From positions 1 to 57,042 of the forward strand of contig CAKNJS010000012.1 of the NCBI GenBank assembly GCA_930986645.1: a stretch of 57,042 nt of DNA. Direction: 5' to 3'. Below, piece by piece: positions 1 to 57,042 of this stretch (its first letter is position 1; every line of letters starts with the position of its first letter). The translations under genes and the position numbers were made by a program. Below the pieces are notes generated by a model, which was not told the origin of the DNA, searched no databases, and saw nothing but the letters and a program-made list of their open reading frames with translations. Origin of the DNA: an uncultured Lachnoclostridium sp. Its GTDB lineage: Bacteria; Bacillota; Clostridia; Lachnospirales; Lachnospiraceae.

Positions 1-55
1 GAACCGGTGAATCAGGGTGTTGCAGACCCACGCCTTACCACTTGGCTACTGCGCC
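1..55 (-). tRNA. tRNA-Cys (GCA), cut by the window edge
   Basis: Read on the minus strand the 5' half of a tRNA is present: acceptor strand GGCGCAG, a D arm of the form GCC-AAGTGGTAA-GGC, and an anticodon loop CTGCAAC with anticodon GCA. The short D loop is typical of bacterial tRNA-Cys. The T arm begins with CCGGTTC at the window edge, so the 3' end is missing. Confidence 0.88.
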
Positions 56-114
56 ATATGTTGTTTATTTTATTCCTGCACTCAAAAAATTATACCAAAG
101 TTCACTGTATTCGT

Positions 115-150
115 CAAGAAAAAGCCGGCATGTTTTCACACACCGGCTTA
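115..150 (-). terminator. Terminator after the PepSY lipoprotein gene
   Basis: Arms AAGCCGG and GCCGGCTT enclose a 12-13 base loop, and on the minus strand the hairpin is followed by TTTTTCTTG. It lies about 40 bp past the lipoprotein stop codon and would end the response regulator/kinase/lipoprotein transcript. Confidence 0.7.
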
Positions 151-191
151 CATCTATCATATTTTCCGCCTGTCTGTTCCGGTTTTTCTGT

Positions 192-836
192 TTATTGCCA
201 CTCTTCACTCCATTCCAGAATCTCGCCGCTGTCAGCATCGATTTCAAAATCATACTCTGTTCTGTCGCAGATAATATCTCCTTCGTATTTATATCTGCCG
301 TCATCGTAATCCAGTTCAATTCTGATATCATTTTCCGTTGCCCCGGGCACTTTGGCGAGAGCCGTCTCTATTGCTTTTTCTCTGCTGACGGCTGTTCCGG
401 CATTATTTCCGTTCTGACTGCGGTCATCGCGTATCTGTTCAATATCCGAACTTACAACCTGTCCGTCTGCTGCAAGTATTTCATAATCATATTCCGTCTG
501 CCCCGCATCGAATCTGACATCATAGACAACTCTTCCGTCATCACGGTCCATGGAAACCAGAATTCTCGACGCATCCGCCTCATTGATGCCTGCAGCGTCC
601 AGTGCTGCCTGCAGCGCTGCGTCTTCACCGATATCCTGTGTCCCTGTATTCTTGGTTTCTGTGCCGGCGGTACTGCCTGTATTATCTGTCTGCCCTGCCG
701 TATTTCCGGCGTTGTCCGTCTGTCCTGACGCTGCTGTTCCGTTTCCGCTATTCTGATGTGCCATTCCCGGATTTCCGCATCCTGTGAATACTCCCGCTGC
801 CATTACCGCAATAATTGCTGCTGTTAATCTCTTCAT
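192..836 (-). CDS. Lipoprotein with two PepSY domains
   Basis: The protein has about 214 residues. Its N-terminus is a lipoprotein signal (MKRLTAAIIAV..., lipobox FTGC), then a Gly/Asn/Thr-rich linker to about residue 75, then two PepSY-type repeats, each with a helix followed by a DGR-x-x-Y-x-x-x-x hairpin. PepSY domains are small extracytoplasmic modules, often paired with peptidases or two-component systems; the ligand is unknown. I chose the second ATG because GGGAG lies about 9 bases before it and inside the longer frame. It is third in a response regulator/kinase/lipoprotein group, with its own promoter in the 112 bp gap upstream. It probably acts on the outer face of the membrane, perhaps as a sensor accessory or output. 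Confidence 0.85.
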   Translation of the reverse strand: MKRLTAAIIAVMAAGVFTGCGNPGMAHQNSGNGTAASGQTDNAGNTAGQTDNTGSTAGTETKNTGTQDIGEDAALQAALDAAGINEADASRILVSMDRDDGRVVYDVRFDAGQTEYDYEILAADGQVVSSDIEQIRDDRSQNGNNAGTAVSREKAIETALAKVPGATENDIRIELDYDDGRYKYEGDIICDRTEYDFEIDADSGEILEWSEEWQ

Positions 837-897
837 TTTTCTTTCTCCCTTCATGATTATTTATTTATTTTTTGTTTTATCTGTTTTGTTGATACCA

Positions 898-929
898 CTA
901 TAAAAGAGAAAGATTAAACCAAGATTAAA
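898..929 (-). promoter_or_regulatory. Promoter with two 11 bp-spaced direct repeats
   Basis: On the minus strand two copies of TTTAATC lie 11 bp apart (929-923 and 918-912), followed by a -10 hexamer TATAGT at 903-898. A -35 box 17 bp upstream would fall at 926-921, inside the repeats. Direct repeats at one helical turn are the usual site of OmpR-family regulators, and such a regulator is encoded two genes upstream. Control of the lipoprotein gene by that regulator is inferred. Confidence 0.5.
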
Positions 930-948
930 GTATCTCATATTTTTCAAT

Positions 949-2340
949 TTATTCGAAAATCTTTTCTTCCGCAGGGATCCGGAAAGTGAATGTGCTGCCT
1001 TTTCCCTTGATACTTTCCGCTGATACACTGCCCCCGTGAGCCTCTGCGATCCACTTGACCATAGACAATCCCAGCCCCGCATGGCTGCCGCCTGTCCTTG
1101 AGGCGTCCGTCTGATAAAAGCGCTCCCAGATATGGGGCAGATCCTCCTGAGATATTCCGCTGCCATAGTCCCGCACGTTTCCGATCACCATATCCCCGTT
1201 TTTTTCGAGGGATACTTCTACCGTTCCATTCTCTCTGCTGTACCGGACTGCATTCGAGATCAGATTTACAAGCATCCTTATGTAGAAAGTCTCATCCACA
1301 TCCGCCCATATTTCCGAAGAGCTGCGTGTTTCCACGCGGATTCCCCGTCCCTGCGCTTCTGAGAGCATCTGCTGTTCTTCCGCGATCATTTCCGTCAGTT
1401 CGCTCAGATTGATATGTTCTCTGCGCAGAGGCTGCCTGCCCTGATCTGCCCTTGACAGAAAAAGAAGCTGTGCGATCATATCCGCCATTCCCTGTGCCTT
1501 TCTCCGGATAAGACCGATCTGTCCCCTCTGTTCTTCTGTTAATGTATTGTCTTCCGCAAGCATCGCGTCACACTGAGCCATGATCACGCTCACCGGCGTG
1601 CGCAGTTCATGAGAGGCATCTGATGTAAACTGCTGTTCCCTGCAGAACACTTCCTCCAGTTCTCCCAGCATTTCATCAAATGTCTTTCCCAGAATATAGA
1701 TCTCGTCGCGTTCTTTTCTTCCTCCGGACTCTTTGAATCCGATCCTCCGTGACAGATCGGTATCTGACCGGATCTGACGCACCGTGTCCGTCATCCTGCG
1801 TACCGGCAGAAGGGTACGTCTCGTAAACCGGTAGCCGATCACTGCTGTCGCCAGCACCATCAGCGGAAGAAGAACCAGCGCAAACCGCAATGTTACAGTA
1901 AAACTCTCCTCCGCATCCGTAATCGATGTGATTCCCCGGATATATACAGTCTGATCATCGGACAGCCTGTATGACATATCGTATACATACCATTCCATAT
2001 TTCCGTCCCTGATCGTCTGCATCTGTCCGTCTGCCAGTTCCGGAGGCTGCCCGAATCCCCTCGGCACCCTTCCATACATAAAATACATATCACTGCTGTA
2101 CAGAGAAAGGTATACGTCCCGCACGATCGAATAGAAATCCGAATCGATCCGTATTTCTCCGTTTCTCAGCAAAATATCTTCTGCACTCTCCTGAACCCGC
2201 TGTTCAAGCTTTGACTGGGTAGAAGAAAGCACCTCCCGGCTGCTGAGAGAGAACAGAATGGCAAGAGCCGCACACGTAAGAAGTGCCATAAAAAATGTAT
2301 ATAATAATGTAAGTTTTAATTTCAGTGAAATCTTCTTCAT
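949..2340 (-). CDS. Sensor histidine kinase (HAMP, HisKA, HATPase)
   Basis: About 463 residues. A membrane segment near residues 8-30, an extracytoplasmic region of about 120 residues, a second membrane segment near 155-175, a HAMP linker, then a HisKA box ASHELRTPVSV with the phospho-accepting His near residue 244. The ATPase domain shows NLISNAVRYS (N box), YGSGIS (G1) and HAGLGLSMVK (G2). The start ATG follows AAAGGAACTATA; a longer frame upstream has no Shine-Dalgarno. It lies 34 bp behind the cognate OmpR-type regulator gene, so the pair is cotranscribed. The signal cannot be read from the sequence; ArlS/CssS-like kinases have the same layout. Confidence 0.93.
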   Translation of the reverse strand: MKKISLKLKLTLLYTFFMALLTCAALAILFSLSSREVLSSTQSKLEQRVQESAEDILLRNGEIRIDSDFYSIVRDVYLSLYSSDMYFMYGRVPRGFGQPPELADGQMQTIRDGNMEWYVYDMSYRLSDDQTVYIRGITSITDAEESFTVTLRFALVLLPLMVLATAVIGYRFTRRTLLPVRRMTDTVRQIRSDTDLSRRIGFKESGGRKERDEIYILGKTFDEMLGELEEVFCREQQFTSDASHELRTPVSVIMAQCDAMLAEDNTLTEEQRGQIGLIRRKAQGMADMIAQLLFLSRADQGRQPLRREHINLSELTEMIAEEQQMLSEAQGRGIRVETRSSSEIWADVDETFYIRMLVNLISNAVRYSRENGTVEVSLEKNGDMVIGNVRDYGSGISQEDLPHIWERFYQTDASRTGGSHAGLGLSMVKWIAEAHGGSVSAESIKGKGSTFTFRIPAEEKIFE

Positions 2341-2374
2341 TATAGTTCCTTTCACCGTCTGCCTGAAAAATCTC

Positions 2375-3049
2375 TCACGCTTCCGCCCTGAGCACATATC
2401 CCGCTCCCCGCACGGTATGGATCAGTTTCTGTTCATGTCCTTCATCGATCTTCTTGCGTAAATAACGGATATAAACGTCGATCACATTTGAACCGCCCGC
2501 ATAGTCGAAATTCCACAGATGCTGTTCCAGTCTGTCTCTCGATAGCACGATCCCCTCGTTCTGCACCATGTACCGTAACAGTGCGAATTCTTTTCCGGAC
2601 AGCCGGATTTCCTGTCCGCCGCGCTTCACCTGCTGCGTATCCATATGCACTTCCAGATCCGCCACTGTATAGCAGGTCTTCGGCGTTTCCGCCGGCTTTC
2701 TGAGCAGTACTCTTATCCTTGCCAGCAGCTCCTCAAATGCAAACGGCTTCACAAGATAGTCATTTGCTCCGGCATCCAGCCCTGACACCCTGTCTTCAAT
2801 GCTGTCCTTTGCAGTGAGAAGAAGCACCGGCGTGCTGTCATTTCTCCGCCTCATTTTCCTGAGCACACTGAGGCCGTCCAGAACGGGCATCATGATATCC
2901 AGCACCACCGCATCATACTCCGCGCTCTCCAAATACTCCAGCGCTTCCTGTCCGTTATAACAGGAATCCACGCTGTAATGTTCCCCTTTCAGACGTTTTG
3001 TTATAATCTGATTCAGATCATTTTCATCCTCTGCTATCAATATCCTCAT
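2375..3049 (-). CDS. OmpR-family response regulator
   Basis: A 224-residue two-domain regulator. The receiver domain (1-115) has the acidic pair after ILIAE, the phospho-acceptor Asp in VVLDIMMP near residue 51 and the conserved Lys in VKPF. The C-terminal winged helix (about 125-222) ends in IDVYIRYLRKKID and VRGAGYVLR, typical of Trans_reg_C. It is first in the operon with the kinase and the PepSY lipoprotein, and has a consensus-like promoter upstream. The 11 bp direct repeats before the lipoprotein gene are candidate binding sites. Confidence 0.95.
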   Translation of the reverse strand: MRILIAEDENDLNQIITKRLKGEHYSVDSCYNGQEALEYLESAEYDAVVLDIMMPVLDGLSVLRKMRRRNDSTPVLLLTAKDSIEDRVSGLDAGANDYLVKPFAFEELLARIRVLLRKPAETPKTCYTVADLEVHMDTQQVKRGGQEIRLSGKEFALLRYMVQNEGIVLSRDRLEQHLWNFDYAGGSNVIDVYIRYLRKKIDEGHEQKLIHTVRGAGYVLRAEA

Positions 3050-3073
3050 ACGATCAGCTCCTTTATAATTCCC

Positions 3074-3102
3074 AGTATACGAAAGCCGGCTGCGATTGTA
3101 AA
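3074..3102 (-). promoter_or_regulatory. Promoter of the response regulator/kinase operon
   Basis: On the minus strand TTTACA (3102-3097), a 17 bp spacer and TATACT (3079-3074). The position is right for the response regulator gene starting at 3049. Its -35 box nearly touches that of the divergent aminopeptidase promoter, so the two may interfere. Confidence 0.6.
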
Positions 3103-3107
3103 GAATC

Positions 3108-3136
3108 TTGACAGCGGAGGATACAGATTATATTCT
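3108..3136 (+). promoter_or_regulatory. Promoter of the M18 aminopeptidase gene
   Basis: A perfect -35 TTGACA (3108-3113), a 17 bp spacer and -10 TATTCT (3131-3136), about 36 bp before the start codon at 3173. It is divergent and back-to-back with the response regulator promoter. Confidence 0.65.
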
Positions 3137-3172
3137 GAAAATATATTTTACAAGAAGGAGTGACTTATTATC

Positions 3173-4447
3173 ATGGATAATACATCTGCAAAAGAACTGG
3201 CTCAATTTCTGGAAAGCAGTCCTTCCTGCTTCCACGCCGTGGAAAATATGAAAAATATGCTCTTGGACGAGCACTTTGAACAATTATCTGAAAATAAAAA
3301 ATGGGACATACGTCCGGGTGGCAGGTATTTTGTCACCAGAAACGATTCCGCACTGATCGCATTCACAATTCCGGGGCATTCCTTCCCCGGTATGCGGATC
3401 ATGGCAAGCCATGGCGATTCTCCCGCATTCAAGATCAAAGAAAATCCGGAACTGGAAAGCGATGGTCACTATATCCGCCTCAATGTGGAGCGTTACGGCG
3501 GTATGCTCTGCGCTCCATGGCTGGATCGTCCGCTCTCTGCAGCCGGCCGTGTCATTATCAAAGATCCTGCAAGCGGTAATTTCATATCCAGACTGGTAAA
3601 TATAGACCGTGACCTTGTACTGATTCCGAACCTTGCCATTCACATGAACCGCGAGGCGAACAGCGGCTTCAAGTATAATGCCCAGAAAGATATGCTCCCT
3701 CTGTACGGAGATCTGGCAGATAAGGGAACATTCATGAAAATAACTTCGGAAGCCGCAGGCGTAAAAGAAGAAGATATCCTCGGACACGACCTCTTTCTCT
3801 ACAACAGAGAAAAGGCGAGTATATGGGGCGCTTCCAGAGAATTTATATCCTGCGGAAGACTGGATGACCTGCAGTGTGCGTTTGCTTCCATCAAAGGGTT
3901 CCTCGCCGGAGAAAAGAAGAAATATATGGCCGTGCACTGTGTCCTTGACAATGAAGAGGTAGGCAGCGGCACAAAACAAGGAGCCGCTTCCACATTCCTC
4001 TATGACACTCTGACACGGATTCACGACTGCCTCGGCCTTACCCGTGAAGACTATCTGATCCATCTTGCAGACAGCCTGATGATTTCCGCGGACAACGCCC
4101 ATGCCGTACATCCGAACCATACAGACAAAACTGATCCGACAAACCGGCCTTACATAAACGGCGGCATCGTCATTAAGTTCAATGCGAACCAGAAATACTG
4201 CACGGACGGAGTGTCCGCCGCCATGTTCCGGGATATCTGCCGGACTGCCCGAGTGCCGGTACAGACTTTTGTCAACCGCTCCGATATGGCAGGCGGTTCT
4301 ACATTGGGTAATATATCCAATACACAGGTTGCCCTGAACACTGTGGATATCGGACTGCCGCAGCTCGCTATGCACTCTCCGTATGAGACCGCCGGAGTGC
4401 GGGATACACAGTACCTGATCCGTGCAGCAGAAGAATTCTTCCGGTAA
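3173..4447 (+). CDS. apeB: M18 family aminopeptidase
   Basis: 424 residues, full length for peptidase family M18, cytosolic dinuclear zinc aminopeptidases that prefer N-terminal acidic or neutral residues. Family landmarks are visible: ASHGDSPAFK near residue 84 (His zinc ligand and Asp), DNEEVGSGTKQGA near 263 (the Glu pair), DNAHAVHPN near 306, and a C-terminal AMHSPYETAG box with the last His ligand. AAGGAG lies before the ATG. It is a single-gene unit with its own promoter and a bidirectional terminator, and probably recycles peptides in the cytoplasm. Confidence 0.95.
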   Translation: MDNTSAKELAQFLESSPSCFHAVENMKNMLLDEHFEQLSENKKWDIRPGGRYFVTRNDSALIAFTIPGHSFPGMRIMASHGDSPAFKIKENPELESDGHYIRLNVERYGGMLCAPWLDRPLSAAGRVIIKDPASGNFISRLVNIDRDLVLIPNLAIHMNREANSGFKYNAQKDMLPLYGDLADKGTFMKITSEAAGVKEEDILGHDLFLYNREKASIWGASREFISCGRLDDLQCAFASIKGFLAGEKKKYMAVHCVLDNEEVGSGTKQGAASTFLYDTLTRIHDCLGLTREDYLIHLADSLMISADNAHAVHPNHTDKTDPTNRPYINGGIVIKFNANQKYCTDGVSAAMFRDICRTARVPVQTFVNRSDMAGGSTLGNISNTQVALNTVDIGLPQLAMHSPYETAGVRDTQYLIRAAEEFFR

Positions 4448-4455
4448 GATACACA

Positions 4456-4495
4456 AAACCGGGGCGCATATTCTATGCCCCCGGTTCATCTTTTT
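4456..4495. terminator. Bidirectional terminator between apeB and the capA-type gene
   Basis: Arms AACCGGGG and CCCCGGTT around a loop of about 14 bases, followed on the plus strand by CATCTTTTT. It sits between two convergent genes and can serve both. Confidence 0.75.
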
Positions 4496-4500
4496 CCGAA

Positions 4501-5735
4501 TCAAAAGCCGCTGCTGTACTCTTCAATCCTGCCCTTCACCCGGTCAGCCTCATCGCCTTCCAGAGGTGTGGGCTGATAATTATTTTTCCCTGATTCAGAA
4601 GAAATAGAACAGGGAATAATATTTGTTACATTGTCTTCTATAAGCTCATCTCCCTGAACTGTAAATGTCTGCTGGAAGATCATTGTATCTTTATCTGACG
4701 GATTACTGTTGCCGCCGAAGCAGAAATTGCCGAGACTGTATACAATATTCTTTCCGTTGTATACCTCGATCCCTTCCAGCACATGCGGATGATGTCCGAG
4801 CACAAGATCTGCGCCGTTATCAATGGCAGAATGGGCAAGGTTTACCTGATTTTCCGTAGGATAATTTTCTTTTTCCAGCCCCCAGTGGAAACTTACAATT
4901 ACAATCTGGGCTCCCTGCTCTTCCACGGCCTTAATGTTGGCAATCATGTCATCTTCGCATCCCATGCCGTCCGCCAGTTCATAGGTTCCCACCAGTCCGA
5001 CCTTCACGCCGTTTACATCCATAACGGCCGTTCTGTCATAACCAAAACTCGTAATACCGGCCGCATCAAGAGCCGCAATAGTATCCGTATAGCTCTGTTC
5101 TCCATAATCCCGGCTGTGGTTGTTCGCCAGATTAGCCGCTTCCACACCGCCGTCTGTCAGAATCTTGGATACTCAGCCGGCCCTTTAAACGCATAGGTTT
5201 TATCCTGACGTGATGTTGATTCTGTGAGCGTCCCTTCCATATTTACTATAGTCAGATCATCCGCGTCAAATATCGGCTTCACATTCTGGAAGAAATACGC
5301 TGGACCGTTACTGTCATAATACGCATTCAGACTGGTGCTCTGGTTAAAATTCTCATCTGTTCCAAGAGTACAGTCACCCGCCGCACTGATCGTAATAGAG
5401 ACCGGTTCCGCCTCCTGTTCCGCCTGCTGGTCTTCTTCCTTTTGCTGCTCTATCGTCAAATCCGATGCCTGTCCCTGTTTCTTGCCGCTGCCGCTTCCCC
5501 CTGCAAAATGTCTTACCAGTGCAGCAATTCCCGCAATGATCAATATCAGCAGCAATACCAGACCGCATAATACTGCGATGGCAATCCGCCTTCTTCTTTT
5601 CAGCCGTTCTCTCTTTCGGCGCATCCGTTCTTCGCGGCTTACGGGCCTGCGCTGCGGCGCTCTCTTTTCAGTCTCTGATGTCCGGCTGCCTGCAGACCGC
5701 CGGTTTCTTTCTCTCTGGTCTTCCCCCTTGTTCAT
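4501..5735 (-). pseudogene. CapA-family protein (metallophosphatase fold), frameshifted
   Basis: CapA/PgsA-type membrane-anchored proteins act in extracellular poly-gamma-glutamate or capsule handling. The first part (5735-5157) has an Arg/Lys-rich cytoplasmic head, one membrane segment near residues 50-75 and the CapA start SAAGDCTLG, running to FKGPAEYPRF and a stop. The rest continues in the -1 frame (KILTDGGVEAANLANNHSRD, then SFHWGLEKE and LGHHPHVLEG), which are the conserved CapA boxes. One missing base near 5173, for example a lost G in a GCC codon, restores one uninterrupted protein of about 411 residues. The ATG at 5735 was chosen because AGGAGG precedes it. Either a real mutation or a sequencing error; no slippery heptamer in the right frame supports programmed shifting. 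Confidence 0.82.
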
Positions 5736-5775
5736 CCCCAGCCTCCTCACAAATCCTTTTTCTTATGGAAACAAT

Positions 5776-5830
5776 ATTTTACATCCGTAAAATCTGTTTT
5801 CATGGTATCATCCGAAGCAGTATTTTGCAA
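5776..5830 (-). promoter_or_regulatory. Candidate promoter and operator of the capA-type gene
   Basis: On the minus strand TTGCAA (5830-5825), 17 bp, TACCAT (5807-5802), about 65 bp before the ATG. Just downstream, over the expected transcription start, lies the inverted repeat ATTTTAC-ATCC-GTAAAAT (5776-5793), positioned as a repressor site would be. The boxes match the consensus only 4 of 6 each. Confidence 0.35.
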
Positions 5831-5841
5831 CTGTGAACAGT

Positions 5842-5872
5842 AAGAAACGCCCGGTTTTCCGGACGTTTCTTC
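5842..5872 (-). terminator. Terminator after the large histidine kinase gene
   Basis: AAGAAACGTCCGG and CCGGGCGTTTCTT form a strong hairpin with an AAAA loop. It begins about 10 bp past the kinase stop codon. The T-run after it on the minus strand is short, so release may be weak. Confidence 0.6.
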
Positions 5873-5881
5873 TTTAAAATC

Positions 5882-8482
5882 TTATACTTTACTGCTGCGG
5901 ACTCTGTCAAACTGTATGTTTACGCGGAACAGATCGCCGTCCAGATACAGCTCGAACTTTCCTCCCTGCATCGTTGTAAGACTCTTTGCGATAGACAATC
6001 CCAGCCCGCTTCCTTCCGTGCTTCTCGAAATATCTCCCCTGATAAAGCGCTCGGTCAGCTCATCCGCTGAAATATTCAGCTGCTGCTCGGATACATTTTT
6101 CAAAGAAAATTTAACCTTATCTTCCGTCAGTATAAGATCCGCATAAACTCTTGTCCCGGGCATTGCGTATTTTGCCGCGTTCCCGAAAATATTCTCCAGA
6201 ACCCGCCACATACGCCTGCCGTCCACATGGATGACTGCCGGTTCCTCAGGGAGATTGAGCACCATGGTCAGGCTGCGCGCGGCAAATTTCTCAGCCATCT
6301 CACCCTCCGTCTGCTGCACCAGCTCCCTCAGATCCATATCCATATATTCCAGCGTGATATTACCGCTGCTTACCTTGGATGCCTCCACTACATCTTCCGT
6401 CAGTGTCTTGAGCCTCTGCGCCTTTGCCTCAAGGATATCGAGATATCCTCTGATTTTTTCGTCATCAATATTGGAACGTTTCAGAATATCCACATAGTTG
6501 ATGATCGAAGTAAGCGGAGTCTTAATATCATGGGATACATTCGTGATCAGATCAGTTTTCAGCCTCTCGTTTCTCATCGCCTCGTCCACGGCCTTGTTAA
6601 GGCCGCTTCCGATATTATTGATCTTCTCCGCAATATCACGCTCTTCCCCGCGCAGCCATTTCAGATCGATGCGGTATTCCAGATTGCCGCCCGATATCTC
6701 TTCAATCCCTTTTCTGATCCTGCTCTTTGCAACTGCTCCGCACATAACTGTCCATATGACCGCCACATCTGCGGCAAGCGCCAGAATCAGAAACGGAAGA
6801 TCCCGGAAGAGGATCGCCAGCCACTGGATAAGCATAAATCCCAGTACCGCCGCCGTGCCTCTCAGGGTGACCGACCGCGATTTCCACACCCGCCCGGCAG
6901 CTGCGGCCAATGCACAGAGAAGGCTTCCTTTCCAGAGGATCTTTGCCTTGATCCGCCGTACCAGACTCACATATCCGGCAAAGAAGCAGAGGAAAGTGAA
7001 CAGTCCGTAGAAGAATAATCCTGCCAGATCCGCCAGATTTATTGCAGCTGTAAATAATGTGGAGTAGACTACCGGAACTGTTTCAGTGCCATAATATTCG
7101 ACCGCAGTCATTGCATCTGAGAAACTCCCAAATGTAGTTCCTGCGGCAATAATGCAACATGTGACAAACACCCACACACCGATCACCAGCGCAGCCGATA
7201 TTTCCGTCTTCCAATGGTCAAACACAGTCAGATGAAGCTCTTCGTCTCCCGGCTTTTTCCCGGCCGTCACAGCCAGCCACACAGCTGATACGATAAAGAG
7301 TATGCCGCCTGCTGTAAAAAGGATCAGCGCCCATCTCAAAAACGGTATGTTCCGGTTGTAATTCTCGCTTCCCTCATAGAACTGATCCTGTATAGGGTAC
7401 GAGGTATCTACTGATATAGCCAGAATGTTCTCAGAATTCCGGTTGGATTCATATGACCTTACCGTATCCCACTCGCCGGATGCAGACAGTTTCATATTTG
7501 TTTCAAAATCTTTCAGTCTGGGGTTGACGATCACATATTTTACAGAGTCTCCCGACTTCATCTCCTCGATATTTTTTCCGGCATCTGCATACTCTGCGTA
7601 ATCTGCCCTGTTAGTGAACACCTGCTTTTTCTCCCGGTCCACGTAGAGATAGGTAAAGTTTGTATTGCCTTCTTCCAGATATTCCCACCCGGACTGGTAA
7701 GTTGTATAATCATCAAATATACCGCTGAGCACAAAGGAAAGGCGGTCGTAAATCTCACTCAGATTTCCGTTCAGCTCCGGCGTATTATTCACAACCTCAA
7801 GAAGATTTTTCCCTCCTGCCGGAGCACACTCTTCCTCAAGGGCCGAGCCGAAATTCCAGCAGTCGGTATAGATCTCTTTTCCTTCGGAATCAACGATCTT
7901 TACGCTGCCATTATATCCCTCTTCTGAATTTTTGTTCGAAAGATCATTTAAAAACTGCGCCTGTGTATAATATTCATCATCAAACTCGGCCATCAGCTGC
8001 CCGCCTTCAAAAAGGGCAAGGAAGTCATCAAAATAATAGTAATAATAGCTTCCATCTACATTCCGGCATACAATGACATTTTCATTGTATAAATCTTCAC
8101 CTGAAGAATTATAATCTTTACTCCAGCTGATCAGGTCATCCAGCCTGTACATTAGTTTTCCGTTTTCAACACTTCCGCCCTGCCCGGGAGCGGCATACGC
8201 CATAATATCAATTTCCTTGTCAGGATCATACGCTCCGTCTGTCTCCATGAGGTTCTTCACCCGGAACATCCCGAAGGCTTCATACATAGCTCCTTCTACC
8301 GCTGAATTAAAATCCGGCGAATCCTCGTAAGGCTCATTTATAAGGGTCATAATCTGCGACGGGTCGATCGTCCCGGCATAAGTGGCGGCTACTCCCAGCG
8401 AGGTGACAAATGCCGCGCCGCTTATAATGCCGACCAGCAGGACAATCACTTTAGTCAGGATTCTTCTATACCATTGCTTCAT
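5882..8482 (-). CDS. Large multi-membrane-segment sensor histidine kinase
   Basis: 866 residues, much longer than a typical sensor kinase. Residues 8-33 are a membrane segment, followed by an extracytoplasmic domain of about 360 residues rich in Tyr, Asp and Asn that resembles nothing I recognise. Four or five more membrane segments follow (about 390-570), then a short linker, HisKA with NVSHDIKTPLTSI (His near residue 650) and an ATPase domain with NIFGNAAKYA and GSGLGLSIAK. The core resembles VanS-type kinases of Clostridia. The response regulator gene ends 8 bp upstream, so they are cotranscribed. The large outer domain suggests sensing of a cell-envelope or extracellular ligand; the signal is unknown. 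Confidence 0.9.
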   Translation of the reverse strand: MKQWYRRILTKVIVLLVGIISGAAFVTSLGVAATYAGTIDPSQIMTLINEPYEDSPDFNSAVEGAMYEAFGMFRVKNLMETDGAYDPDKEIDIMAYAAPGQGGSVENGKLMYRLDDLISWSKDYNSSGEDLYNENVIVCRNVDGSYYYYYFDDFLALFEGGQLMAEFDDEYYTQAQFLNDLSNKNSEEGYNGSVKIVDSEGKEIYTDCWNFGSALEEECAPAGGKNLLEVVNNTPELNGNLSEIYDRLSFVLSGIFDDYTTYQSGWEYLEEGNTNFTYLYVDREKKQVFTNRADYAEYADAGKNIEEMKSGDSVKYVIVNPRLKDFETNMKLSASGEWDTVRSYESNRNSENILAISVDTSYPIQDQFYEGSENYNRNIPFLRWALILFTAGGILFIVSAVWLAVTAGKKPGDEELHLTVFDHWKTEISAALVIGVWVFVTCCIIAAGTTFGSFSDAMTAVEYYGTETVPVVYSTLFTAAINLADLAGLFFYGLFTFLCFFAGYVSLVRRIKAKILWKGSLLCALAAAAGRVWKSRSVTLRGTAAVLGFMLIQWLAILFRDLPFLILALAADVAVIWTVMCGAVAKSRIRKGIEEISGGNLEYRIDLKWLRGEERDIAEKINNIGSGLNKAVDEAMRNERLKTDLITNVSHDIKTPLTSIINYVDILKRSNIDDEKIRGYLDILEAKAQRLKTLTEDVVEASKVSSGNITLEYMDMDLRELVQQTEGEMAEKFAARSLTMVLNLPEEPAVIHVDGRRMWRVLENIFGNAAKYAMPGTRVYADLILTEDKVKFSLKNVSEQQLNISADELTERFIRGDISRSTEGSGLGLSIAKSLTTMQGGKFELYLDGDLFRVNIQFDRVRSSKV

Positions 8483-8490
8483 ATATTATC

Positions 8491-9189
8491 CTATATTCCT
8501 TTCTCAATCTTATATCCCACGCCCCACACTACTTTCAGATATCTGGGGTCTTTGGGATTGATCTCAATCTTCTCTCTTATATGACGGATATGCACGGCAA
8601 CTGTGTTGTCCGCGCCGATTGCCTCCTCGTTCCAGATTGACTCATAAATCTGACTGATCGAAAATACCCTTCCCTGATTCTTCATGAGCAGAAGCAGGAT
8701 ATTATACTCGATCGGAGTAAGTTTTACAGGCTCCCCGTCTACCGTCACTTCTTTCAGGTCATCGTTGATCTTCAGGCCTCCTGTCTCATAGATCTTTTCC
8801 TGCTCTCCCTGTCCGGATCCGCCCAGCTGATTGTACCTTCTAAGCTGGGATTTCACCCTCGCCACAAGCTCCAGCGGACTGAACGGCTTCGTTACATAAT
8901 CATCCGCGCCTACATTCAGCCCCAGTATCTTATCCGCATCCTCCGACTTCGCCGAGAGGATAATGATCGGGATACTGTTCTTCTCCCGGATCTTAAGTGT
9001 TGCGCGGATTCCGTCCAAACGCGGCATCATCACATCGATGATCAGCAGATTGATCTTCTCCTTCTCAAGAATATTGAGCGCCTCGATCCCGTCATACGCT
9101 TTCAGAATATGATATCCCTCCTGGGACAGATATATCTCAATTGCCTCCACAATTTCTTTGTCGTCGTCACACACAAGTATGTTGTACAT
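8491..9189 (-). CDS. OmpR/VanR-family response regulator
   Basis: 232 residues. Receiver domain with NILVCDDDKE, phospho-acceptor Asp in LLIIDVMMPR near residue 51 and VTKPFSP; winged-helix output domain ending in VAVHIRHIREKIE and VWGVGYKIEK. The ATG at 9189 follows AAGGGGTGATCATT; a 29-residue upstream extension in the same frame has no Shine-Dalgarno and does not match the family N-terminus. It is first gene of a two-gene operon with the 866-residue kinase. Confidence 0.95.
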   Translation of the reverse strand: MYNILVCDDDKEIVEAIEIYLSQEGYHILKAYDGIEALNILEKEKINLLIIDVMMPRLDGIRATLKIREKNSIPIIILSAKSEDADKILGLNVGADDYVTKPFSPLELVARVKSQLRRYNQLGGSGQGEQEKIYETGGLKINDDLKEVTVDGEPVKLTPIEYNILLLLMKNQGRVFSISQIYESIWNEEAIGADNTVAVHIRHIREKIEINPKDPRYLKVVWGVGYKIEKGI

Positions 9190-9267
9190 AATGATCACCC
9201 CTTCGTTACTCTTAAACACTCTGGATTCTTTCTCCGGCTGAAACCGCAGCGGAAAGAGTCCATCTAT

Positions 9268-9295
9268 AGTATACATGATAAGATTGATTTTTTAA
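9268..9295 (-). promoter_or_regulatory. Promoter of the second two-component operon
   Basis: On the minus strand TTAAAA (9295-9290), a 16 bp spacer and TATACT (9273-9268), about 75 bp before the regulator start. The -10 box is good, the -35 box weak. Confidence 0.45.
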
Positions 9296-9334
9296 GAGGG
9301 GAGAATGAAAATCTTATGATTTCCTTAACTTAAT

Positions 9335-9379
9335 AATAGACCGGAACGTTTCCTGTTTTATGAAACATTCCGATCTATA
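9335..9379 (-). terminator. Terminator after xylulokinase gene
   Basis: A long imperfect hairpin on the minus strand, ATAGATCGGAATGTTTC paired with GAAACGTTCCGGTCTAT. It lies about 27 bp after the xylulokinase stop. There is no clear T-run (TATTATTAAG), so it may instead stabilise the mRNA 3' end. Confidence 0.5.
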
Positions 9380-9405
9380 TATGGTAAATTATATTTAATA
9401 TTTGT

Positions 9406-10863
9406 TTAAAACATCCCTTTAAGCACCGGATAGAATTTTCTGAACTTCTGGTACTTCTCCTCATACTTCTGTACCAGCTCCGCATCCGGCTCTTCAGTCT
9501 TCACGACTTTTACCAGCTTCTTCGCCGCCTCTTCTACCGAGGAATATACTCCGCATCCGACCGCAGCGAGGATTGCAGCACCGTATCCCGGTCCTTCTTC
9601 GCTCTCAATAATATCCACTTTCATATTCATTACATTGGCAATGATCTTACGCCACAGCGGGCTCTTCGCTCCGCCGCCGCAGATCTTTGTCCTCTGCGGA
9701 TTCACACCGATGCTCCGCGCCACTTCAAGTGAATCTCTCAGGCCGAACGCCACGCCCTCGAGAACAGCAAGCGTCATATCCTCACGGGTTGTATCCATGC
9801 TCATTCCGATGAATGCAGCTCTCGCATCCGGATCATTATGCGGGGATCGTTCTCCCATCAGATACGGCAGATAGAATACATGATTCTCGCCAAGTCCTGT
9901 GATCCCTGACTGCTCTCCTGCATAATCTGTCGTCTTCAGGATCTCATCCATCCACCATTTATTACAGGATGCTGCGCTGAGCATACATCCCATAAGGTGA
10001 TAATTTCCATCCGCATGGGCAAATGAATGAAGGGCGTTATTCTCATCCACACCGAACTTTTCACTGGAGATAAAAAGCGTCCCCGATGTTCCAAGAGAAA
10101 TATTGCATCCTCCGTCGCCTACTGTCGCAGTCCCGACAGCGGCAACAGCGTTGTCGCCTGCTCCCGCGATCACTTTTACATCCGGAGACAAACCGAGTTC
10201 TTCTGCAATCTCCGGTTTCAGGCAGTCAACCGGCTCCCAGCTCTCATACAGCTTCGGAAGCTGTTCTTCCGTAATGCCGCAGATCTCCATCATTTCTTTT
10301 GACCAGCACTTGTGCTCTACATCAAGAAGCAGCATGCCTGATGCATCCGAATATTCCGTACAGAAGCTTCCTGACAGCTTATATGCCAGATAATCCTTCG
10401 GAAGCATGATCTTCACGATCTTTGCAAAATTATCCGGTTCATTCTCTTTCATCCAGAGGATTTTCGGAGCAGTGAATCCGGCAAAAGCGATATTTGCAGT
10501 GTATTTAGAAAGTTTTTCCTTTCCTATAGTATTATTCAGATACTCAACCTGTTTTCCAGTCCGTCCGTCATTCCACAGGATCGCCGGACGTATCACATTA
10601 TCATCCTTATCCAGCGCGACAAGTCCGTGCATCTGCCCGCCGAAACTGATCCCCTTTACCTGACTCTTATCGCATTCTGCGGTGAGTTCCTTCAGGCCTG
10701 CCATACTCTGCTCATACCAGTCCTCCGGCTTCTGCTCCGACCATCCGGGATGCGGGAAATAGAGCGGATATTCCTTTGATACGATCTTATGGATCTTCCC
10801 GTTCTCATCCATCAGCAGGAGCTTGACTGCGGACGTCCCGAGATCCACACCGATAAAAAACAT
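9406..10863 (-). CDS. xylB: Xylulokinase (FGGY carbohydrate kinase)
   Basis: About 485 residues, normal for FGGY kinases. It opens with FIGVDLGTSAVKLLLMD (phosphate-binding motif), has GQMHGLV and ILWNDGRT near residues 80 and 100, and the C-terminal FGGY signature region ICGGGAKSPLWRKI. XylB phosphorylates D-xylulose to enter the pentose phosphate pathway. The start follows GGAGG by 7 bases; a 52-residue upstream extension would cross the palindromic repeat and is rejected. It is the last gene of a sugar operon behind the isomerase, from which it is separated by a 225 bp repeat element. Because the isomerase is of the fucose/arabinose type, the true ketose could differ from xylulose. Confidence 0.9.
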   Translation of the reverse strand: MFFIGVDLGTSAVKLLLMDENGKIHKIVSKEYPLYFPHPGWSEQKPEDWYEQSMAGLKELTAECDKSQVKGISFGGQMHGLVALDKDDNVIRPAILWNDGRTGKQVEYLNNTIGKEKLSKYTANIAFAGFTAPKILWMKENEPDNFAKIVKIMLPKDYLAYKLSGSFCTEYSDASGMLLLDVEHKCWSKEMMEICGITEEQLPKLYESWEPVDCLKPEIAEELGLSPDVKVIAGAGDNAVAAVGTATVGDGGCNISLGTSGTLFISSEKFGVDENNALHSFAHADGNYHLMGCMLSAASCNKWWMDEILKTTDYAGEQSGITGLGENHVFYLPYLMGERSPHNDPDARAAFIGMSMDTTREDMTLAVLEGVAFGLRDSLEVARSIGVNPQRTKICGGGAKSPLWRKIIANVMNMKVDIIESEEGPGYGAAILAAVGCGVYSSVEEAAKKLVKVVKTEEPDAELVQKYEEKYQKFRKFYPVLKGMF

Positions 10864-10879
10864 GTCATTTCCTCCTTCC

Positions 10880-11106
10880 GGGACGTAGTCAATTTCAATT
10901 TTACTACGTCCCCATTCAAAAACAGTCCTGTCCCTTTTTTCATATTGTGGTGTCCCCACTGTAATTTTGCACAAATCACATCTATAAATGCTTTGCATTA
11001 TCACTAACAATTTGTACACTTTTCTATAGGGGACAGGGATATTTCAGAAAAGGGACAGGGCAAATCGTAATCCGGGACGTAGTAAAATCGGATTTTACTA
11101 CGTCCC
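10880..11106. repeat. Nested-palindrome element (MITE/REP-like)
   Basis: Two hairpins mark the ends: GGGACGTAGT/ACTACGTCCC (10880-10912) and a perfect 16 bp palindrome arm pair GGGACGTAGTAAAATC/GATTTTACTACGTCCC with a 1-base gap (11074-11106). Between them lies a second inverted pair, CCTGTCCCTTTT near 10928 and AAAAGGGACAGG near 11048, and a GTGTCCCC/GGGGACA pair inside that. No protein is encoded. The element fills the gap between the isomerase stop and the xylB ribosome binding site. It looks like a non-autonomous mobile repeat, such as those mobilised by IS200-like or RAYT-type transposases; no transposase is in the window. Confidence 0.7.
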
Positions 11107-11112
11107 CGATAA

Positions 11113-12597
11113 TTATCTCCACGGATTCTCTGTCGGGTATCTCACTCCTGCCGGCTGGTTATATCCGATCTCTTCTACCGGAACTCCAATATATTTGAAT
11201 ACTTCGAACAGCTCTTTTCCATAGTGCCCGAACGCTACAGCGCCGTGATGCGGATAGTTCTTCTCGATCAGCACGTGGCGGTAGAATCTTCCCATCTCCG
11301 GAATTGCAAATACGCCGATAGATCCGAAGGATTTTGATGCAACCGGAAGGATTTCTCCCTGTGCCACATAAGCACGCAGTTTATTATCTGATGTACTCTG
11401 AAGACGATAGAATGTGATGTCGCCCGGTTTGATATCTCCTTCAAGTGTTCCCTGTGTCACCTCTTCCGGCAGTGAACGTGCCATAATGAGCTGATACTTC
11501 ATCTCACAGGAAGTCAGTTTTCCTGAAGCTGTATTTCCACAGTGGAATCCCATAAATGTGTCTTTATGTGTATACGGGAATTTGCCCTCAATGCTCTCTT
11601 TATACATATCATCCGGAACTGTGTTATTGATATCCAGCAGTGTAACTGCATCCTGGCTTACCACTGTTCCGATGAACTCGCTTAAGCAGCCATAGATATC
11701 CACTTCGCAGGATACCGGAATTCCCTGAGCTGTCAGACGGCTGTTCACATAGCACGGAACGAATCCGAACTGTGTCTGGAATGCCGGCCAGCATTTTCCT
11801 GCGATTGCAACATATTTACGGTAGCCTCTATGCTCCTCGATCCAGTCTTTCAGAGTCAGTTCGTACTGAGCCAGTTTCGTAAGGATCTCCGGTTTCTTGT
11901 TTCCTTCTCCCAGTTCTTCTTCCATCTCTTTTACAACAGCCGGGATTCTCTCGTCGCCTTCATGCTTATTAAATGCCTCGAACAGGTCCAGCTCGGAATT
12001 CTCTTCAATCTCAACACCGATATTATAGAGCTGCTGGATCGGCGCATTACATGCAAGGAAGTTGAGCGGTCTCGGGCCGAAGCTGATGATCTTCAGGTTG
12101 TTAAGACCTACGACAGCTCTTGCGATAGGCTCAAACTCATGGATCATATCAGCACACTCTTCAGCTGTGCCCACCGGATACTCCGGTATGTATGCTTTTA
12201 CATTGCGCAGCTTCAGGTTGTAGCTTGCATTGAGCATGCCGCAGTATGCATCGCCGCGTCCCTGTACAAGATCATTCTGTGTCTCTTCTGCTGCCGCCAC
12301 AAACATTTTGGGTCCATCAAAATGTTTCGCAAGCAATGTTTCAGATATCTCAGGGCCGAAGTTTCCGAGATATACGACAAGTGCATTGCATCCTGCTTTC
12401 TTGATATCTTCAAGTGCCTGTACCATGTGGATTTCACTCTCCACGATACAGATCGGGCACTCATAAACCGTGCCTTTGCCGTATTTCTTCTCATACGCAT
12501 CGATCAGCGCTTTTCTCCTGTTAACAGACAGGCTCTCAGGGAAACAGTCGCGGCTTACTGCGACAACTCCGATTTTCAGTTCTGGCATGTTGTTCAT
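11113..12597 (-). CDS. L-fucose/L-arabinose isomerase-family protein
   Basis: 494 residues, close to the length of FucI/AraA-fold aldose-ketose isomerases, which use Mn2+ to convert aldoses into ketoses. The N-terminal Rossmann-like part begins with KIGVVAVSRD; conserved stretches include YLGNFGPEI, SFGPRPLNF, CEVDIYGCLSE and the C-terminal HHGAVAFGHYG. It is divergent from classical FucI and AraA, so I name the family only. AGAGGAATTTATT precedes the ATG. It lies between a DUF4867 gene (109 bp upstream) and xylulokinase, so the operon turns an aldose into a phosphorylated ketose. Candidates are L-fucose, D-arabinose or a pentose; the GH95 fucosidase 5 kb away makes fucose worth testing. Confidence 0.82.
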   Translation of the reverse strand: MNNMPELKIGVVAVSRDCFPESLSVNRRKALIDAYEKKYGKGTVYECPICIVESEIHMVQALEDIKKAGCNALVVYLGNFGPEISETLLAKHFDGPKMFVAAAEETQNDLVQGRGDAYCGMLNASYNLKLRNVKAYIPEYPVGTAEECADMIHEFEPIARAVVGLNNLKIISFGPRPLNFLACNAPIQQLYNIGVEIEENSELDLFEAFNKHEGDERIPAVVKEMEEELGEGNKKPEILTKLAQYELTLKDWIEEHRGYRKYVAIAGKCWPAFQTQFGFVPCYVNSRLTAQGIPVSCEVDIYGCLSEFIGTVVSQDAVTLLDINNTVPDDMYKESIEGKFPYTHKDTFMGFHCGNTASGKLTSCEMKYQLIMARSLPEEVTQGTLEGDIKPGDITFYRLQSTSDNKLRAYVAQGEILPVASKSFGSIGVFAIPEMGRFYRHVLIEKNYPHHGAVAFGHYGKELFEVFKYIGVPVEEIGYNQPAGVRYPTENPWR

Positions 12598-12706
12598 AAT
12601 AAATTCCTCTCTTTCTTTTTGCTGTTATTACAGCATACAGGCTTTGTTAAAGGTTTCTTTATATGTTACCGTATGATAACAGTCTCTTTTATCGGTCCGT
12701 CCGGCT

Positions 12707-13321
12707 CTATACCTCCAGATTCTCACCTTTCAGTCCGCAGAACGCGTCTTCGATTCCGGCCTTCTCATGTGCGATCAGCCATTTGTTCACTGCAGTCAGC
12801 AGACGGTTCTCACCTTCCTTGGCAGGAGTAAATGTGAGTTCCTCATTTGTTCCTTTCGGCAGCACGATCACACAGCGGAATCCGCCTTCCTTTGCGGAGC
12901 AGGGCGCATAGTGGAGCGTTGTCGCATAGAGCTCGACCGCTGTTCCCGCCGGCACAAAGAACGCCTCTGCTTTTGACGTATCGTAGGTGTCATCCTCTGT
13001 GATATCCTGCTGGCAGCCCAGCAGCAGAATCAGATCCGTCACAGCAATATCAATCTCCGAACTTCTGTGATACTCGAATGCATTCAGCTTGTGATTGTCT
13101 CCGTTGCAGTATCCGATCTGGATCGGGAGTCCTCCAAATCCCTTCCGGCATACGTCCTCTGCTTCCGGCAGAACTTCCATCGCCTCAACAGACGGTACAT
13201 AAACAACATCCTTCGGCAGCGGAGTGTGCTCCATCTCCTTTAAGATCTTCTCAAAAGAGAATTCTGTAACCACTTTCCCGTATTTGCCGAAGGATGCATC
13301 TGTCAGTTTCTGAATCTTCAT
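12707..13321 (-). CDS. DUF4867 family protein
   Basis: 204 residues, cytoplasmic, with no signal peptide. It resembles DUF4867 proteins, found next to sugar isomerases in Firmicutes. The middle part (EAFFVPAGTAVELYATTLHYAPC) looks like the strand pattern of a cupin-type barrel with possible metal-binding His and Glu. Its role is unknown; a ureidoglycolate-hydrolase-like cupin or a sugar epimerase/mutarotase role would fit but is inference. It is the first gene of the isomerase/xylulokinase operon. AAAGGAGGATGAAAA precedes the ATG. Confidence 0.75.
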   Translation of the reverse strand: MKIQKLTDASFGKYGKVVTEFSFEKILKEMEHTPLPKDVVYVPSVEAMEVLPEAEDVCRKGFGGLPIQIGYCNGDNHKLNAFEYHRSSEIDIAVTDLILLLGCQQDITEDDTYDTSKAEAFFVPAGTAVELYATTLHYAPCSAKEGGFRCVIVLPKGTNEELTFTPAKEGENRLLTAVNKWLIAHEKAGIEDAFCGLKGENLEV

Positions 13322-13480
13322 TTTTCATCCTCCTTTATACCAGCCTTGATTTTACTGTTTTCTTATATGGTCATTTTATCACCCCGAACCACTCTTATCG
13401 ACCAAATATTTAGCCATTTAGTACCCATTTCTTATCTTTTTTACCCAAACTACTATTCAGATCTGATTATGCCGTAAATT

Positions 13481-13525
13481 AAAATCCCTCATTCTGACAT
13501 ATACCACATCAGAGTGAGGGATTTT
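13481..13525 (-). terminator. Terminator at the 3' end of the AraC regulator gene
   Basis: AAAATCCCTCACTCTGA and TCAGAATGAGGGATTTT form a long hairpin overlapping the regulator's stop codon, followed on the minus strand by AATTTACGG. It would insulate the regulator gene from the downstream sugar operon. Confidence 0.7.
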
Positions 13526-14339
13526 GCTTCTCTCTGTATTCACTCGGCAGCATTCCATACTTCTTCTGAAATGCCCTCGCCAGAGCCTTGCTTCCTGAAA
13601 AACCGTTTCTCAGCGCAACTTCTGTTATATTGTAGCTTCCACTGTCCAGATCCTTTACCGCATACCCCAGCCGGATACTCTGCACATAACTCTTAAATGT
13701 GATCCCTGCATATTTCCGGAACATCCGAGAGAGATAATTGGGGGAGTAATCGAAGATTCTGGCCACCTCCTCAAGTGTCAGGTCCGCCATATAATTTTCC
13801 TTCATGTAAGAAGTGATCGCAGACAATTTATTAAGCTTTTTATTTTTCCGCACAAAAGACTCCTCAACATCCGTCAGCCGGTAATCTTTTACAAGCAGAT
13901 ACATAATCTGATAGAAAATGCTCTTCATCTTCAGATCATATCCGCATGCTTTTTTGCGATAAACCCTGTACAGTTCCCTGATAAGCTCCATAAACCGCTC
14001 GTCACGCTTCCCCGGCTCATGGGAAAACCAGATAAACTGCTCGCCCGTAAAATAATCCTCAAATAATTTTAATGGGATCTGCAGAACAATTGTCTCATTA
14101 GGCAGAGGCGAATCAATCGAATGCACTTCATTCGAATTTACGATCATAAAATTCCCGGCTTCCAGATGCCACTTTCTGTCATCGATATAAAATTCCAGTT
14201 CACCGATGCACACTGCAAAGATCTCGATCGATCTGTGCCAGTGTTTGTCCCGGTGATAGTTTCCCGTATTTCCCTCAAAGATAAATATTTTAAACGGAAA
14301 TCCCGTTTCCGGGACGATAAGTTCATGTGAAAATTGCAT
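13509..14339 (-). CDS. AraC-family regulator of the sugar operon
   Basis: 276 residues. An N-terminal cupin sensor (about 1-140; HWHRSIEIFAV is the typical first strand) and two C-terminal helix-turn-helix motifs (about 175-272; LTLEEVARIFDYSPNYLSRMFRKY and ITEVALRNGFSGSKALARAFQKKYG). The ATG is preceded by AAAGGGA; a longer upstream frame has no such site. It lies just upstream of, and in the same direction as, the DUF4867/isomerase/xylB operon but ends in its own terminator, so it is likely the sugar-responsive activator of that operon. Confidence 0.92.
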   Translation of the reverse strand: MQFSHELIVPETGFPFKIFIFEGNTGNYHRDKHWHRSIEIFAVCIGELEFYIDDRKWHLEAGNFMIVNSNEVHSIDSPLPNETIVLQIPLKLFEDYFTGEQFIWFSHEPGKRDERFMELIRELYRVYRKKACGYDLKMKSIFYQIMYLLVKDYRLTDVEESFVRKNKKLNKLSAITSYMKENYMADLTLEEVARIFDYSPNYLSRMFRKYAGITFKSYVQSIRLGYAVKDLDSGSYNITEVALRNGFSGSKALARAFQKKYGMLPSEYREKQNPSL

Positions 14340-14367
14340 GGGCGTTCCCTTTCTGCACTCCGGCTTC

Positions 14368-14928
14368 CTACTGATCCAGCTCATATCCTCCCTGCTCCAG
14401 CGCCTTTTCAGCCTTTTCCAGAAATTCCACATTTTTCTTCTCGGTATTATTCAGGACAGAGCTGCTCTTCTTATCAAATTCCTCTGCGGAATACTCACCC
14501 TTATACCATGACTTGCTTTCAAAGTAATCCCGCAGTTCCTTTGAGTCGAATTTCCTTCCGTGTCTTGCAAATATCTCATTTCTCGCATAGTTGAGTTCTT
14601 TTGCCGACATTCCTTCTATATCTGCATCTTTGAGTACCTTACGGTCACTGTCCGGAATGATATAATCGCTGTCTGGTGCGATTTCATCTTCTGTATCCTC
14701 CGGCGGTTCCGCCCCATTAATCTGTATCTGTGCCTTAGTCTGAGTCTCCGCTTCCTTAGGCTGGTCTGCCTGAAGCACCGCTTCCGTACGTTTCAGTCCG
14801 GAGGAGCCGCTGTTCCCAAACGGCCACAAAAGAAGAACAGCCGTTGCCGCCAGCGCCATCACAAGTACAAGAGCAAGCAGGGCGCATACACCTTTCCAAA
14901 CCGCTTTCTTTGTCATATTATCCATCAT
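14368..14928 (-). CDS. YARHG-domain membrane-anchored protein
   Basis: About 186 residues. A short cytoplasmic N-terminus, one membrane segment near residues 10-32, a Pro/Glu/Asp-rich linker, and a C-terminal YARHG domain (about 105-180) with the eponymous NYARNEIFARHGRKF and the SWYKGEYSAEEF follow-up. YARHG domains are extracellular and their function is unknown. Two adjacent ATGs at 14928 and 14925 both suit the AAGGAG upstream. It lies 20 bp behind the zinc-ribbon protein gene, so the two are cotranscribed. Confidence 0.85.
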   Translation of the reverse strand: MMDNMTKKAVWKGVCALLALVLVMALAATAVLLLWPFGNSGSSGLKRTEAVLQADQPKEAETQTKAQIQINGAEPPEDTEDEIAPDSDYIIPDSDRKVLKDADIEGMSAKELNYARNEIFARHGRKFDSKELRDYFESKSWYKGEYSAEEFDKKSSSVLNNTEKKNVEFLEKAEKALEQGGYELDQ

Positions 14929-14948
14929 ATGCACTCCTTCCCCTGATG

Positions 14949-16286
14949 TCAGTACCACCATACTGTCGGCATCGAAACTTTCTGTATCTTGTAAGTAGTT
15001 CCGTCATATGCAAAAGATGCTCTCATATATGCAGAGCCTTCACTTGTTTTGCTCTGTCTGCCGGAACTGCCGAATCCGGAATACTCATAGGTATAATCCA
15101 TTGTGTACTCACAATCCATTTCCCCGGCAATCATTCCCGATTCCACATTAAAGCTGCAACGGAAATTATCAAATGTGATCTGATTCATCTTATAATAATC
15201 ACCGCTTTCACTGGCGAGGCTCTCTTTCAAATCATCATAGACAGCCTTGTATTCCGGGGCCGCACTCTCCGTAAACAGATCAGATACTTCACTGTAATCT
15301 TCACCTGATGCAGCCGATGTATAAAATCTCTCCAGAGCATCTTCCATCTTTGCCTGCAGTGCTTTTGCCCCTGCCTCTGACGGCGTCAGTTCCGTCACCG
15401 ACGCGCTGCTGTCCGAGGATGTGTCGAATTCCCCCTCATATAACTCGCACCACGGCACTGCGGCTTCGATAGAGTGTACACCGTTAAAGACAGAAATCCG
15501 ATACGTATCCGTCCCTTCCTCATTATCCTCGACTTTACACTTCCCGCTGAGCTCCACTCCGTCTACTGCTGCTTTCGCCCCCGCCGGAACTACAACAGGA
15601 TAATCGTCCGTAATCATGCCTGCGGCAGATATCTTCCATATATCAAAAAGGAAAAACGCTTTGCTGTTCTGACGTACTGCGGTAAGGCGCATCTTAGAAG
15701 CGCCCTGTCCCGGCACAGAATACTCTACGTCAAAATTCCGGGCAATATCGCTGTTCTCCTCATCTGCTTCCTTCACCGTATAGTTGGTAATATCTGATGT
15801 ACGCGTCCTCTCCATCATGTCCGCGAACTGCTCCTCCTGCATAGTGTTTTCCTCCGGGAACTCAAGCAGGTCATACATCGCAGACCAATCTCCGGATGCA
15901 TATGCCGAGAAATACTTTTCCGCCGCTGTACGCGGATTGTACTTTGTAAAGCCGATCACAAAAAAGGCGGCGATCACCACGGCAAGACATACAGCTTCTC
16001 CGATCGCGATTATCTGCAGCAGAGAAAGTCTTCCGCTCCCCTGCGGTGCCGATTTTCCGCGCTGTCCGGTCTGTTCCTCCCACTTCACATTCCGGTCTGC
16101 TCCGGTCTGGAATTCCCTTGCTGCTTCGCCATCCGGTTCCCTGTCAATCCTGATAGTCTCCGTCAGTTCGCCATCCTGATTTTCTTCCTGTATCATATCA
16201 TCATCCATGTCCAGCTTTCTTCCGCAATGTTCGCAGAACCGCGCGTCATCGCTGTTGTTTGTTCCGCATTCCGGACAAATACGCAT
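14949..16286 (-). CDS. Zinc-ribbon membrane protein of unknown function
   Basis: About 445 residues. The N-terminus is a zinc ribbon (CPECG near residue 4 and CEHCG near 20), followed by an acidic and Gln-rich cytoplasmic stretch, one membrane segment near residues 95-117 and a large extracellular region. The latter starts with an NTF2-like segment ([21 protein letters not shown]) and continues with TcaA-like beta-rich domains, ending in [15 protein letters not shown]. Such proteins in Firmicutes are linked to cell-envelope stress or glycopeptide response; that role is only inference here. AGGAGG precedes the ATG. It forms an operon with the YARHG protein, which also has a single membrane anchor. 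Confidence 0.82.
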
Positions 16287-16587
16287 AGCCCTTCCTCCTG
16301 TCCCTGTTCTTTCGTATATGCACCCTGTCAGGCGCAAAAGATTCTGTTTCTGCATTGGTGCGGAATACTCCGCATTTCATGCTCCTGCTTTCATATACAT
16401 AATTATAATTTTCTCATATATTTTTTGCAATATTCATTTCACAGGCTCTCTTTCCGGGCATTCCTTTCTCCTTCTTTCACATCAGATCAGCACTCTGTTT
16501 CCGCACCGGGCATATATTAAACTAAAACTGCCGGCTTTCAGATACCCTGAACAGCCGGACAGCATCTATAGAAAGAAGGACATATTT
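16287..16587. other. Divergent intergenic region, no gene seen
   Basis: It separates the minus-strand zinc-ribbon gene from the plus-strand lysozyme gene and must hold promoters for both. I see no convincing -35/-10 pair, riboswitch or repeat; only AT-rich stretches around 16390-16440 and 16510-16530. Confidence 0.5.
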
Positions 16588-17559
16588 ATGAGTATAAAAG
16601 GATTAGACGTCAGCGAATTTCAGGGAGAAATCGACTGGGAACAGGTGAAAGCCGCCGGATATCAGTTTGCCATGTTAAGAGCCGGATACGGCAGCAATAC
16701 TGTTGATAAACAATTCCGACGCAATGCATCCGAATGCAACCGGATCGGTCTTCCCATAGGAGCATACTGGTTCTGCTATGCATTTTCCGCCGAAAAAGCA
16801 GTTCAGGAAGCAGACGGATGCATCAGCACAGTATCAGAATACCGTCTGGATTATCCGGTCTGCTATGATATCGAGCAGGCATCCGCGGATTATGTGGAAA
16901 AACAGGGTGTTTCTTTCACTCCTGCACTTGCAAGAAATGTAGTAACCAGTTTCTGCAACCGTGCAGAGGCGAAGGGATACTTCGCCATGTTCTACACAAA
17001 CCGCAATTTCCTTGACACATATCTTGGAACAGAACTGACAAAACGGTATGCTTTCTGGTATGCCCGTTATGCCAGCCAATTTGACGGCACAGACTGCGGG
17101 ATCTGGCAGTACACCAGCACAGGCAGCATTCCCGGAATCAGTGGAAATGTAGATCTGGATACCGGTTATGTGGATTATCCCGCAGTTATTAAAAAAGCCG
17201 GTCTCAATCATCTGTCCGGCAGCGCACCGTCCCCCTCGCCGTCTCCTCAGTATATCACTTATGTGATCCAGCCGGGCGATACATTAAGCGGTATCGCACA
17301 GAGATTCGGCACCACCGTCAGCACACTGACTCAACTCAACGGCATCTCCAACCCGGACAAAATCTACGCAGGAAATACCCTGCGTGTACCGGAAAACGGA
17401 AGCACCGGAGGCGGCGCCCGGTACTACACCATCCAGCCCGGAGATACGTTAAGCGGTATTGCGCTGAAATTCGGTACCACCGTCAGTGCACTGGCACGGC
17501 TCAACGGCATCTCCGATCCGGATAAGATCTATGCGGGAAACAGAATTCGAATCCAATAA
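16588..17559 (+). CDS. GH25 lysozyme with two LysM repeats
   Basis: 323 residues. Residues 1-205 are a glycoside hydrolase 25 (N,O-diacetylmuramidase) domain with [19 protein letters not shown] and [21 protein letters not shown] Ser/Pro linker follows, then two near-identical LysM peptidoglycan-binding repeats (about 228-272 and 282-323), each with [10 protein letters not shown] and DKIYAGN. The ATG follows GAAAGAAGGACATATTT; a longer frame upstream is not initiated by a Shine-Dalgarno. There is no signal peptide, so export would need lysis or another route, as for phage endolysins, but no other phage genes are nearby. A role in spore or cell-wall turnover is possible. Confidence 0.92.
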
Positions 17560-17598
17560 TTGCGGTCCAGATCCTGCACTGTTTTTTATATTGAGAAA

Positions 17599-17640
17599 GC
17601 CGCCGCCCTGCAGATAAGCAGCTATCTGCAGGGCAGCGGC
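17599..17640. terminator. GC-rich hairpin between convergent genes
   Basis: GCCGC-CGCCCTGCAGATA and TATCTGCAGGGC-AGCGGC flank a 6-base loop, a very stable stem. It lies between the lysozyme stop and the fucosidase stop. The T-runs on either side are poor, so terminator function is likely but not certain. Confidence 0.5.
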
Positions 17641-17677
17641 TCTGCTGCCTTGTACTATGCCTTTGTTGTCCTATATC

Positions 17678-20600
17678 TTATTTTCTTCTGCGTCTGTACA
17701 CAACAACTCCAATTCCTGCTATTGCAATTAACGCAATCCCAATTCCTGCTGCAGGCAGCCAGATATTCGTTGTATCACCGGTCTGAACTGCTTTACTGCT
17801 TTCACCAGAGTGTGCCCCGTTTCCATTCTGAACATCTCCGTTTCCGGATGCCGGTCCTCCGTTACCGTTATTGCCGGCATTATCACCGTTATTGCCTTCG
17901 GTTCCATCCGGGTTGTCCGGGTTATCAGAAGGTCTGCCATCTTCTGTAACTTCAATGAGAATTTCCGCTTTAGCTCCATCTGGATTCTCAATTCCATCTT
18001 TCAGAATCAGTTCTCCTTCCAACGTATATGTTCCGACAATGTCACCATTATAATTGTCTGATATCCAGTTAACCTTCAGTTCCTCTTCAAGTCTAGTCTC
18101 TCCCAGTACGACCTTGACTGTTTCCGGCAAATCAAGTTTCTCAAACGGTGTTCCTTTCTCAACCGTAATCATCTCAGGATTCTGCACTGAAGTCACCTTC
18201 ATTCCTTTTACATCCTTTAAAGTAAAATGAAACGAAGAAGCAAGTGATTTATTACCGCTTTTGTCCTCAGATACCAGACGCACATGATAGACCATACCTT
18301 CCTCTACATTGTCCATAATATATTCTGTCTTATCCGTTTCTGCTTTCTTTGCCCCGTTAATGTAAAGGACATAGCTGACACTGTCACCCTGATTATCTGA
18401 TGACGCATTCCATGTTATAATAACCTGTCCTTCCTTGTCACCTCTGGTCACACGGATGCCCTCTACTTTGGAAGGTGCCTCGTTATCCACAGCCGGAAGC
18501 GTGGAAGCAGATATAGTAATACACTCTTCTGACATTCCCGCTATATTATTTACCGCATATACTTTAAACACATAATCTGTTCCCTGTGTAAGCTCACCGA
18601 TTTTAAGCCATGTTTTTTCTGTTGAACCTGCCAGCCGGCTCGTTTCTGAAGCAGGATCTGACACATAAACATTATAAGAATCTGCATTTTCAACAGTATC
18701 CCATACAAGAGTTAGCGAATCTGTACCAATCCCGATCGCCCGCCCTTTACTTTCCGCCGGAATTTCCGGAATTTCAGCCGGTGCGTTTTCCAGTGCTTCT
18801 CTTGCCTTGTTCAATGCCTCTGCAAGAGCCTCCGCTTCAGAGAATGTTGTATCAACACTGTTCATTCCATACAAAGCATTTTCCAATGCCTCTGAGAAAG
18901 CTTTCCATGTCTGCTGTGTATAGTCATTCGCTCTAAGTCCTTGAGCCGCTTCAACTGCGTCCTGAAGCTTTGATTTGTCGACAACATCCGCCGGACCGAA
19001 TATCTCAATATAATCCAGATTTGTCTGCACCCTTCCATCCCGCTCCACATTAGTAAAAGTAATCGTATGCTCTGTGTTTTCCAAATCTAACTTTTCGAAT
19101 AGCAACTGCTGATCATCACCATTACTGCTGCCATCCATACTGTAATTTCCCATTTCTTCTTCATCAAGGGTCACATCGAAGCTAGAAAATCTCTGGTGTT
19201 TCTGTACATACACCCTGATTCCTGTCCCTGTGAATGTATAGCTGAACGAAGCTCCGGGCTCACTGCATTCCGTTTTTGTTCCTCCATGATGGCGGTCAGC
19301 TTCACCAGCCCATGTACTCCACGCCCCTTCCCATAGTATTGCGGGATTGGGATTAATATTATCCACTGAGTCCTCTATGATAGTACTTTCCGCCTGTGAC
19401 GAAGCAATAGCAGTCGTGATATCCATGCTGCCAGATATGGAACTGTCAGATGCCAGTGCAGCCGTTACTTTCACCACTCCATTTCCGCCGCTTAATGTCA
19501 GGACACCATCCTCATCAACTGTCCCCACTGCAGATCCACTCATTGTCTGAGCTGACCATACAACTCTTTTGTCTGTCGCTTCCTCAGGTGTAACAACTGC
19601 CTCCATAGCCAGTACAGTATCAGCTTTTCCGACTATTGTCATACCGCTGACAGTCCTCACCTCAATACTCTCTGCTTTTACCGCCGTATTATCCAATACA
19701 TTAAATGCATCAATCTCTACTTTAGCTTTGCTGCTCGCCTCATTTTTTTCGCCAGTCGCACGAACCGTAATCGTATGAATACCATATTCCATATCATCTT
19801 TTGAAAATATTTTCTGCTGCCGTTGAGTAGTCCGCGCATAGGTATCTACATTGCCGAAATCCTCGCCGTCGATTGTAATATTCAGCAGTCCTCTGTCCCA
19901 ATTCTTGCACACATACAATTCTATACCCGTTCCAAGAAATGTAAGCTGAGCCGTTTCTTTTCCTGTCGGATTCTCCAGATATTTGATCGTATCAGCATAG
20001 TTAGGATCGTTATACCAGTCGCCCCAGTTTCCGTTCCATATGATCCGCTTATCCTGATCATCAATCATACCGTTCATATTCCGCAGATCTGTCACCGTGA
20101 CGGCTTCACTCAATTCACTTTCTTTCCCGTTAACAACCACCGCTACTTTATAAAAAAGTTCACCGAGAATATCATATGCATCACTGTCTGTCACTGTCGT
20201 AACAGGAGTCTCTGTCTCTATCTGAATCCACTCTCCGTCTTCAATCTGGCGATACACGTTATAATAGACTTCACCTTCTGCCTCTGCAGCGTTCCAACTC
20301 AGCTCTGCTTTTCCGTCCTCTATCTTAACCGCTTTCAAGCCGTCAGGCGCAGGAATAGTTTCTTCTTCAACAGGAATCATAGAAATCGTATAGGTTGTGT
20401 CCGCATCCGTATTAAAAGAAATCCTGTTTTCTTTTACCGCTTCAAAATCGACTGTATTACCATCATTGTCTGTTACTACAGCAAGAGACGCATTATCAAG
20501 CTGAACAATCGCCTCCCCTCCGTTTTTCGACAGCAGCTCCGCTTTTACAATCGCACCATCTGTCCATGACATACTGATTTCAAAATTTCCTCTTGCCACC

Positions 20601-22897
20601 AGACCGGATACGCTTCCGTCTGCCCATTCATCAGGAAGGGCCGGAAGCAGATTGATATATCCGGCGTTGCTCTGTACAAGCATTTCAGAAACACCGGATG
20701 TCATACCAAAATTGCCATCGATCTGGAATGGTGGATGCGTATCCCACAGATTTGAATAAATTCCATTTGCAAACAGGTCTGTTATCAGTTTATATGCCCT
20801 GTTTCCGTCTCCGAGTCTTGCCCATGTATTAATTCTCTGTCCCATTCCCCAGCCAGTACTGGAGTCTGTCCTCAGATTCATAGATACTTTAGCCGCTTCG
20901 AACCACTCCGGTGTATCCTCCGTTACCAAATCTCCCGGGAATACCCCAAGCAGATGAGAAAGATGTCTATGTCCGTAGCCTTCGCCAAGAGTGTTTCCGT
21001 CAGCATCCTTATTATAAGAAGTTTCAATATACCACTCTTTAATCTGTCCGTCATCACCAATCTCAATAGGCCCCTTCAGATTATCCAATTTTTCCTGCCA
21101 GTCAGCTAGTAAACGCTCATCCTCTCCAATAATCTTTCCCGCTGTGATTGCGTCTGTAAAAAGCTGCCATATCAGAGACTGCTCATATGTATTTCCATTT
21201 GTGCGCGGTCCCTGTTCCGGCGAATAAGTCGGAGACGAAACGTATTTTCCCTCCTCGTCCTTAACCAGCATTTCACTGTACATCTTTGCTTCTTCTTTCA
21301 GCATAGGATATATATACTGTTCCATATATTCCGTATTACCGGTATACTCATAATACTCCCAGCAGTTTTGTAATATCCACGGCACAGCTGCCGGAGACCA
21401 GCCCCAGTCAAAACTCCATCCGGGACATGTCCAACCGAACGGAGTATTCTGCGTATGTGCCATAAAGCCGTTCTCTTCACCGCCTTCACTTACAATTCCC
21501 GCATAAATTGCTGCGGTAACACGGCCCGGCTCACGGAGAGAATCCACATAGCTGATCAAAGGCTCTGCACATTCCGCCAGATTCGTGGAATATGCCGGCC
21601 AGTAATTCATCTGAAGGTTAACATTCATATGATAATCGGAACTCCACGAAGGATTATTCACATTATTCCATACACCCTGAAGGTTAGACGGGAGTTCAGA
21701 ATTTTCCCTAGATGATCCCAGAGTCAAATATCTACCATACTGAAACAGCATAACCTCCAATTGGCGACGTTCCTCCTCCGTTGCCGTACCTGCGTTATAA
21801 GCCTTAAGCAGTTCATCTGTAGGTTTGTCTGACACAGCCTGACCAAGGTCAAGCTCGACTCTGCCGAACAGTGAGCTGTAATCTTCAATATGTTCTTCTT
21901 TTACCGCATCATATCCTTTCTTCGCCGCCTCTTCCACAGTCTTTTTCACTTTCTGATGAAGTTCCTCCGCAGTCTCTCCTGTCCGGTATTTAGGATAATC
22001 GTTTTTGTAATCCGTATCCGCACTGAGATAAACTATTACTGCATCTGCATTCGAAACAACCAGCTTATCTCCTTCTGCTTTTACTGTTCCGCCGTCGGGA
22101 ACAGCTTTAAGAACAGAATCATATTGAAGCTGATTATCCGTAACTGTGCCTGCAAGCACCAGCATATCATCCTGCCCTGTTGTGGATCCTCCCTGATTTG
22201 ACGGAAACATAATATCCAAATTCAGTTTTTCTCCCCCTTTTGCCGTCAGGCGGGCAACAAGGACATTGTCCGGATTACTCGCAAAAAATTCCCTGTTGTA
22301 ATGGGTGCCGTCTATATCAAAATCAACAGATGCGACTGCTGTTCTGAGATCCAGACTTCTAACATAATTTTCCGCATTATTTTCATCAATATTCTTATAA
22401 GTAAGATAAATATTTCCCCATGACTGATACGCTCCATAACCGTCACTCGTACCTATAAGCTGATTGCACAACGAAGACGCTTCCGAAGCTTTTCCCTCTG
22501 CGAAAAGCCTCTGAATCTTTTTGAGCGTCTCGCCGTTCTTTCCCTGATTTTCCAGATTGCCGCCATTATAGTCTGGTCTGCTTTCACTTGGACCTCCTGT
22601 CCATAATGTCTTTTCATTAAACGTCAGGCGTTCATTTACAATTTCTCCATACACGTTTGCTCCCATATCACCATTACCTATAGGAAGTGTGTACTGCTGC
22701 CAGATATTATTTTCTCCGGAAGCCCCACCCTGAGATGCAGGCTTTGTATACCAGAGTCGAAGATCATTTTTTTCTTCTCCCGCGTCTATCTCTGCACCAT
22801 TATTTTCGGAGCCGGCCGCATATGCCGGCAGTCCGTAAAGAATCATCTGGCCTGCTAGTGCAAAAGACAAGACAGCTGTAATAATTCGTTTTTTCAC
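17678..22897 (-). CDS. Cell-wall anchored GH95 alpha-L-fucosidase
   Basis: 1739 residues. After a signal peptide (1-27) comes a GH95 catalytic region (about 45-850), inverting alpha-1,2-L-fucosidases that trim mucin and milk glycans. The key residues of the family appear: Asn-Val-Asn near 425-427 before LQMNYWPA, the Glu in YSPEQGP near 559 and the Asp in QIDGNFG near 727. Accessory parts follow in order: Fn3, a jelly-roll module, Big_2, a second similar jelly-roll, FIVAR, two Fn3, an Ig-like Big_4, an Asn/Gly-rich linker, then AVQTGDTT, a membrane helix and YRRRRK, a sortase-type sorting signal. GTG start with AAAGGGAGG upstream. A divergent AraC gene and a beta-helix glycosidase with the same tail form one foraging locus. 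Confidence 0.93.
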   Translation of the reverse strand: MKKRIITAVLSFALAGQMILYGLPAYAAGSENNGAEIDAGEEKNDLRLWYTKPASQGGASGENNIWQQYTLPIGNGDMGANVYGEIVNERLTFNEKTLWTGGPSESRPDYNGGNLENQGKNGETLKKIQRLFAEGKASEASSLCNQLIGTSDGYGAYQSWGNIYLTYKNIDENNAENYVRSLDLRTAVASVDFDIDGTHYNREFFASNPDNVLVARLTAKGGEKLNLDIMFPSNQGGSTTGQDDMLVLAGTVTDNQLQYDSVLKAVPDGGTVKAEGDKLVVSNADAVIVYLSADTDYKNDYPKYRTGETAEELHQKVKKTVEEAAKKGYDAVKEEHIEDYSSLFGRVELDLGQAVSDKPTDELLKAYNAGTATEEERRQLEVMLFQYGRYLTLGSSRENSELPSNLQGVWNNVNNPSWSSDYHMNVNLQMNYWPAYSTNLAECAEPLISYVDSLREPGRVTAAIYAGIVSEGGEENGFMAHTQNTPFGWTCPGWSFDWGWSPAAVPWILQNCWEYYEYTGNTEYMEQYIYPMLKEEAKMYSEMLVKDEEGKYVSSPTYSPEQGPRTNGNTYEQSLIWQLFTDAITAGKIIGEDERLLADWQEKLDNLKGPIEIGDDGQIKEWYIETSYNKDADGNTLGEGYGHRHLSHLLGVFPGDLVTEDTPEWFEAAKVSMNLRTDSSTGWGMGQRINTWARLGDGNRAYKLITDLFANGIYSNLWDTHPPFQIDGNFGMTSGVSEMLVQSNAGYINLLPALPDEWADGSVSGLVARGNFEISMSWTDGAIVKAELLSKNGGEAIVQLDNASLAVVTDNDGNTVDFEAVKENRISFNTDADTTYTISMIPVEEETIPAPDGLKAVKIEDGKAELSWNAAEAEGEVYYNVYRQIEDGEWIQIETETPVTTVTDSDAYDILGELFYKVAVVVNGKESELSEAVTVTDLRNMNGMIDDQDKRIIWNGNWGDWYNDPNYADTIKYLENPTGKETAQLTFLGTGIELYVCKNWDRGLLNITIDGEDFGNVDTYARTTQRQQKIFSKDDMEYGIHTITVRATGEKNEASSKAKVEIDAFNVLDNTAVKAESIEVRTVSGMTIVGKADTVLAMEAVVTPEEATDKRVVWSAQTMSGSAVGTVDEDGVLTLSGGNGVVKVTAALASDSSISGSMDITTAIASSQAESTIIEDSVDNINPNPAILWEGAWSTWAGEADRHHGGTKTECSEPGASFSYTFTGTGIRVYVQKHQRFSSFDVTLDEEEMGNYSMDGSSNGDDQQLLFEKLDLENTEHTITFTNVERDGRVQTNLDYIEIFGPADVVDKSKLQDAVEAAQGLRANDYTQQTWKAFSEALENALYGMNSVDTTFSEAEALAEALNKAREALENAPAEIPEIPAESKGRAIGIGTDSLTLVWDTVENADSYNVYVSDPASETSRLAGSTEKTWLKIGELTQGTDYVFKVYAVNNIAGMSEECITISASTLPAVDNEAPSKVEGIRVTRGDKEGQVIITWNASSDNQGDSVSYVLYINGAKKAETDKTEYIMDNVEEGMVYHVRLVSEDKSGNKSLASSFHFTLKDVKGMKVTSVQNPEMITVEKGTPFEKLDLPETVKVVLGETRLEEELKVNWISDNYNGDIVGTYTLEGELILKDGIENPDGAKAEILIEVTEDGRPSDNPDNPDGTEGNNGDNAGNNGNGGPASGNGDVQNGNGAHSGESSKAVQTGDTTNIWLPAAGIGIALIAIAGIGVVVYRRRRK

Positions 22898-22940
22898 TTT
22901 TTCCTCCCTTTAACATGAATTTCCCCATCTTTATTAGGTT

Positions 22941-22946
22941 ATTATA
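22941..22946 (-). promoter_or_regulatory. -10 element of the GH95 fucosidase gene
   Basis: TATAAT on the minus strand about 44 bp upstream of the GTG start, without a recognisable -35 box. This is expected for a promoter that needs an AraC-type activator, and one is encoded divergently next to it. Confidence 0.45.
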
Positions 22947-23127
22947 TACTATAAATTGTTTTTTCTCCCAGCTGTTATCCGACTTTTTTAATATTATAAT
23001 GTCGATTTTTGCGCTTTCTTTTGTTGATTTTTTCCCCTTCCGCAATTTATACTAAAATAGGAAATATTTTAATTAAATATATTCTCAAACTCAGTTATTC
23101 GTGGTGTATATCAAGGGAGTGGTCAGC

Positions 23128-24021
23128 TTGAATTTATTTTATAATCCAGACATTAAATTTGTAATTGAAAATATCACCTTATCAGTCCCGAACATTGCAA
23201 GGGAACAGTTCATGGAACCTGTTCCAAAACATGCTCACGGGAACGGCTGCTATGAGCTTCATTATATTTCCTCAGGCTATGGTACAGCGCGTATCTGTGG
23301 AACTGTATACAAACTGCTTCCCGGCACGCTCTATGTCACCGGTCCGCATGTCGACCATGAACAGGTTCCGTATATTGCAAATCCTATGACTGAGTATTCT
23401 GTTTTTTTCAACATACGAAAAGAAAGCAGTGCACCTTCCTTTCTGGATCAGCTTATTGCTACTCCCTTTTGGATTGGTGGAAATGCATCATTGCTTTACT
23501 CAATTCTCAAGGATATTTTCAAAGAACTGCAACACAAACGCGCAGGATATCTAACCCAAATTTCTGCACTTCTCCAGCAGGCTGTGATTTTTCTGGTGCG
23601 CAATTATCAGACTCCCCATCCCGGAAATATTGAAGGGCTCCCCTCCGGTGATCTGTATGAGAGCCGTGCTTTTCTGACGGATAAAGCATTTTTGTATGAA
23701 TACCGGGATATTACACTGGCAAAGCTTTCTGACTATCTGGGATTGAGCGACCGACAGACTGAACGTTTTTTAAAAGAATATTACGGAAAAACTTTTGCCC
23801 AAAAGCGAACAGATGCCCGAATGTCCGCTGCTTGTCTCTTTCTCGGAAAAGGAAATCCTAATCTCCACGAAATTGCAGAACAGACAGGATACAGTTCTAT
23901 AGATTACTTTGTCAACGCATTCAAAAAATATTATAAAATCACCCCAAAACGATATATTCAGCTCATACAGGAACGTACAGACGATGGGGAAGAAACTTTA
24001 TTCCCCGCATCCATTTCATAA
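23128..24021 (+). CDS. AraC-family regulator of the glycosidase locus
   Basis: About 297 residues. An N-terminal cupin-like sensor (PKHAHGNGCYELHYISSGYG near residue 40), a helical middle and a C-terminal double helix-turn-helix (about 195-285; ITLAKLSDYLGLSDRQTERFLKEYYG and LHEIAEQTGYSSIDYFVNAFKKYY). I chose the TTG at 23128 because AGGGAG lies 8 bases before it; GTG codons at 23101 and 23119 are alternatives. It is divergent from the GH95 gene and convergent with the beta-helix enzyme gene. Local control of both glycosidase genes is the simplest reading but is inferred. Confidence 0.85.
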   Translation: MNLFYNPDIKFVIENITLSVPNIAREQFMEPVPKHAHGNGCYELHYISSGYGTARICGTVYKLLPGTLYVTGPHVDHEQVPYIANPMTEYSVFFNIRKESSAPSFLDQLIATPFWIGGNASLLYSILKDIFKELQHKRAGYLTQISALLQQAVIFLVRNYQTPHPGNIEGLPSGDLYESRAFLTDKAFLYEYRDITLAKLSDYLGLSDRQTERFLKEYYGKTFAQKRTDARMSAACLFLGKGNPNLHEIAEQTGYSSIDYFVNAFKKYYKITPKRYIQLIQERTDDGEETLFPASIS

Positions 24022-24061
24022 GAACGATTAAATAAACTGTGGAAATATTAAGTGTCAAAAT

Positions 24062-24099
24062 AAAATGCAGCGCGTCCTCCCAATCGCGCTGCATTTTTT
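24062..24099. terminator. Bidirectional terminator between AraC and beta-helix genes
   Basis: AAAATGCAGCGCG and CGCGCTGCATTTTTT around an 8-10 base loop, with T- or A-runs on both sides. It serves the convergent AraC gene and beta-helix enzyme gene. Confidence 0.85.
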
Positions 24100-24121
24100 C
24101 TTTCAAGTGCCTGTTTTACTA

Positions 24122-27100
24122 TTATCGATTCTTTTTTCTCATGACCACTGCCGCCACTGCCGCTGTTGCAGATAACATGACAACAATACCTGCTGCCACT
24201 GCCGGCGTAGTATCTCCTGTTTGGACAGCACCACTGTTCCGGTCGGTCAGTTTTTCACTTCCGTTTGCTCCGGTTCCTTTTTCCATACTCTCTCCGGTAC
24301 TGTCGCTGCTCCCGTTTTGACCCTTATTTCCGTTTCCGCCATGACTGTCATCCGGTATATTCTCCCCCGGTTGCTGACTTGGTTCCTTGCTCGGGTCATC
24401 GGTATCGCTTCCGCCCTGATTCGGATTATCCTCATCTTCTATTGCTTTATACTGGGCGATTATAACCGTGTCGCCTTCCGGCATGGTAAACGTAGTCTCA
24501 GCCGCAGTTGCATCAAGGAACAAGCCGCCCCCGTTACTTACCCAGCCTGAAAATTCCATTCCTTCCGGAGCCGGTTCCGCCTTAATTTTTACCGTCTCTC
24601 CTGCCACATACTCACCGCTTCCGGTGCCGTTCTCAACTGTAAGTTTATAAGAAGTTACAACAGGTTCTGTCACCTTGACAGTAAATTCCGCCTCTAGATT
24701 TCCGTGAGAAACGATAATTTTCTTTTCTCCGGTTTCTGACGTATCAAAGCCTCCAGCATACATATTGCTGTTCATTGGAATTACATTCTCAGATCCATCG
24801 CTGTATGTTTCGGTAAGCTCTCCTCCCAGCAAAGAGATCTCTCCCGCGAACCCCTTCTCATACTCGACAATATCCGGCTGTTTGGTAATCTCAATCTTTT
24901 GCAGCTCAGGTGCCATTTCCCCATTGCGTACAGTGCAGGTAATTCCTCTCAGTTCGAGATACCGTTTGTCAACATTGTCATTATGATACACACGAATTGT
25001 AACAGAGTTGCCGCTCAGACCGGTTTTCTCATATATCCTTACTGTATTGCCGCCCTGATCCCTTGTCTGTTTCACCTCATCACTACATACTTCCTCTCCA
25101 GAGTCGCCATCTGTAATCACCACTTTGAAATCAGCCGAATCATATTTATTCGCCCCGTCAATTGCAAAGGAAACAAAGTTCCCCTTAAACTCGGCATAAG
25201 CGCCTTTAAAAGTAGTATCAACCTGGGAATCTCTTGCCTGCCACTGATCTCCATTTTTCGAGTCTGTATTTCCTCCGTCCACTTCACCATTATCTTTGTA
25301 AATCTCGAATTTTACTCCCTTATTAGCTGAAGAAGGATTATATTTCTCTTCTATATTAAGCGATGTCAGTGCCATCTGCGCTCCAGTCAGGGCGTCCGTC
25401 ACAGCGATGATATCCGCCTGTGTCAGCGCTGTATCTTCCAGCTGTTTCATGGCTGCATAATATGCATTGTAGAAGGTCATCCAGCTGTCCCTTGTATAAA
25501 GTTCTTTTTGCGCATCGTCAGAAATGATTGCTGCCGCCGCTTCAACTGCTGCCTGCAGCGCATCTTTATTCAACACGCTTTCCTCTGAACTTATCTCCGC
25601 AGACAGTTCTTTCTCTGTTCCCATTTCATCATAAATCCGAAATGTAATGTCTCCTTCCGTTCCTTCCGGAAGTATAAACGCACATTTTACCTGTCCGTTT
25701 TCTCCTACTGTTTCCTGCCTGATTCCAAGCAGATCTCCGTTTTCCGACTGGATTATGCTCATTGCCTGTACACCATGAGCAAATCCTTTTGCAGCAGATG
25801 TCAGCAGACGCTGTTCTGCGGTGTATGTATACTGAATTTCTTCTCCTGCCGCATCAGAAATCGGCGCGGTATACGGGTTAATAGAAGCTCCGTCCACAGT
25901 AAACGGATATGCATACATCTTGCCACTGGCAGCATTGTAGACAAAAATTTCCAGTCGCTTTGACTCGCTTCCTTCAGGCGTATCCACTTCCAAATTCAAC
26001 TTCGTTTCTTCTCCCGGTTTTATCTGAGCATTTGAACTAATGGATTTTTCTGTCTGAAGCACTCCAATGCCGCCACTGAGCACCGCCGCCACCGCTACAT
26101 TGACCTCAGACTCTCCATTATTCACAACCGGTACTGTAATATGCAGTTTCCGCTCCGATACCAGTTCTGACGTCCTTACCCCCTCCGAACTGACGGAGAT
26201 TGGTTTCACTACGGTCTGATCCGCTGTATCTTCAGAGGAATATACTTTAAATGCATCAATAATGAGATAATCGCCATCCAAAGCGCTCACGGTTAAAGTA
26301 TACTCTCCGCTCGGAAATACTTCTGACTTGAATATGGAGACTTGATTTGTCTTTTGCTCACTGTAAGCACTGCATTCACCCTCTTGCACTGTCTGCCCGG
26401 ACGCATCCTTTATCGTAATTTTATACTTTCCCATATTGTTCTCAGTCCGGCTGAACATCTCTATCTGGGTGCCTTTGAAAGGCACCTCCGCATATACACC
26501 GTCATGCCCCCACCTGCCTACATTGCAGTAGCTCATCGTCTTACCGATACATTCCTCAGCGTTTGTCGGATTGTTGCTCGGAGATGACTTTTCCCAGTGG
26601 CTGCCATGATACTGAACAGTTCCTCCCTGATCGTCTATTATTGTTCCTCTTTCATTCTTTATGAAATTGAGTTCTTCTGTAAGCTGGTTTCTGACAATCA
26701 CAATATTGACAACGCAATCATTTTCTATCTTTTCATATAATGGTATAAAATTGGATTTTTCTCCGATCGTCTGTCCATTTATGCTCTTGAGCACATCACC
26801 GGTCTCAAAGCCGAACAACGAAGCCTGAGAGTCTTCCGGCACTGATTCCATATAGACTCCGTCCAAGCCGCCCGCTCCTGTAGACGACATAATAGCATCA
26901 TCCAGAGCACTGATTGTCGCTCCCAGCCATGTTTCCCTTTCCAGTATATCTTCCGAACCGTCCGGACCTGTCTTTACATAAACCGGCGCCTGATACTCGC
27001 ATCCCGGCTTTCCAAACTGATCCATAGGGAAATTTTCAAATCCTACAGCTGCCATTGCTTCTTTATTTGTTACGGTATAATCATTCTGTTCGGGATCTTG

Positions 27101-29128
27101 GAACATAGGGTCTGCATTTACGGAATTAACATCAAACCCCAGATTTTGCCACCAGCTTCCAGGATATGCTGTCTTCATTCCAAAATCATAAAACCAGTTA
27201 TTATCAATCGTATCCTCACTGACACGGAACCTGCCTTCATTCGTCGCCGCAAGTTTGTAAGGGGTTCCCATAATCACAATATTACGTTCAATTATATCTT
27301 GCGAGTCTTCAAACGTACAATGAAGGTTAAACGCTCCGTTTACGAGAATATTATTGTAAACATTTCTGTGGAATCCTTCACGCAGTTTAATTCCCATATT
27401 CAGGCAGAGATTATTATAAATTTCATAATTCGTAGAGCCATCATCCAGATCTATTCCGAACGTCGAGCCACCGTCAACACGTCCTGCAAAATGCATTCTG
27501 TTATCATGGATTGTAATTGTATCGATCACGTCCAGTTCACTGTACGGCTCTTTTGCCGCCCCATTGTTTCCTCCCGTATCATATCCGCCAAGAGACCAGA
27601 ATCTGTCACGCCCCCATGAATTAAACATTCCATGGTCATCAGTCTCTTTTTGTACGTCAAAAATATCATTATATGCTATTTCATGACCGCCAAATGTACC
27701 GTCTCCTACATTAACACCTGCTCTCGGCCCTTCATGCAATGTATTATGGACAATCTGAATTTCGTATGCAACTGACAACGCTACATGGCTCGACTGCTTC
27801 TCCCATATTCCTACATTCTGAATATGGTTATTGGAGATTACAGCCTCGCGCGGATAATGTTCTGCCTTCGGTCCAGGAGTTTTATCGTCTATCGTTGTTT
27901 TGTGAACATATTTTTCGTCCGTCTCCGGTTCCAGTGGAGCAGTATAATTCCAGAACGACGCCTCACGGCAGGAATCCGGGAATCCTGCTGCCAGTACGCC
28001 AGAAGATCCGATATTAATGATCTCATTATTGTCAATCTTCACACCTTTAGAATGTCCGGACAGAAATACCGCATTCCCACCGATATTTCGGATTGTTCCG
28101 TTTTCAAATACTACATCTTCCGCATCCTGAATAAACAGCGCTCCCGAGCGCACAACGCACCAGTCGCTCCTCATCAGAGGAACATATTTCCCGGTAAACA
28201 TGGTTCTTTTCGTGTTTTCCAAAGTGAGCCCGCTAAATGCCAGATTCGTAACCTGTTCTCCGTCTTCTTTACCTTCCACATGAAGAAGCTCCTCTGTCAC
28301 AGCGCCTTCTACAGAAGCCTTGTTCAAATCCGTACCTTTCTGAGGCCATATATAGAGTTTCCCTTCCTCTCCGTCATAGTACCATTCTCCCGGGGAATCC
28401 AGCTCTTCAAAAATATTTTCCACCATGATCGCACTGGACAGCATACCCGAACCGCGGTTATTATCCCCCACCCACTCATAGGATAGTCCAAGAGCTGAAT
28501 CATTTTTTCCTGTTATTTTATAAGAGTTGCCTCCCCACCTGTTGGAGTGGAGAGCTCTGATATATCCTCCGGCAGGATTTGACCACTTCTCACTCCTCGC
28601 CTTAATATCTGCCTGGCTTGTACTGCCCTGAAGCACCTGATTCGCATCGCAGTTGGGATATCTGGCCAGTATCTGCTGCTCGCCGTCAACAAACAATTAA
28701 TCGATGCCGAGCCCTTTTTCAACTGATGCGACTTGAATTTCGCCTTCATAAGTTTCCCACTCAAGATCTGCCAGTGTTTTCGCCCCTGTAAGCACAGCAT
28801 TTTCGCCTACATATGTAACATTGCTGTCCTCAGGCCCAAATTCTACCGGTTTTTCAAGAAAATACTTTCCTTCTCCGATATAAACAGTTGCTTTTCCCTT
28901 ATCTGAAGTCACTTGTCTTGCCGCTTCGCGGGCTTTATCAATAGTTGCATAAGGGCTGCTTTCGCTCCCGTTTCCTCCAGTATCACTCCCAGAAGGCGAC
29001 ACATAAATATCATATTTCACATCTTGTCCGCCCGCCTCATCTGTGCCGGCCGCCTGTGCGCCCAGAGGGATGCCAGTCACAGTCATCACTGCACACAGAA
29101 GCGTCGCACACATTTTCTGGATTTTCAT
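24122..29128 (-). pseudogene. Anchored beta-helix glycosidase, broken by one in-frame TAA
   Basis: An ATG at 29128 with AAAGGAGGAG upstream opens a signal peptide and the start of a right-handed parallel beta-helix (IYVSPSGSD, SSPYATIDKARE). After 143 codons a TAA (28699-28697) interrupts the frame, which then goes on unchanged for 1524 codons to 24122. The text around it, GLGID-stop-LFVDGEQQILARYPN, is a conserved site where Gln is expected, so CAA to TAA is likely. The rest holds the beta-helix (to about 600), a PDZ-like domain (about 720-800), jelly-roll modules, FIVAR, Ig-like and InlB_B-like repeats, then AVQTGDTTP, a membrane helix and MRKKNR. The catalytic family is probably GH141- or GH136-like; I cannot decide which. 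The substrate is presumably host glycan, given the GH95 neighbour. Confidence 0.8.
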
Positions 29129-29165
29129 AAACCCACACTCCTCCTTTTCTCCTATTTATTTAGTA

Positions 29166-29171
29166 ATTATA
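29166..29171 (-). promoter_or_regulatory. -10 element of the beta-helix enzyme gene
   Basis: TATAAT on the minus strand about 38 bp upstream of the ATG, again without a good -35 box, as at the GH95 promoter. The rest of the AT-rich stretch 29172-29365 shows no gene. Confidence 0.35.
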
Positions 29172-29366
29172 CACCTACTATTTTCTGTATTTCGGCTATT
29201 TTTCGACTTTATGCATAAATTCATGTCTATTTACATACTTTTTTACCATTATTTTATATATTATCTTAATTTTCAGTTAAGTTAACATACAAAAATATTA
29301 TTGGGGAACAACTACACACGCTTAAGAATTTCATAACTATTTTTCTTTTTCTTTTAGAGTTTAAAC

Positions 29367-29395
29367 ATACTTTGGACACAATTTCTGTCTATACT
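29367..29395 (+). promoter_or_regulatory. Promoter of small RNA copy 1
   Basis: TATACT at 29390-29395, conserved as TATAAT in the other copy. At 17 bp upstream both copies carry ATACTT instead of TTGACA, and both keep CACAATTTC in the spacer. The non-standard -35 suggests an activator or another sigma factor, or simply a weak promoter. Confidence 0.5.
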
Positions 29396-29401
29396 ATGAA
29401 T

Positions 29402-29545
29402 CAGATAGTTGATAACACAACTATCTCCCCCCTCATAAAGTATTGGCATCCCGGGGGACCGGGATGTCGCACTTTACTCTCATTCCTTTAGATAACTATA
29501 AAAACAACGAAAACCCGTCAGTCTCTCGGCTGACGGGTTTTCGCT
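29402..29545 (+). ncRNA. Candidate small RNA, copy 1
   Basis: About 140 nt. A 9 bp hairpin AGATAGTTG/CAACTATCT is followed by an unpaired CCCCCC tract (29427-29432), a stem TAAAGT/ACTTTA (29436-29441 and 29471-29476) that holds an inner stem of 10 bp with a GGGA loop (29445-29468), a conserved single strand, and a terminator hairpin (29509-29543). In the second copy the inner stem has a different sequence but still pairs, which supports an RNA structure. A C-rich loop can pair with Shine-Dalgarno sequences, as in RsaE- and FsrA-type regulators of Firmicutes. No open reading frame of note. I do not recognise it as a named RNA family. Confidence 0.6.
29509..29545. terminator. Bidirectional terminator of sRNA copy 1 and the TIR operon
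   Basis: AAAACCCGTCAG and CTGACGGGTTTT with an 8-base loop. Both strands have T-rich tails, so it ends the small RNA on the plus strand and the acidic-protein end of the TIR operon on the minus strand (stop codon 30 bp away). Confidence 0.85.
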
Positions 29546-29573
29546 GTTTACCGGGTTCAAAATCCGCTCCATA

Positions 29574-29915
29574 TTATCTTGTCTTTACCAATACTTTTTC
29601 CCACTCTTGGTTTCCTTCATCCTCTTCTCCGGTATCATTCAACATCTCCTCCAGTTCAGCCTGACTGGTTTCCAGTTCATCCAACATGGAATCCAGTTCA
29701 CTTGCTTCAGGTTCCAGATTCTCATAGAACTCATTATCAGGCTCAAACTCCGGCAGTTCCAGAGTATCAGGTGTATCTGTAAGTTCACTTCTCAATTCCT
29801 GAAGCTCTTCCAGATTCATATCTTCAAGAGCCTCATCCCATTCCGATTCACTGCTCTCCGGCTCCGAGACATCATCTACATCGCTGACCGAAAATTCTCC
29901 AAATTCATCACACAC
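29574..29915 (-). CDS. Small highly acidic protein of the TIR operon
   Basis: 113 residues with a very high content of Glu and Asp and only a few Lys or Arg, mostly predicted helical (LEELQELRSEL, LDSMLDELETSQAELEEML look like coiled coil). I do not recognise a family. The GTG start follows AAGGAGG by 10 bases. It is the last gene of the four-gene operon, 34 bp behind the ATPase gene. Size and charge suggest a protein partner such as an inhibitor, adaptor or DNA mimic for one of the other three products; this is inference. Confidence 0.72.
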   Translation of the reverse strand: MCDEFGEFSVSDVDDVSEPESSESEWDEALEDMNLEELQELRSELTDTPDTLELPEFEPDNEFYENLEPEASELDSMLDELETSQAELEEMLNDTGEEDEGNQEWEKVLVKTR

Positions 29916-29949
29916 TATTTCCGCCTCCTTCTCTCACCCAAAATTATTT

Positions 29950-32628
29950 CTATATTTTCTGTTCATTTTCTCTAAAATGGCTGTAAAAAAACTGTTTTTC
30001 TTTTTCAGACATAGAAAAATCCCTGTCAAGCGCCATTTTCCGCGCCAGTTTGATCCGTGCACATATACACAGTTTTCTGTATTCCTGCGCCTTATACTTT
30101 CCTGTTTCTTCCTGTGCCAGTTCAGGGAGCAGATAGATACATTTTTTCATATCTTCCACAGTTCGGAAAGATTTTTTATATTTTCTGAAAGTTGTATCTG
30201 CAATAAATTCCGCGTCCGCGCGTATTTTAAAATCACACCGTTCCCTGCATTCTTCACAGTACCGGCAGTCCTGATATGGTTTTAACATTTCCTGACGGGT
30301 CTTCCAGTAGGCGTTTCTCCGGGCTGTCTCCTCATCTTCCACCCGCAGGCGTATTCCTTCCTTTTCCCGGATATCTTCTGTCCTGACCAGCTGCGGCGAG
30401 TCCAGCAGACTGTAGAAAACAAACGCTTCGCCTGTTCTCAGTCTGGACAGCTGTTCTCTCTGGCTGTCATCCATATTTGTACTGTCAGCGATCAGATCTT
30501 TTTCAATTCCCTGTACAAGCCGGAATGACACTTTTATATCTGTATTTGCCACCACTTCTCGGCTTACTTTTGCAGGAGACTGGTCTGCAATAATAATACT
30601 CGTTCCATAGGAACGGATCTCGGCAATCATATCCTGAAGCGCCCGGACCGTAGTGCCCTGAGCACCGGTTCCGTTGTCTGAAGCATTTTTTCCTCCCAAC
30701 AGTACGTGAGCCTCATCGATCAGGATCGCATTTTTTAATTTACCGTCCCCCGCCTGATTATGTTTCGTATATACACATATGTTAATAAGAAGAAGCGCCA
30801 TAATCAGTGATTTCTGTTCCGAGTTGTCAATCGAATTCAGCTCCAGCACAGTGGGCGTCCGCAGCAGATCTTCTATTGGTATTGTATTGATATTATCGTA
30901 AATATTGCTGTTCTGCTCAATCAGATTAGTCAGCCGGAATAAGCCGCCGCTCTGTAAGTTCGATTTGACGTCTTTGCTGTAATTACTTGATTCCAGCAGT
31001 TCTTTAAACACAAGAATAAATTCATACAGCCCGAAAATCCGGACATCCTCGTCCCCCTGCATGCTGTAGTCTTTCCAGCCGTATTTTGTATAACACACGC
31101 GGATTGCATTTAAGAATAAAATATCCAGCGGAGACGGCATGGAAAATGCTGCCTCAAATGCACTCACCAGACTCGGAATATACTGCTCGATCCGGATTCC
31201 CTTAGGCGGGATAAACGGATTTACGATAAACGGGGACACCCTGTTATTTCCCGGGGTGAATATCTGCAGATTTTCCACGCTGTCAATCATAGCCCTGTAT
31301 TCTGTTTTTGTCGGCTCTATTGCCAGAAACGGGATTCCTCTTTTTGCAAACTGCAGCAGAAGGTGAATAGAGAAAGTAGTTTTTCCTGTTCCGGGTGTCC
31401 CTGTAATAAGTGCGTGCCGCGTAAAGATCTTATCCGGACATCCTATGGGAATTATCTGCTGATCGCTGGTAATAAGATTTCCCAGCAGGATATTATCCTC
31501 ATCCACAACCGCGCCCGCAAACTGTTCCTGACTTCCGGCTGTCCTGTTTTCATTCAGAGCAGCAGTTCCCGGTTCATAGACAGGCAGTTTAAAAAAGGCA
31601 GCAGCCTCTTCCGCCGAAACAATATACGCAATTCGGTACATCTGTTTTATCCCTGATACACTCTGCATCAATTTCCGATTCCTGTATTTACGGAGCATTA
31701 CGGAGTTCATATTCCACGGATAATTAATAAACTGCCGTACAAGACATATCTTTTCTGCACTTAAATCCCTGCACACGAAATCTGCCGAACTGCTTACTCT
31801 CTCTCCCGCGCGCAGATGACTGGAAACCCTCGTGGCTAAAGATTCCGCCTGTTCCCTCCCCGCAAATATAAAGATGTTGTATTGAAACATCGGCGCGCTC
31901 ATCCGTTCTGCGTAATAGCGGAACACACTGCACGGTTCCTTGGCAGAAGGATCCCTTATCACCTGCCCGGCATAGGGACGGCCTTTTTCCAATTCGTCGT
32001 ACTGGAGCGCCATACTGCGGTACAGATTCTCCTCTCCGGCAGTCATCCTGACAGGAAAGATCTGCATTGATACAGCAGAGTTCGTCATCTGGCTCATCCC
32101 CGCGATCATATCTTCAAAATTAGAGATATTTTTATTCGGAATAACATCCGCATAATAATACCCTGCCGATATCTGTGTGCTGACAATAAATTTTTCCTTT
32201 TTAGTCAGGCTAAGCATACAGCTGTCGTTTATCTGTTCCAGCAGACCGGTCAGGATTTCCCCGTTTTCCGGACCATAGGAAATTCCGTACCGGCATGCAG
32301 AAAGTGTCGCAGTAAACTCGCCGACTGCACGTTCCAGCTTTGCCCGCACATTTTTTTCACTGTTTCCGATCTGACGCAGTACAAGAAACATACGTATCCG
32401 TGAGCGCACCGACTGATTTTTCACGCCCTCTGTAATCCACAAGATCTCAGCGCAGGCGCCATTGCCTGACAGGCTGTGATACCCGGAAATAAGACTGACA
32501 AACCTTTGATAAACTTCTCCTCTCCACTCCTTTTCACCGGAAATGGATGCCGGCGGAAAAGATACAATTTCCATCCAGTCGATTCCCAGATAATTTCCTC
32601 CATTTAATTCATATACTCCTGCTTTCAC
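29950..32628 (-). CDS. HerA/DUF87-type ATPase of the TIR operon
   Basis: 892 residues. The first 390 are a variable N-terminal region with no clear motif. Then comes a FtsK/HerA superfamily ATPase: Walker A GTPGTGKTTF near 410, sensor-like EPTKTEYR, Walker B AILIDEAHVLL near 637, then TSIIIADQSPAKV and an arginine-finger region. After the ATPase core lies a tight Cys cluster CRYCEECRERC near 785, probably a zinc site, and a basic helical tail. HerA-like motors form hexamers and are used in several defence systems (SIR2-HerA, DUF4297-HerA). The GTG start follows GAGGTAGTAC. It lies 18 bp after the SPFH gene. Nucleic-acid or protein translocation is possible; the partner is unknown. Confidence 0.88.
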   Translation of the reverse strand: MKAGVYELNGGNYLGIDWMEIVSFPPASISGEKEWRGEVYQRFVSLISGYHSLSGNGACAEILWITEGVKNQSVRSRIRMFLVLRQIGNSEKNVRAKLERAVGEFTATLSACRYGISYGPENGEILTGLLEQINDSCMLSLTKKEKFIVSTQISAGYYYADVIPNKNISNFEDMIAGMSQMTNSAVSMQIFPVRMTAGEENLYRSMALQYDELEKGRPYAGQVIRDPSAKEPCSVFRYYAERMSAPMFQYNIFIFAGREQAESLATRVSSHLRAGERVSSSADFVCRDLSAEKICLVRQFINYPWNMNSVMLRKYRNRKLMQSVSGIKQMYRIAYIVSAEEAAAFFKLPVYEPGTAALNENRTAGSQEQFAGAVVDEDNILLGNLITSDQQIIPIGCPDKIFTRHALITGTPGTGKTTFSIHLLLQFAKRGIPFLAIEPTKTEYRAMIDSVENLQIFTPGNNRVSPFIVNPFIPPKGIRIEQYIPSLVSAFEAAFSMPSPLDILFLNAIRVCYTKYGWKDYSMQGDEDVRIFGLYEFILVFKELLESSNYSKDVKSNLQSGGLFRLTNLIEQNSNIYDNINTIPIEDLLRTPTVLELNSIDNSEQKSLIMALLLINICVYTKHNQAGDGKLKNAILIDEAHVLLGGKNASDNGTGAQGTTVRALQDMIAEIRSYGTSIIIADQSPAKVSREVVANTDIKVSFRLVQGIEKDLIADSTNMDDSQREQLSRLRTGEAFVFYSLLDSPQLVRTEDIREKEGIRLRVEDEETARRNAYWKTRQEMLKPYQDCRYCEECRERCDFKIRADAEFIADTTFRKYKKSFRTVEDMKKCIYLLPELAQEETGKYKAQEYRKLCICARIKLARKMALDRDFSMSEKEKQFFYSHFRENEQKI

Positions 32629-32646
32629 GTACTACCTCATACCACC

Positions 32647-33987
32647 TTATATCATACTCAGCAGACGGCTCTTGCGCTCTTCAAATTCTTCTTCCGTCAA
32701 GAGGCCGCTGTCTTTCATAAATGCCAGCTTCTCTACTTTCTCTTTGAACTCATCCATAGAAAGCTTTACCGTTTCTTTTCCGGTATCAGAAGCATTTTTT
32801 TCTTCTTCCTCAGATGTTTCACCAAATGATGCGGGGAAATCCGTCTTCAGCTCTACATTATCCGGAAAACCGTCATCCCACAGGTCCTCTGCATTTTCTT
32901 CTGTCTGGCGGTCTGCTGCAGAATGGAAGAATTCATTCGCCGCATCTTGGAACATTCCTCCTACTGCCCCGCCTACTCCGAGTCCGACCCCGACTCCCAT
33001 CAGGCCGTTTCGTATGTCGCTTCCGCTACCTTCATTTTCCGCCAGTCCCTGCATCACCTGAGCCTGTTTTCCTTCTTTCCACGTATATCCCAAACGCTGC
33101 TGACTGTATGCCTCGGCATCAATATCCAGTTTTCTGTGGTACTGATCCGCCTCCGCCTCTAATTTACGCCGATATTTCTCAGCCTCTGCATCCATCTGTT
33201 TCACGCGCACGTCTCCGATATGCTGTGCCGCCTTTACATCGCTGTCAATAAGAGCCTGCCGTTTCCGGATATCGCCTTCCAGATCAAGGGTCACATTTTT
33301 CCCGTGAAGTCTCAGCAGATCTCTGTAGGCAGGGTCTTCTTCCGGCATTGCAAGGCTGTTGATCCAAAATTGTACAACAGAGAGACCGTATTCTGAAAAC
33401 CACCGGTTCACCTGCACCTTCAGATCTTCCGATGTCTCAGAGAGTTCTGTTTCAATATCAAATACAGAATACTCTTTTCTCTGAAAAATCTGCGGAAGCA
33501 GATTTTTAATTTCCTGCGTGATCGCGGCTCGAAAATAATTACTGATCGTATTATTGTCCAGAACAGCTTCTGTTCCCACCAGCCGTTCGATTAATCTTCG
33601 GGGATCTGTTACAACAAGACTCATCTCTCCGTTGGCTCCGATCCGGAACGGATAGTTTCCATTATTTTTGTCTCTGAAAATGATATTGCCCACTCCCCAC
33701 GGTATGGACATATGCTCTGCCATATTAATATAATATACTTCACAGTGAAACGGGGATTCTCCTCCAAACGGCAGGTTAATCAGCTTATTCAGAAGCGGAA
33801 TATTATCTGTATGTAATGTGTATGTTCCCGGCAAAAAGAGGTCCATTGCCTGTCCTCTGAGCATCAGAAGAGCATTCTGGGATTCTCTTACAACCAGCTG
33901 TGAATATGTTGTAAAATCCTGCCGGGGATACTTATACACCAATGTTCGGTTATCTCCCTCATATTTAATTACATCTAAGATACTCAT
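32647..33987 (-). CDS. SPFH-domain protein with SHOCT tail
   Basis: 446 residues, of the family often annotated as virion core protein-like. The first 230 residues are an SPFH/band 7 fold (VVRESQNALLMLRGQAMDLF, then LPGTYTLHTDNIPLL), followed by a coiled coil (about 235-295, Lys/Glu/Asp-rich), a Gly-rich segment (GLMGVGVGLGVGGAVGG), an acidic stretch and a C-terminal SHOCT domain (about 415-446; EKLAFMKDSGLLTEEEFEERKSRLL). SPFH proteins assemble into rings or scaffolds at membranes. AGGAGG of this gene overlaps the stop of the TIR gene, and its ATG lies 11 bp beyond, so the two are translationally coupled. It may organise the TIR protein. Confidence 0.92.
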   Translation of the reverse strand: MSILDVIKYEGDNRTLVYKYPRQDFTTYSQLVVRESQNALLMLRGQAMDLFLPGTYTLHTDNIPLLNKLINLPFGGESPFHCEVYYINMAEHMSIPWGVGNIIFRDKNNGNYPFRIGANGEMSLVVTDPRRLIERLVGTEAVLDNNTISNYFRAAITQEIKNLLPQIFQRKEYSVFDIETELSETSEDLKVQVNRWFSEYGLSVVQFWINSLAMPEEDPAYRDLLRLHGKNVTLDLEGDIRKRQALIDSDVKAAQHIGDVRVKQMDAEAEKYRRKLEAEADQYHRKLDIDAEAYSQQRLGYTWKEGKQAQVMQGLAENEGSGSDIRNGLMGVGVGLGVGGAVGGMFQDAANEFFHSAADRQTEENAEDLWDDGFPDNVELKTDFPASFGETSEEEEKNASDTGKETVKLSMDEFKEKVEKLAFMKDSGLLTEEEFEERKSRLLSMI

Positions 33988-33998
33988 TTACTTTCCTC

Positions 33999-36458
33999 CT
34001 AAAACAGACGTTTTCCTTTCCATCCGAATTTTTTTGCAGCCTGCATCGTCTCTTCGCTGACTCCCCGGAACGGATAATGTCTGATATTGGTAACCATACC
34101 GTTAACCGTAACCAAAGCATCCATGGACGCTCCATGCTGCATCAATAACTGAATTACTTGATAGGGGCAGTCACTGTTAATTGCGCGGAAAAGAATCGGA
34201 AACTTATCATCACTTCCTGTCAGCGTCTTGCCCAGTGTCTGCCGAATAGTACCCTTAAATATCTGCTTTCCCTTTGAAGTAAAAGCCCAGTTCGGATTTG
34301 CACCTTTACTCAGAAGCAGTTCGACAACCCCGGGCTGGTCCGCATATGTCAGACCGGTATCTTTCAATGGTGATACAGCTCCATATAAAGGACTGAATCT
34401 GCGGCTCTCTTGATATACCTGCTGGGTGGAAAAGATATTGGCCGCTGTTTTATTGTACTCAACAATCTCTTCATTCACATCTGCGCCTGCTGCTGTCAGA
34501 ATTTTCACGATCTCTGCATTGCCGAAGTAGACTGCATATCCAAGAGCAGAATAATCCACATATCCTCCGTCAAAAAAGATCTGCCACCGGAATCTTGGGT
34601 TCGCCCCATAGCGGAGCAGCAGATCTGTCATTGCCGCCTTCTTCATATCGATTGCCGCTTTGAGTGCAGGAAAATAAGAATTTTCTTTTATTCCATATTT
34701 CTGGTTGTATGCCAGACCGGCTGTATTTGCTGCCGCGCCTCCCTTTAAAAGCGCTTCCGCCACATCTGTATCCGCATACCACACAGCCCAGATCAATGCG
34801 CTGTCTTCCCTGTAAGTATCTCCGTCACTGTAGCAGACATTCTGCATCGGATCAGCTCCATTCCGGAGAAGAAATTCTGTCATCTTTCTGGAATTTGCTT
34901 CAATCGCATAGTATAACAGAGGCCATTGCGCTGAGGATTCCTGTATCATCTCACACGCATCAGCACCGTGCTCTGCCAATATGCCTGCTATTTCTGTATT
35001 CTGTGTCATTGCAGCGGTATAAAACAGAAGAGATTCACTGCGGTTTTTCTCCTTACGCCTGAACTGTACTTTCGTATTGACATTTAATCCTCTGTCTATA
35101 AATTTACTCAGCAGGGCAGTATATCCTTCCCTGCATATTGCAGTCAGCAGGGCATTGTCCGTAAGGAGCTGCGGGTACTGGCCCAGCACATAGTCCACAC
35201 GCGTTTCATCATTGATCAGACTGTAAATTTTAATAAGAGCCGGTGCAGTCTGAAATGTCAGGATTTTCTTTTCCTTTTCTTCCATCTGCGGTGAAATATA
35301 TTTTTTCAGCTGATTAATATACGTTGACCATTCCGCGCGCACCCCTTCTGTATCGCCCTTTTCCTTTCTGTAATCCAGATAGATCAGAAGTCCGAGGTAT
35401 GCCCTTGCACAAGTAATATCCTCCTCGAGCACCTCTTTAAATTTAATATCCAGCTGCTCAAACTTCTGCGTATTGATATTCATAAACGCGACGCCCAAGC
35501 GGGATTCAATCTTAGACTGGTCAGCAGAAGCCGTCGTCTGCGCTTCTGTATTCGACGCATTATCTGCCGGCAGATTTTTTTCAATAATTCGGTAAAGATC
35601 CTGCATCGCACCGATCTTTCCCATATCCAGAGCCTGCATTGCCGCAAGTTCTGCCGGCAGTTCATATGGATCCATATCCTTATAGCATGGAATCAAAATC
35701 TTTTTATAATCCTTCCTCATCAGCGCAATGAAACGGCTCCACTCATTTTTTACCCATACTGCAGATGCATACTCCGCTTTAGTACTGACTACCAGCATAA
35801 TCCTTGCAGTATTCAACGCAGAGAAAATATAAGGCTCATACTCCTTGCCTGCTTTATCTTCCAGCGTAATTCGTGAAAAAAACACTTTATACCCAAGATC
35901 TGCCAGATGCTGATAAATATCCTGCGCAATCACGCTGTCTGCCGTACGTCCGCCCGCATCGTCATTTTCTTTATAACATATGAAGATATCATAGGCTTCT
36001 TCATCTCTGGAAATCGCGATCAGCCGCTTCTGCACTTCTGCTATTTTTACGGCATCCTTCATATACTGTCTCTTTGCTATTCCGTCTGAATATTTCAGGG
36101 CGAGCTGATAATCAATATCTTGCAGAAAGTCATCATAACTGACTCTGTGACATGTCGGCACCCATTCATAAGTGTTCGGATCTTCCACATAGTCAATACC
36201 AAATCTGCACAGCGCACAGCACCAGTGTGCCTCCGCATCCGTGTTATCTTCCGCTGCAATTCTTTCATAGGCACTCAGCGCCTGATCAAATTCGCCTTTC
36301 CTTCGAAAAAAATTTCCTCTGTTAAATGCGGCAAGTCTCGCCTCATTGTCCATACGCGGTATTGTCATCGTACTTCCGCAGTATTGACAGGTTGCTATTT
36401 TATTATCTCCATTCAGCTGGATATCTGCTCCGCAGACTTTACATTTTAAAACCGGCAT
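33999..36458 (-). CDS. Zinc-ribbon/TIR/ankyrin-repeat protein
   Basis: 819 residues in four parts. A zinc ribbon with Cys6, Cys9, Cys24 and Cys27; a helical tetratricopeptide-like stretch (about 40-150); a TIR domain (about 155-295) starting YDIFICYKEND with EPYIFSAL near 208 and VWVKNEW, whose Glu239 aligns with the catalytic Glu of NAD-cleaving TIRs; a helical linker; and seven or eight ankyrin repeats (about 465-810; examples ILAEHGAD, FLLRNGADP, LLLSKGANPNW). The N-terminal half is a TIR architecture common in gut Firmicutes. GGGAGGGGATTTT precedes the ATG. First gene of the operon. Likely the effector, with the ankyrins as sensor or partner-binding part. Confidence 0.92.
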   Translation of the reverse strand: MPVLKCKVCGADIQLNGDNKIATCQYCGSTMTIPRMDNEARLAAFNRGNFFRRKGEFDQALSAYERIAAEDNTDAEAHWCCALCRFGIDYVEDPNTYEWVPTCHRVSYDDFLQDIDYQLALKYSDGIAKRQYMKDAVKIAEVQKRLIAISRDEEAYDIFICYKENDDAGGRTADSVIAQDIYQHLADLGYKVFFSRITLEDKAGKEYEPYIFSALNTARIMLVVSTKAEYASAVWVKNEWSRFIALMRKDYKKILIPCYKDMDPYELPAELAAMQALDMGKIGAMQDLYRIIEKNLPADNASNTEAQTTASADQSKIESRLGVAFMNINTQKFEQLDIKFKEVLEEDITCARAYLGLLIYLDYRKEKGDTEGVRAEWSTYINQLKKYISPQMEEKEKKILTFQTAPALIKIYSLINDETRVDYVLGQYPQLLTDNALLTAICREGYTALLSKFIDRGLNVNTKVQFRRKEKNRSESLLFYTAAMTQNTEIAGILAEHGADACEMIQESSAQWPLLYYAIEANSRKMTEFLLRNGADPMQNVCYSDGDTYREDSALIWAVWYADTDVAEALLKGGAAANTAGLAYNQKYGIKENSYFPALKAAIDMKKAAMTDLLLRYGANPRFRWQIFFDGGYVDYSALGYAVYFGNAEIVKILTAAGADVNEEIVEYNKTAANIFSTQQVYQESRRFSPLYGAVSPLKDTGLTYADQPGVVELLLSKGANPNWAFTSKGKQIFKGTIRQTLGKTLTGSDDKFPILFRAINSDCPYQVIQLLMQHGASMDALVTVNGMVTNIRHYPFRGVSEETMQAAKKFGWKGKRLF

Positions 36459-36486
36459 AAAATCCCCTCCCTACACATTTAAACAA

Positions 36487-36492
36487 ATTATA
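36487..36492 (-). promoter_or_regulatory. -10 element of the TIR operon
   Basis: TATAAT on the minus strand about 29 bp upstream of the ATG in a very AT-rich stretch. No good -35 is seen. The small RNA copy 2 promoter fires in the opposite direction about 90 bp away. Confidence 0.4.
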
Positions 36493-36557
36493 TCATACTT
36501 TTTTCTTAATATTTTAGCATTAGTTTATAATTTTCTTTTTTCTTTTATGATTCACTC

Positions 36558-36586
36558 ATACTTCTGTCACAATTTCCTTTTATAAT
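36558..36586 (+). promoter_or_regulatory. Promoter of small RNA copy 2
   Basis: Perfect -10 TATAAT at 36581-36586 with ATACTT 17 bp upstream (36558-36563). Conserved CACAATTTC in the spacer, as in copy 1. Confidence 0.55.
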
Positions 36587-36592
36587 AAATTC

Positions 36593-36730
36593 AGATAGTT
36601 GATAAACAACTATCTTTCCCCCCTCATAAAGTTAAGGCACTGACAGGTGCCGCACTTTACTCTCATTCCTTTTAGATAACTATAAAGACAACGAAAACCC
36701 GTCAGCCGAAAGGCTGACGGGTTTCCGTTT
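36593..36730 (+). ncRNA. Candidate small RNA, copy 2
   Basis: About 136 nt. The hairpin AGATAGTTG/CAACTATCT straddles the predicted start, followed by UUUCCCCCC (C6 at 36618-36623), the stem TAAAGT/ACTTTA (36627-36632 and 36654-36659) with an inner 5 bp stem GGCAC/GTGCC (36636-36651), the conserved ACTCTCATTCC stretch and a terminator (36695-36730). The inner stem differs from copy 1 but pairs. The C6 tract can form 6 pairs with GAGGGG in the TIR gene ribosome binding site (36464-36471). The exact 5' end is not known. Confidence 0.6.
36695..36730. terminator. Bidirectional terminator of sRNA copy 2 and the hydrolase gene
   Basis: AAAACCCGTCAGCC and GGCTGACGGGTTTCC form a strong stem with a GAAA loop (CGAAAG). 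On the minus strand it follows the hydrolase stop codon (36736) directly and is trailed by TTTTCGTTGTCTTT. Confidence 0.85.
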
Positions 36731-36735
36731 TCATC

Positions 36736-37665
36736 TTATTTTCTGTGTTCTTCCAGCCATTCCAGCAGATCCTCATATACCTGCTGCCGGTCCGTCTCAT
36801 TTAAAATCTCATGCCGGTCTCCCGTATATAACCGGAGCGTTACATCCTGTATGCCCGCTGAACGGTACTTCTCATAGATTTTCCGGACGCCCTTTCCAAA
36901 TCCGCCTACCGGATCTTCCGATCCTGATACAAAAAGTACCGGCAGTCCTTTGGGAATCATGTACACGCTCTCTTTTCTCTGCATATTTATCATGCCGAGA
37001 AACATATTATAATACGCATTCACGGTGAACCGGAATGTACAGAGCGGGTCTGCGGCATACTTTTCAAGCCGCTCGTGATCACTGGTAATCCAGTCTGCCT
37101 GTGTACGGGCAGGCTTAAACTTCTTATTATACCCGCCGATCGCGAGGTCGTCCACCAGCCTGCTCCTGTAGTGCCAGCCGCGGAATACAGCCATAATACG
37201 GCAGAGCCTTTTCCCGAAAAGAAGTGCGGCTTTACTGTGATCCTCTACCGTACCCATAAGAATAACCCCGGACAGTCCGTTCCCGTACATCTCGATATAC
37301 TGTCTCAAAAGGGACGAACCCATGCTGTGCCCCAGCATAAAATACGGCACATCCGGATATTTCTTCGCTGTGCGCTGACGGAGTGTATGGATATCTCCAA
37401 GCACACATACATTTCCATATTTTTCATTGAAAAATCCGTACTCGGACTTTGCCTGTACGGATTTTCCGTGTCCGAGATGGTCATTTCCCACTACATAATA
37501 TCCCTTGTCACAGAGAAACTGTGCAAACTCATCATATCTTTCGATATACTCCACCATTCCATGGCAGAGCTGGACCACAGCTTTGACTTCCTTATCGGGT
37601 TTCCATTCAATCGTATGGATCTCTGTGTTGCCATCTTTTGATGGGAAATAGAACTCATCTCTCAT
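36736..37665 (-). CDS. Alpha/beta hydrolase (lysophospholipase/monoacylglycerol lipase type)
   Basis: About 309 residues, cytoplasmic. Motifs: QLCHGMVEYIERYDEFA (oxyanion region), GHGKS, nucleophile elbow GHSMGSSLLRQ near residue 110, a catalytic Asp in FVSGSEDPVG near 245 and a His in GDRHEILNE near 280. It belongs to Hydrolase_4 (serine aminopeptidase S33 / monoacylglycerol lipase-like) proteins. The citrate synthase stop overlaps a possible GTG start at 37674; ATG 37665 is preferred because AGG lies 11 bases upstream. Cotranscribed with citrate synthase. The substrate is probably a lipid ester but cannot be read from sequence. Confidence 0.85.
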   Translation of the reverse strand: MRDEFYFPSKDGNTEIHTIEWKPDKEVKAVVQLCHGMVEYIERYDEFAQFLCDKGYYVVGNDHLGHGKSVQAKSEYGFFNEKYGNVCVLGDIHTLRQRTAKKYPDVPYFMLGHSMGSSLLRQYIEMYGNGLSGVILMGTVEDHSKAALLFGKRLCRIMAVFRGWHYRSRLVDDLAIGGYNKKFKPARTQADWITSDHERLEKYAADPLCTFRFTVNAYYNMFLGMINMQRKESVYMIPKGLPVLFVSGSEDPVGGFGKGVRKIYEKYRSAGIQDVTLRLYTGDRHEILNETDRQQVYEDLLEWLEEHRK

Positions 37666-37673
37666 GTTATTCA

Positions 37674-39044
37674 CTACCTGTCATCTAAATTTACATACTC
37701 ACGATACGGCGCAAGCGGTTTGTATGCCGGGCGGATGATCTTATCAACATTCTGAAGCTCTTCCATCCTGTGCGCACTCCAGCCGACAATACGTGCTGCC
37801 GCAAAGATCGGCGTATACAGTGACGGCGGGATATCCAGCATACTGTACACCAGACCGCTGTAGAAGTCCACATTGGCATTAACGCCTTTGTAAATATGGC
37901 GTTTCTCACCGATGATCTGCGGCGCCATATGCTCTACCTTTTCATACAGGGCATACTCTGCATCGTGTCCTTTCTCATGCGCCAGCTGTTTTACAAATTT
38001 CTTGAAAATATCCGCACGAGGATCAGAGATGGAATATACCGCATGTCCCATACCGTAGATCAGACCCTTCTTGTCAAATGCTTTCTTATCGAGAAGCGCC
38101 TCAAGGTACGCACGCACCTGATCATCGTCTGTCCAGTCGGTCAGTTTTGACTTCATATCCTCGAACATTCTCGTCACCTTGATGTTCGCACCGCCGTGCT
38201 TCGGCCCCTTCAGGGAAGCCATAGCTGCAGCAATAGTAGAATATGTATCGGTTCCCGACGATGTAACTACGTGCGTTGTAAATGTAGAGTTATTACCGCC
38301 GCCGTGATCCATATGGAGCACCATCGCCATATCAAGTATCTTGGCTTCCAGCTCTGTATACTGTCTGTCCTCGCGGAGCATCATCAGAATATTCTCCGCT
38401 GCTGAAAGTTCGGGCTTCGGCGCATAAATATACAGATCTTCACCTCTTCTATAATTGTATGCATGATAGCCGTATACCATCAGCATCGGGAACTGCGCGA
38501 TCAGGTTCAGACACTGGCGCAGTACATTCGGAATACTCGTATCATCTGCTTTTTCATCATAAGAATAAAGCTGCAGGATACTTCTCGTGATACTGTTCAT
38601 CATGTCGCGGCTTGGAGCTTTCATTATGACGTCACGCGTAAAGTTCGGCGGGAGCATACGTCTCTCTGCCAGCATCTCCTGAAAATCTTTCAACTGCTTT
38701 TTCGTAGGAAGTTCACCGAAAAGGAGCAGATATGTTGTCTCTTCAAAGCCCGGATGTTTCGCATCTAAAAATCCTTTTACCAGATCCTTGATATTGTAGC
38801 CGCGGTAGTAAAGATTTCCCTCACAGGGAACCGACTTACCGTCGATGATCTTGGATGCGCAGACATCGGAAATATTCGTCAGACCGGCAAGAACGCCTTT
38901 GCCGTTCAAGTCACGAAGTCCTTTCTTTACCTCATACTTCGCGTACAGATCCTTGTCAATTGCATTGTTCGTTTCACATTTGAGAGCTAATTCTTCAATC
39001 TCCGGAGTAATATCGAAAAAAATGCTGTCAATATCTTTTGCCAT
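37674..39044 (-). CDS. gltA: Citrate synthase
   Basis: 456 residues. Condenses acetyl-CoA with oxaloacetate; in Lachnospiraceae it feeds 2-oxoglutarate and glutamate synthesis rather than a full cycle. Type-specific marks: the catalytic His in HMDHGGGNNSTF near 240, LKGPKHGGAN near 282 and YGMGHAVYSISDPRA near 325 with the following Asp region. The extended N-terminus (about 40 residues) is found in Clostridia. AGGAGG lies before the ATG, and a consensus promoter lies 55 bp upstream. Confidence 0.94.
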   Translation of the reverse strand: MAKDIDSIFFDITPEIEELALKCETNNAIDKDLYAKYEVKKGLRDLNGKGVLAGLTNISDVCASKIIDGKSVPCEGNLYYRGYNIKDLVKGFLDAKHPGFEETTYLLLFGELPTKKQLKDFQEMLAERRMLPPNFTRDVIMKAPSRDMMNSITRSILQLYSYDEKADDTSIPNVLRQCLNLIAQFPMLMVYGYHAYNYRRGEDLYIYAPKPELSAAENILMMLREDRQYTELEAKILDMAMVLHMDHGGGNNSTFTTHVVTSSGTDTYSTIAAAMASLKGPKHGGANIKVTRMFEDMKSKLTDWTDDDQVRAYLEALLDKKAFDKKGLIYGMGHAVYSISDPRADIFKKFVKQLAHEKGHDAEYALYEKVEHMAPQIIGEKRHIYKGVNANVDFYSGLVYSMLDIPPSLYTPIFAAARIVGWSAHRMEELQNVDKIIRPAYKPLAPYREYVNLDDR

Positions 39045-39096
39045 GTGCGTTCCTCCTTCTCTCTTTAATACTCAGTTTTTACTGTATGACCTTTTT

Positions 39097-39125
39097 ATTA
39101 TACTAAAAAAAGAGAATTTATACAA
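39097..39125 (-). promoter_or_regulatory. Promoter of citrate synthase
   Basis: TTGTAT (39125-39120), 17 bp, TATAAT (39102-39097), about 55 bp before the ATG. A T-tract in the spacer. Confidence 0.6.
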
Positions 39126-39202
39126 TTAACACTCTATTAAAAATTTATGAACTGATGCCCCGTTTTTGTCTTTTTATTGGCATTTTTGCATAAAACAATC
39201 TG

Positions 39203-40078
39203 TCATTTTCTTAAATTGCACAAAATATTCGATAAATTCGCAAACTCTTCCAGCGTCAGCGCTTCTCCTCTCACACTGGCACCTTTTCCCAGCTGTTCAA
39301 TTGCTTTTTCGATTTCCTCTTTCGTAAAATCAAGCTCGGGTGAGTTCTTCAGGCCATTTGCAAGTGTCTTTCTCCTCTGGTTAAACGATGCACGGATAAT
39401 CCGGAACATGAGCCGCTCATCTTCCACGTTCACAGGCGGTTCCTCATACCGCTCCAGCCTGATCACCGCCGACCCGACTTTCGGACGCGGCATAAAACAG
39501 TTTGGCGGAACATTGGCCGCGATATACGGCTCTGCATAATACTGCACTGCCAAAGAGAGCGCGCCATAGTCCTTGGATCCGGGTCCGGTCTGCATACGGT
39601 CCGCCACTTCCTTCTGTACCATTACCGTAATGCTTTTAAGCGGCACATGATTCTCAAAGAGCCCCATAATGATCGGAGTCGTAATATAATACGGCAGATT
39701 AGCCACCACCTTCAAGGGTTTTCCGCCGTTTTCCTCCTCCGCAAGTTTCCCAATATCCACTTTCAGCACATCTTCATTAATGATCTTTACATTATCGTAT
39801 CCGTCCAGTGTATCTTCCAGAATCGGAATCAGTGCTCTGTCGATCTCAACGGCGATTACCTTTTTGGCCGCGCAGGCAAGATATTGGGTCATAGTTCCGA
39901 TGCCCGGACCGATCTCAAGCACACAGTCGTCCTGCTCGATTTCTGCCGCACGGATGATCTTGTCCAGAACATGCGCATCAATAAGAAAATTCTGTCCGAA
40001 CTTCTTCTGGAACACAAAGTTATATTTCTGAAGCACCGCGATCGTATTCTGCGGATTTCCTAATGTTGGTTCTTTCAT
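39203..40078 (-). CDS. rsmA: 16S rRNA A1518/A1519 dimethyltransferase
   Basis: 291 residues. KsgA/RsmA uses S-adenosylmethionine to dimethylate two adjacent adenines in helix 45 of 16S rRNA. Visible: FGQNFLID at the start, the SAM-binding EIGPGIGTMTQ near 55, NLPYYITTPII near 125 and FNQRRKTL near 255. GGAGATTATAT precedes the ATG. It follows tatD by 55 bp, a common pairing in Firmicutes. Confidence 0.96.
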   Translation of the reverse strand: MKEPTLGNPQNTIAVLQKYNFVFQKKFGQNFLIDAHVLDKIIRAAEIEQDDCVLEIGPGIGTMTQYLACAAKKVIAVEIDRALIPILEDTLDGYDNVKIINEDVLKVDIGKLAEEENGGKPLKVVANLPYYITTPIIMGLFENHVPLKSITVMVQKEVADRMQTGPGSKDYGALSLAVQYYAEPYIAANVPPNCFMPRPKVGSAVIRLERYEEPPVNVEDERLMFRIIRASFNQRRKTLANGLKNSPELDFTKEEIEKAIEQLGKGASVRGEALTLEEFANLSNILCNLRK

Positions 40079-40133
40079 ATATAATCTCCATTCCGCCGCC
40101 TTTCAGCCGGCTGCACAACTCTATTTTGATAAT

Positions 40134-40895
40134 TTACAGACCGTACAGCTTCCTGCTGTTTTCCTCCGTCTGCCTGATAACCTCTTCCTTACTTACACCT
40201 TTCAGTTCCGCAATCTTCTCAGCCACATAAGGAAGATAAAGCGAGGAGTTCCTCTTGCCCCGGAAAGGCTCCGGAGCAAGATACGGGCAGTCCGTTTCCA
40301 GAACAATAGACGTGAGCGGAATTTCTTTTACAACATTTTTTAATTTCTTTGAGTTTTTAAAAGTGACTACCCCGCCAACTCCAATATAATACCCCATCTT
40401 CACATATTCTTCTGCCATCTCCACTGAATAAGAATAACAATGGATCACGGCCCGCATCCCTGCAGCATATTTCCGCATGATATCCATCGTATCTGCCGCC
40501 GCATCCCTGCTGTGTATGATCACGGGCATATCTTTCTTCCGTGCCGTTTCCAGCTGGCGTATAAACCACTTCTTCTGCATATCATGACTTTCATTATCCC
40601 AGTAATAGTCCAGTCCGATTTCCCCGACCGCTGCAATCTTATCCAGATCCAGCAGACGCTCCATCTCAGACATATGCTCTTCCGTAAGTCCTCCCACTTC
40701 GTCAGGATGGATACCGACAGCCCCGTATATGAAAGGATAGTCCTCTGTCAGCTTTTTTATCTTTCCCCAAGACTCAAGAGTGGACCCTGCGTTGACAATC
40801 AGGCCGATCCCGCCTGCTGCCATGCTTCCCAGCAGTTCGTCTCTGTCAGGATCAAACTGCTCATCGTCATAATGCGCGTGTGTATCAATTATCAT
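40134..40895 (-). CDS. tatD: TatD-family metal-dependent hydrolase
   Basis: 253 residues, a TIM-barrel nuclease/hydrolase. Metal ligands: DTHAHYDD at the start (HxH), GEIGLDYYW near 92, IIHSRDA near 127, HCYSYS near 154 and LETDCPYLAPEPFRGK near 205. TatD enzymes are 3'-5' DNases and D-aminoacyl-tRNA-type hydrolases in different species. AAAGGAG precedes the ATG. Between the GH3 gene and rsmA in one operon. Confidence 0.94.
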   Translation of the reverse strand: MIIDTHAHYDDEQFDPDRDELLGSMAAGGIGLIVNAGSTLESWGKIKKLTEDYPFIYGAVGIHPDEVGGLTEEHMSEMERLLDLDKIAAVGEIGLDYYWDNESHDMQKKWFIRQLETARKKDMPVIIHSRDAAADTMDIMRKYAAGMRAVIHCYSYSVEMAEEYVKMGYYIGVGGVVTFKNSKKLKNVVKEIPLTSIVLETDCPYLAPEPFRGKRNSSLYLPYVAEKIAELKGVSKEEVIRQTEENSRKLYGL

Positions 40896-40933
40896 ATTCT
40901 GCTCCTTTTCATCTATTAATGATGCAACAGCTT

Positions 40934-42289
40934 TTATTTCATTGTAAGTTTAACTTCCAAAATCCGTCTCACAGACTCATCGATGCGGTCTTCTGTCAGT
41001 GTACCGTTCTGAACTGCACTCAGCACCCCCTTGAAGGCGCTCTGGAAATCTTCCGGCATAAGCAGCATATCCGCGCCGGCATTTAATGCCGCAACCGCTG
41101 CTTCGGCAGAACTGTACTGTTCCGTAACAGCCCCCATATTCAGTGCGTCTGTAATGACCATCCCGTCAAATCCCATATCCGTTCTGAGTATGTCTGTAAT
41201 CATTTTCTTCGACAGCGTGGCCGGCGTATTATCCCCTGTTACATTCGGACAGGAAATATGGCTGACCATAATCACCTGTATCCCGTTATCAATTCCATTC
41301 TGGAACGGGATCAGCGCACCGTTTTTCAGTTCATCCAGCGTATCATCCACATATGCGTATCCCTCATGGGAATCCGCAGTTGTTCCCCCGTGTCCCGGAA
41401 AATGCTTATACATCCCCACAATGCCCTGATCGCTCAGCCCTTTAAGCTCTGATGCAGCCATAGCAGCCACAAGCTGAGGATCCGAGCCGAAAGAACGGTA
41501 CTTCACGACCTCATTTTCCGGATTTGTCAGCACATCCGTATCCGGTGCAGCGTCCATATTAAATCCCAGATCCTTCAGATACGCTCCGATGGTGCTTCCG
41601 ATATTGTATGCTTCCTGTGTATCTCCTCTGCTGCCCACATCGCTCATATTTCCAATCTTTTCCACTCCGAATGCAGGGTTGCTTCCCACGCGCGCCACTT
41701 GACCGCCCTCCTCATCCACCGACAGGAAGACAGGAAACCCCGTTCTTTCCTCTGCATACTGGTACGTATTGGATAACATGGTTCTTGTCTGATCCGGGCT
41801 CTGGAGATTCTGTGAGAAATAAATGAGCCCGCCCACAGGATACTGACTGATCGCAGCCTGAGTCGATTCTCCCGCCTGTACCACGGTTTCCACACCGGTA
41901 AGTGCCTCGGGAGTGATCATAAAGAGCTGGCACACTTTCTCTTCGAGCGTCATGGAGTTCATTATAGTTTCTATATGTTCTCCCATATTGTCCGTCTCCC
42001 CTGCTGCCGCTCCATTCTCATCCTGCGGTTTCGGGTCTGCTTCTTTATCCTGCCCTTCAGGCTGAGTCTGCCCGTTCTGTTCTTTTCCATCCTGCTCCTG
42101 ATTTTTCTGTTCCGATGCAGACTGCTTTTGTGCATCCATACTGCTGTGGTTCTTATTCGTATGGAATATCCAGAATACCGCCGCAATCGCAGCAATTATA
42201 ATCAGTGCCGCGGCTATACCGCCAAAAATATTTTTTCTCCGGGCATCCGTATCTTGATCCCGCCTGTATCCGTTTTCATGCTGATCCAT
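40934..42289 (-). CDS. GH3 beta-N-acetylhexosaminidase (NagZ-like), membrane anchored
   Basis: 451 residues. Cytoplasmic Asp/Arg-rich head, a membrane segment near residues 22-42, a long Gln/Glu/Lys linker (to about 105), then a glycoside hydrolase 3 barrel. Typical NagZ residues: SVDEEGGQVARV near 195, the loop KHFPGHGGTTADSHEG near 295 with the acid/base His, and the nucleophile Asp in MVITDALNMG near 375. It probably removes N-acetylglucosamine from peptidoglycan fragments outside the cell. Start chosen by AGAGGATAAATTG. Head of the GH3-tatD-rsmA operon, with a palindrome at the promoter. Confidence 0.92.
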   Translation of the reverse strand: MDQHENGYRRDQDTDARRKNIFGGIAAALIIIAAIAAVFWIFHTNKNHSSMDAQKQSASEQKNQEQDGKEQNGQTQPEGQDKEADPKPQDENGAAAGETDNMGEHIETIMNSMTLEEKVCQLFMITPEALTGVETVVQAGESTQAAISQYPVGGLIYFSQNLQSPDQTRTMLSNTYQYAEERTGFPVFLSVDEEGGQVARVGSNPAFGVEKIGNMSDVGSRGDTQEAYNIGSTIGAYLKDLGFNMDAAPDTDVLTNPENEVVKYRSFGSDPQLVAAMAASELKGLSDQGIVGMYKHFPGHGGTTADSHEGYAYVDDTLDELKNGALIPFQNGIDNGIQVIMVSHISCPNVTGDNTPATLSKKMITDILRTDMGFDGMVITDALNMGAVTEQYSSAEAAVAALNAGADMLLMPEDFQSAFKGVLSAVQNGTLTEDRIDESVRRILEVKLTMK

Positions 42290-42378
42290 TCAATTTATCC
42301 TCTCATTTCACGTTTTCAGCGGCTCTCCTATGCAGATTCACTCTATAATCTCTGCGCAGCAGGGCGTCTGCCGGTTCG

Positions 42379-42403
42379 GATTGCGCTATGCGCAATCATT
42401 ATA
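42379..42403 (-). promoter_or_regulatory. GH3 operon promoter with overlapping palindrome
   Basis: Extended -10 TGGTATAAT (-10 hexamer 42403-42398) and, directly downstream over the expected start site, a perfect inverted repeat GATTGCGC-TAT-GCGCAATC (42379-42397). The palindrome is a good candidate for a dimeric repressor site, or would form a hairpin at the 5' end of the mRNA. Confidence 0.45.
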
Positions 42404-42590
42404 CCACACTTTATCTCTGCCCGCCTCATTTTTACTTATAACTCATAATCAATACTTATAATGAATAAAACACTTGTATTTTCCCTCTGTTTTGTCTACT
42501 CTTATATATAGAAGTTTCTTCTTCAGCAACAGAGAAATTTTAAACGGCGCAGTTAGGTGCCAGATTATGAAAATTGACGAGGTGTATAAC
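42404..42590. other. Upstream region of purC
   Basis: AT-rich. Possible plus-strand promoters are TTGTAT (42474-42479)-17-TACTCT and a lone TATAAT at 42456; I cannot decide. No purine riboswitch core (the conserved TATA/TTTCTACC pattern with two kissing loops) was seen. Confidence 0.35.
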
Positions 42591-43454
42591 ATGAAACCAA
42601 TCAAAGAAGGTAAAGTACGCGAAATCTATGATAACGGCGACAGCCTGATTCTTGTAGCTACAGACCGCATCAGCTGCTTTGATGTGATCCTTAAGAACAC
42701 AATCACTAAGAAGGGAACTGTTCTGACACAGATGTCCAAATTCTGGTTTGAGATGACACAGGATATTCTTCCGAACCATATGATTACAACAGATGTAAAC
42801 GAGATGCCGGAGTTCTTCCGTCAGCCGCAGTTTGACGGCAACAGCATGATGTGCCGCAAGCTTAAGATGCTCCCGGTAGAGTGTATCGTCCGCGGCTACA
42901 TAACAGGAAGCGGCTGGGCAAGTTACCAGAAAGACGGCACGGTATGCGGCATCAGACTTCCGGAAGGATTAAAGGAATCCGATAAGCTCCCGGAACCGAT
43001 CTACACTCCGTCCACGAAGGCAGAGATCGGTGACCACGATGAGAACATTTCCTATGAGCAGAGCATTGAGCACCTTGAAAAAGAATTCCCGGGCAAAGGA
43101 GAAGAATACGCACAGAAACTCCGCGATTACACAATTGCTCTTTACAAAAAATGCGCTGACTATGCGCTGAGCCGCGGTATTATTATTGCGGATACAAAGT
43201 TCGAGTTCGGTCTGGATGAGAACGGAAATATCGTGCTTGGAGATGAGATGCTTACACCGGACAGCTCCCGTTTCTGGCCTGCTGACGGATATGAGCCGGG
43301 ACACTCACAGCCGTCCTTTGACAAGCAGTTTGCACGTGACTGGCTCAAAGCCAATCCGAACAACGACTGGACACTGCCGGACGATATTGTTGAGAAGACA
43401 ATTGATAAATATCTGCAGAGCTATGAAATGCTGACAGGGAAAAAACTTCAGTAA
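42591..43454 (+). CDS. purC: SAICAR synthase
   Basis: 287 residues. Joins aspartate to CAIR in de novo purine synthesis (ATP-dependent). KEGKVREIYDNG at the start, TDRISCFDVILKN near 25, GYITGSGWASYQ near 105, STKAEIGDHDENIS near 145 and DTKFEFGLDENGN near 205, then DEMLTPDSSRFWP. I chose the ATG at 42591 because GAGG lies 8 bases upstream; an ATG 27 bases earlier lacks a site. It is alone, with its own terminator. Confidence 0.95.
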   Translation: MKPIKEGKVREIYDNGDSLILVATDRISCFDVILKNTITKKGTVLTQMSKFWFEMTQDILPNHMITTDVNEMPEFFRQPQFDGNSMMCRKLKMLPVECIVRGYITGSGWASYQKDGTVCGIRLPEGLKESDKLPEPIYTPSTKAEIGDHDENISYEQSIEHLEKEFPGKGEEYAQKLRDYTIALYKKCADYALSRGIIIADTKFEFGLDENGNIVLGDEMLTPDSSRFWPADGYEPGHSQPSFDKQFARDWLKANPNNDWTLPDDIVEKTIDKYLQSYEMLTGKKLQ

Positions 43455-43477
43455 ACCGCAGCAAAACTTAACCGTCA

Positions 43478-43523
43478 GGGCTGTACATCATTACGTATTG
43501 GATTGATGTGCAGCCTTATTTTA
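43478..43523 (+). terminator. Terminator after purC
   Basis: GGCTGTACATCA and TGATGTGCAGCC form a 12 bp stem with one mismatch, followed by TTATTTTAT. Confidence 0.8.
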
Positions 43524-43543
43524 TAAAGGGGGGAGCCTGTGTT

Positions 43544-44752
43544 ATGAACAGCAGGAAAATAGAACAACTCAGATACCGCACTTATGAGATTCTGGAAGTA
43601 CGTTCAGGGATCGATCATGCAGCAAGAGTCTATGATATTATCTACCTCATCACAATTATCCTGAACCTGACCGTCAGCATAATGTATACATATGACTCGT
43701 ACCGGACGGAATACGGCGATCTTCTGCTCGCGGCAGAGAATATCACAGTAGCCCTTTTCTGCATTGATTATATTCTCCGGCTGTGGACAGCCAAATATAT
43801 GTATCCGGAGTCCCGGGGAACCGGCGCAGTGCGGAAATATATTTTCTCATTCACCGGTATTATAGATATGCTCTCGTTTCTTCCATATTATCTGCCGTTT
43901 TTCTTTCCTTCTGGAGCCGTCGCATTCCGGATGTTGAGAGTCATGCGGATCTTCCGCCTGTTCAGGATCAATGCCTATTATGACTCTTTTAAGCTGATAA
44001 CAGAAGTTCTCAACAGCAAAAGACAGCAGTTATTTTCTTCGGTATTTACGATCCTCATCCTCATGGTGGCATCCAGTCTGTGCATGTACAGTCTGGAACA
44101 TGAAGCCCAGCCGGAAGTATTTACCAACGCATTTTCAGGAATCTGGTGGTCCGCCTCTACCCTGCTCACAGTCGGATACGGTGATATCTATCCGATCACA
44201 ACACTGGGTAAACTGTTCGGCATCTTCATTACATTTCTCGGCGTGGGCATGGTTGCCATACCTACCGGTATCATATCCGCCGGCTTTGTAGATCAATATT
44301 CCCGCATCAAACGTATGGCAGAATATGGGCAGGAGGCCGATGTTCATTTTATCAAGATTCATCTTACCGCCCGTGATCCATGGGTTAACAAAAGCATCGC
44401 CCAACTCCATCTCCCCGAACGTGTTATCGTAGCTGTTGTACAGCGCAGCCATCGCGCTCTCGTCCCCCGCGGCAGTCTCGTTCTCCGGCAGGATGACGTG
44501 ATGGTGCTTGCCGCTGAATCGTTCAGCGATAAAGACCATATCCGCCTTAAGGAGATTATCCTTCAGAAGAATAATCCTTGGAACGGACAGAAAATCCGGG
44601 ATCTTGATATCTCAAGGCATTCCATCATTGTACTCGTAAAACGGAAAGAGAAGGTCATGATCCCGAACGGCAATCTGATCTTGAGAGAAGGAGATATGGT
44701 AATCCTGTATTCGGAAATAAGGATTGCCAATGTTACCGAGATTGAGATATAA
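43544..44752 (+). CDS. Voltage-gated-type K+ channel with RCK C-terminal domain
   Basis: About 402 residues. Six membrane helices (about 30-265) with an S4-like segment holding regularly spaced Arg (RMLRVMRIFRLFRI near 145), a pore helix and the K+ selectivity filter LLTVGYGDIYP near 218. The cytoplasmic tail has two TrkA-C (RCK_C) modules (near 285-345 and 350-400; LPRGSLVLRQDDVM and IPNGNLILREGDMV). The RCK_N (NAD-binding) part is absent. The start follows AAAGGGGGGAG; upstream extension rejected. Convergent and 2 bp away from an aldo/keto reductase gene. The second-messenger ligand is unknown; TrkA-C modules of Firmicutes can bind c-di-AMP. Confidence 0.92.
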   Translation: MNSRKIEQLRYRTYEILEVRSGIDHAARVYDIIYLITIILNLTVSIMYTYDSYRTEYGDLLLAAENITVALFCIDYILRLWTAKYMYPESRGTGAVRKYIFSFTGIIDMLSFLPYYLPFFFPSGAVAFRMLRVMRIFRLFRINAYYDSFKLITEVLNSKRQQLFSSVFTILILMVASSLCMYSLEHEAQPEVFTNAFSGIWWSASTLLTVGYGDIYPITTLGKLFGIFITFLGVGMVAIPTGIISAGFVDQYSRIKRMAEYGQEADVHFIKIHLTARDPWVNKSIAQLHLPERVIVAVVQRSHRALVPRGSLVLRQDDVMVLAAESFSDKDHIRLKEIILQKNNPWNGQKIRDLDISRHSIIVLVKRKEKVMIPNGNLILREGDMVILYSEIRIANVTEIEI

Positions 44753-44754
44753 AA

Positions 44755-45717
44755 CTAAATCTCATAGTCTTCTCTGCTGAAAGGAATTTCAAATGTCTTC
44801 ATGGCTTCTATAACCTGTTCCGCATTCTTCGGGCCGTACAGCGGGGCGCAGTCAAAGTCCTGCTGTCCGAAGAATCCGAGAACAGCCTGAGTCACAGTCG
44901 CATTATACTTTTTACAGATTTCTTTTACCCGCTCAGCGGTCTTCAGATTTCCCTCTGTATAATACGGGCTCCCTTTCACAGCATCGGCTCCTCCTGCTGC
45001 ATATTTGTGGAAAAATCCGCTGCACACTCCCATATAAGGCATCAGCAGATTATCCTTATTGTCCCGATGATACTGCTGCATCCGGCTGTCTGCATACACA
45101 AGGGTATCATCGTCCAGAGGATTCATATATTTATACCCAAGATTCAGAAGCGCCTGATTGGCAATAAACCCTCTGTATCCCTTTTCCCTGCAGTACCGGT
45201 CAGCTTCTTCCATCCTGCCGGTCGTCCAGTTGGAACATCCGTAATAACGGATTTTTCCCTGTCTTCGAAAATCTTCCATCACCTCAACCAGATCTTCCAC
45301 CGGCTGGCTTACATCATCCCGATGGTAAAAATAAATATCAACGTGGTCCGTCCGAAGCTGTCTGAGAGATGACTCGAGATCGGATATCATATCCGCTTTT
45401 TTCATTCTGCTTATATGCGTATCCGGATGCTCCGATGTCATATCCGGATGTCCTCCCTTTGTAACGAGTACAATATGATTTCTCTTGCCGCTTCTCTGCA
45501 GCCAGCCGCCGATCGTCCTTTCACTCCTCGCCCTCTCAGGCTTCACCCAGTCAGAATAAACATGAGCCGTGTCAATCAGGCTGCCTCCCATATCAAGAAA
45601 TGTATCAAAGATTCTGTCCGCATCAGCGCCGTCCCACGCAAGCCCTGCATTGACTGTACCGAGCCCCAGCGGATGAAAAGCAAGATCTGTATCAGGAATT
45701 GTAATTTTTGTTTTCAC
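44755..45717 (-). CDS. Aldo/keto reductase
   Basis: 320 residues, one (beta/alpha)8 barrel, NAD(P)H-dependent. Catalytic tetrad can be placed: Asp and Tyr in IDTAHVYSDW near 52, Lys in VLVTKGGH near 85, His in IYFYHRDD near 127. A GTG start follows GGAGG by 8 bases. Stop is 2 bp from the convergent channel stop. The substrate is unknown; the family covers YajO- and tyrosine-lyase-like reductases. Confidence 0.9.
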   Translation of the reverse strand: MKTKITIPDTDLAFHPLGLGTVNAGLAWDGADADRIFDTFLDMGGSLIDTAHVYSDWVKPERARSERTIGGWLQRSGKRNHIVLVTKGGHPDMTSEHPDTHISRMKKADMISDLESSLRQLRTDHVDIYFYHRDDVSQPVEDLVEVMEDFRRQGKIRYYGCSNWTTGRMEEADRYCREKGYRGFIANQALLNLGYKYMNPLDDDTLVYADSRMQQYHRDNKDNLLMPYMGVCSGFFHKYAAGGADAVKGSPYYTEGNLKTAERVKEICKKYNATVTQAVLGFFGQQDFDCAPLYGPKNAEQVIEAMKTFEIPFSREDYEI

Positions 45718-45798
45718 AGCTTGTACCTCCGTCTTCTGTTTTATATTGTAATTCTTATATTTGTATTCATAATTGTAACATTGCCAGCACAGGAACTG

Positions 45799-46440
45799 CT
45801 ACAGAAAATTCTTTTGATTACGGGTACTTTCTTTTTTTCTGTCCATCAATTTACAGAAAATTACGGCAGCCCCTGTGCTTACCGCTGTTGCTGCGATTCC
45901 TGCCCCGATAATCCCCGCAGGGTTTACACTGCCGTACTGGCTGCGGTAGGCAATCACATTAACGGGAATCAGTTGCAGCGATGATATATTTATAATCAGA
46001 AAAGTACACATTTCATTACTTGCAACGCCGCGTTTTCTTGCCAATCCAGAAACATTATTATTTCTTCTTTCTTCTTCTAATTTACTAAGTTCTTCCATTG
46101 CCTTGAGACCGGCGGGCGTTGCCGCCCAGCCCAGCCCTAAAAAATTTGCAATAAAATTTGTTGATATATGTTCTTCCGCTTTATGTCCTTCAGGCAGGTT
46201 CGGAAATAAAAATCTGAGAAGCGGTCTCATTTTGCGGGAAGCCGCCTGTATAATCCCCGCACGGGCCGCAATCTCCATAATCCCTGTCCAGAATGCCATT
46301 ATGCCGATCATCGTTATACAAAGTGTAACCGCTTCCTTTGATGAATCCAGCGCAGCATTGGTTATATCCTGCATTTTTCCGTTAAAAGCCCCGAATACAA
46401 TTCCGGCAAGTATCATTCCCGCCCAAAGATAATTCAGCAT
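45799..46440 (-). CDS. spmA: Spore maturation protein A
   Basis: 213 residues with about four to five membrane helices and the nucleoside-recognition (Gate) domain. MIGIMAFWTGIMEIAARAG, NLPEGHKAEEHISTNFIANFLGLGWAATPAGLKAM and TFLIINISSLQLIPVNVIAYRS are typical. SpmA and SpmB dehydrate the spore core and normally lie side by side. Here spmA follows the DUF885 peptidase gene by 8 bp, while spmB lies on the other side of that gene and on the opposite strand. Confidence 0.93.
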   Translation of the reverse strand: MLNYLWAGMILAGIVFGAFNGKMQDITNAALDSSKEAVTLCITMIGIMAFWTGIMEIAARAGIIQAASRKMRPLLRFLFPNLPEGHKAEEHISTNFIANFLGLGWAATPAGLKAMEELSKLEEERRNNNVSGLARKRGVASNEMCTFLIINISSLQLIPVNVIAYRSQYGSVNPAGIIGAGIAATAVSTGAAVIFCKLMDRKKESTRNQKNFL

Positions 46441-46448
46441 TCCTTACG

Positions 46449-48224
46449 TCACTCTCCTGTTTCCCACATATACTTTTCTACGATTCTAAAAGGTGCGGGC
46501 CCGACTCCCAGCACTGCCTTATGAAAATCTTTCTGAGAAAAATCCTCACCTTTTTCTTCCGCCCAATCTTTCTTAAGCTCCAGAAATTCCACATATCCGA
46601 TATAATATTTCAGATAGTTTCCCGGCGATCCGATGATAAGCTCATAGATACGTTCTATAGTCTCACCATCCGTAATCCCGTAATTGCTGAAAAACTCTGC
46701 CGTATCCATGCGGCTCCACCCCTCATAATGGATCCCCATATCTGCCAGAGCATAGAGTCCGAGTATAATGGAGCTGTTCTTCTGCAGCAGCGCCGCCTGC
46801 GCTTTAGGCAGCGGAGCCAGATAATAACTTCCCATCTCCGCATAAGTAGCCCATCCTTCTACATATCCTCCAAAGTCCATAAGGCTGCGGATCGGATCAG
46901 GATCCGTACTCTCATAATAGACCGTCTGATAGAGATGACCGGGATACCCCTCATGGGCCAGTGTTGTAAACAGCGTCAGGTCATCGTGCATCTGGGCCTG
47001 ATTAATATAGATCACATTCTCCTCTGTATTGTCAATTGCAGGGATCATGTAAAACGCAGGACTTAAGTGCTCCTCCAGCTCCTCCGGCACATATTTTACC
47101 TCAAGCACCGTATCCGGTGCCTCTGGAAAAGCCACGCCTATTCCGTCCTGAAGTCTGGACAGGATTTCTTCTGCCGATCTGCTCCCCATGGACGATGCTG
47201 CTTCCTGCGCCTCCTGAGTTGTAATTCCGAGCACCTGTTCCATTGCCTCCAGATCATCTGTTATCTGCCTGCGGGTCAGATCTTCCATTTCTTCCACCGA
47301 CCGGTCGGATCCTGTCTGCTGCCGCACGGTCGTCTCATAGTAATCCATCCCTTCCGGAAGATAAACAAGTCCTTTCTCATTCTTGCCGCTTCCTCGCAGC
47401 TCCTCCATAGCTGCAATCAGTTTTTCATATGCAGGATAGATATAATCGCTGACGGCTAGTGCGTTGTCTTGTATGTAGTCACTTTTTTCTTCTTTTGTCA
47501 ATTCATTTACATCTTCAATTCGATCCACAAATGTCGAATACAGATAATTGCCATCTCCCATATCAAGAAATGCCCTGCACTGTTCCAGAACTGTATCCAA
47601 TGCGTAATCCGCCATAAACAGACCGGCTTCCGCCTTCTCCCGCTCAAATTTTATCAGGCTCTCAAAATAATCTCCTGACATTTCCATCAGCTCGAGATAA
47701 TTTTCTACATCCTGCCTGTCATAAAACCGGTATTCTGACAGAATCACGGGGAATTGTGTCTGTACGCCGCTTACAAGCCCCATCGGTTCCTCATACAGCA
47801 GGTAATCCGAACTCCGCTCAGCTGATTTGATCTGATAATCAAGGATATCATATGTAATTTTATTCTGCAGATTCAGTTCTTCGCGCGAAAACTTCTGAAG
47901 GGAACTCTTCATATTTTCCGCTGAAGCCCTGACTTCATCCGGATCGGCTTCAAAGCTCCCGAGGCTGACTTCCCTGTCATCTATTCCGTAATCTTCAGGA
48001 TTTCTGAGCGTATAGTGCAGATTTATAGTATTGGAAGCTGCTTCCGTACAGAACAGTTCTTTTGTATAAGCCTCGAAATCCTTATTCTGATCCCCTTCGG
48101 TTCCACTCCCGCATGCTGAGAGAAATAGTATACAAGCCGCGGTCAATACCGTCGTAAGTAAATTTATATATTTCTTTTGACTTTTATAAATGGATTTTAT
48201 GTGAGAAATATCCTGATGAAGCAT
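46449..48224 (-). CDS. DUF885 lipoprotein metallopeptidase
   Basis: 591 residues. An N-terminal hydrophobic segment with lipobox LSAC (Cys near residue 38), so the protein is tethered outside the membrane. DUF885 is a gluzincin-like family; the metal site HEGYPGH lies near 432 (HExxxH-like variant, TLAHEGYPGHLYQ), with a downstream Glu in GYVEGWATYAEM near 465. It is likely a peptidase of unknown specificity. GGGAG precedes the ATG. It is cotranscribed with spmA and divergent from spmB. Confidence 0.88.
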   Translation of the reverse strand: MLHQDISHIKSIYKSQKKYINLLTTVLTAACILFLSACGSGTEGDQNKDFEAYTKELFCTEAASNTINLHYTLRNPEDYGIDDREVSLGSFEADPDEVRASAENMKSSLQKFSREELNLQNKITYDILDYQIKSAERSSDYLLYEEPMGLVSGVQTQFPVILSEYRFYDRQDVENYLELMEMSGDYFESLIKFEREKAEAGLFMADYALDTVLEQCRAFLDMGDGNYLYSTFVDRIEDVNELTKEEKSDYIQDNALAVSDYIYPAYEKLIAAMEELRGSGKNEKGLVYLPEGMDYYETTVRQQTGSDRSVEEMEDLTRRQITDDLEAMEQVLGITTQEAQEAASSMGSRSAEEILSRLQDGIGVAFPEAPDTVLEVKYVPEELEEHLSPAFYMIPAIDNTEENVIYINQAQMHDDLTLFTTLAHEGYPGHLYQTVYYESTDPDPIRSLMDFGGYVEGWATYAEMGSYYLAPLPKAQAALLQKNSSIILGLYALADMGIHYEGWSRMDTAEFFSNYGITDGETIERIYELIIGSPGNYLKYYIGYVEFLELKKDWAEEKGEDFSQKDFHKAVLGVGPAPFRIVEKYMWETGE

Positions 48225-48334
48225 AGAAACTCCCGCGAATCGTTTTTACTGCATCTTATGTTATGATCAGCCGCTATATTCCATCAGGAAATTGCATATA
48301 AATATACAGAACAAAAATTTTTACGTGGTTAATC

Positions 48335-48862
48335 ATGCATATCCTGATCTATATTTCCAATTATCTCGTTCCCTTTATTGTACTCAGCATTGTTGTATGC
48401 GGAGTACTAAAAGGAATAAATGTATACGAAGCTTTTATCAAGGGAGCCAGAAGCGGTTTTCTCACCGTAATCCGGCTTATGCCTACGCTGATCGGCCTCA
48501 TGGCCGCAGTGGGTATTCTGCGTGCATCAGGATTTCTGGACTTTATCTCAGAAATAATCGGACAGTTTTCAGGAATCGCAGGATTTCCGGGAGAACTTGT
48601 TCCTCTCACTGTCGTAAAGATGTTTTCATCTTCCGCCTGTACAGGACTTCTTCTGGACATTTACAAAAAGTTCGGAACAGATTCCAGAATTGGTCTGATC
48701 GCTTCTATCTCTCTTTGCTGTACTGAGACGATTTTCTATACCATGAGCGTCTACTTTATGACCGCGAAGGTAAAACACTCCCGCTATACGCTGGCCGGAG
48801 CCATGCTCGCCACCTTTGCAGGACTGGCCGCCAGCGTCATCCTCGCTGACGCCATGCTCTGA
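48335..48862 (+). CDS. spmB: Spore maturation protein B
   Basis: 175 residues with about five membrane helices and a Gate domain. YEAFIKGARSGFLTVIRLMPTLIGLMAAVGILRASG and KMFSSSACTGLLLDIYKKFGTDS, then CCTETIFYTMSVYF are typical of SpmB. The ribosome binding site is weak. It is transcribed away from the DUF885-spmA pair, so the two halves of the SpmA/B pair have separate promoters. Confidence 0.93.
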   Translation: MHILIYISNYLVPFIVLSIVVCGVLKGINVYEAFIKGARSGFLTVIRLMPTLIGLMAAVGILRASGFLDFISEIIGQFSGIAGFPGELVPLTVVKMFSSSACTGLLLDIYKKFGTDSRIGLIASISLCCTETIFYTMSVYFMTAKVKHSRYTLAGAMLATFAGLAASVILADAML

Positions 48863-48900
48863 TCTGAAGCCCCGCCGGCACACCGATTCGAGGCTGCATA

Positions 48901-48929
48901 TTGTAGGCAGACGGTCTTTGTGCTAAAAT
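48901..48929 (+). promoter_or_regulatory. Promoter of the ABC ATPase gene
   Basis: TTGTAG (48901-48906), 17 bp, TAAAAT (48924-48929), about 65 bp before the start codon. Confidence 0.5.
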
Positions 48930-48994
48930 AACCGTATAGTTCAAACGAACACGCAGTTTTTCTGCACTGTAAAATAAAATATGGAGGTTTCCTT

Positions 48995-49648
48995 ATGGCA
49001 AGTGTGACATTGGAACATCTGACTAAAACATACCCTAACGGATTCGTCTCCGTAAATGACGTCAGCCTTCATATAGAAGACGGTGAATTTGTTATCTTTC
49101 ATGGACCGAGCGGCTGCGGTAAATCTACGATTCTGCGTATGATCGGGGGACTGGAGGATATTACTTCCGGAGAGATCTGGCTTGGCAGAGATCTGCTCAA
49201 CGACATACTCCCCCGTGACCGGCGGCTTGCAATGGCATTCCAGAATTATACGCTGTACCGCCATTTTAATGCATACGATAACATGGCTCTGGGGCTGCGT
49301 CTCAGAGATCTTCCGAGAACGGTGATCGACAGCCGTGTAAAGGCGGCGGCCGAATTTTTCGGAATCACAGATGTCCTCGACAAGAAGATCAAAGCCCTTT
49401 CCGATACGGACAAACAGCGTGTAGCTCTGGGACGTGCTATTGTATGCCATCCCAAAGTATTGCTCGTGGATGAAGATTTTGCCCGGCAGGATGACGCCCG
49501 CCGTATGGAAATGCTGGGAGATATCCTCAAGATCAACGAAGAACTGCACATCACTGTCCTCTATGTAACCAATGACTATCAGGAGGCTGTCAGCTTAAAT
49601 AAAAAAGTTGTATTTATGAAAGACGGAAAAATAACGGATATCAGGTAA
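48995..49648 (+). CDS. MalK-like ABC ATPase with abnormal signature motif
   Basis: 217 residues, only the ATPase core; the C-terminal regulatory domain of MalK/UgpC proteins is missing. Walker A GPSGCGKST near 38, Q-loop AMAFQN near 82, Walker B VLLVDED near 158 and the H-loop region VTNDYQEA, where the usual His of THDQ is Asn. The signature LSGGQ is replaced by LSDTD (KALSDTDKQRVALG) and the D-loop by ARQDD. Loss of signature Gly-Gly and the switch His suggest poor or unusual ATP hydrolysis. It has its own promoter and a terminator whose stem covers the stop codon, and no transporter partner lies next to it. GGAGG precedes the ATG. Confidence 0.88.
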   Translation: MASVTLEHLTKTYPNGFVSVNDVSLHIEDGEFVIFHGPSGCGKSTILRMIGGLEDITSGEIWLGRDLLNDILPRDRRLAMAFQNYTLYRHFNAYDNMALGLRLRDLPRTVIDSRVKAAAEFFGITDVLDKKIKALSDTDKQRVALGRAIVCHPKVLLVDEDFARQDDARRMEMLGDILKINEELHITVLYVTNDYQEAVSLNKKVVFMKDGKITDIR

Positions 49649-49675
49649 AACCCGATATCCGTTATTTGTTTTTTT
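49628..49675. terminator. Bidirectional terminator between ABC ATPase and rsmI
   Basis: AAATAACGGATATC and GATATCCGTTATTT make a 14 bp perfect stem with an 11-base loop, followed by GTTTTTTT on the plus strand. The ABC gene stop lies in the loop and the rsmI stop in the right arm. Confidence 0.88.
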
Positions 49676-50516
49676 CTTTCTCAAGAAAGTTATATATTTC
49701 TCGTTTAGGAACTCCGCGGTCCTTTGCTGTCCTTTTCATAGCTTCTTTCCGATCCAGCCCCTGAGAAAGATAATATTCCATATGATCTTCAATGCTCATA
49801 TCCGCCCATTTTTCTTTTTCTTCCTGTTCAACTGCTTCCCTGCTCATACCATCTATGACAAGCACACATTCCCCTTTCGGTTCATGACTCTCATAGTACA
49901 CAGCTGCTTCCGCAAGTGATGCACAGAATACAGTTTCATGGCGTTTCGTCAGTTCCCGGCACACGCTTACCCTGCGATCCCCTCCCAGCCGATCCGCCAA
50001 AAGCTTCAATGTCTTTACCAGTCTGTGAGGTGCCTCATACAGCACGATCGTTCTCTGTTCCTTCTCAAGAATACAGAGTACATTTTCCCGCTCCTTCTTA
50101 TCAGACGGCAGGAACGCTTCAAATGCAAACCTCCGTGCAGGAAGTCCGGATATTGTAAGCGCAGTGATACACGCCGCCGGTCCCGGAACTGCCGTCACAC
50201 AGATTCCTGCTTCGTGACACATCTTGACCAGCTCTTCTCCCGGATCAGATATACCGGGAGTACCTGCATCTGTAATCAGAGCGATACTGCTGCCTTCCAG
50301 CAGCTTTGCCACCAGTCTGCGCCCTTTGTCGAATTTATTATATTCATGGTAACTCGTCATAGGAGTATGAATATCAAAATGATTCAGGAGTTTCACGCTA
50401 TTGCGTGTGTCCTCCGCTGCAATCAAGTCAACCTCCTGCAATATGCGCACCGCCCGGAATGTCATATCTTCCAGATTGCCGATAGGCGTCGCACACAGAT
50501 ATAAAGTACCCGGCAT
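49662..50516 (-). CDS. rsmI: 16S rRNA C1402 2'-O-methyltransferase
   Basis: 284 residues. RsmI methylates the ribose of C1402 in the decoding centre. LYLCATPIGNLEDMTFRA at the start, AAEDTRNSVKLLNHF near 34, ITDAGTPGISDPGEELV near 82 and KKERENVLC near 140 are the family marks. AAGGAG precedes the ATG. Last gene in the informational operon that ends at the bidirectional terminator. Confidence 0.96.
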   Translation of the reverse strand: MPGTLYLCATPIGNLEDMTFRAVRILQEVDLIAAEDTRNSVKLLNHFDIHTPMTSYHEYNKFDKGRRLVAKLLEGSSIALITDAGTPGISDPGEELVKMCHEAGICVTAVPGPAACITALTISGLPARRFAFEAFLPSDKKERENVLCILEKEQRTIVLYEAPHRLVKTLKLLADRLGGDRRVSVCRELTKRHETVFCASLAEAAVYYESHEPKGECVLVIDGMSREAVEQEEKEKWADMSIEDHMEYYLSQGLDRKEAMKRTAKDRGVPKREIYNFLEKEKNK

Positions 50517-50585
50517 TTTCTTCTCCTTTATTTACCGCGGCCGTTCCAGTTTCTGTTATACCGGACATCTCTGCCGCTTCCGTAA

Positions 50586-51311
50586 CTATTTCTCTTTTTG
50601 GGACTCTCCATATATTATAATCGGAGGCTCCACAGTAACTCTGGATTTGGCGCCCCGCACACCCTCGATCAGAACCAGAACAGGCTCCTTATCAATATAC
50701 GGATAAACAAACTGTATCCTCTTCGGCTCTATCTTATAATAATTCATCTTAATCATAATCTCTGTCAGCCTGAACGGTCTGTGCACCATATAAAATCTGC
50801 CCTTATCCTGCAGCAGTCTCATACTCTCCCTGAGGATATCATCCAGTGTACACATCACTTCATGTCTTGCAACAGCTTTTGCACTATTCGGATTTCGGAT
50901 TCCATGCTCAGCCAGCATATAGGGCGGATTCGTTGTGATTACATCAAAAAAGGCCGGCTTAAATATTTTTGCCGCCTCTTTGATATCTCCGGTCACAATT
51001 TCGACCTTGTCTTCCAGATGATTATACTGCACGCTCCTTCTCGCCATCTCCGCAGTCTCCGGCCGGATCTCCAGACCGGTAAATTTTCTGCCCTGCGTCT
51101 TGGCTGTCAGCAGGATCGGTATAATTCCGTTTCCCGTTCCCATATCCAGAACAGTCTCTCCGGCCTTTACCTTTGCAAAATCCGAGAGAAATACAGCGTC
51201 AACACCAAAACAGAATCCATCGGGATTCTGTATCAGTTCGAGACCTCCGATCTGGAGATCATCCAGACGCTCCCCCGGCTTTAACAGTTCTGTTTTCCTG
51301 TTATTTGTCAT
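50586..51311 (-). CDS. trmN6: tRNA1(Val) A37 N6-methyltransferase-like protein
   Basis: 241 residues. SAM-binding motif LDMGTGNGIIPILL near 48 and the N6-adenine methyltransferase motif NPPYM near 120, followed by KAVARHEVMCTLDDIL, typical of TrmN6/YabB-type enzymes. Its start codon overlaps the last codons of ricT by 11 bp (translational coupling). Confidence 0.92.
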   Translation of the reverse strand: MTNNRKTELLKPGERLDDLQIGGLELIQNPDGFCFGVDAVFLSDFAKVKAGETVLDMGTGNGIIPILLTAKTQGRKFTGLEIRPETAEMARRSVQYNHLEDKVEIVTGDIKEAAKIFKPAFFDVITTNPPYMLAEHGIRNPNSAKAVARHEVMCTLDDILRESMRLLQDKGRFYMVHRPFRLTEIMIKMNYYKIEPKRIQFVYPYIDKEPVLVLIEGVRGAKSRVTVEPPIIIYGESQKEK

Positions 51312-52206
51312 TCAGCTTCGACGCTCCTTGATCTTTTTCCAGTGCTGCCAGCTTCTTCATTTCTTCCTTCGAGACCTTTTTCTTTTTCTTGCGCGGCCTG
51401 AATTTTAATTCATCTGCCGGATATTCACGGATTTCTTTTTCATCATTTTCAAGGTTCACTACCACTTTGACCAGCTTGCGCAGAACGCTCAGTGAATGAA
51501 CAGTGCCCGTCAGGCCATCCTTAGTCGTAACACTATCGCCTACAGACGGAAGCTGGCCGTTTAATTCTTCATATGTCTCTTCTTCATTTGTCAGACAGCA
51601 CATCAGTCTGCCGCACACCCCGGATATTTTCGTGGGATTAAGTGAAAGATTCTGCTCCTTTGCCATTTTAATCGACACAGCCGAAAATTCCGTCAGATAT
51701 GTGCTGCAGCACAGCGGCCTGCCGCAGATTCCGATTCCTCCGCGGATCTTTGTCTCATCCCGGACGCCGATCTGCCTGAGTTCTATTCTTGTCCTGAAGA
51801 CAGCCGCCAGATCTTTTACAAGCTCGCGAAAGTCTATTCTTCCGTCTGCTGTGAAATAAAATAATATCTTATTACCATCAAATGTGTACTCAACATCGAT
51901 CAGTTTCATTTCCAGCTTGTGTTTACGAATCTTTTCAAGACAGATCTTAAATGCTTCTTTCTCTTTCTGCTTATTCTTTTCCACTGTCTTGCGGTCCTGA
52001 TCTGACGCCATTCTTATGACAGATTTCAACGGCTGAACAACATCCTCATCCTTTACTTCTTTCGGTCCGCTGACAACCCTTCCGAACTCCACGCCTCGTG
52101 CAGTCTCGACAATCACGTTGTCTCCCTGCTTTATCTGGAATTTCCCCGGTGCGAAGAAATATATCTTTCCTGCTGTCCGGAATCTGACCCCTATTACTTT
52201 TGTCAT
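51301..52206 (-). CDS. ricT: PSP1-domain protein RicT (YaaT)
   Basis: 301 residues. The PSP1 core with RFRTAGKIYFFAPG, then the Cys-rich region CGRPLCCSTYL and CGRLMCCLTNE near 165-210, which binds the FeS clusters of the RicA-RicF-RicT complex in Bacillus subtilis. That complex promotes RNase Y-dependent mRNA maturation and sporulation. A Lys-rich tail follows (KKKKKVSKEEMKK). AAAGGAG precedes the ATG, 4 bp behind holB. Confidence 0.94.
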   Translation of the reverse strand: MTKVIGVRFRTAGKIYFFAPGKFQIKQGDNVIVETARGVEFGRVVSGPKEVKDEDVVQPLKSVIRMASDQDRKTVEKNKQKEKEAFKICLEKIRKHKLEMKLIDVEYTFDGNKILFYFTADGRIDFRELVKDLAAVFRTRIELRQIGVRDETKIRGGIGICGRPLCCSTYLTEFSAVSIKMAKEQNLSLNPTKISGVCGRLMCCLTNEEETYEELNGQLPSVGDSVTTKDGLTGTVHSLSVLRKLVKVVVNLENDEKEIREYPADELKFRPRKKKKKVSKEEMKKLAALEKDQGASKLNDK

Positions 52207-52210
52207 TCTG

Positions 52211-53206
52211 TTAATTCTCCTTTATTGTCAGCAAGAGCAGTTCCATCACCAGCTCAAAATTTACATTGGCTTTCATCCTTGCCTTTGCTTTTTCCAGTGC
52301 ATCCAGAATATTCTCGATTCCTTCATAAGAACTCTTTCTTGCCCGCTCTTTTATATATTTCATTTGATCAGAAAACACGACTCTGTCTACACTTTTCGTC
52401 GCTTTATAAATGAGTACATCCCTGTACCAGATCGCAATGATATCAAGATAATCGTTAATCTCCAGCTTATAGGTCATACAGCGTTTTACAGCCTCCATAA
52501 GCTCCGGAACCGTCATCTCATCAATATTTCTGAGCAGATGGACAGCTTCCTCCTTAATCTCATTAAAATACTCGGAATGCGCCAGCATAATGGCTTTTCC
52601 CATATTTCCCTGCGCAAAAGCAACACAAACATCCGCTTTATAATCCGGTACCTCAAGCTGTTCCATCAGATATTTCTTCACCAGCTGATCCTTAATATTA
52701 CGCAGCTTCATCATGACACATCTTGAACGTATCGTGGGCAGAAGTACTTCTGCATTCTCTGTCAGCAGCATGATCACCGCATATGAGGGCGGTTCTTCGA
52801 TCGTCTTCAGAAGGGCGTTCTGAGCCTGTACCGTCATCATATCCGCATCTGCGATAATATAGATCTTATACTTACTGCTGTACGGACGGATCACAATATC
52901 GTCATTAACCTGCACTCTGATATCATCTACACTGATCGAATTCGGCTTTTCGTGCGTTACGCGGATAATATCCGGATGATTACCGCTCATTGCCTGTTTA
53001 CAGGACTGGCACTTACCGCAGGCATCTCCGTCCTCATCGCGGTTCTGGCACTGCATGCTCATTGCGAACAGATTAGCGAGCAGCTTCTTACCTGATCCAC
53101 GCTCGCCATTCAGGATGTACGCATGGGAGACTGCGTCCGCCGTAACTGCATTCTGTATATATTTTATTATATTTTTGTGGCCGACCACATCTTTGAAACC
53201 ACTCAT
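52211..53206 (-). CDS. holB: DNA polymerase III delta' subunit
   Basis: 331 residues. Clamp-loader AAA+ subunit. Walker A-like NGERGSGKKLLANLF near 33, a Cys cluster (CGKCQSCK and an upstream Cys) near 60, DADMMTVQAQNALLKTIEEPP near 115 (SRC-like follows as TIRSRCV). ATG 53206 preferred over GTG 53215 because AGGTG lies 6-7 bases before it. Typical gene order holB-ricT-trmN6-rsmI of Clostridia. Confidence 0.93.
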   Translation of the reverse strand: MSGFKDVVGHKNIIKYIQNAVTADAVSHAYILNGERGSGKKLLANLFAMSMQCQNRDEDGDACGKCQSCKQAMSGNHPDIIRVTHEKPNSISVDDIRVQVNDDIVIRPYSSKYKIYIIADADMMTVQAQNALLKTIEEPPSYAVIMLLTENAEVLLPTIRSRCVMMKLRNIKDQLVKKYLMEQLEVPDYKADVCVAFAQGNMGKAIMLAHSEYFNEIKEEAVHLLRNIDEMTVPELMEAVKRCMTYKLEINDYLDIIAIWYRDVLIYKATKSVDRVVFSDQMKYIKERARKSSYEGIENILDALEKAKARMKANVNFELVMELLLLTIKEN

Positions 53207-53275
53207 CTTTATCACCTGCCGTATTTTATTCTTTCACAAATCTACCCGTTAAGTATAACACATTATTGAAGGAAG

Positions 53276-53854
53276 TTATAGTCCCAGATAACTTTCAATT
53301 TCTGCTAAACATTCCGAGAGATCATTATTTTCGAATCTTCGTGTAATCCCAGCCCGTCTCAGGTTGTCTTCTGAAAAATCCTTTTCATCCGACAGAAACC
53401 GCCTGCACATTTCCGCATATCTGGGATGTACCTGTTTCTTTTCCCGCGCAAGAGCACGGCTCAGGCGCTCTCCGTCTTCCACCTCGATATAAAGAGGCAC
53501 AAGAGCATCTTCCCCGAAATACTGTCCCAGCGCTTGATACGATTCCAGAGTGCCGATCATCAGATAGTCATACCGGCTCAGATCAATCTGCCCGTCATCA
53601 GCTGTAAAATACGTCCAGATACCGCATTCTGTATTATAGGATCTCTCCTCTATGATTTTTCCGTCTCTGCGCATTTTTTCCAGACATACATCATCTGCAA
53701 AATAATATTCCACACCGTTGCGTTCTCCTTCACGAACCGGACGGGTCGTATAAGGGACAATCGTATGGAACCGTGAATATTCCGCTGTAAGATGTTTATA
53801 AATTGTATCCTTGCCCGAGGAACTTTTCCCCATCACATAGTAAATCTTACCCAT
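53276..53854 (-). CDS. Guanylate kinase-like protein
   Basis: 192 residues. P-loop GKSSSGKDT near residue 9, then TTRPVREGERNGVEYYF near 38, the GMP-binding signature of guanylate kinases (SRxPRxGE-like), and a variable C-terminal lid. The P-loop differs from standard GPSGSGKGT of Gmk, so this is probably a paralogue or a divergent nucleotide kinase. Its ATG overlaps the stop of the decarboxylase gene by 8 bp. Confidence 0.85.
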   Translation of the reverse strand: MGKIYYVMGKSSSGKDTIYKHLTAEYSRFHTIVPYTTRPVREGERNGVEYYFADDVCLEKMRRDGKIIEERSYNTECGIWTYFTADDGQIDLSRYDYLMIGTLESYQALGQYFGEDALVPLYIEVEDGERLSRALAREKKQVHPRYAEMCRRFLSDEKDFSEDNLRRAGITRRFENNDLSECLAEIESYLGL

Positions 53855-55307
53855 TATCCAGTACCTCAATCATGCCTTTTTGCTTTGTTCCCCGAATCTC
53901 AAATCCTGTATCAATATATTTCATTATCTGACACACCGTTTCCTCTGATATGCGCTCCCCCGGAACAATCAGGGGAATCCCCGGCGGATAGAAATATACA
54001 TATTCAAGCGATATGAAGCCTTTACTCTCTTCGTATTTTATACTATTTTTTTTCTTTTGCAATTTATATATTTCTCCGCTTGAGTATACCTGTTCATTAC
54101 CACTACTTCTGTACGCTGAATCTTCATATTTTGAATTACATGATTCAGTTTTAATATATTCTGCAAGTTTTCCGTCAATTTCATTTAAAGCCATAACTAA
54201 TCTCCGCATTCCTGCTTCGGTATCTCCCGGAGACGTCATGGCAATCACATAGCTGGGAGCCGACATCTCAAGCTGTAAGAAATATTTTTCTCTTAAATCA
54301 ATATATAGTTGTTTTCCTGTATATTTTTTTATTTCTTCCCCGTATATTCCACTATTTGCTGTTGATACAAGAATTTTAGACCGGTCATAACGAATACTCT
54401 CCCAGATCTTCAGATGTTTCATAAAATGCAGCTGTTTCCTCGCATTTTCAAGCAGATAGACATATTTCTTAAATAGATCTTTTCCCTTAGTCTCCAAAAG
54501 CCGCACACACTCATCCATAGAAGCCATAAGAATATATGACGGACTGCTGGACTGTAATATATCCAGATACATCCGGATCCTCTCTCTGTCTGCTATGGTA
54601 CCGTTTATATGAAGAAGCGCCGTCTGAGTCAGAGATGGAAGAGTTTTATGAAGGCTGTGTATAACAATATCCGCATTTTGTTCATTTCCGTTTCTGGGGA
54701 AATAGGGATGAAAGCTGAAATGCGCTCCATGTGCTTCATCAAGAATCAGAGGGATCCCTCTCCTGTGAACATGCCGGGCAATTTCTGCCACATCGGAAAC
54801 AATTCCGTCATATGTGGGCGATGTGATTACAACTGCAGCCACATCACTATTTTCCTCTAAAAGTGCTTCAACCTGTTCCGGAGTGATCGGTCCATTTAAA
54901 TCTCCTTCCCCGTAATTGCCTGTTGAAAAGAGCTCAGGAAAAAGATATACCGGCCTGAGCTCATTTAAAAAAACAGCATTATACACTGATTTATGGCAGT
55001 TACGCGCCATCAGAATACGGTCCCCGCGGTGTGTAGAGCCTAATATGGCGCACAACAGCCCTGCAGTACTTCCATTGACCAGATAATGAGTCTCATCTGC
55101 GTGATACAGCTCAGCAGCACGCTGCTGAGCCTCCTGCAGTATTCCTTCTGCATAATGCAGATCATCAAAACCGTCAATTTCCGTAATATCAAATTCATAG
55201 GGCAGCTCCGCTCCGGTCAGCTGTGCATTCCTCTTATGTCCGGGCATATGAAATGCATAGTAGTCTGAATCTCTAAGAACTTTCAGTTTATCATATAAAT
55301 ATTCCAT
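53847..55307 (-). CDS. Orn/Lys/Arg decarboxylase-family PLP enzyme
   Basis: 486 residues. A fold-I PLP enzyme: MPGHKR near 23, HYLVNGSTAGL near 78, LDEAHGAHFSFHP near 180 and the Schiff-base Lys in HSLHKTLPS near 212. The C-terminal domain ends with PPGIPLIVPGERI. Such proteins are found upstream of gmk-like and holB genes in Clostridia. The amino acid substrate is uncertain; lysine, arginine and ornithine are possible. The start codon begins 1 base past the stop of the serine hydrolase gene; longer upstream frames run through that gene and are rejected. Translational coupling on both sides. Confidence 0.9.
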   Translation of the reverse strand: MEYLYDKLKVLRDSDYYAFHMPGHKRNAQLTGAELPYEFDITEIDGFDDLHYAEGILQEAQQRAAELYHADETHYLVNGSTAGLLCAILGSTHRGDRILMARNCHKSVYNAVFLNELRPVYLFPELFSTGNYGEGDLNGPITPEQVEALLEENSDVAAVVITSPTYDGIVSDVAEIARHVHRRGIPLILDEAHGAHFSFHPYFPRNGNEQNADIVIHSLHKTLPSLTQTALLHINGTIADRERIRMYLDILQSSSPSYILMASMDECVRLLETKGKDLFKKYVYLLENARKQLHFMKHLKIWESIRYDRSKILVSTANSGIYGEEIKKYTGKQLYIDLREKYFLQLEMSAPSYVIAMTSPGDTEAGMRRLVMALNEIDGKLAEYIKTESCNSKYEDSAYRSSGNEQVYSSGEIYKLQKKKNSIKYEESKGFISLEYVYFYPPGIPLIVPGERISEETVCQIMKYIDTGFEIRGTKQKGMIEVLDNG

Positions 55308-55308
55308 A

Positions 55309-56736
55309 CTAATTTGAACTGTTTTCTTCCTTTTCTTTATCAGATGATACGGATGTGTCTGATGTATCCTCACTGTCTGAAGCATCGTCATCTTCCGTAT
55401 TATCATCCGTCTCTCCCGAAGTTTTCTCTTCGCTCTTAGTAGTACTTGTATTCTTTTCCGGCCTTTCATAGCCGAGCCCTGCCAGACCTGAATGGGCCCG
55501 GTCAAGACAGTCTGTCAGGTTATCCAGAAGATCATGCCGTCCATATGCATCGCTCAAAATCACAAGTACATAAGGATGATCCCCTTTCATAACAATTCCG
55601 GCATCATTTTGTACATTATAGTAAGGATCATCACCGTCAGCTATCCAGCCTGCCTTGGAATAGACAGTATATTGCTCTCCAAGAGTTTCGGAAATTGATG
55701 ATTCCTCTGTCCCTATATACAGATCTCTTATAGTATCTGCATTATTCTGACCTGACATGAAATAATCATACATATAACACCAGATTTTAGTAAAATCCCG
55801 GGAACATATCGGTCCGTAGGATCCATCCGTCATTGCCACGTTCGGAACTCCAAGTTCCGCAGTCCAGTCATTGAAGCCGGACTTCCCATATGTATTTATC
55901 AGAGTAAAGTAATCACTGTTGCTTGACCAGCTTATCGTATCCGAAATCGTCGAATACATATCTGAGACTGAGCTGGGATATTCCTGTGCAATCCATACTA
56001 CATAAGGACCTTTAATAGCACTTGCACTGTAATATTTTTCATCCGGGCGATAACTGATTCCCCCTCCTGTATTCAAATCATAAAGAACAAAACCAGCCGA
56101 ATATCCCTCTGCTGTTAACGAATCAATACTTGTCTGAATATCACTGAGCATATTGTCATACATTTCTTTTTCCACAGGTCCGTCCCAGCTGATTGTAAGT
56201 TCGCTGCCTTCCTTTTCAAGAATATTAACAAATGGCTCATCGACTACTTCAGGTTTTTCCTTTTCCACCGCAGCATCTGCGGCATCAGCAGTATTAGTTT
56301 TTTCTTTATCATTTCCAAGGCTCCTCAAAAACGACAGCAGAAAAACCACAAATAAAATTACTATCAATAGAAGACCAAAAAGAAAAATTCTTCTTCGCAG
56401 TATTCTTTTTCTTCTTGCCTTCAATCTCTGTAATCTCCGCCTTCTGATATATTCATATTCCTCTGTCTCTTCCGGAGTCCTGTCAGGGTATCGGTATCGC
56501 GGCGGATATATCCCCGCTCCCGAATATCCATTATTCCTCTGCTGTGTTCTCTGAGTATAAGCATTTGTATTAGTTCTTCTGCGCTGCGCAAGCTGCCAGT
56601 CTATTTGCGGTGAAGGATTCTGCTCTCTGCCGTAATATCCTCTATATTCACTATTCGTGTCCCTTCTGGCTGAACTATATCTCTGTCTGTACCTTGAAGA
56701 ATCGTAATGACTGCCGTATCTCCTCTCATCCTCCAT
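55309..56736 (-). CDS. Membrane-anchored class A beta-lactamase-fold serine hydrolase
   Basis: 475 residues. A cytoplasmic Tyr/Arg-rich head (about 1-112), one membrane helix near 113-135 and a beta-lactamase-like domain with SxxK (SAIKGPYV near 245), SNSDYFTL near 280 and KAGW near 370 (KTG-like). The C-terminus is a long Ser/Thr/Asp/Glu-rich tail (about 425-475). AAAGGAG precedes the ATG. No antibiotic role can be inferred: the usual omega loop Glu is not clear. A cell-wall-related hydrolase or peptidase is more likely. First gene of the operon running to rsmI. Confidence 0.86.
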   Translation of the reverse strand: MEDERRYGSHYDSSRYRQRYSSARRDTNSEYRGYYGREQNPSPQIDWQLAQRRRTNTNAYTQRTQQRNNGYSGAGIYPPRYRYPDRTPEETEEYEYIRRRRLQRLKARRKRILRRRIFLFGLLLIVILFVVFLLSFLRSLGNDKEKTNTADAADAAVEKEKPEVVDEPFVNILEKEGSELTISWDGPVEKEMYDNMLSDIQTSIDSLTAEGYSAGFVLYDLNTGGGISYRPDEKYYSASAIKGPYVVWIAQEYPSSVSDMYSTISDTISWSSNSDYFTLINTYGKSGFNDWTAELGVPNVAMTDGSYGPICSRDFTKIWCYMYDYFMSGQNNADTIRDLYIGTEESSISETLGEQYTVYSKAGWIADGDDPYYNVQNDAGIVMKGDHPYVLVILSDAYGRHDLLDNLTDCLDRAHSGLAGLGYERPEKNTSTTKSEEKTSGETDDNTEDDDASDSEDTSDTSVSSDKEKEENSSN

Positions 56737-56798
56737 TTCTGTATTGCTCCTTTTCTCTCATTTTCCTCTTAAGTACTAGTCATTCCATCCTGTCTAAT

Positions 56799-56804
56799 AT
56801 TATA
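56799..56804 (-). promoter_or_regulatory. -10 element of the serine hydrolase operon
   Basis: TATAAT on the minus strand about 62 bp upstream of the ATG, no good -35. The tRNA-Lys gene lies 75 bp upstream in the same direction, so read-through from the tRNA is also possible. Confidence 0.35.
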
Positions 56805-56879
56805 TCATATCATGTTTCATATAAATAAACATCTTTTTATAAAAAAAAGACCGAAGAATACTCTACGATCTTCTCTTCA

Positions 56880-56952
56880 TGAGCGTGCGGGGATTCGAAC
56901 CCCGGACAACTTGATTAAAAGTCAAGTGCTCTACCACCTGAGCTACACGCCC
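56880..56952 (-). tRNA. tRNA-Lys (TTT)
   Basis: Complete 73-nt cloverleaf on the minus strand: acceptor GGGCGTG with CACGCTC (one G-T pair), D arm GCTC-AGGTGGTA-GAGC, anticodon stem CTTGA/TCAAG with loop CTTTTAA (anticodon TTT), T arm CCGGG-GTTCGAAT-CCCGG-like and discriminator A. No CCA encoded. Confidence 0.95.
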
Positions 56953-57006
56953 TTATTCAATTATCTATCTCTCTGTACCCGCTATGCTATTCATTACAGA
57001 GAAAAA

Positions 57007-57042
57007 TGCCCAGAGCCGGAATCGAACCAGCGACACGAGGAT
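57007..57042 (-). tRNA. tRNA 3' half, probably tRNA-Phe
   Basis: On the minus strand the 3' part of a tRNA is seen: anticodon-stem strand ATCCTC, variable loop GTGTC, T arm GCTGG-TTCGATT-CCGGC, acceptor TCTGGGC and discriminator A, with no CCA. The anticodon lies outside the window. The variable loop and the ATCCTC strand match Firmicutes tRNA-Phe, so identity is likely, not proven. Confidence 0.75.

Follow-up and report, generated by a model that had tools for sequence, protein, structure and literature searches.

The operon described here is possibly one member, with a TIR gene, of a family of loci centered on a HerA/VirB4-like ATPase that would act on the effectors encoded just downstream of it, a reading that we put forward tentatively. 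Our best guess at its function, made from sequence, is a membrane-scaffolded, ATP-driven effector-deployment module with the TIR-ankyrin (TIR-Ank) protein as its effector, and we prefer it because of the context of the wider ATPase family, in which nuclease toxins and immunity genes are found. The operon lies in a window of 57,042 nucleotides, the whole stretch of DNA that was analyzed, from an uncultured Lachnoclostridium sp.

Organization of the Operon

Four genes on the minus strand, the strand of every feature of the window whose coordinates are given below, follow each other in the order TIR-Ank, SPFH, HerA-like ATPase and acidic gene with gaps of 11, 18 and 34 bp, and the stop of the TIR gene is overlapped by the AGGAGG of the SPFH gene (TTTTAGGAGGAAAGTAAATG). 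Both the coordinates and the AGGAGG bear out the initial annotation, which had described this spacing and an SPFH ribosome binding site lying over the TIR stop. All four genes of the window are open. Terminator-like inverted repeats are predicted from the sequence both before the TIR gene and behind the acidic gene, where the repeat is joined by a T-run (29502..29549), while an Rfam scan of the locus gave no match near a gathering score.

The first gene (33999..36458, ATG start) encodes a candidate effector of 819 aa with zinc-ribbon, TPR-like, TIR and ankyrin-repeat parts. Its Pfam matches are TIR_2 (1.4e-12; residues 158-280, derived coordinates 35619..35987) and Ank (3.1e-19; residues 442-663, derived coordinates 34470..35135). 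The zinc ribbon that had been proposed has no Pfam match above cut-off, but its Cys 6, 9, 24 and 27 are present at the N-terminus (36378..36443, derived from residue numbers). TIR domains that cleave NAD carry a catalytic Glu, and Glu239, within VWVKNEW, occupies its place (codon 35742..35744), so that TIR-Ank looks like a protein of the NAD-cleaving type by its Glu motif. The SPFH gene (32647..33987, ATG start) encodes 446 aa that match Band_7_1 (3.4e-41) and, at the C-terminus, SHOCT (1.1e-7; residues 417-443, derived coordinates 32659..32739).

The ATPase gene (29950..32628, GTG start, 892 aa) has intact Walker A (GTPGTGKTT, 31375..31401) and Walker B (AILIDEAH, 30706..30729) motifs, a conserved N-terminal region and four cysteines (788, 791, 794 and 798) near the C-terminus. 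Domain matches and residues are thus in agreement with the earlier description of TIR Glu239, an SPFH-SHOCT protein and an ATPase with both Walker motifs. The label "HerA-like" needs narrowing: the Pfam match is DUF87/HerA (2.4e-8) and the PDB chains matched by the ATPase profile are HerA (best 5.4e-11), whereas NCBIfam HerA models score far below their cut-offs (e.g., 37 versus 800 bits), the best NCBIfam match is CedD (2.3e-25; 89 bits versus a cut-off of 600) and the best PADLOC match is mad8 (1.6e-17), followed by HerA (2.9e-14). On these matches, the label is apt for the ATPase core only. The structure model of the ATPase is poor (pLDDT 41.7), which we count against the deployment reading.

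The last gene (29574..29915, GTG start) encodes a protein of 113 aa with 43 D/E versus 4 K/R, with no Pfam family above cut-off and no toxin domain. Its match to LmuA/DUF4297 (0.0056, 14 bits) was judged to be composition noise.

Distribution of the Locus

The initial annotation had proposed searching for the neighborhood in other genomes, and it does recur. A scan of genome contigs yielded three full-length ATPase relatives, L027 (72% identity), L029 (51%) and L028 (47%). All four genes are present in the order of the window in L027 and L029, and the arrangement is therefore not due to chance. L028 comprises SPFH, a zinc-ribbon protein, the ATPase and an acidic protein, without TIR, and in a further locus, L114 (genome G347), an acidic gene and a zinc-ribbon-TIR gene come after an ATPase of reduced length, the stretch fetched containing no SPFH. 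In L027, a single in-frame stop immediately ahead of the Glu motif interrupts the TIR gene.

At E<=1e-20, a profile built from six full-length ATPases matched 48 of 397 genomes of the same family, 7 of them nearly full length, the window's own genome included; another of these matches (G338) has a TAG flagged inside it. Among genomes of the same order, 47/392 matched, and the match was nearly full length in three of them (the own genome, G467 and G696); in a sample across the phylum 7/348 matched, full length in the own genome only. A full-length match with 28.6% identity (profile positions 8-867) was found on a Priestia plasmid, with no SPFH in the stretch fetched. Viral collections contained two core-only matches, both in unannotated phage records, and no relative was confirmed in IMG/VR; we regard this evidence as neutral for an anti-phage role. 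TIR-Ank matches occur in 21/299 genomes of the same family, counting the window's own; frequently they are tandem copies that differ at the C-terminus, and none was found on plasmids. Throughout, genes in the fetched loci are simple longest-ORF picks, and the loci share ancestry, so that p values are descriptive.

The Acidic Slot behind the ATPase

Besides the window, the ATPase subfamily contains 12 loci (L027-L031 and L110-L116), one of which (L115) ends before any downstream gene. In all 11 loci with a downstream gene, the next gene after the ATPase encodes an acidic N-terminus: the net acidity of the first 80 residues ranges from 13 to 42 (mean 29) and is at least 20 in 10 of them, L113 being the low one. 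By comparison, all 166 genes in these loci average 2.9, and the acidic protein of the window has a value of 31. The slot protein has a recognized effector domain in 5/11 loci. In L031, an ADP-ribosyltransferase sits on the acidic leader and a second acidic gene carries a WHH nuclease; the L116 protein has a domain related to WHH nucleases; and L030, L112 and L113 have a metallopeptidase-like domain (L030 by BLAST kinship), each followed by a related small gene. By eye only, the slot proteins of L110 and L111 end in cysteine protease-like regions. No effector domain was recognized in the acidic proteins of L027, L028, L029 and L114 (113, 181, 92 and 87 aa, respectively).

Since the counterparts in this slot are acidic leaders, 5/11 with an effector domain, the acidic protein of the window probably fills a leader or cargo slot, which is a better reading than a brake. 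The suggestion that the operon is restrained by the acidic protein consequently loses ground, and an antitoxin or brake was rejected as a first reading of this gene. Behind it in the window there is no immunity gene; a terminator-like hairpin and a flanking element are found there instead. The protein is 64% identical in L027, and the counterparts in L029 and L114 share its place, acidity and short motifs with no BLAST match. Acidic proteins shorter than 120 aa were found in 4/4 loci with TIR versus 0/8 loci without it (12 loci, window included and L115 left out), a link that does not amount to four independent cases because the window, L027 and L029 belong to one clade; the protein of L028, which is without TIR, likewise has no recognized effector domain.

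The motif [DE][LI]P[DENQRK] was found within the first 130 residues in 18/87 proteins (window plus first downstream genes, near-duplicates removed) versus 40/1025 other genes, with a mean of 4.3 and a maximum of 12 over 200 shuffles. As the motif was picked after looking, we rejected it as a universal targeting motif and retain it as a lead only.

Toxin and Immunity Neighbors of the Wider ATPase Family

In total, 92 distinct ATPase loci were compared, 12 of the subfamily and 80 others, with the window not counted. A same-strand first gene lies within 300 bp downstream of the ATPase in 87/92 loci, and a second gene follows in 75. With tallies made per family, so that one protein may count in several, the first genes (E<=1e-4) match Colicin-DNase (20/87), WHH (20/87), Endonuclea_NS_2 (9/87), LHH (8/87), DUF6782 (2/87) and, once each, Ntox15, ADPrib_exo_Tox and SprT-like (1/87), while the second genes, at the same threshold, match SUKH_6 (17/75), SMI1_KNR4 (16/75), SUKH_5 (14/75), DUF6985 (8/75) and YezG-like families (3/75). 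As a control, 72 genes at least six positions away gave no nuclease-toxin, SUKH or DUF6985 family among the best 25 of 80 matched families, and any of the other matched families has at most one member. One control gene matching ADP_ribosyl_GH (1/72) sits in the locus with the ADP-ribosyltransferase toxin and could be an antidote, and another (L033:15268-15531) resembles, by eye, an immunity protein.

An E. coli plasmid carries a locus with two dynamin-family genes, a hypothetical gene, an ATP-binding protein, an HNH nuclease and SMI1/KNR4; among 5426 E. coli genomes, only its own matches this type of locus. Of the genes that immediately precede the ATPase (80 of 83 compared, L027-L029 left out), 16/80 match Dynamin_N and 3/80 match YidD, the latter in L031 and, by eye, in L110 and L112. 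The first genes behind the other, non-subfamily ATPases are only mildly acidic (mean 6.1 versus 1.1 for the genes of their loci), and the acidic leader is therefore a property of the window's subfamily that does not hold generally in the wider family. We recognized neither a channel nor any other secretion component, and LXG/WXG is absent from the 15 families matched by the 87 cargo proteins (E<=1e-4). An N-terminal hydrophobic segment is present in 5/87 cargo proteins and in 72/744 background ORFs; because these rates are similar, they say little about export, and an argument against Sec export from missing signal peptides was dropped.

Two SPFH-Centered Modules

SPFH genes accompany the ATPase subfamily as well as the TIR family. 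With the SPFH profile at E<=1e-5, it is present in 10/12 subfamily loci, the two without it being L114 (in the stretch fetched) and L115 (a 5-kb contig), versus 0/80 other ATPase loci, with a Fisher p of about 1e-11 that is descriptive only, as the loci share ancestry. The TIR family was followed in 20 stretches (three of them <7 kb) from 19 of the 20 other TIR-Ank genomes, G163 being left out; in these, zinc-ribbon-TIR genes occur with an SPFH gene in 13/20 and with the ATPase in 0/20. None of the 259 ORFs of these stretches reaches a net acidity of 20, from which it follows that the acidic gene travels with the ATPase, and the TIR family goes with SPFH; the window joins two SPFH-centered modules. 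In the SPFH tree, L027 and L029 group with the window in a single supported clade, a topology compatible with either module having come first. Across loci, SPFH, 4TM and zinc-ribbon genes recur. The Glu motif is kept in L029, L114 and, by a strict regular expression, 23 of the 36 TIR-family proteins of ATPase-free loci (13 without).

Genomic Setting

A repeat element of about 170-200 bp flanks the operon on both sides, with one copy upstream (36557..36760) and one downstream (29360..29560), and the element occurs in 21/21 genomes of the genus searched. In several relatives, other cargo sits between or beside copies of the element, either close to the citrate synthase-lysophospholipase pair shared with the window or at other places, and the site of the operon therefore fits a horizontally filled hotspot. 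Such cargo, named by eye, includes large surface proteins, with tyrosine-recombinase-like genes adjoining full or partial copies; in one relative, the same hotspot holds a methyltransferase-like gene together with a Vsr-like one. PADLOC matches among the 37 other ORFs of the window, namely mad2 (two genes, best 8e-27), QatD (4.4e-24), mad3 (2.2e-16), mad8, MTase_II and a few others, were provisionally judged, as a group, to be lookalikes, and the defense-island setting that the initial annotation had asked about was not borne out as a clear island.

Possible Mechanism and Alternative Explanations

In an effector-deployment module, the SPFH ring would seat the ATPase at the membrane, and the ATPase would grip the acidic leader, perhaps as a poly-acidic chain resembling the DNA threaded by HerA-type pumps, and spend ATP on loading or moving the effector. 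The window's leader would be a separate small protein, and TIR-Ank would be recruited through its zinc-ribbon, TPR or ankyrin parts to act by NAD cleavage. The effector would either leave the cell, in competition, or be released inside, in abortive defense; from our analysis, export and competition are favored over an intracellular role, since the relatives have immunity genes. Several points speak against this explanation: (i) neither a toxin domain nor an immunity gene accompanies the acidic protein of the window, (ii) secretion components, a channel included, were not recognized, (iii) the TIR protein may not depend on the ATPase, because zinc-ribbon-TIR and SPFH genes occur without it in 13/20 stretches, and (iv) toxin and immunity genes beside the ATPase could also be a defense cassette. 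A bolder version, which we think unlikely as a whole, would be a new ATP-driven machine in which a HerA-type ring from DNA pumps, on an SPFH scaffold (dynamin-type in related families), threads toxins by DNA-mimicking poly-acidic leaders, the window being a split version with a separate acidic handle and a TIR enzyme as effector.

The initial annotation had read the operon as an immune module, and co-occurrence, conservation of the TIR Glu and partnership with SPFH agree with this, while no support was found for acidic restraint or for a defense-island setting. An intracellular anti-phage module, in which TIR-Ank depletes NAD once an SPFH-ATPase platform senses infection, as in Nezha with SIR2, is a live alternative, though in our judgment a less probable one. 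The conserved Glu motif would suit it, as would the SPFH and zinc-ribbon-TIR genes, often several with different C-termini, of the 13 stretches, which resemble a sensor repertoire, and the variable hotspot with its methyltransferase-like and Vsr-like genes in one relative; precedents are Nezha, an NADase-HerA defense in the sections consulted of PMC11559045, and HerA/FtsK-linked conflict systems, some with TIR nearby, in those of PMC10853773. Opposed to it are the ties of the wider ATPase family to toxin and immunity families, an operon with no SIR2, DUF4297 or ThsA component, and a window with no clear defense island.

Very little weight can be given to a membrane-stress or housekeeping module, with SPFH and its zinc-ribbon/4TM partners maintaining the membrane and the ATPase and TIR as regulatory add-ons: the recurrence of these partner genes and the commonness of the SPFH-SHOCT architecture (PMC3581485, in part) would agree with it, but a patchy distribution, with a nearly full-length ATPase in 7/397 genomes of the family, and the presence of effector domains in the acidic slot speak against housekeeping. 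It is similarly improbable that the operon is a degenerate toxin locus, a remnant that gained a TIR gene and kept an acidic protein as the leftover leader of a lost toxin. An acidic leader without a toxin domain and the in-frame stop in L027 speak for this; the 64% identity of the acidic protein in L027, the retention of place, acidity and short motifs in L029 and L114, and the four open genes of the window argue otherwise. We thus keep effector deployment as the preferred reading. Should the ATPase family indeed act on the effectors encoded behind it, toxins would be deployed in an unrecognized way in Firmicutes, and likewise on at least one plasmid of E. coli, and TIR/NAD enzymes and toxin-immunity pairs would be linked, as two conflict toolkits, via one SPFH scaffold.

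Comparison with Known Systems

The initial annotation had not recognized the gene set as a described system, and our limited search of open-licence papers likewise found none with these four genes. Thoeris consists of ThsA and ThsB, and bacterial TIR domains with a catalytic-type Glu belong to it; the operon shares such a TIR domain but is without a ThsA-type partner, and no Thoeris model is among the PADLOC matches. In DUF4297-HerA, a HerA-type ATPase is paired with a nuclease effector. The operon differs from both SIR2-HerA and DUF4297-HerA in having neither SIR2 nor DUF4297 and in its extra SPFH and acidic genes, and its ATPase core matches HerA yet scores far under the NCBIfam HerA_antiphage cut-offs. 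With MADS it shares the mad8 match of the ATPase (1.6e-17), whereas the other three operon genes have no mad match, and we do not class it there. In the published SIR2-HerA (Nezha) defense, as given in the sections consulted of PMC11559045, the likeness lies in the pairing of a HerA-type ATPase with an NAD-cleaving effector. The portions consulted of PMC10853773 describe HerA/FtsK-linked conflict systems, some with TIR in the neighborhood, and so share with the operon the recruitment of HerA-class ATPases into conflict; these systems are of the DNA-restriction type, and "polymorphic" and "immunity protein" have word counts of 0 in those portions. The pair of domains in the second gene is a common architecture according to the excerpts of PMC3581485, whose description is without the TIR/ATPase/acidic context.

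Type VII secretion (EssC/YueA) resembles the ATPase loci in linking an FtsK-HerA-class ATPase to toxins in Firmicutes, although here one ATPase core was recognized and no WXG/LXG substrates. Zhang et al. 2012 (PMC3482391) linked FtsK/HerA ATPases with T7SS, and those related to FtsK with T4SS, in excerpts in which SPFH and dynamin have word counts of 0. Because neither a toxin domain nor an immunity gene is present in the operon, we do not classify it as a polymorphic toxin locus. Its relatives come closer to the polymorphic toxin-immunity systems: a toxin domain behind the shared leader, absent in the window, is met in L031 (ART, WHH), L116 (WHH kin), L112, L113 and L030, so that in several of them the leader is followed by a C-terminal toxin that varies, and the next gene is of the immunity type in many loci of the wider family. 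The locus of the window looks like kin of such bacterial toxin-deployment machinery, in which a TIR protein of the NAD-cleaving type would replace the classical toxin.

The operon is bracketed on the minus strand by two copies of a repeat element of approximately 170 to 200 bp, one downstream (29360-29560) and one upstream (36557-36760), with a further copy elsewhere in the source genome (G000:C32:24732-24900). The element, found in all 21 genomes of the genus searched, comprises a terminator-like hairpin, a conserved GGAATGAGAGTAAAGTGC...CTTTATGAGGGGGG segment, and a second hairpin recognized by eye. Partial copies of approximately 70 bp lie near recombinase-like genes, which suggests an integration hotspot. 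Beside the operon, the reading frame of a large surface-protein gene (24122-29128, minus strand) is split by one in-frame stop (28697-28699, minus strand).

The same genome carries a second ATPase of the wider HerA-like family (locus L034, G000:C13:12000-28000), followed by a gene for an 807-amino-acid protein. Behind some ATPase relatives, the first or second downstream gene encodes, as judged by eye, a glycine/serine-rich hydrophobic protein (L053, 9755-10396; L155, 7175-7948; L052, 10062-10742; L148, 9973-10665); by the same visual judgment of sequence, these proteins look membrane active.

Five stretches without the ATPase (L210, L211, L213, L220, and L225) each contain at least three zinc-ribbon-TIR family genes, differing in their C termini, with an SPFH gene nearby; such clusters are possibly a TIR repertoire system in their own right.
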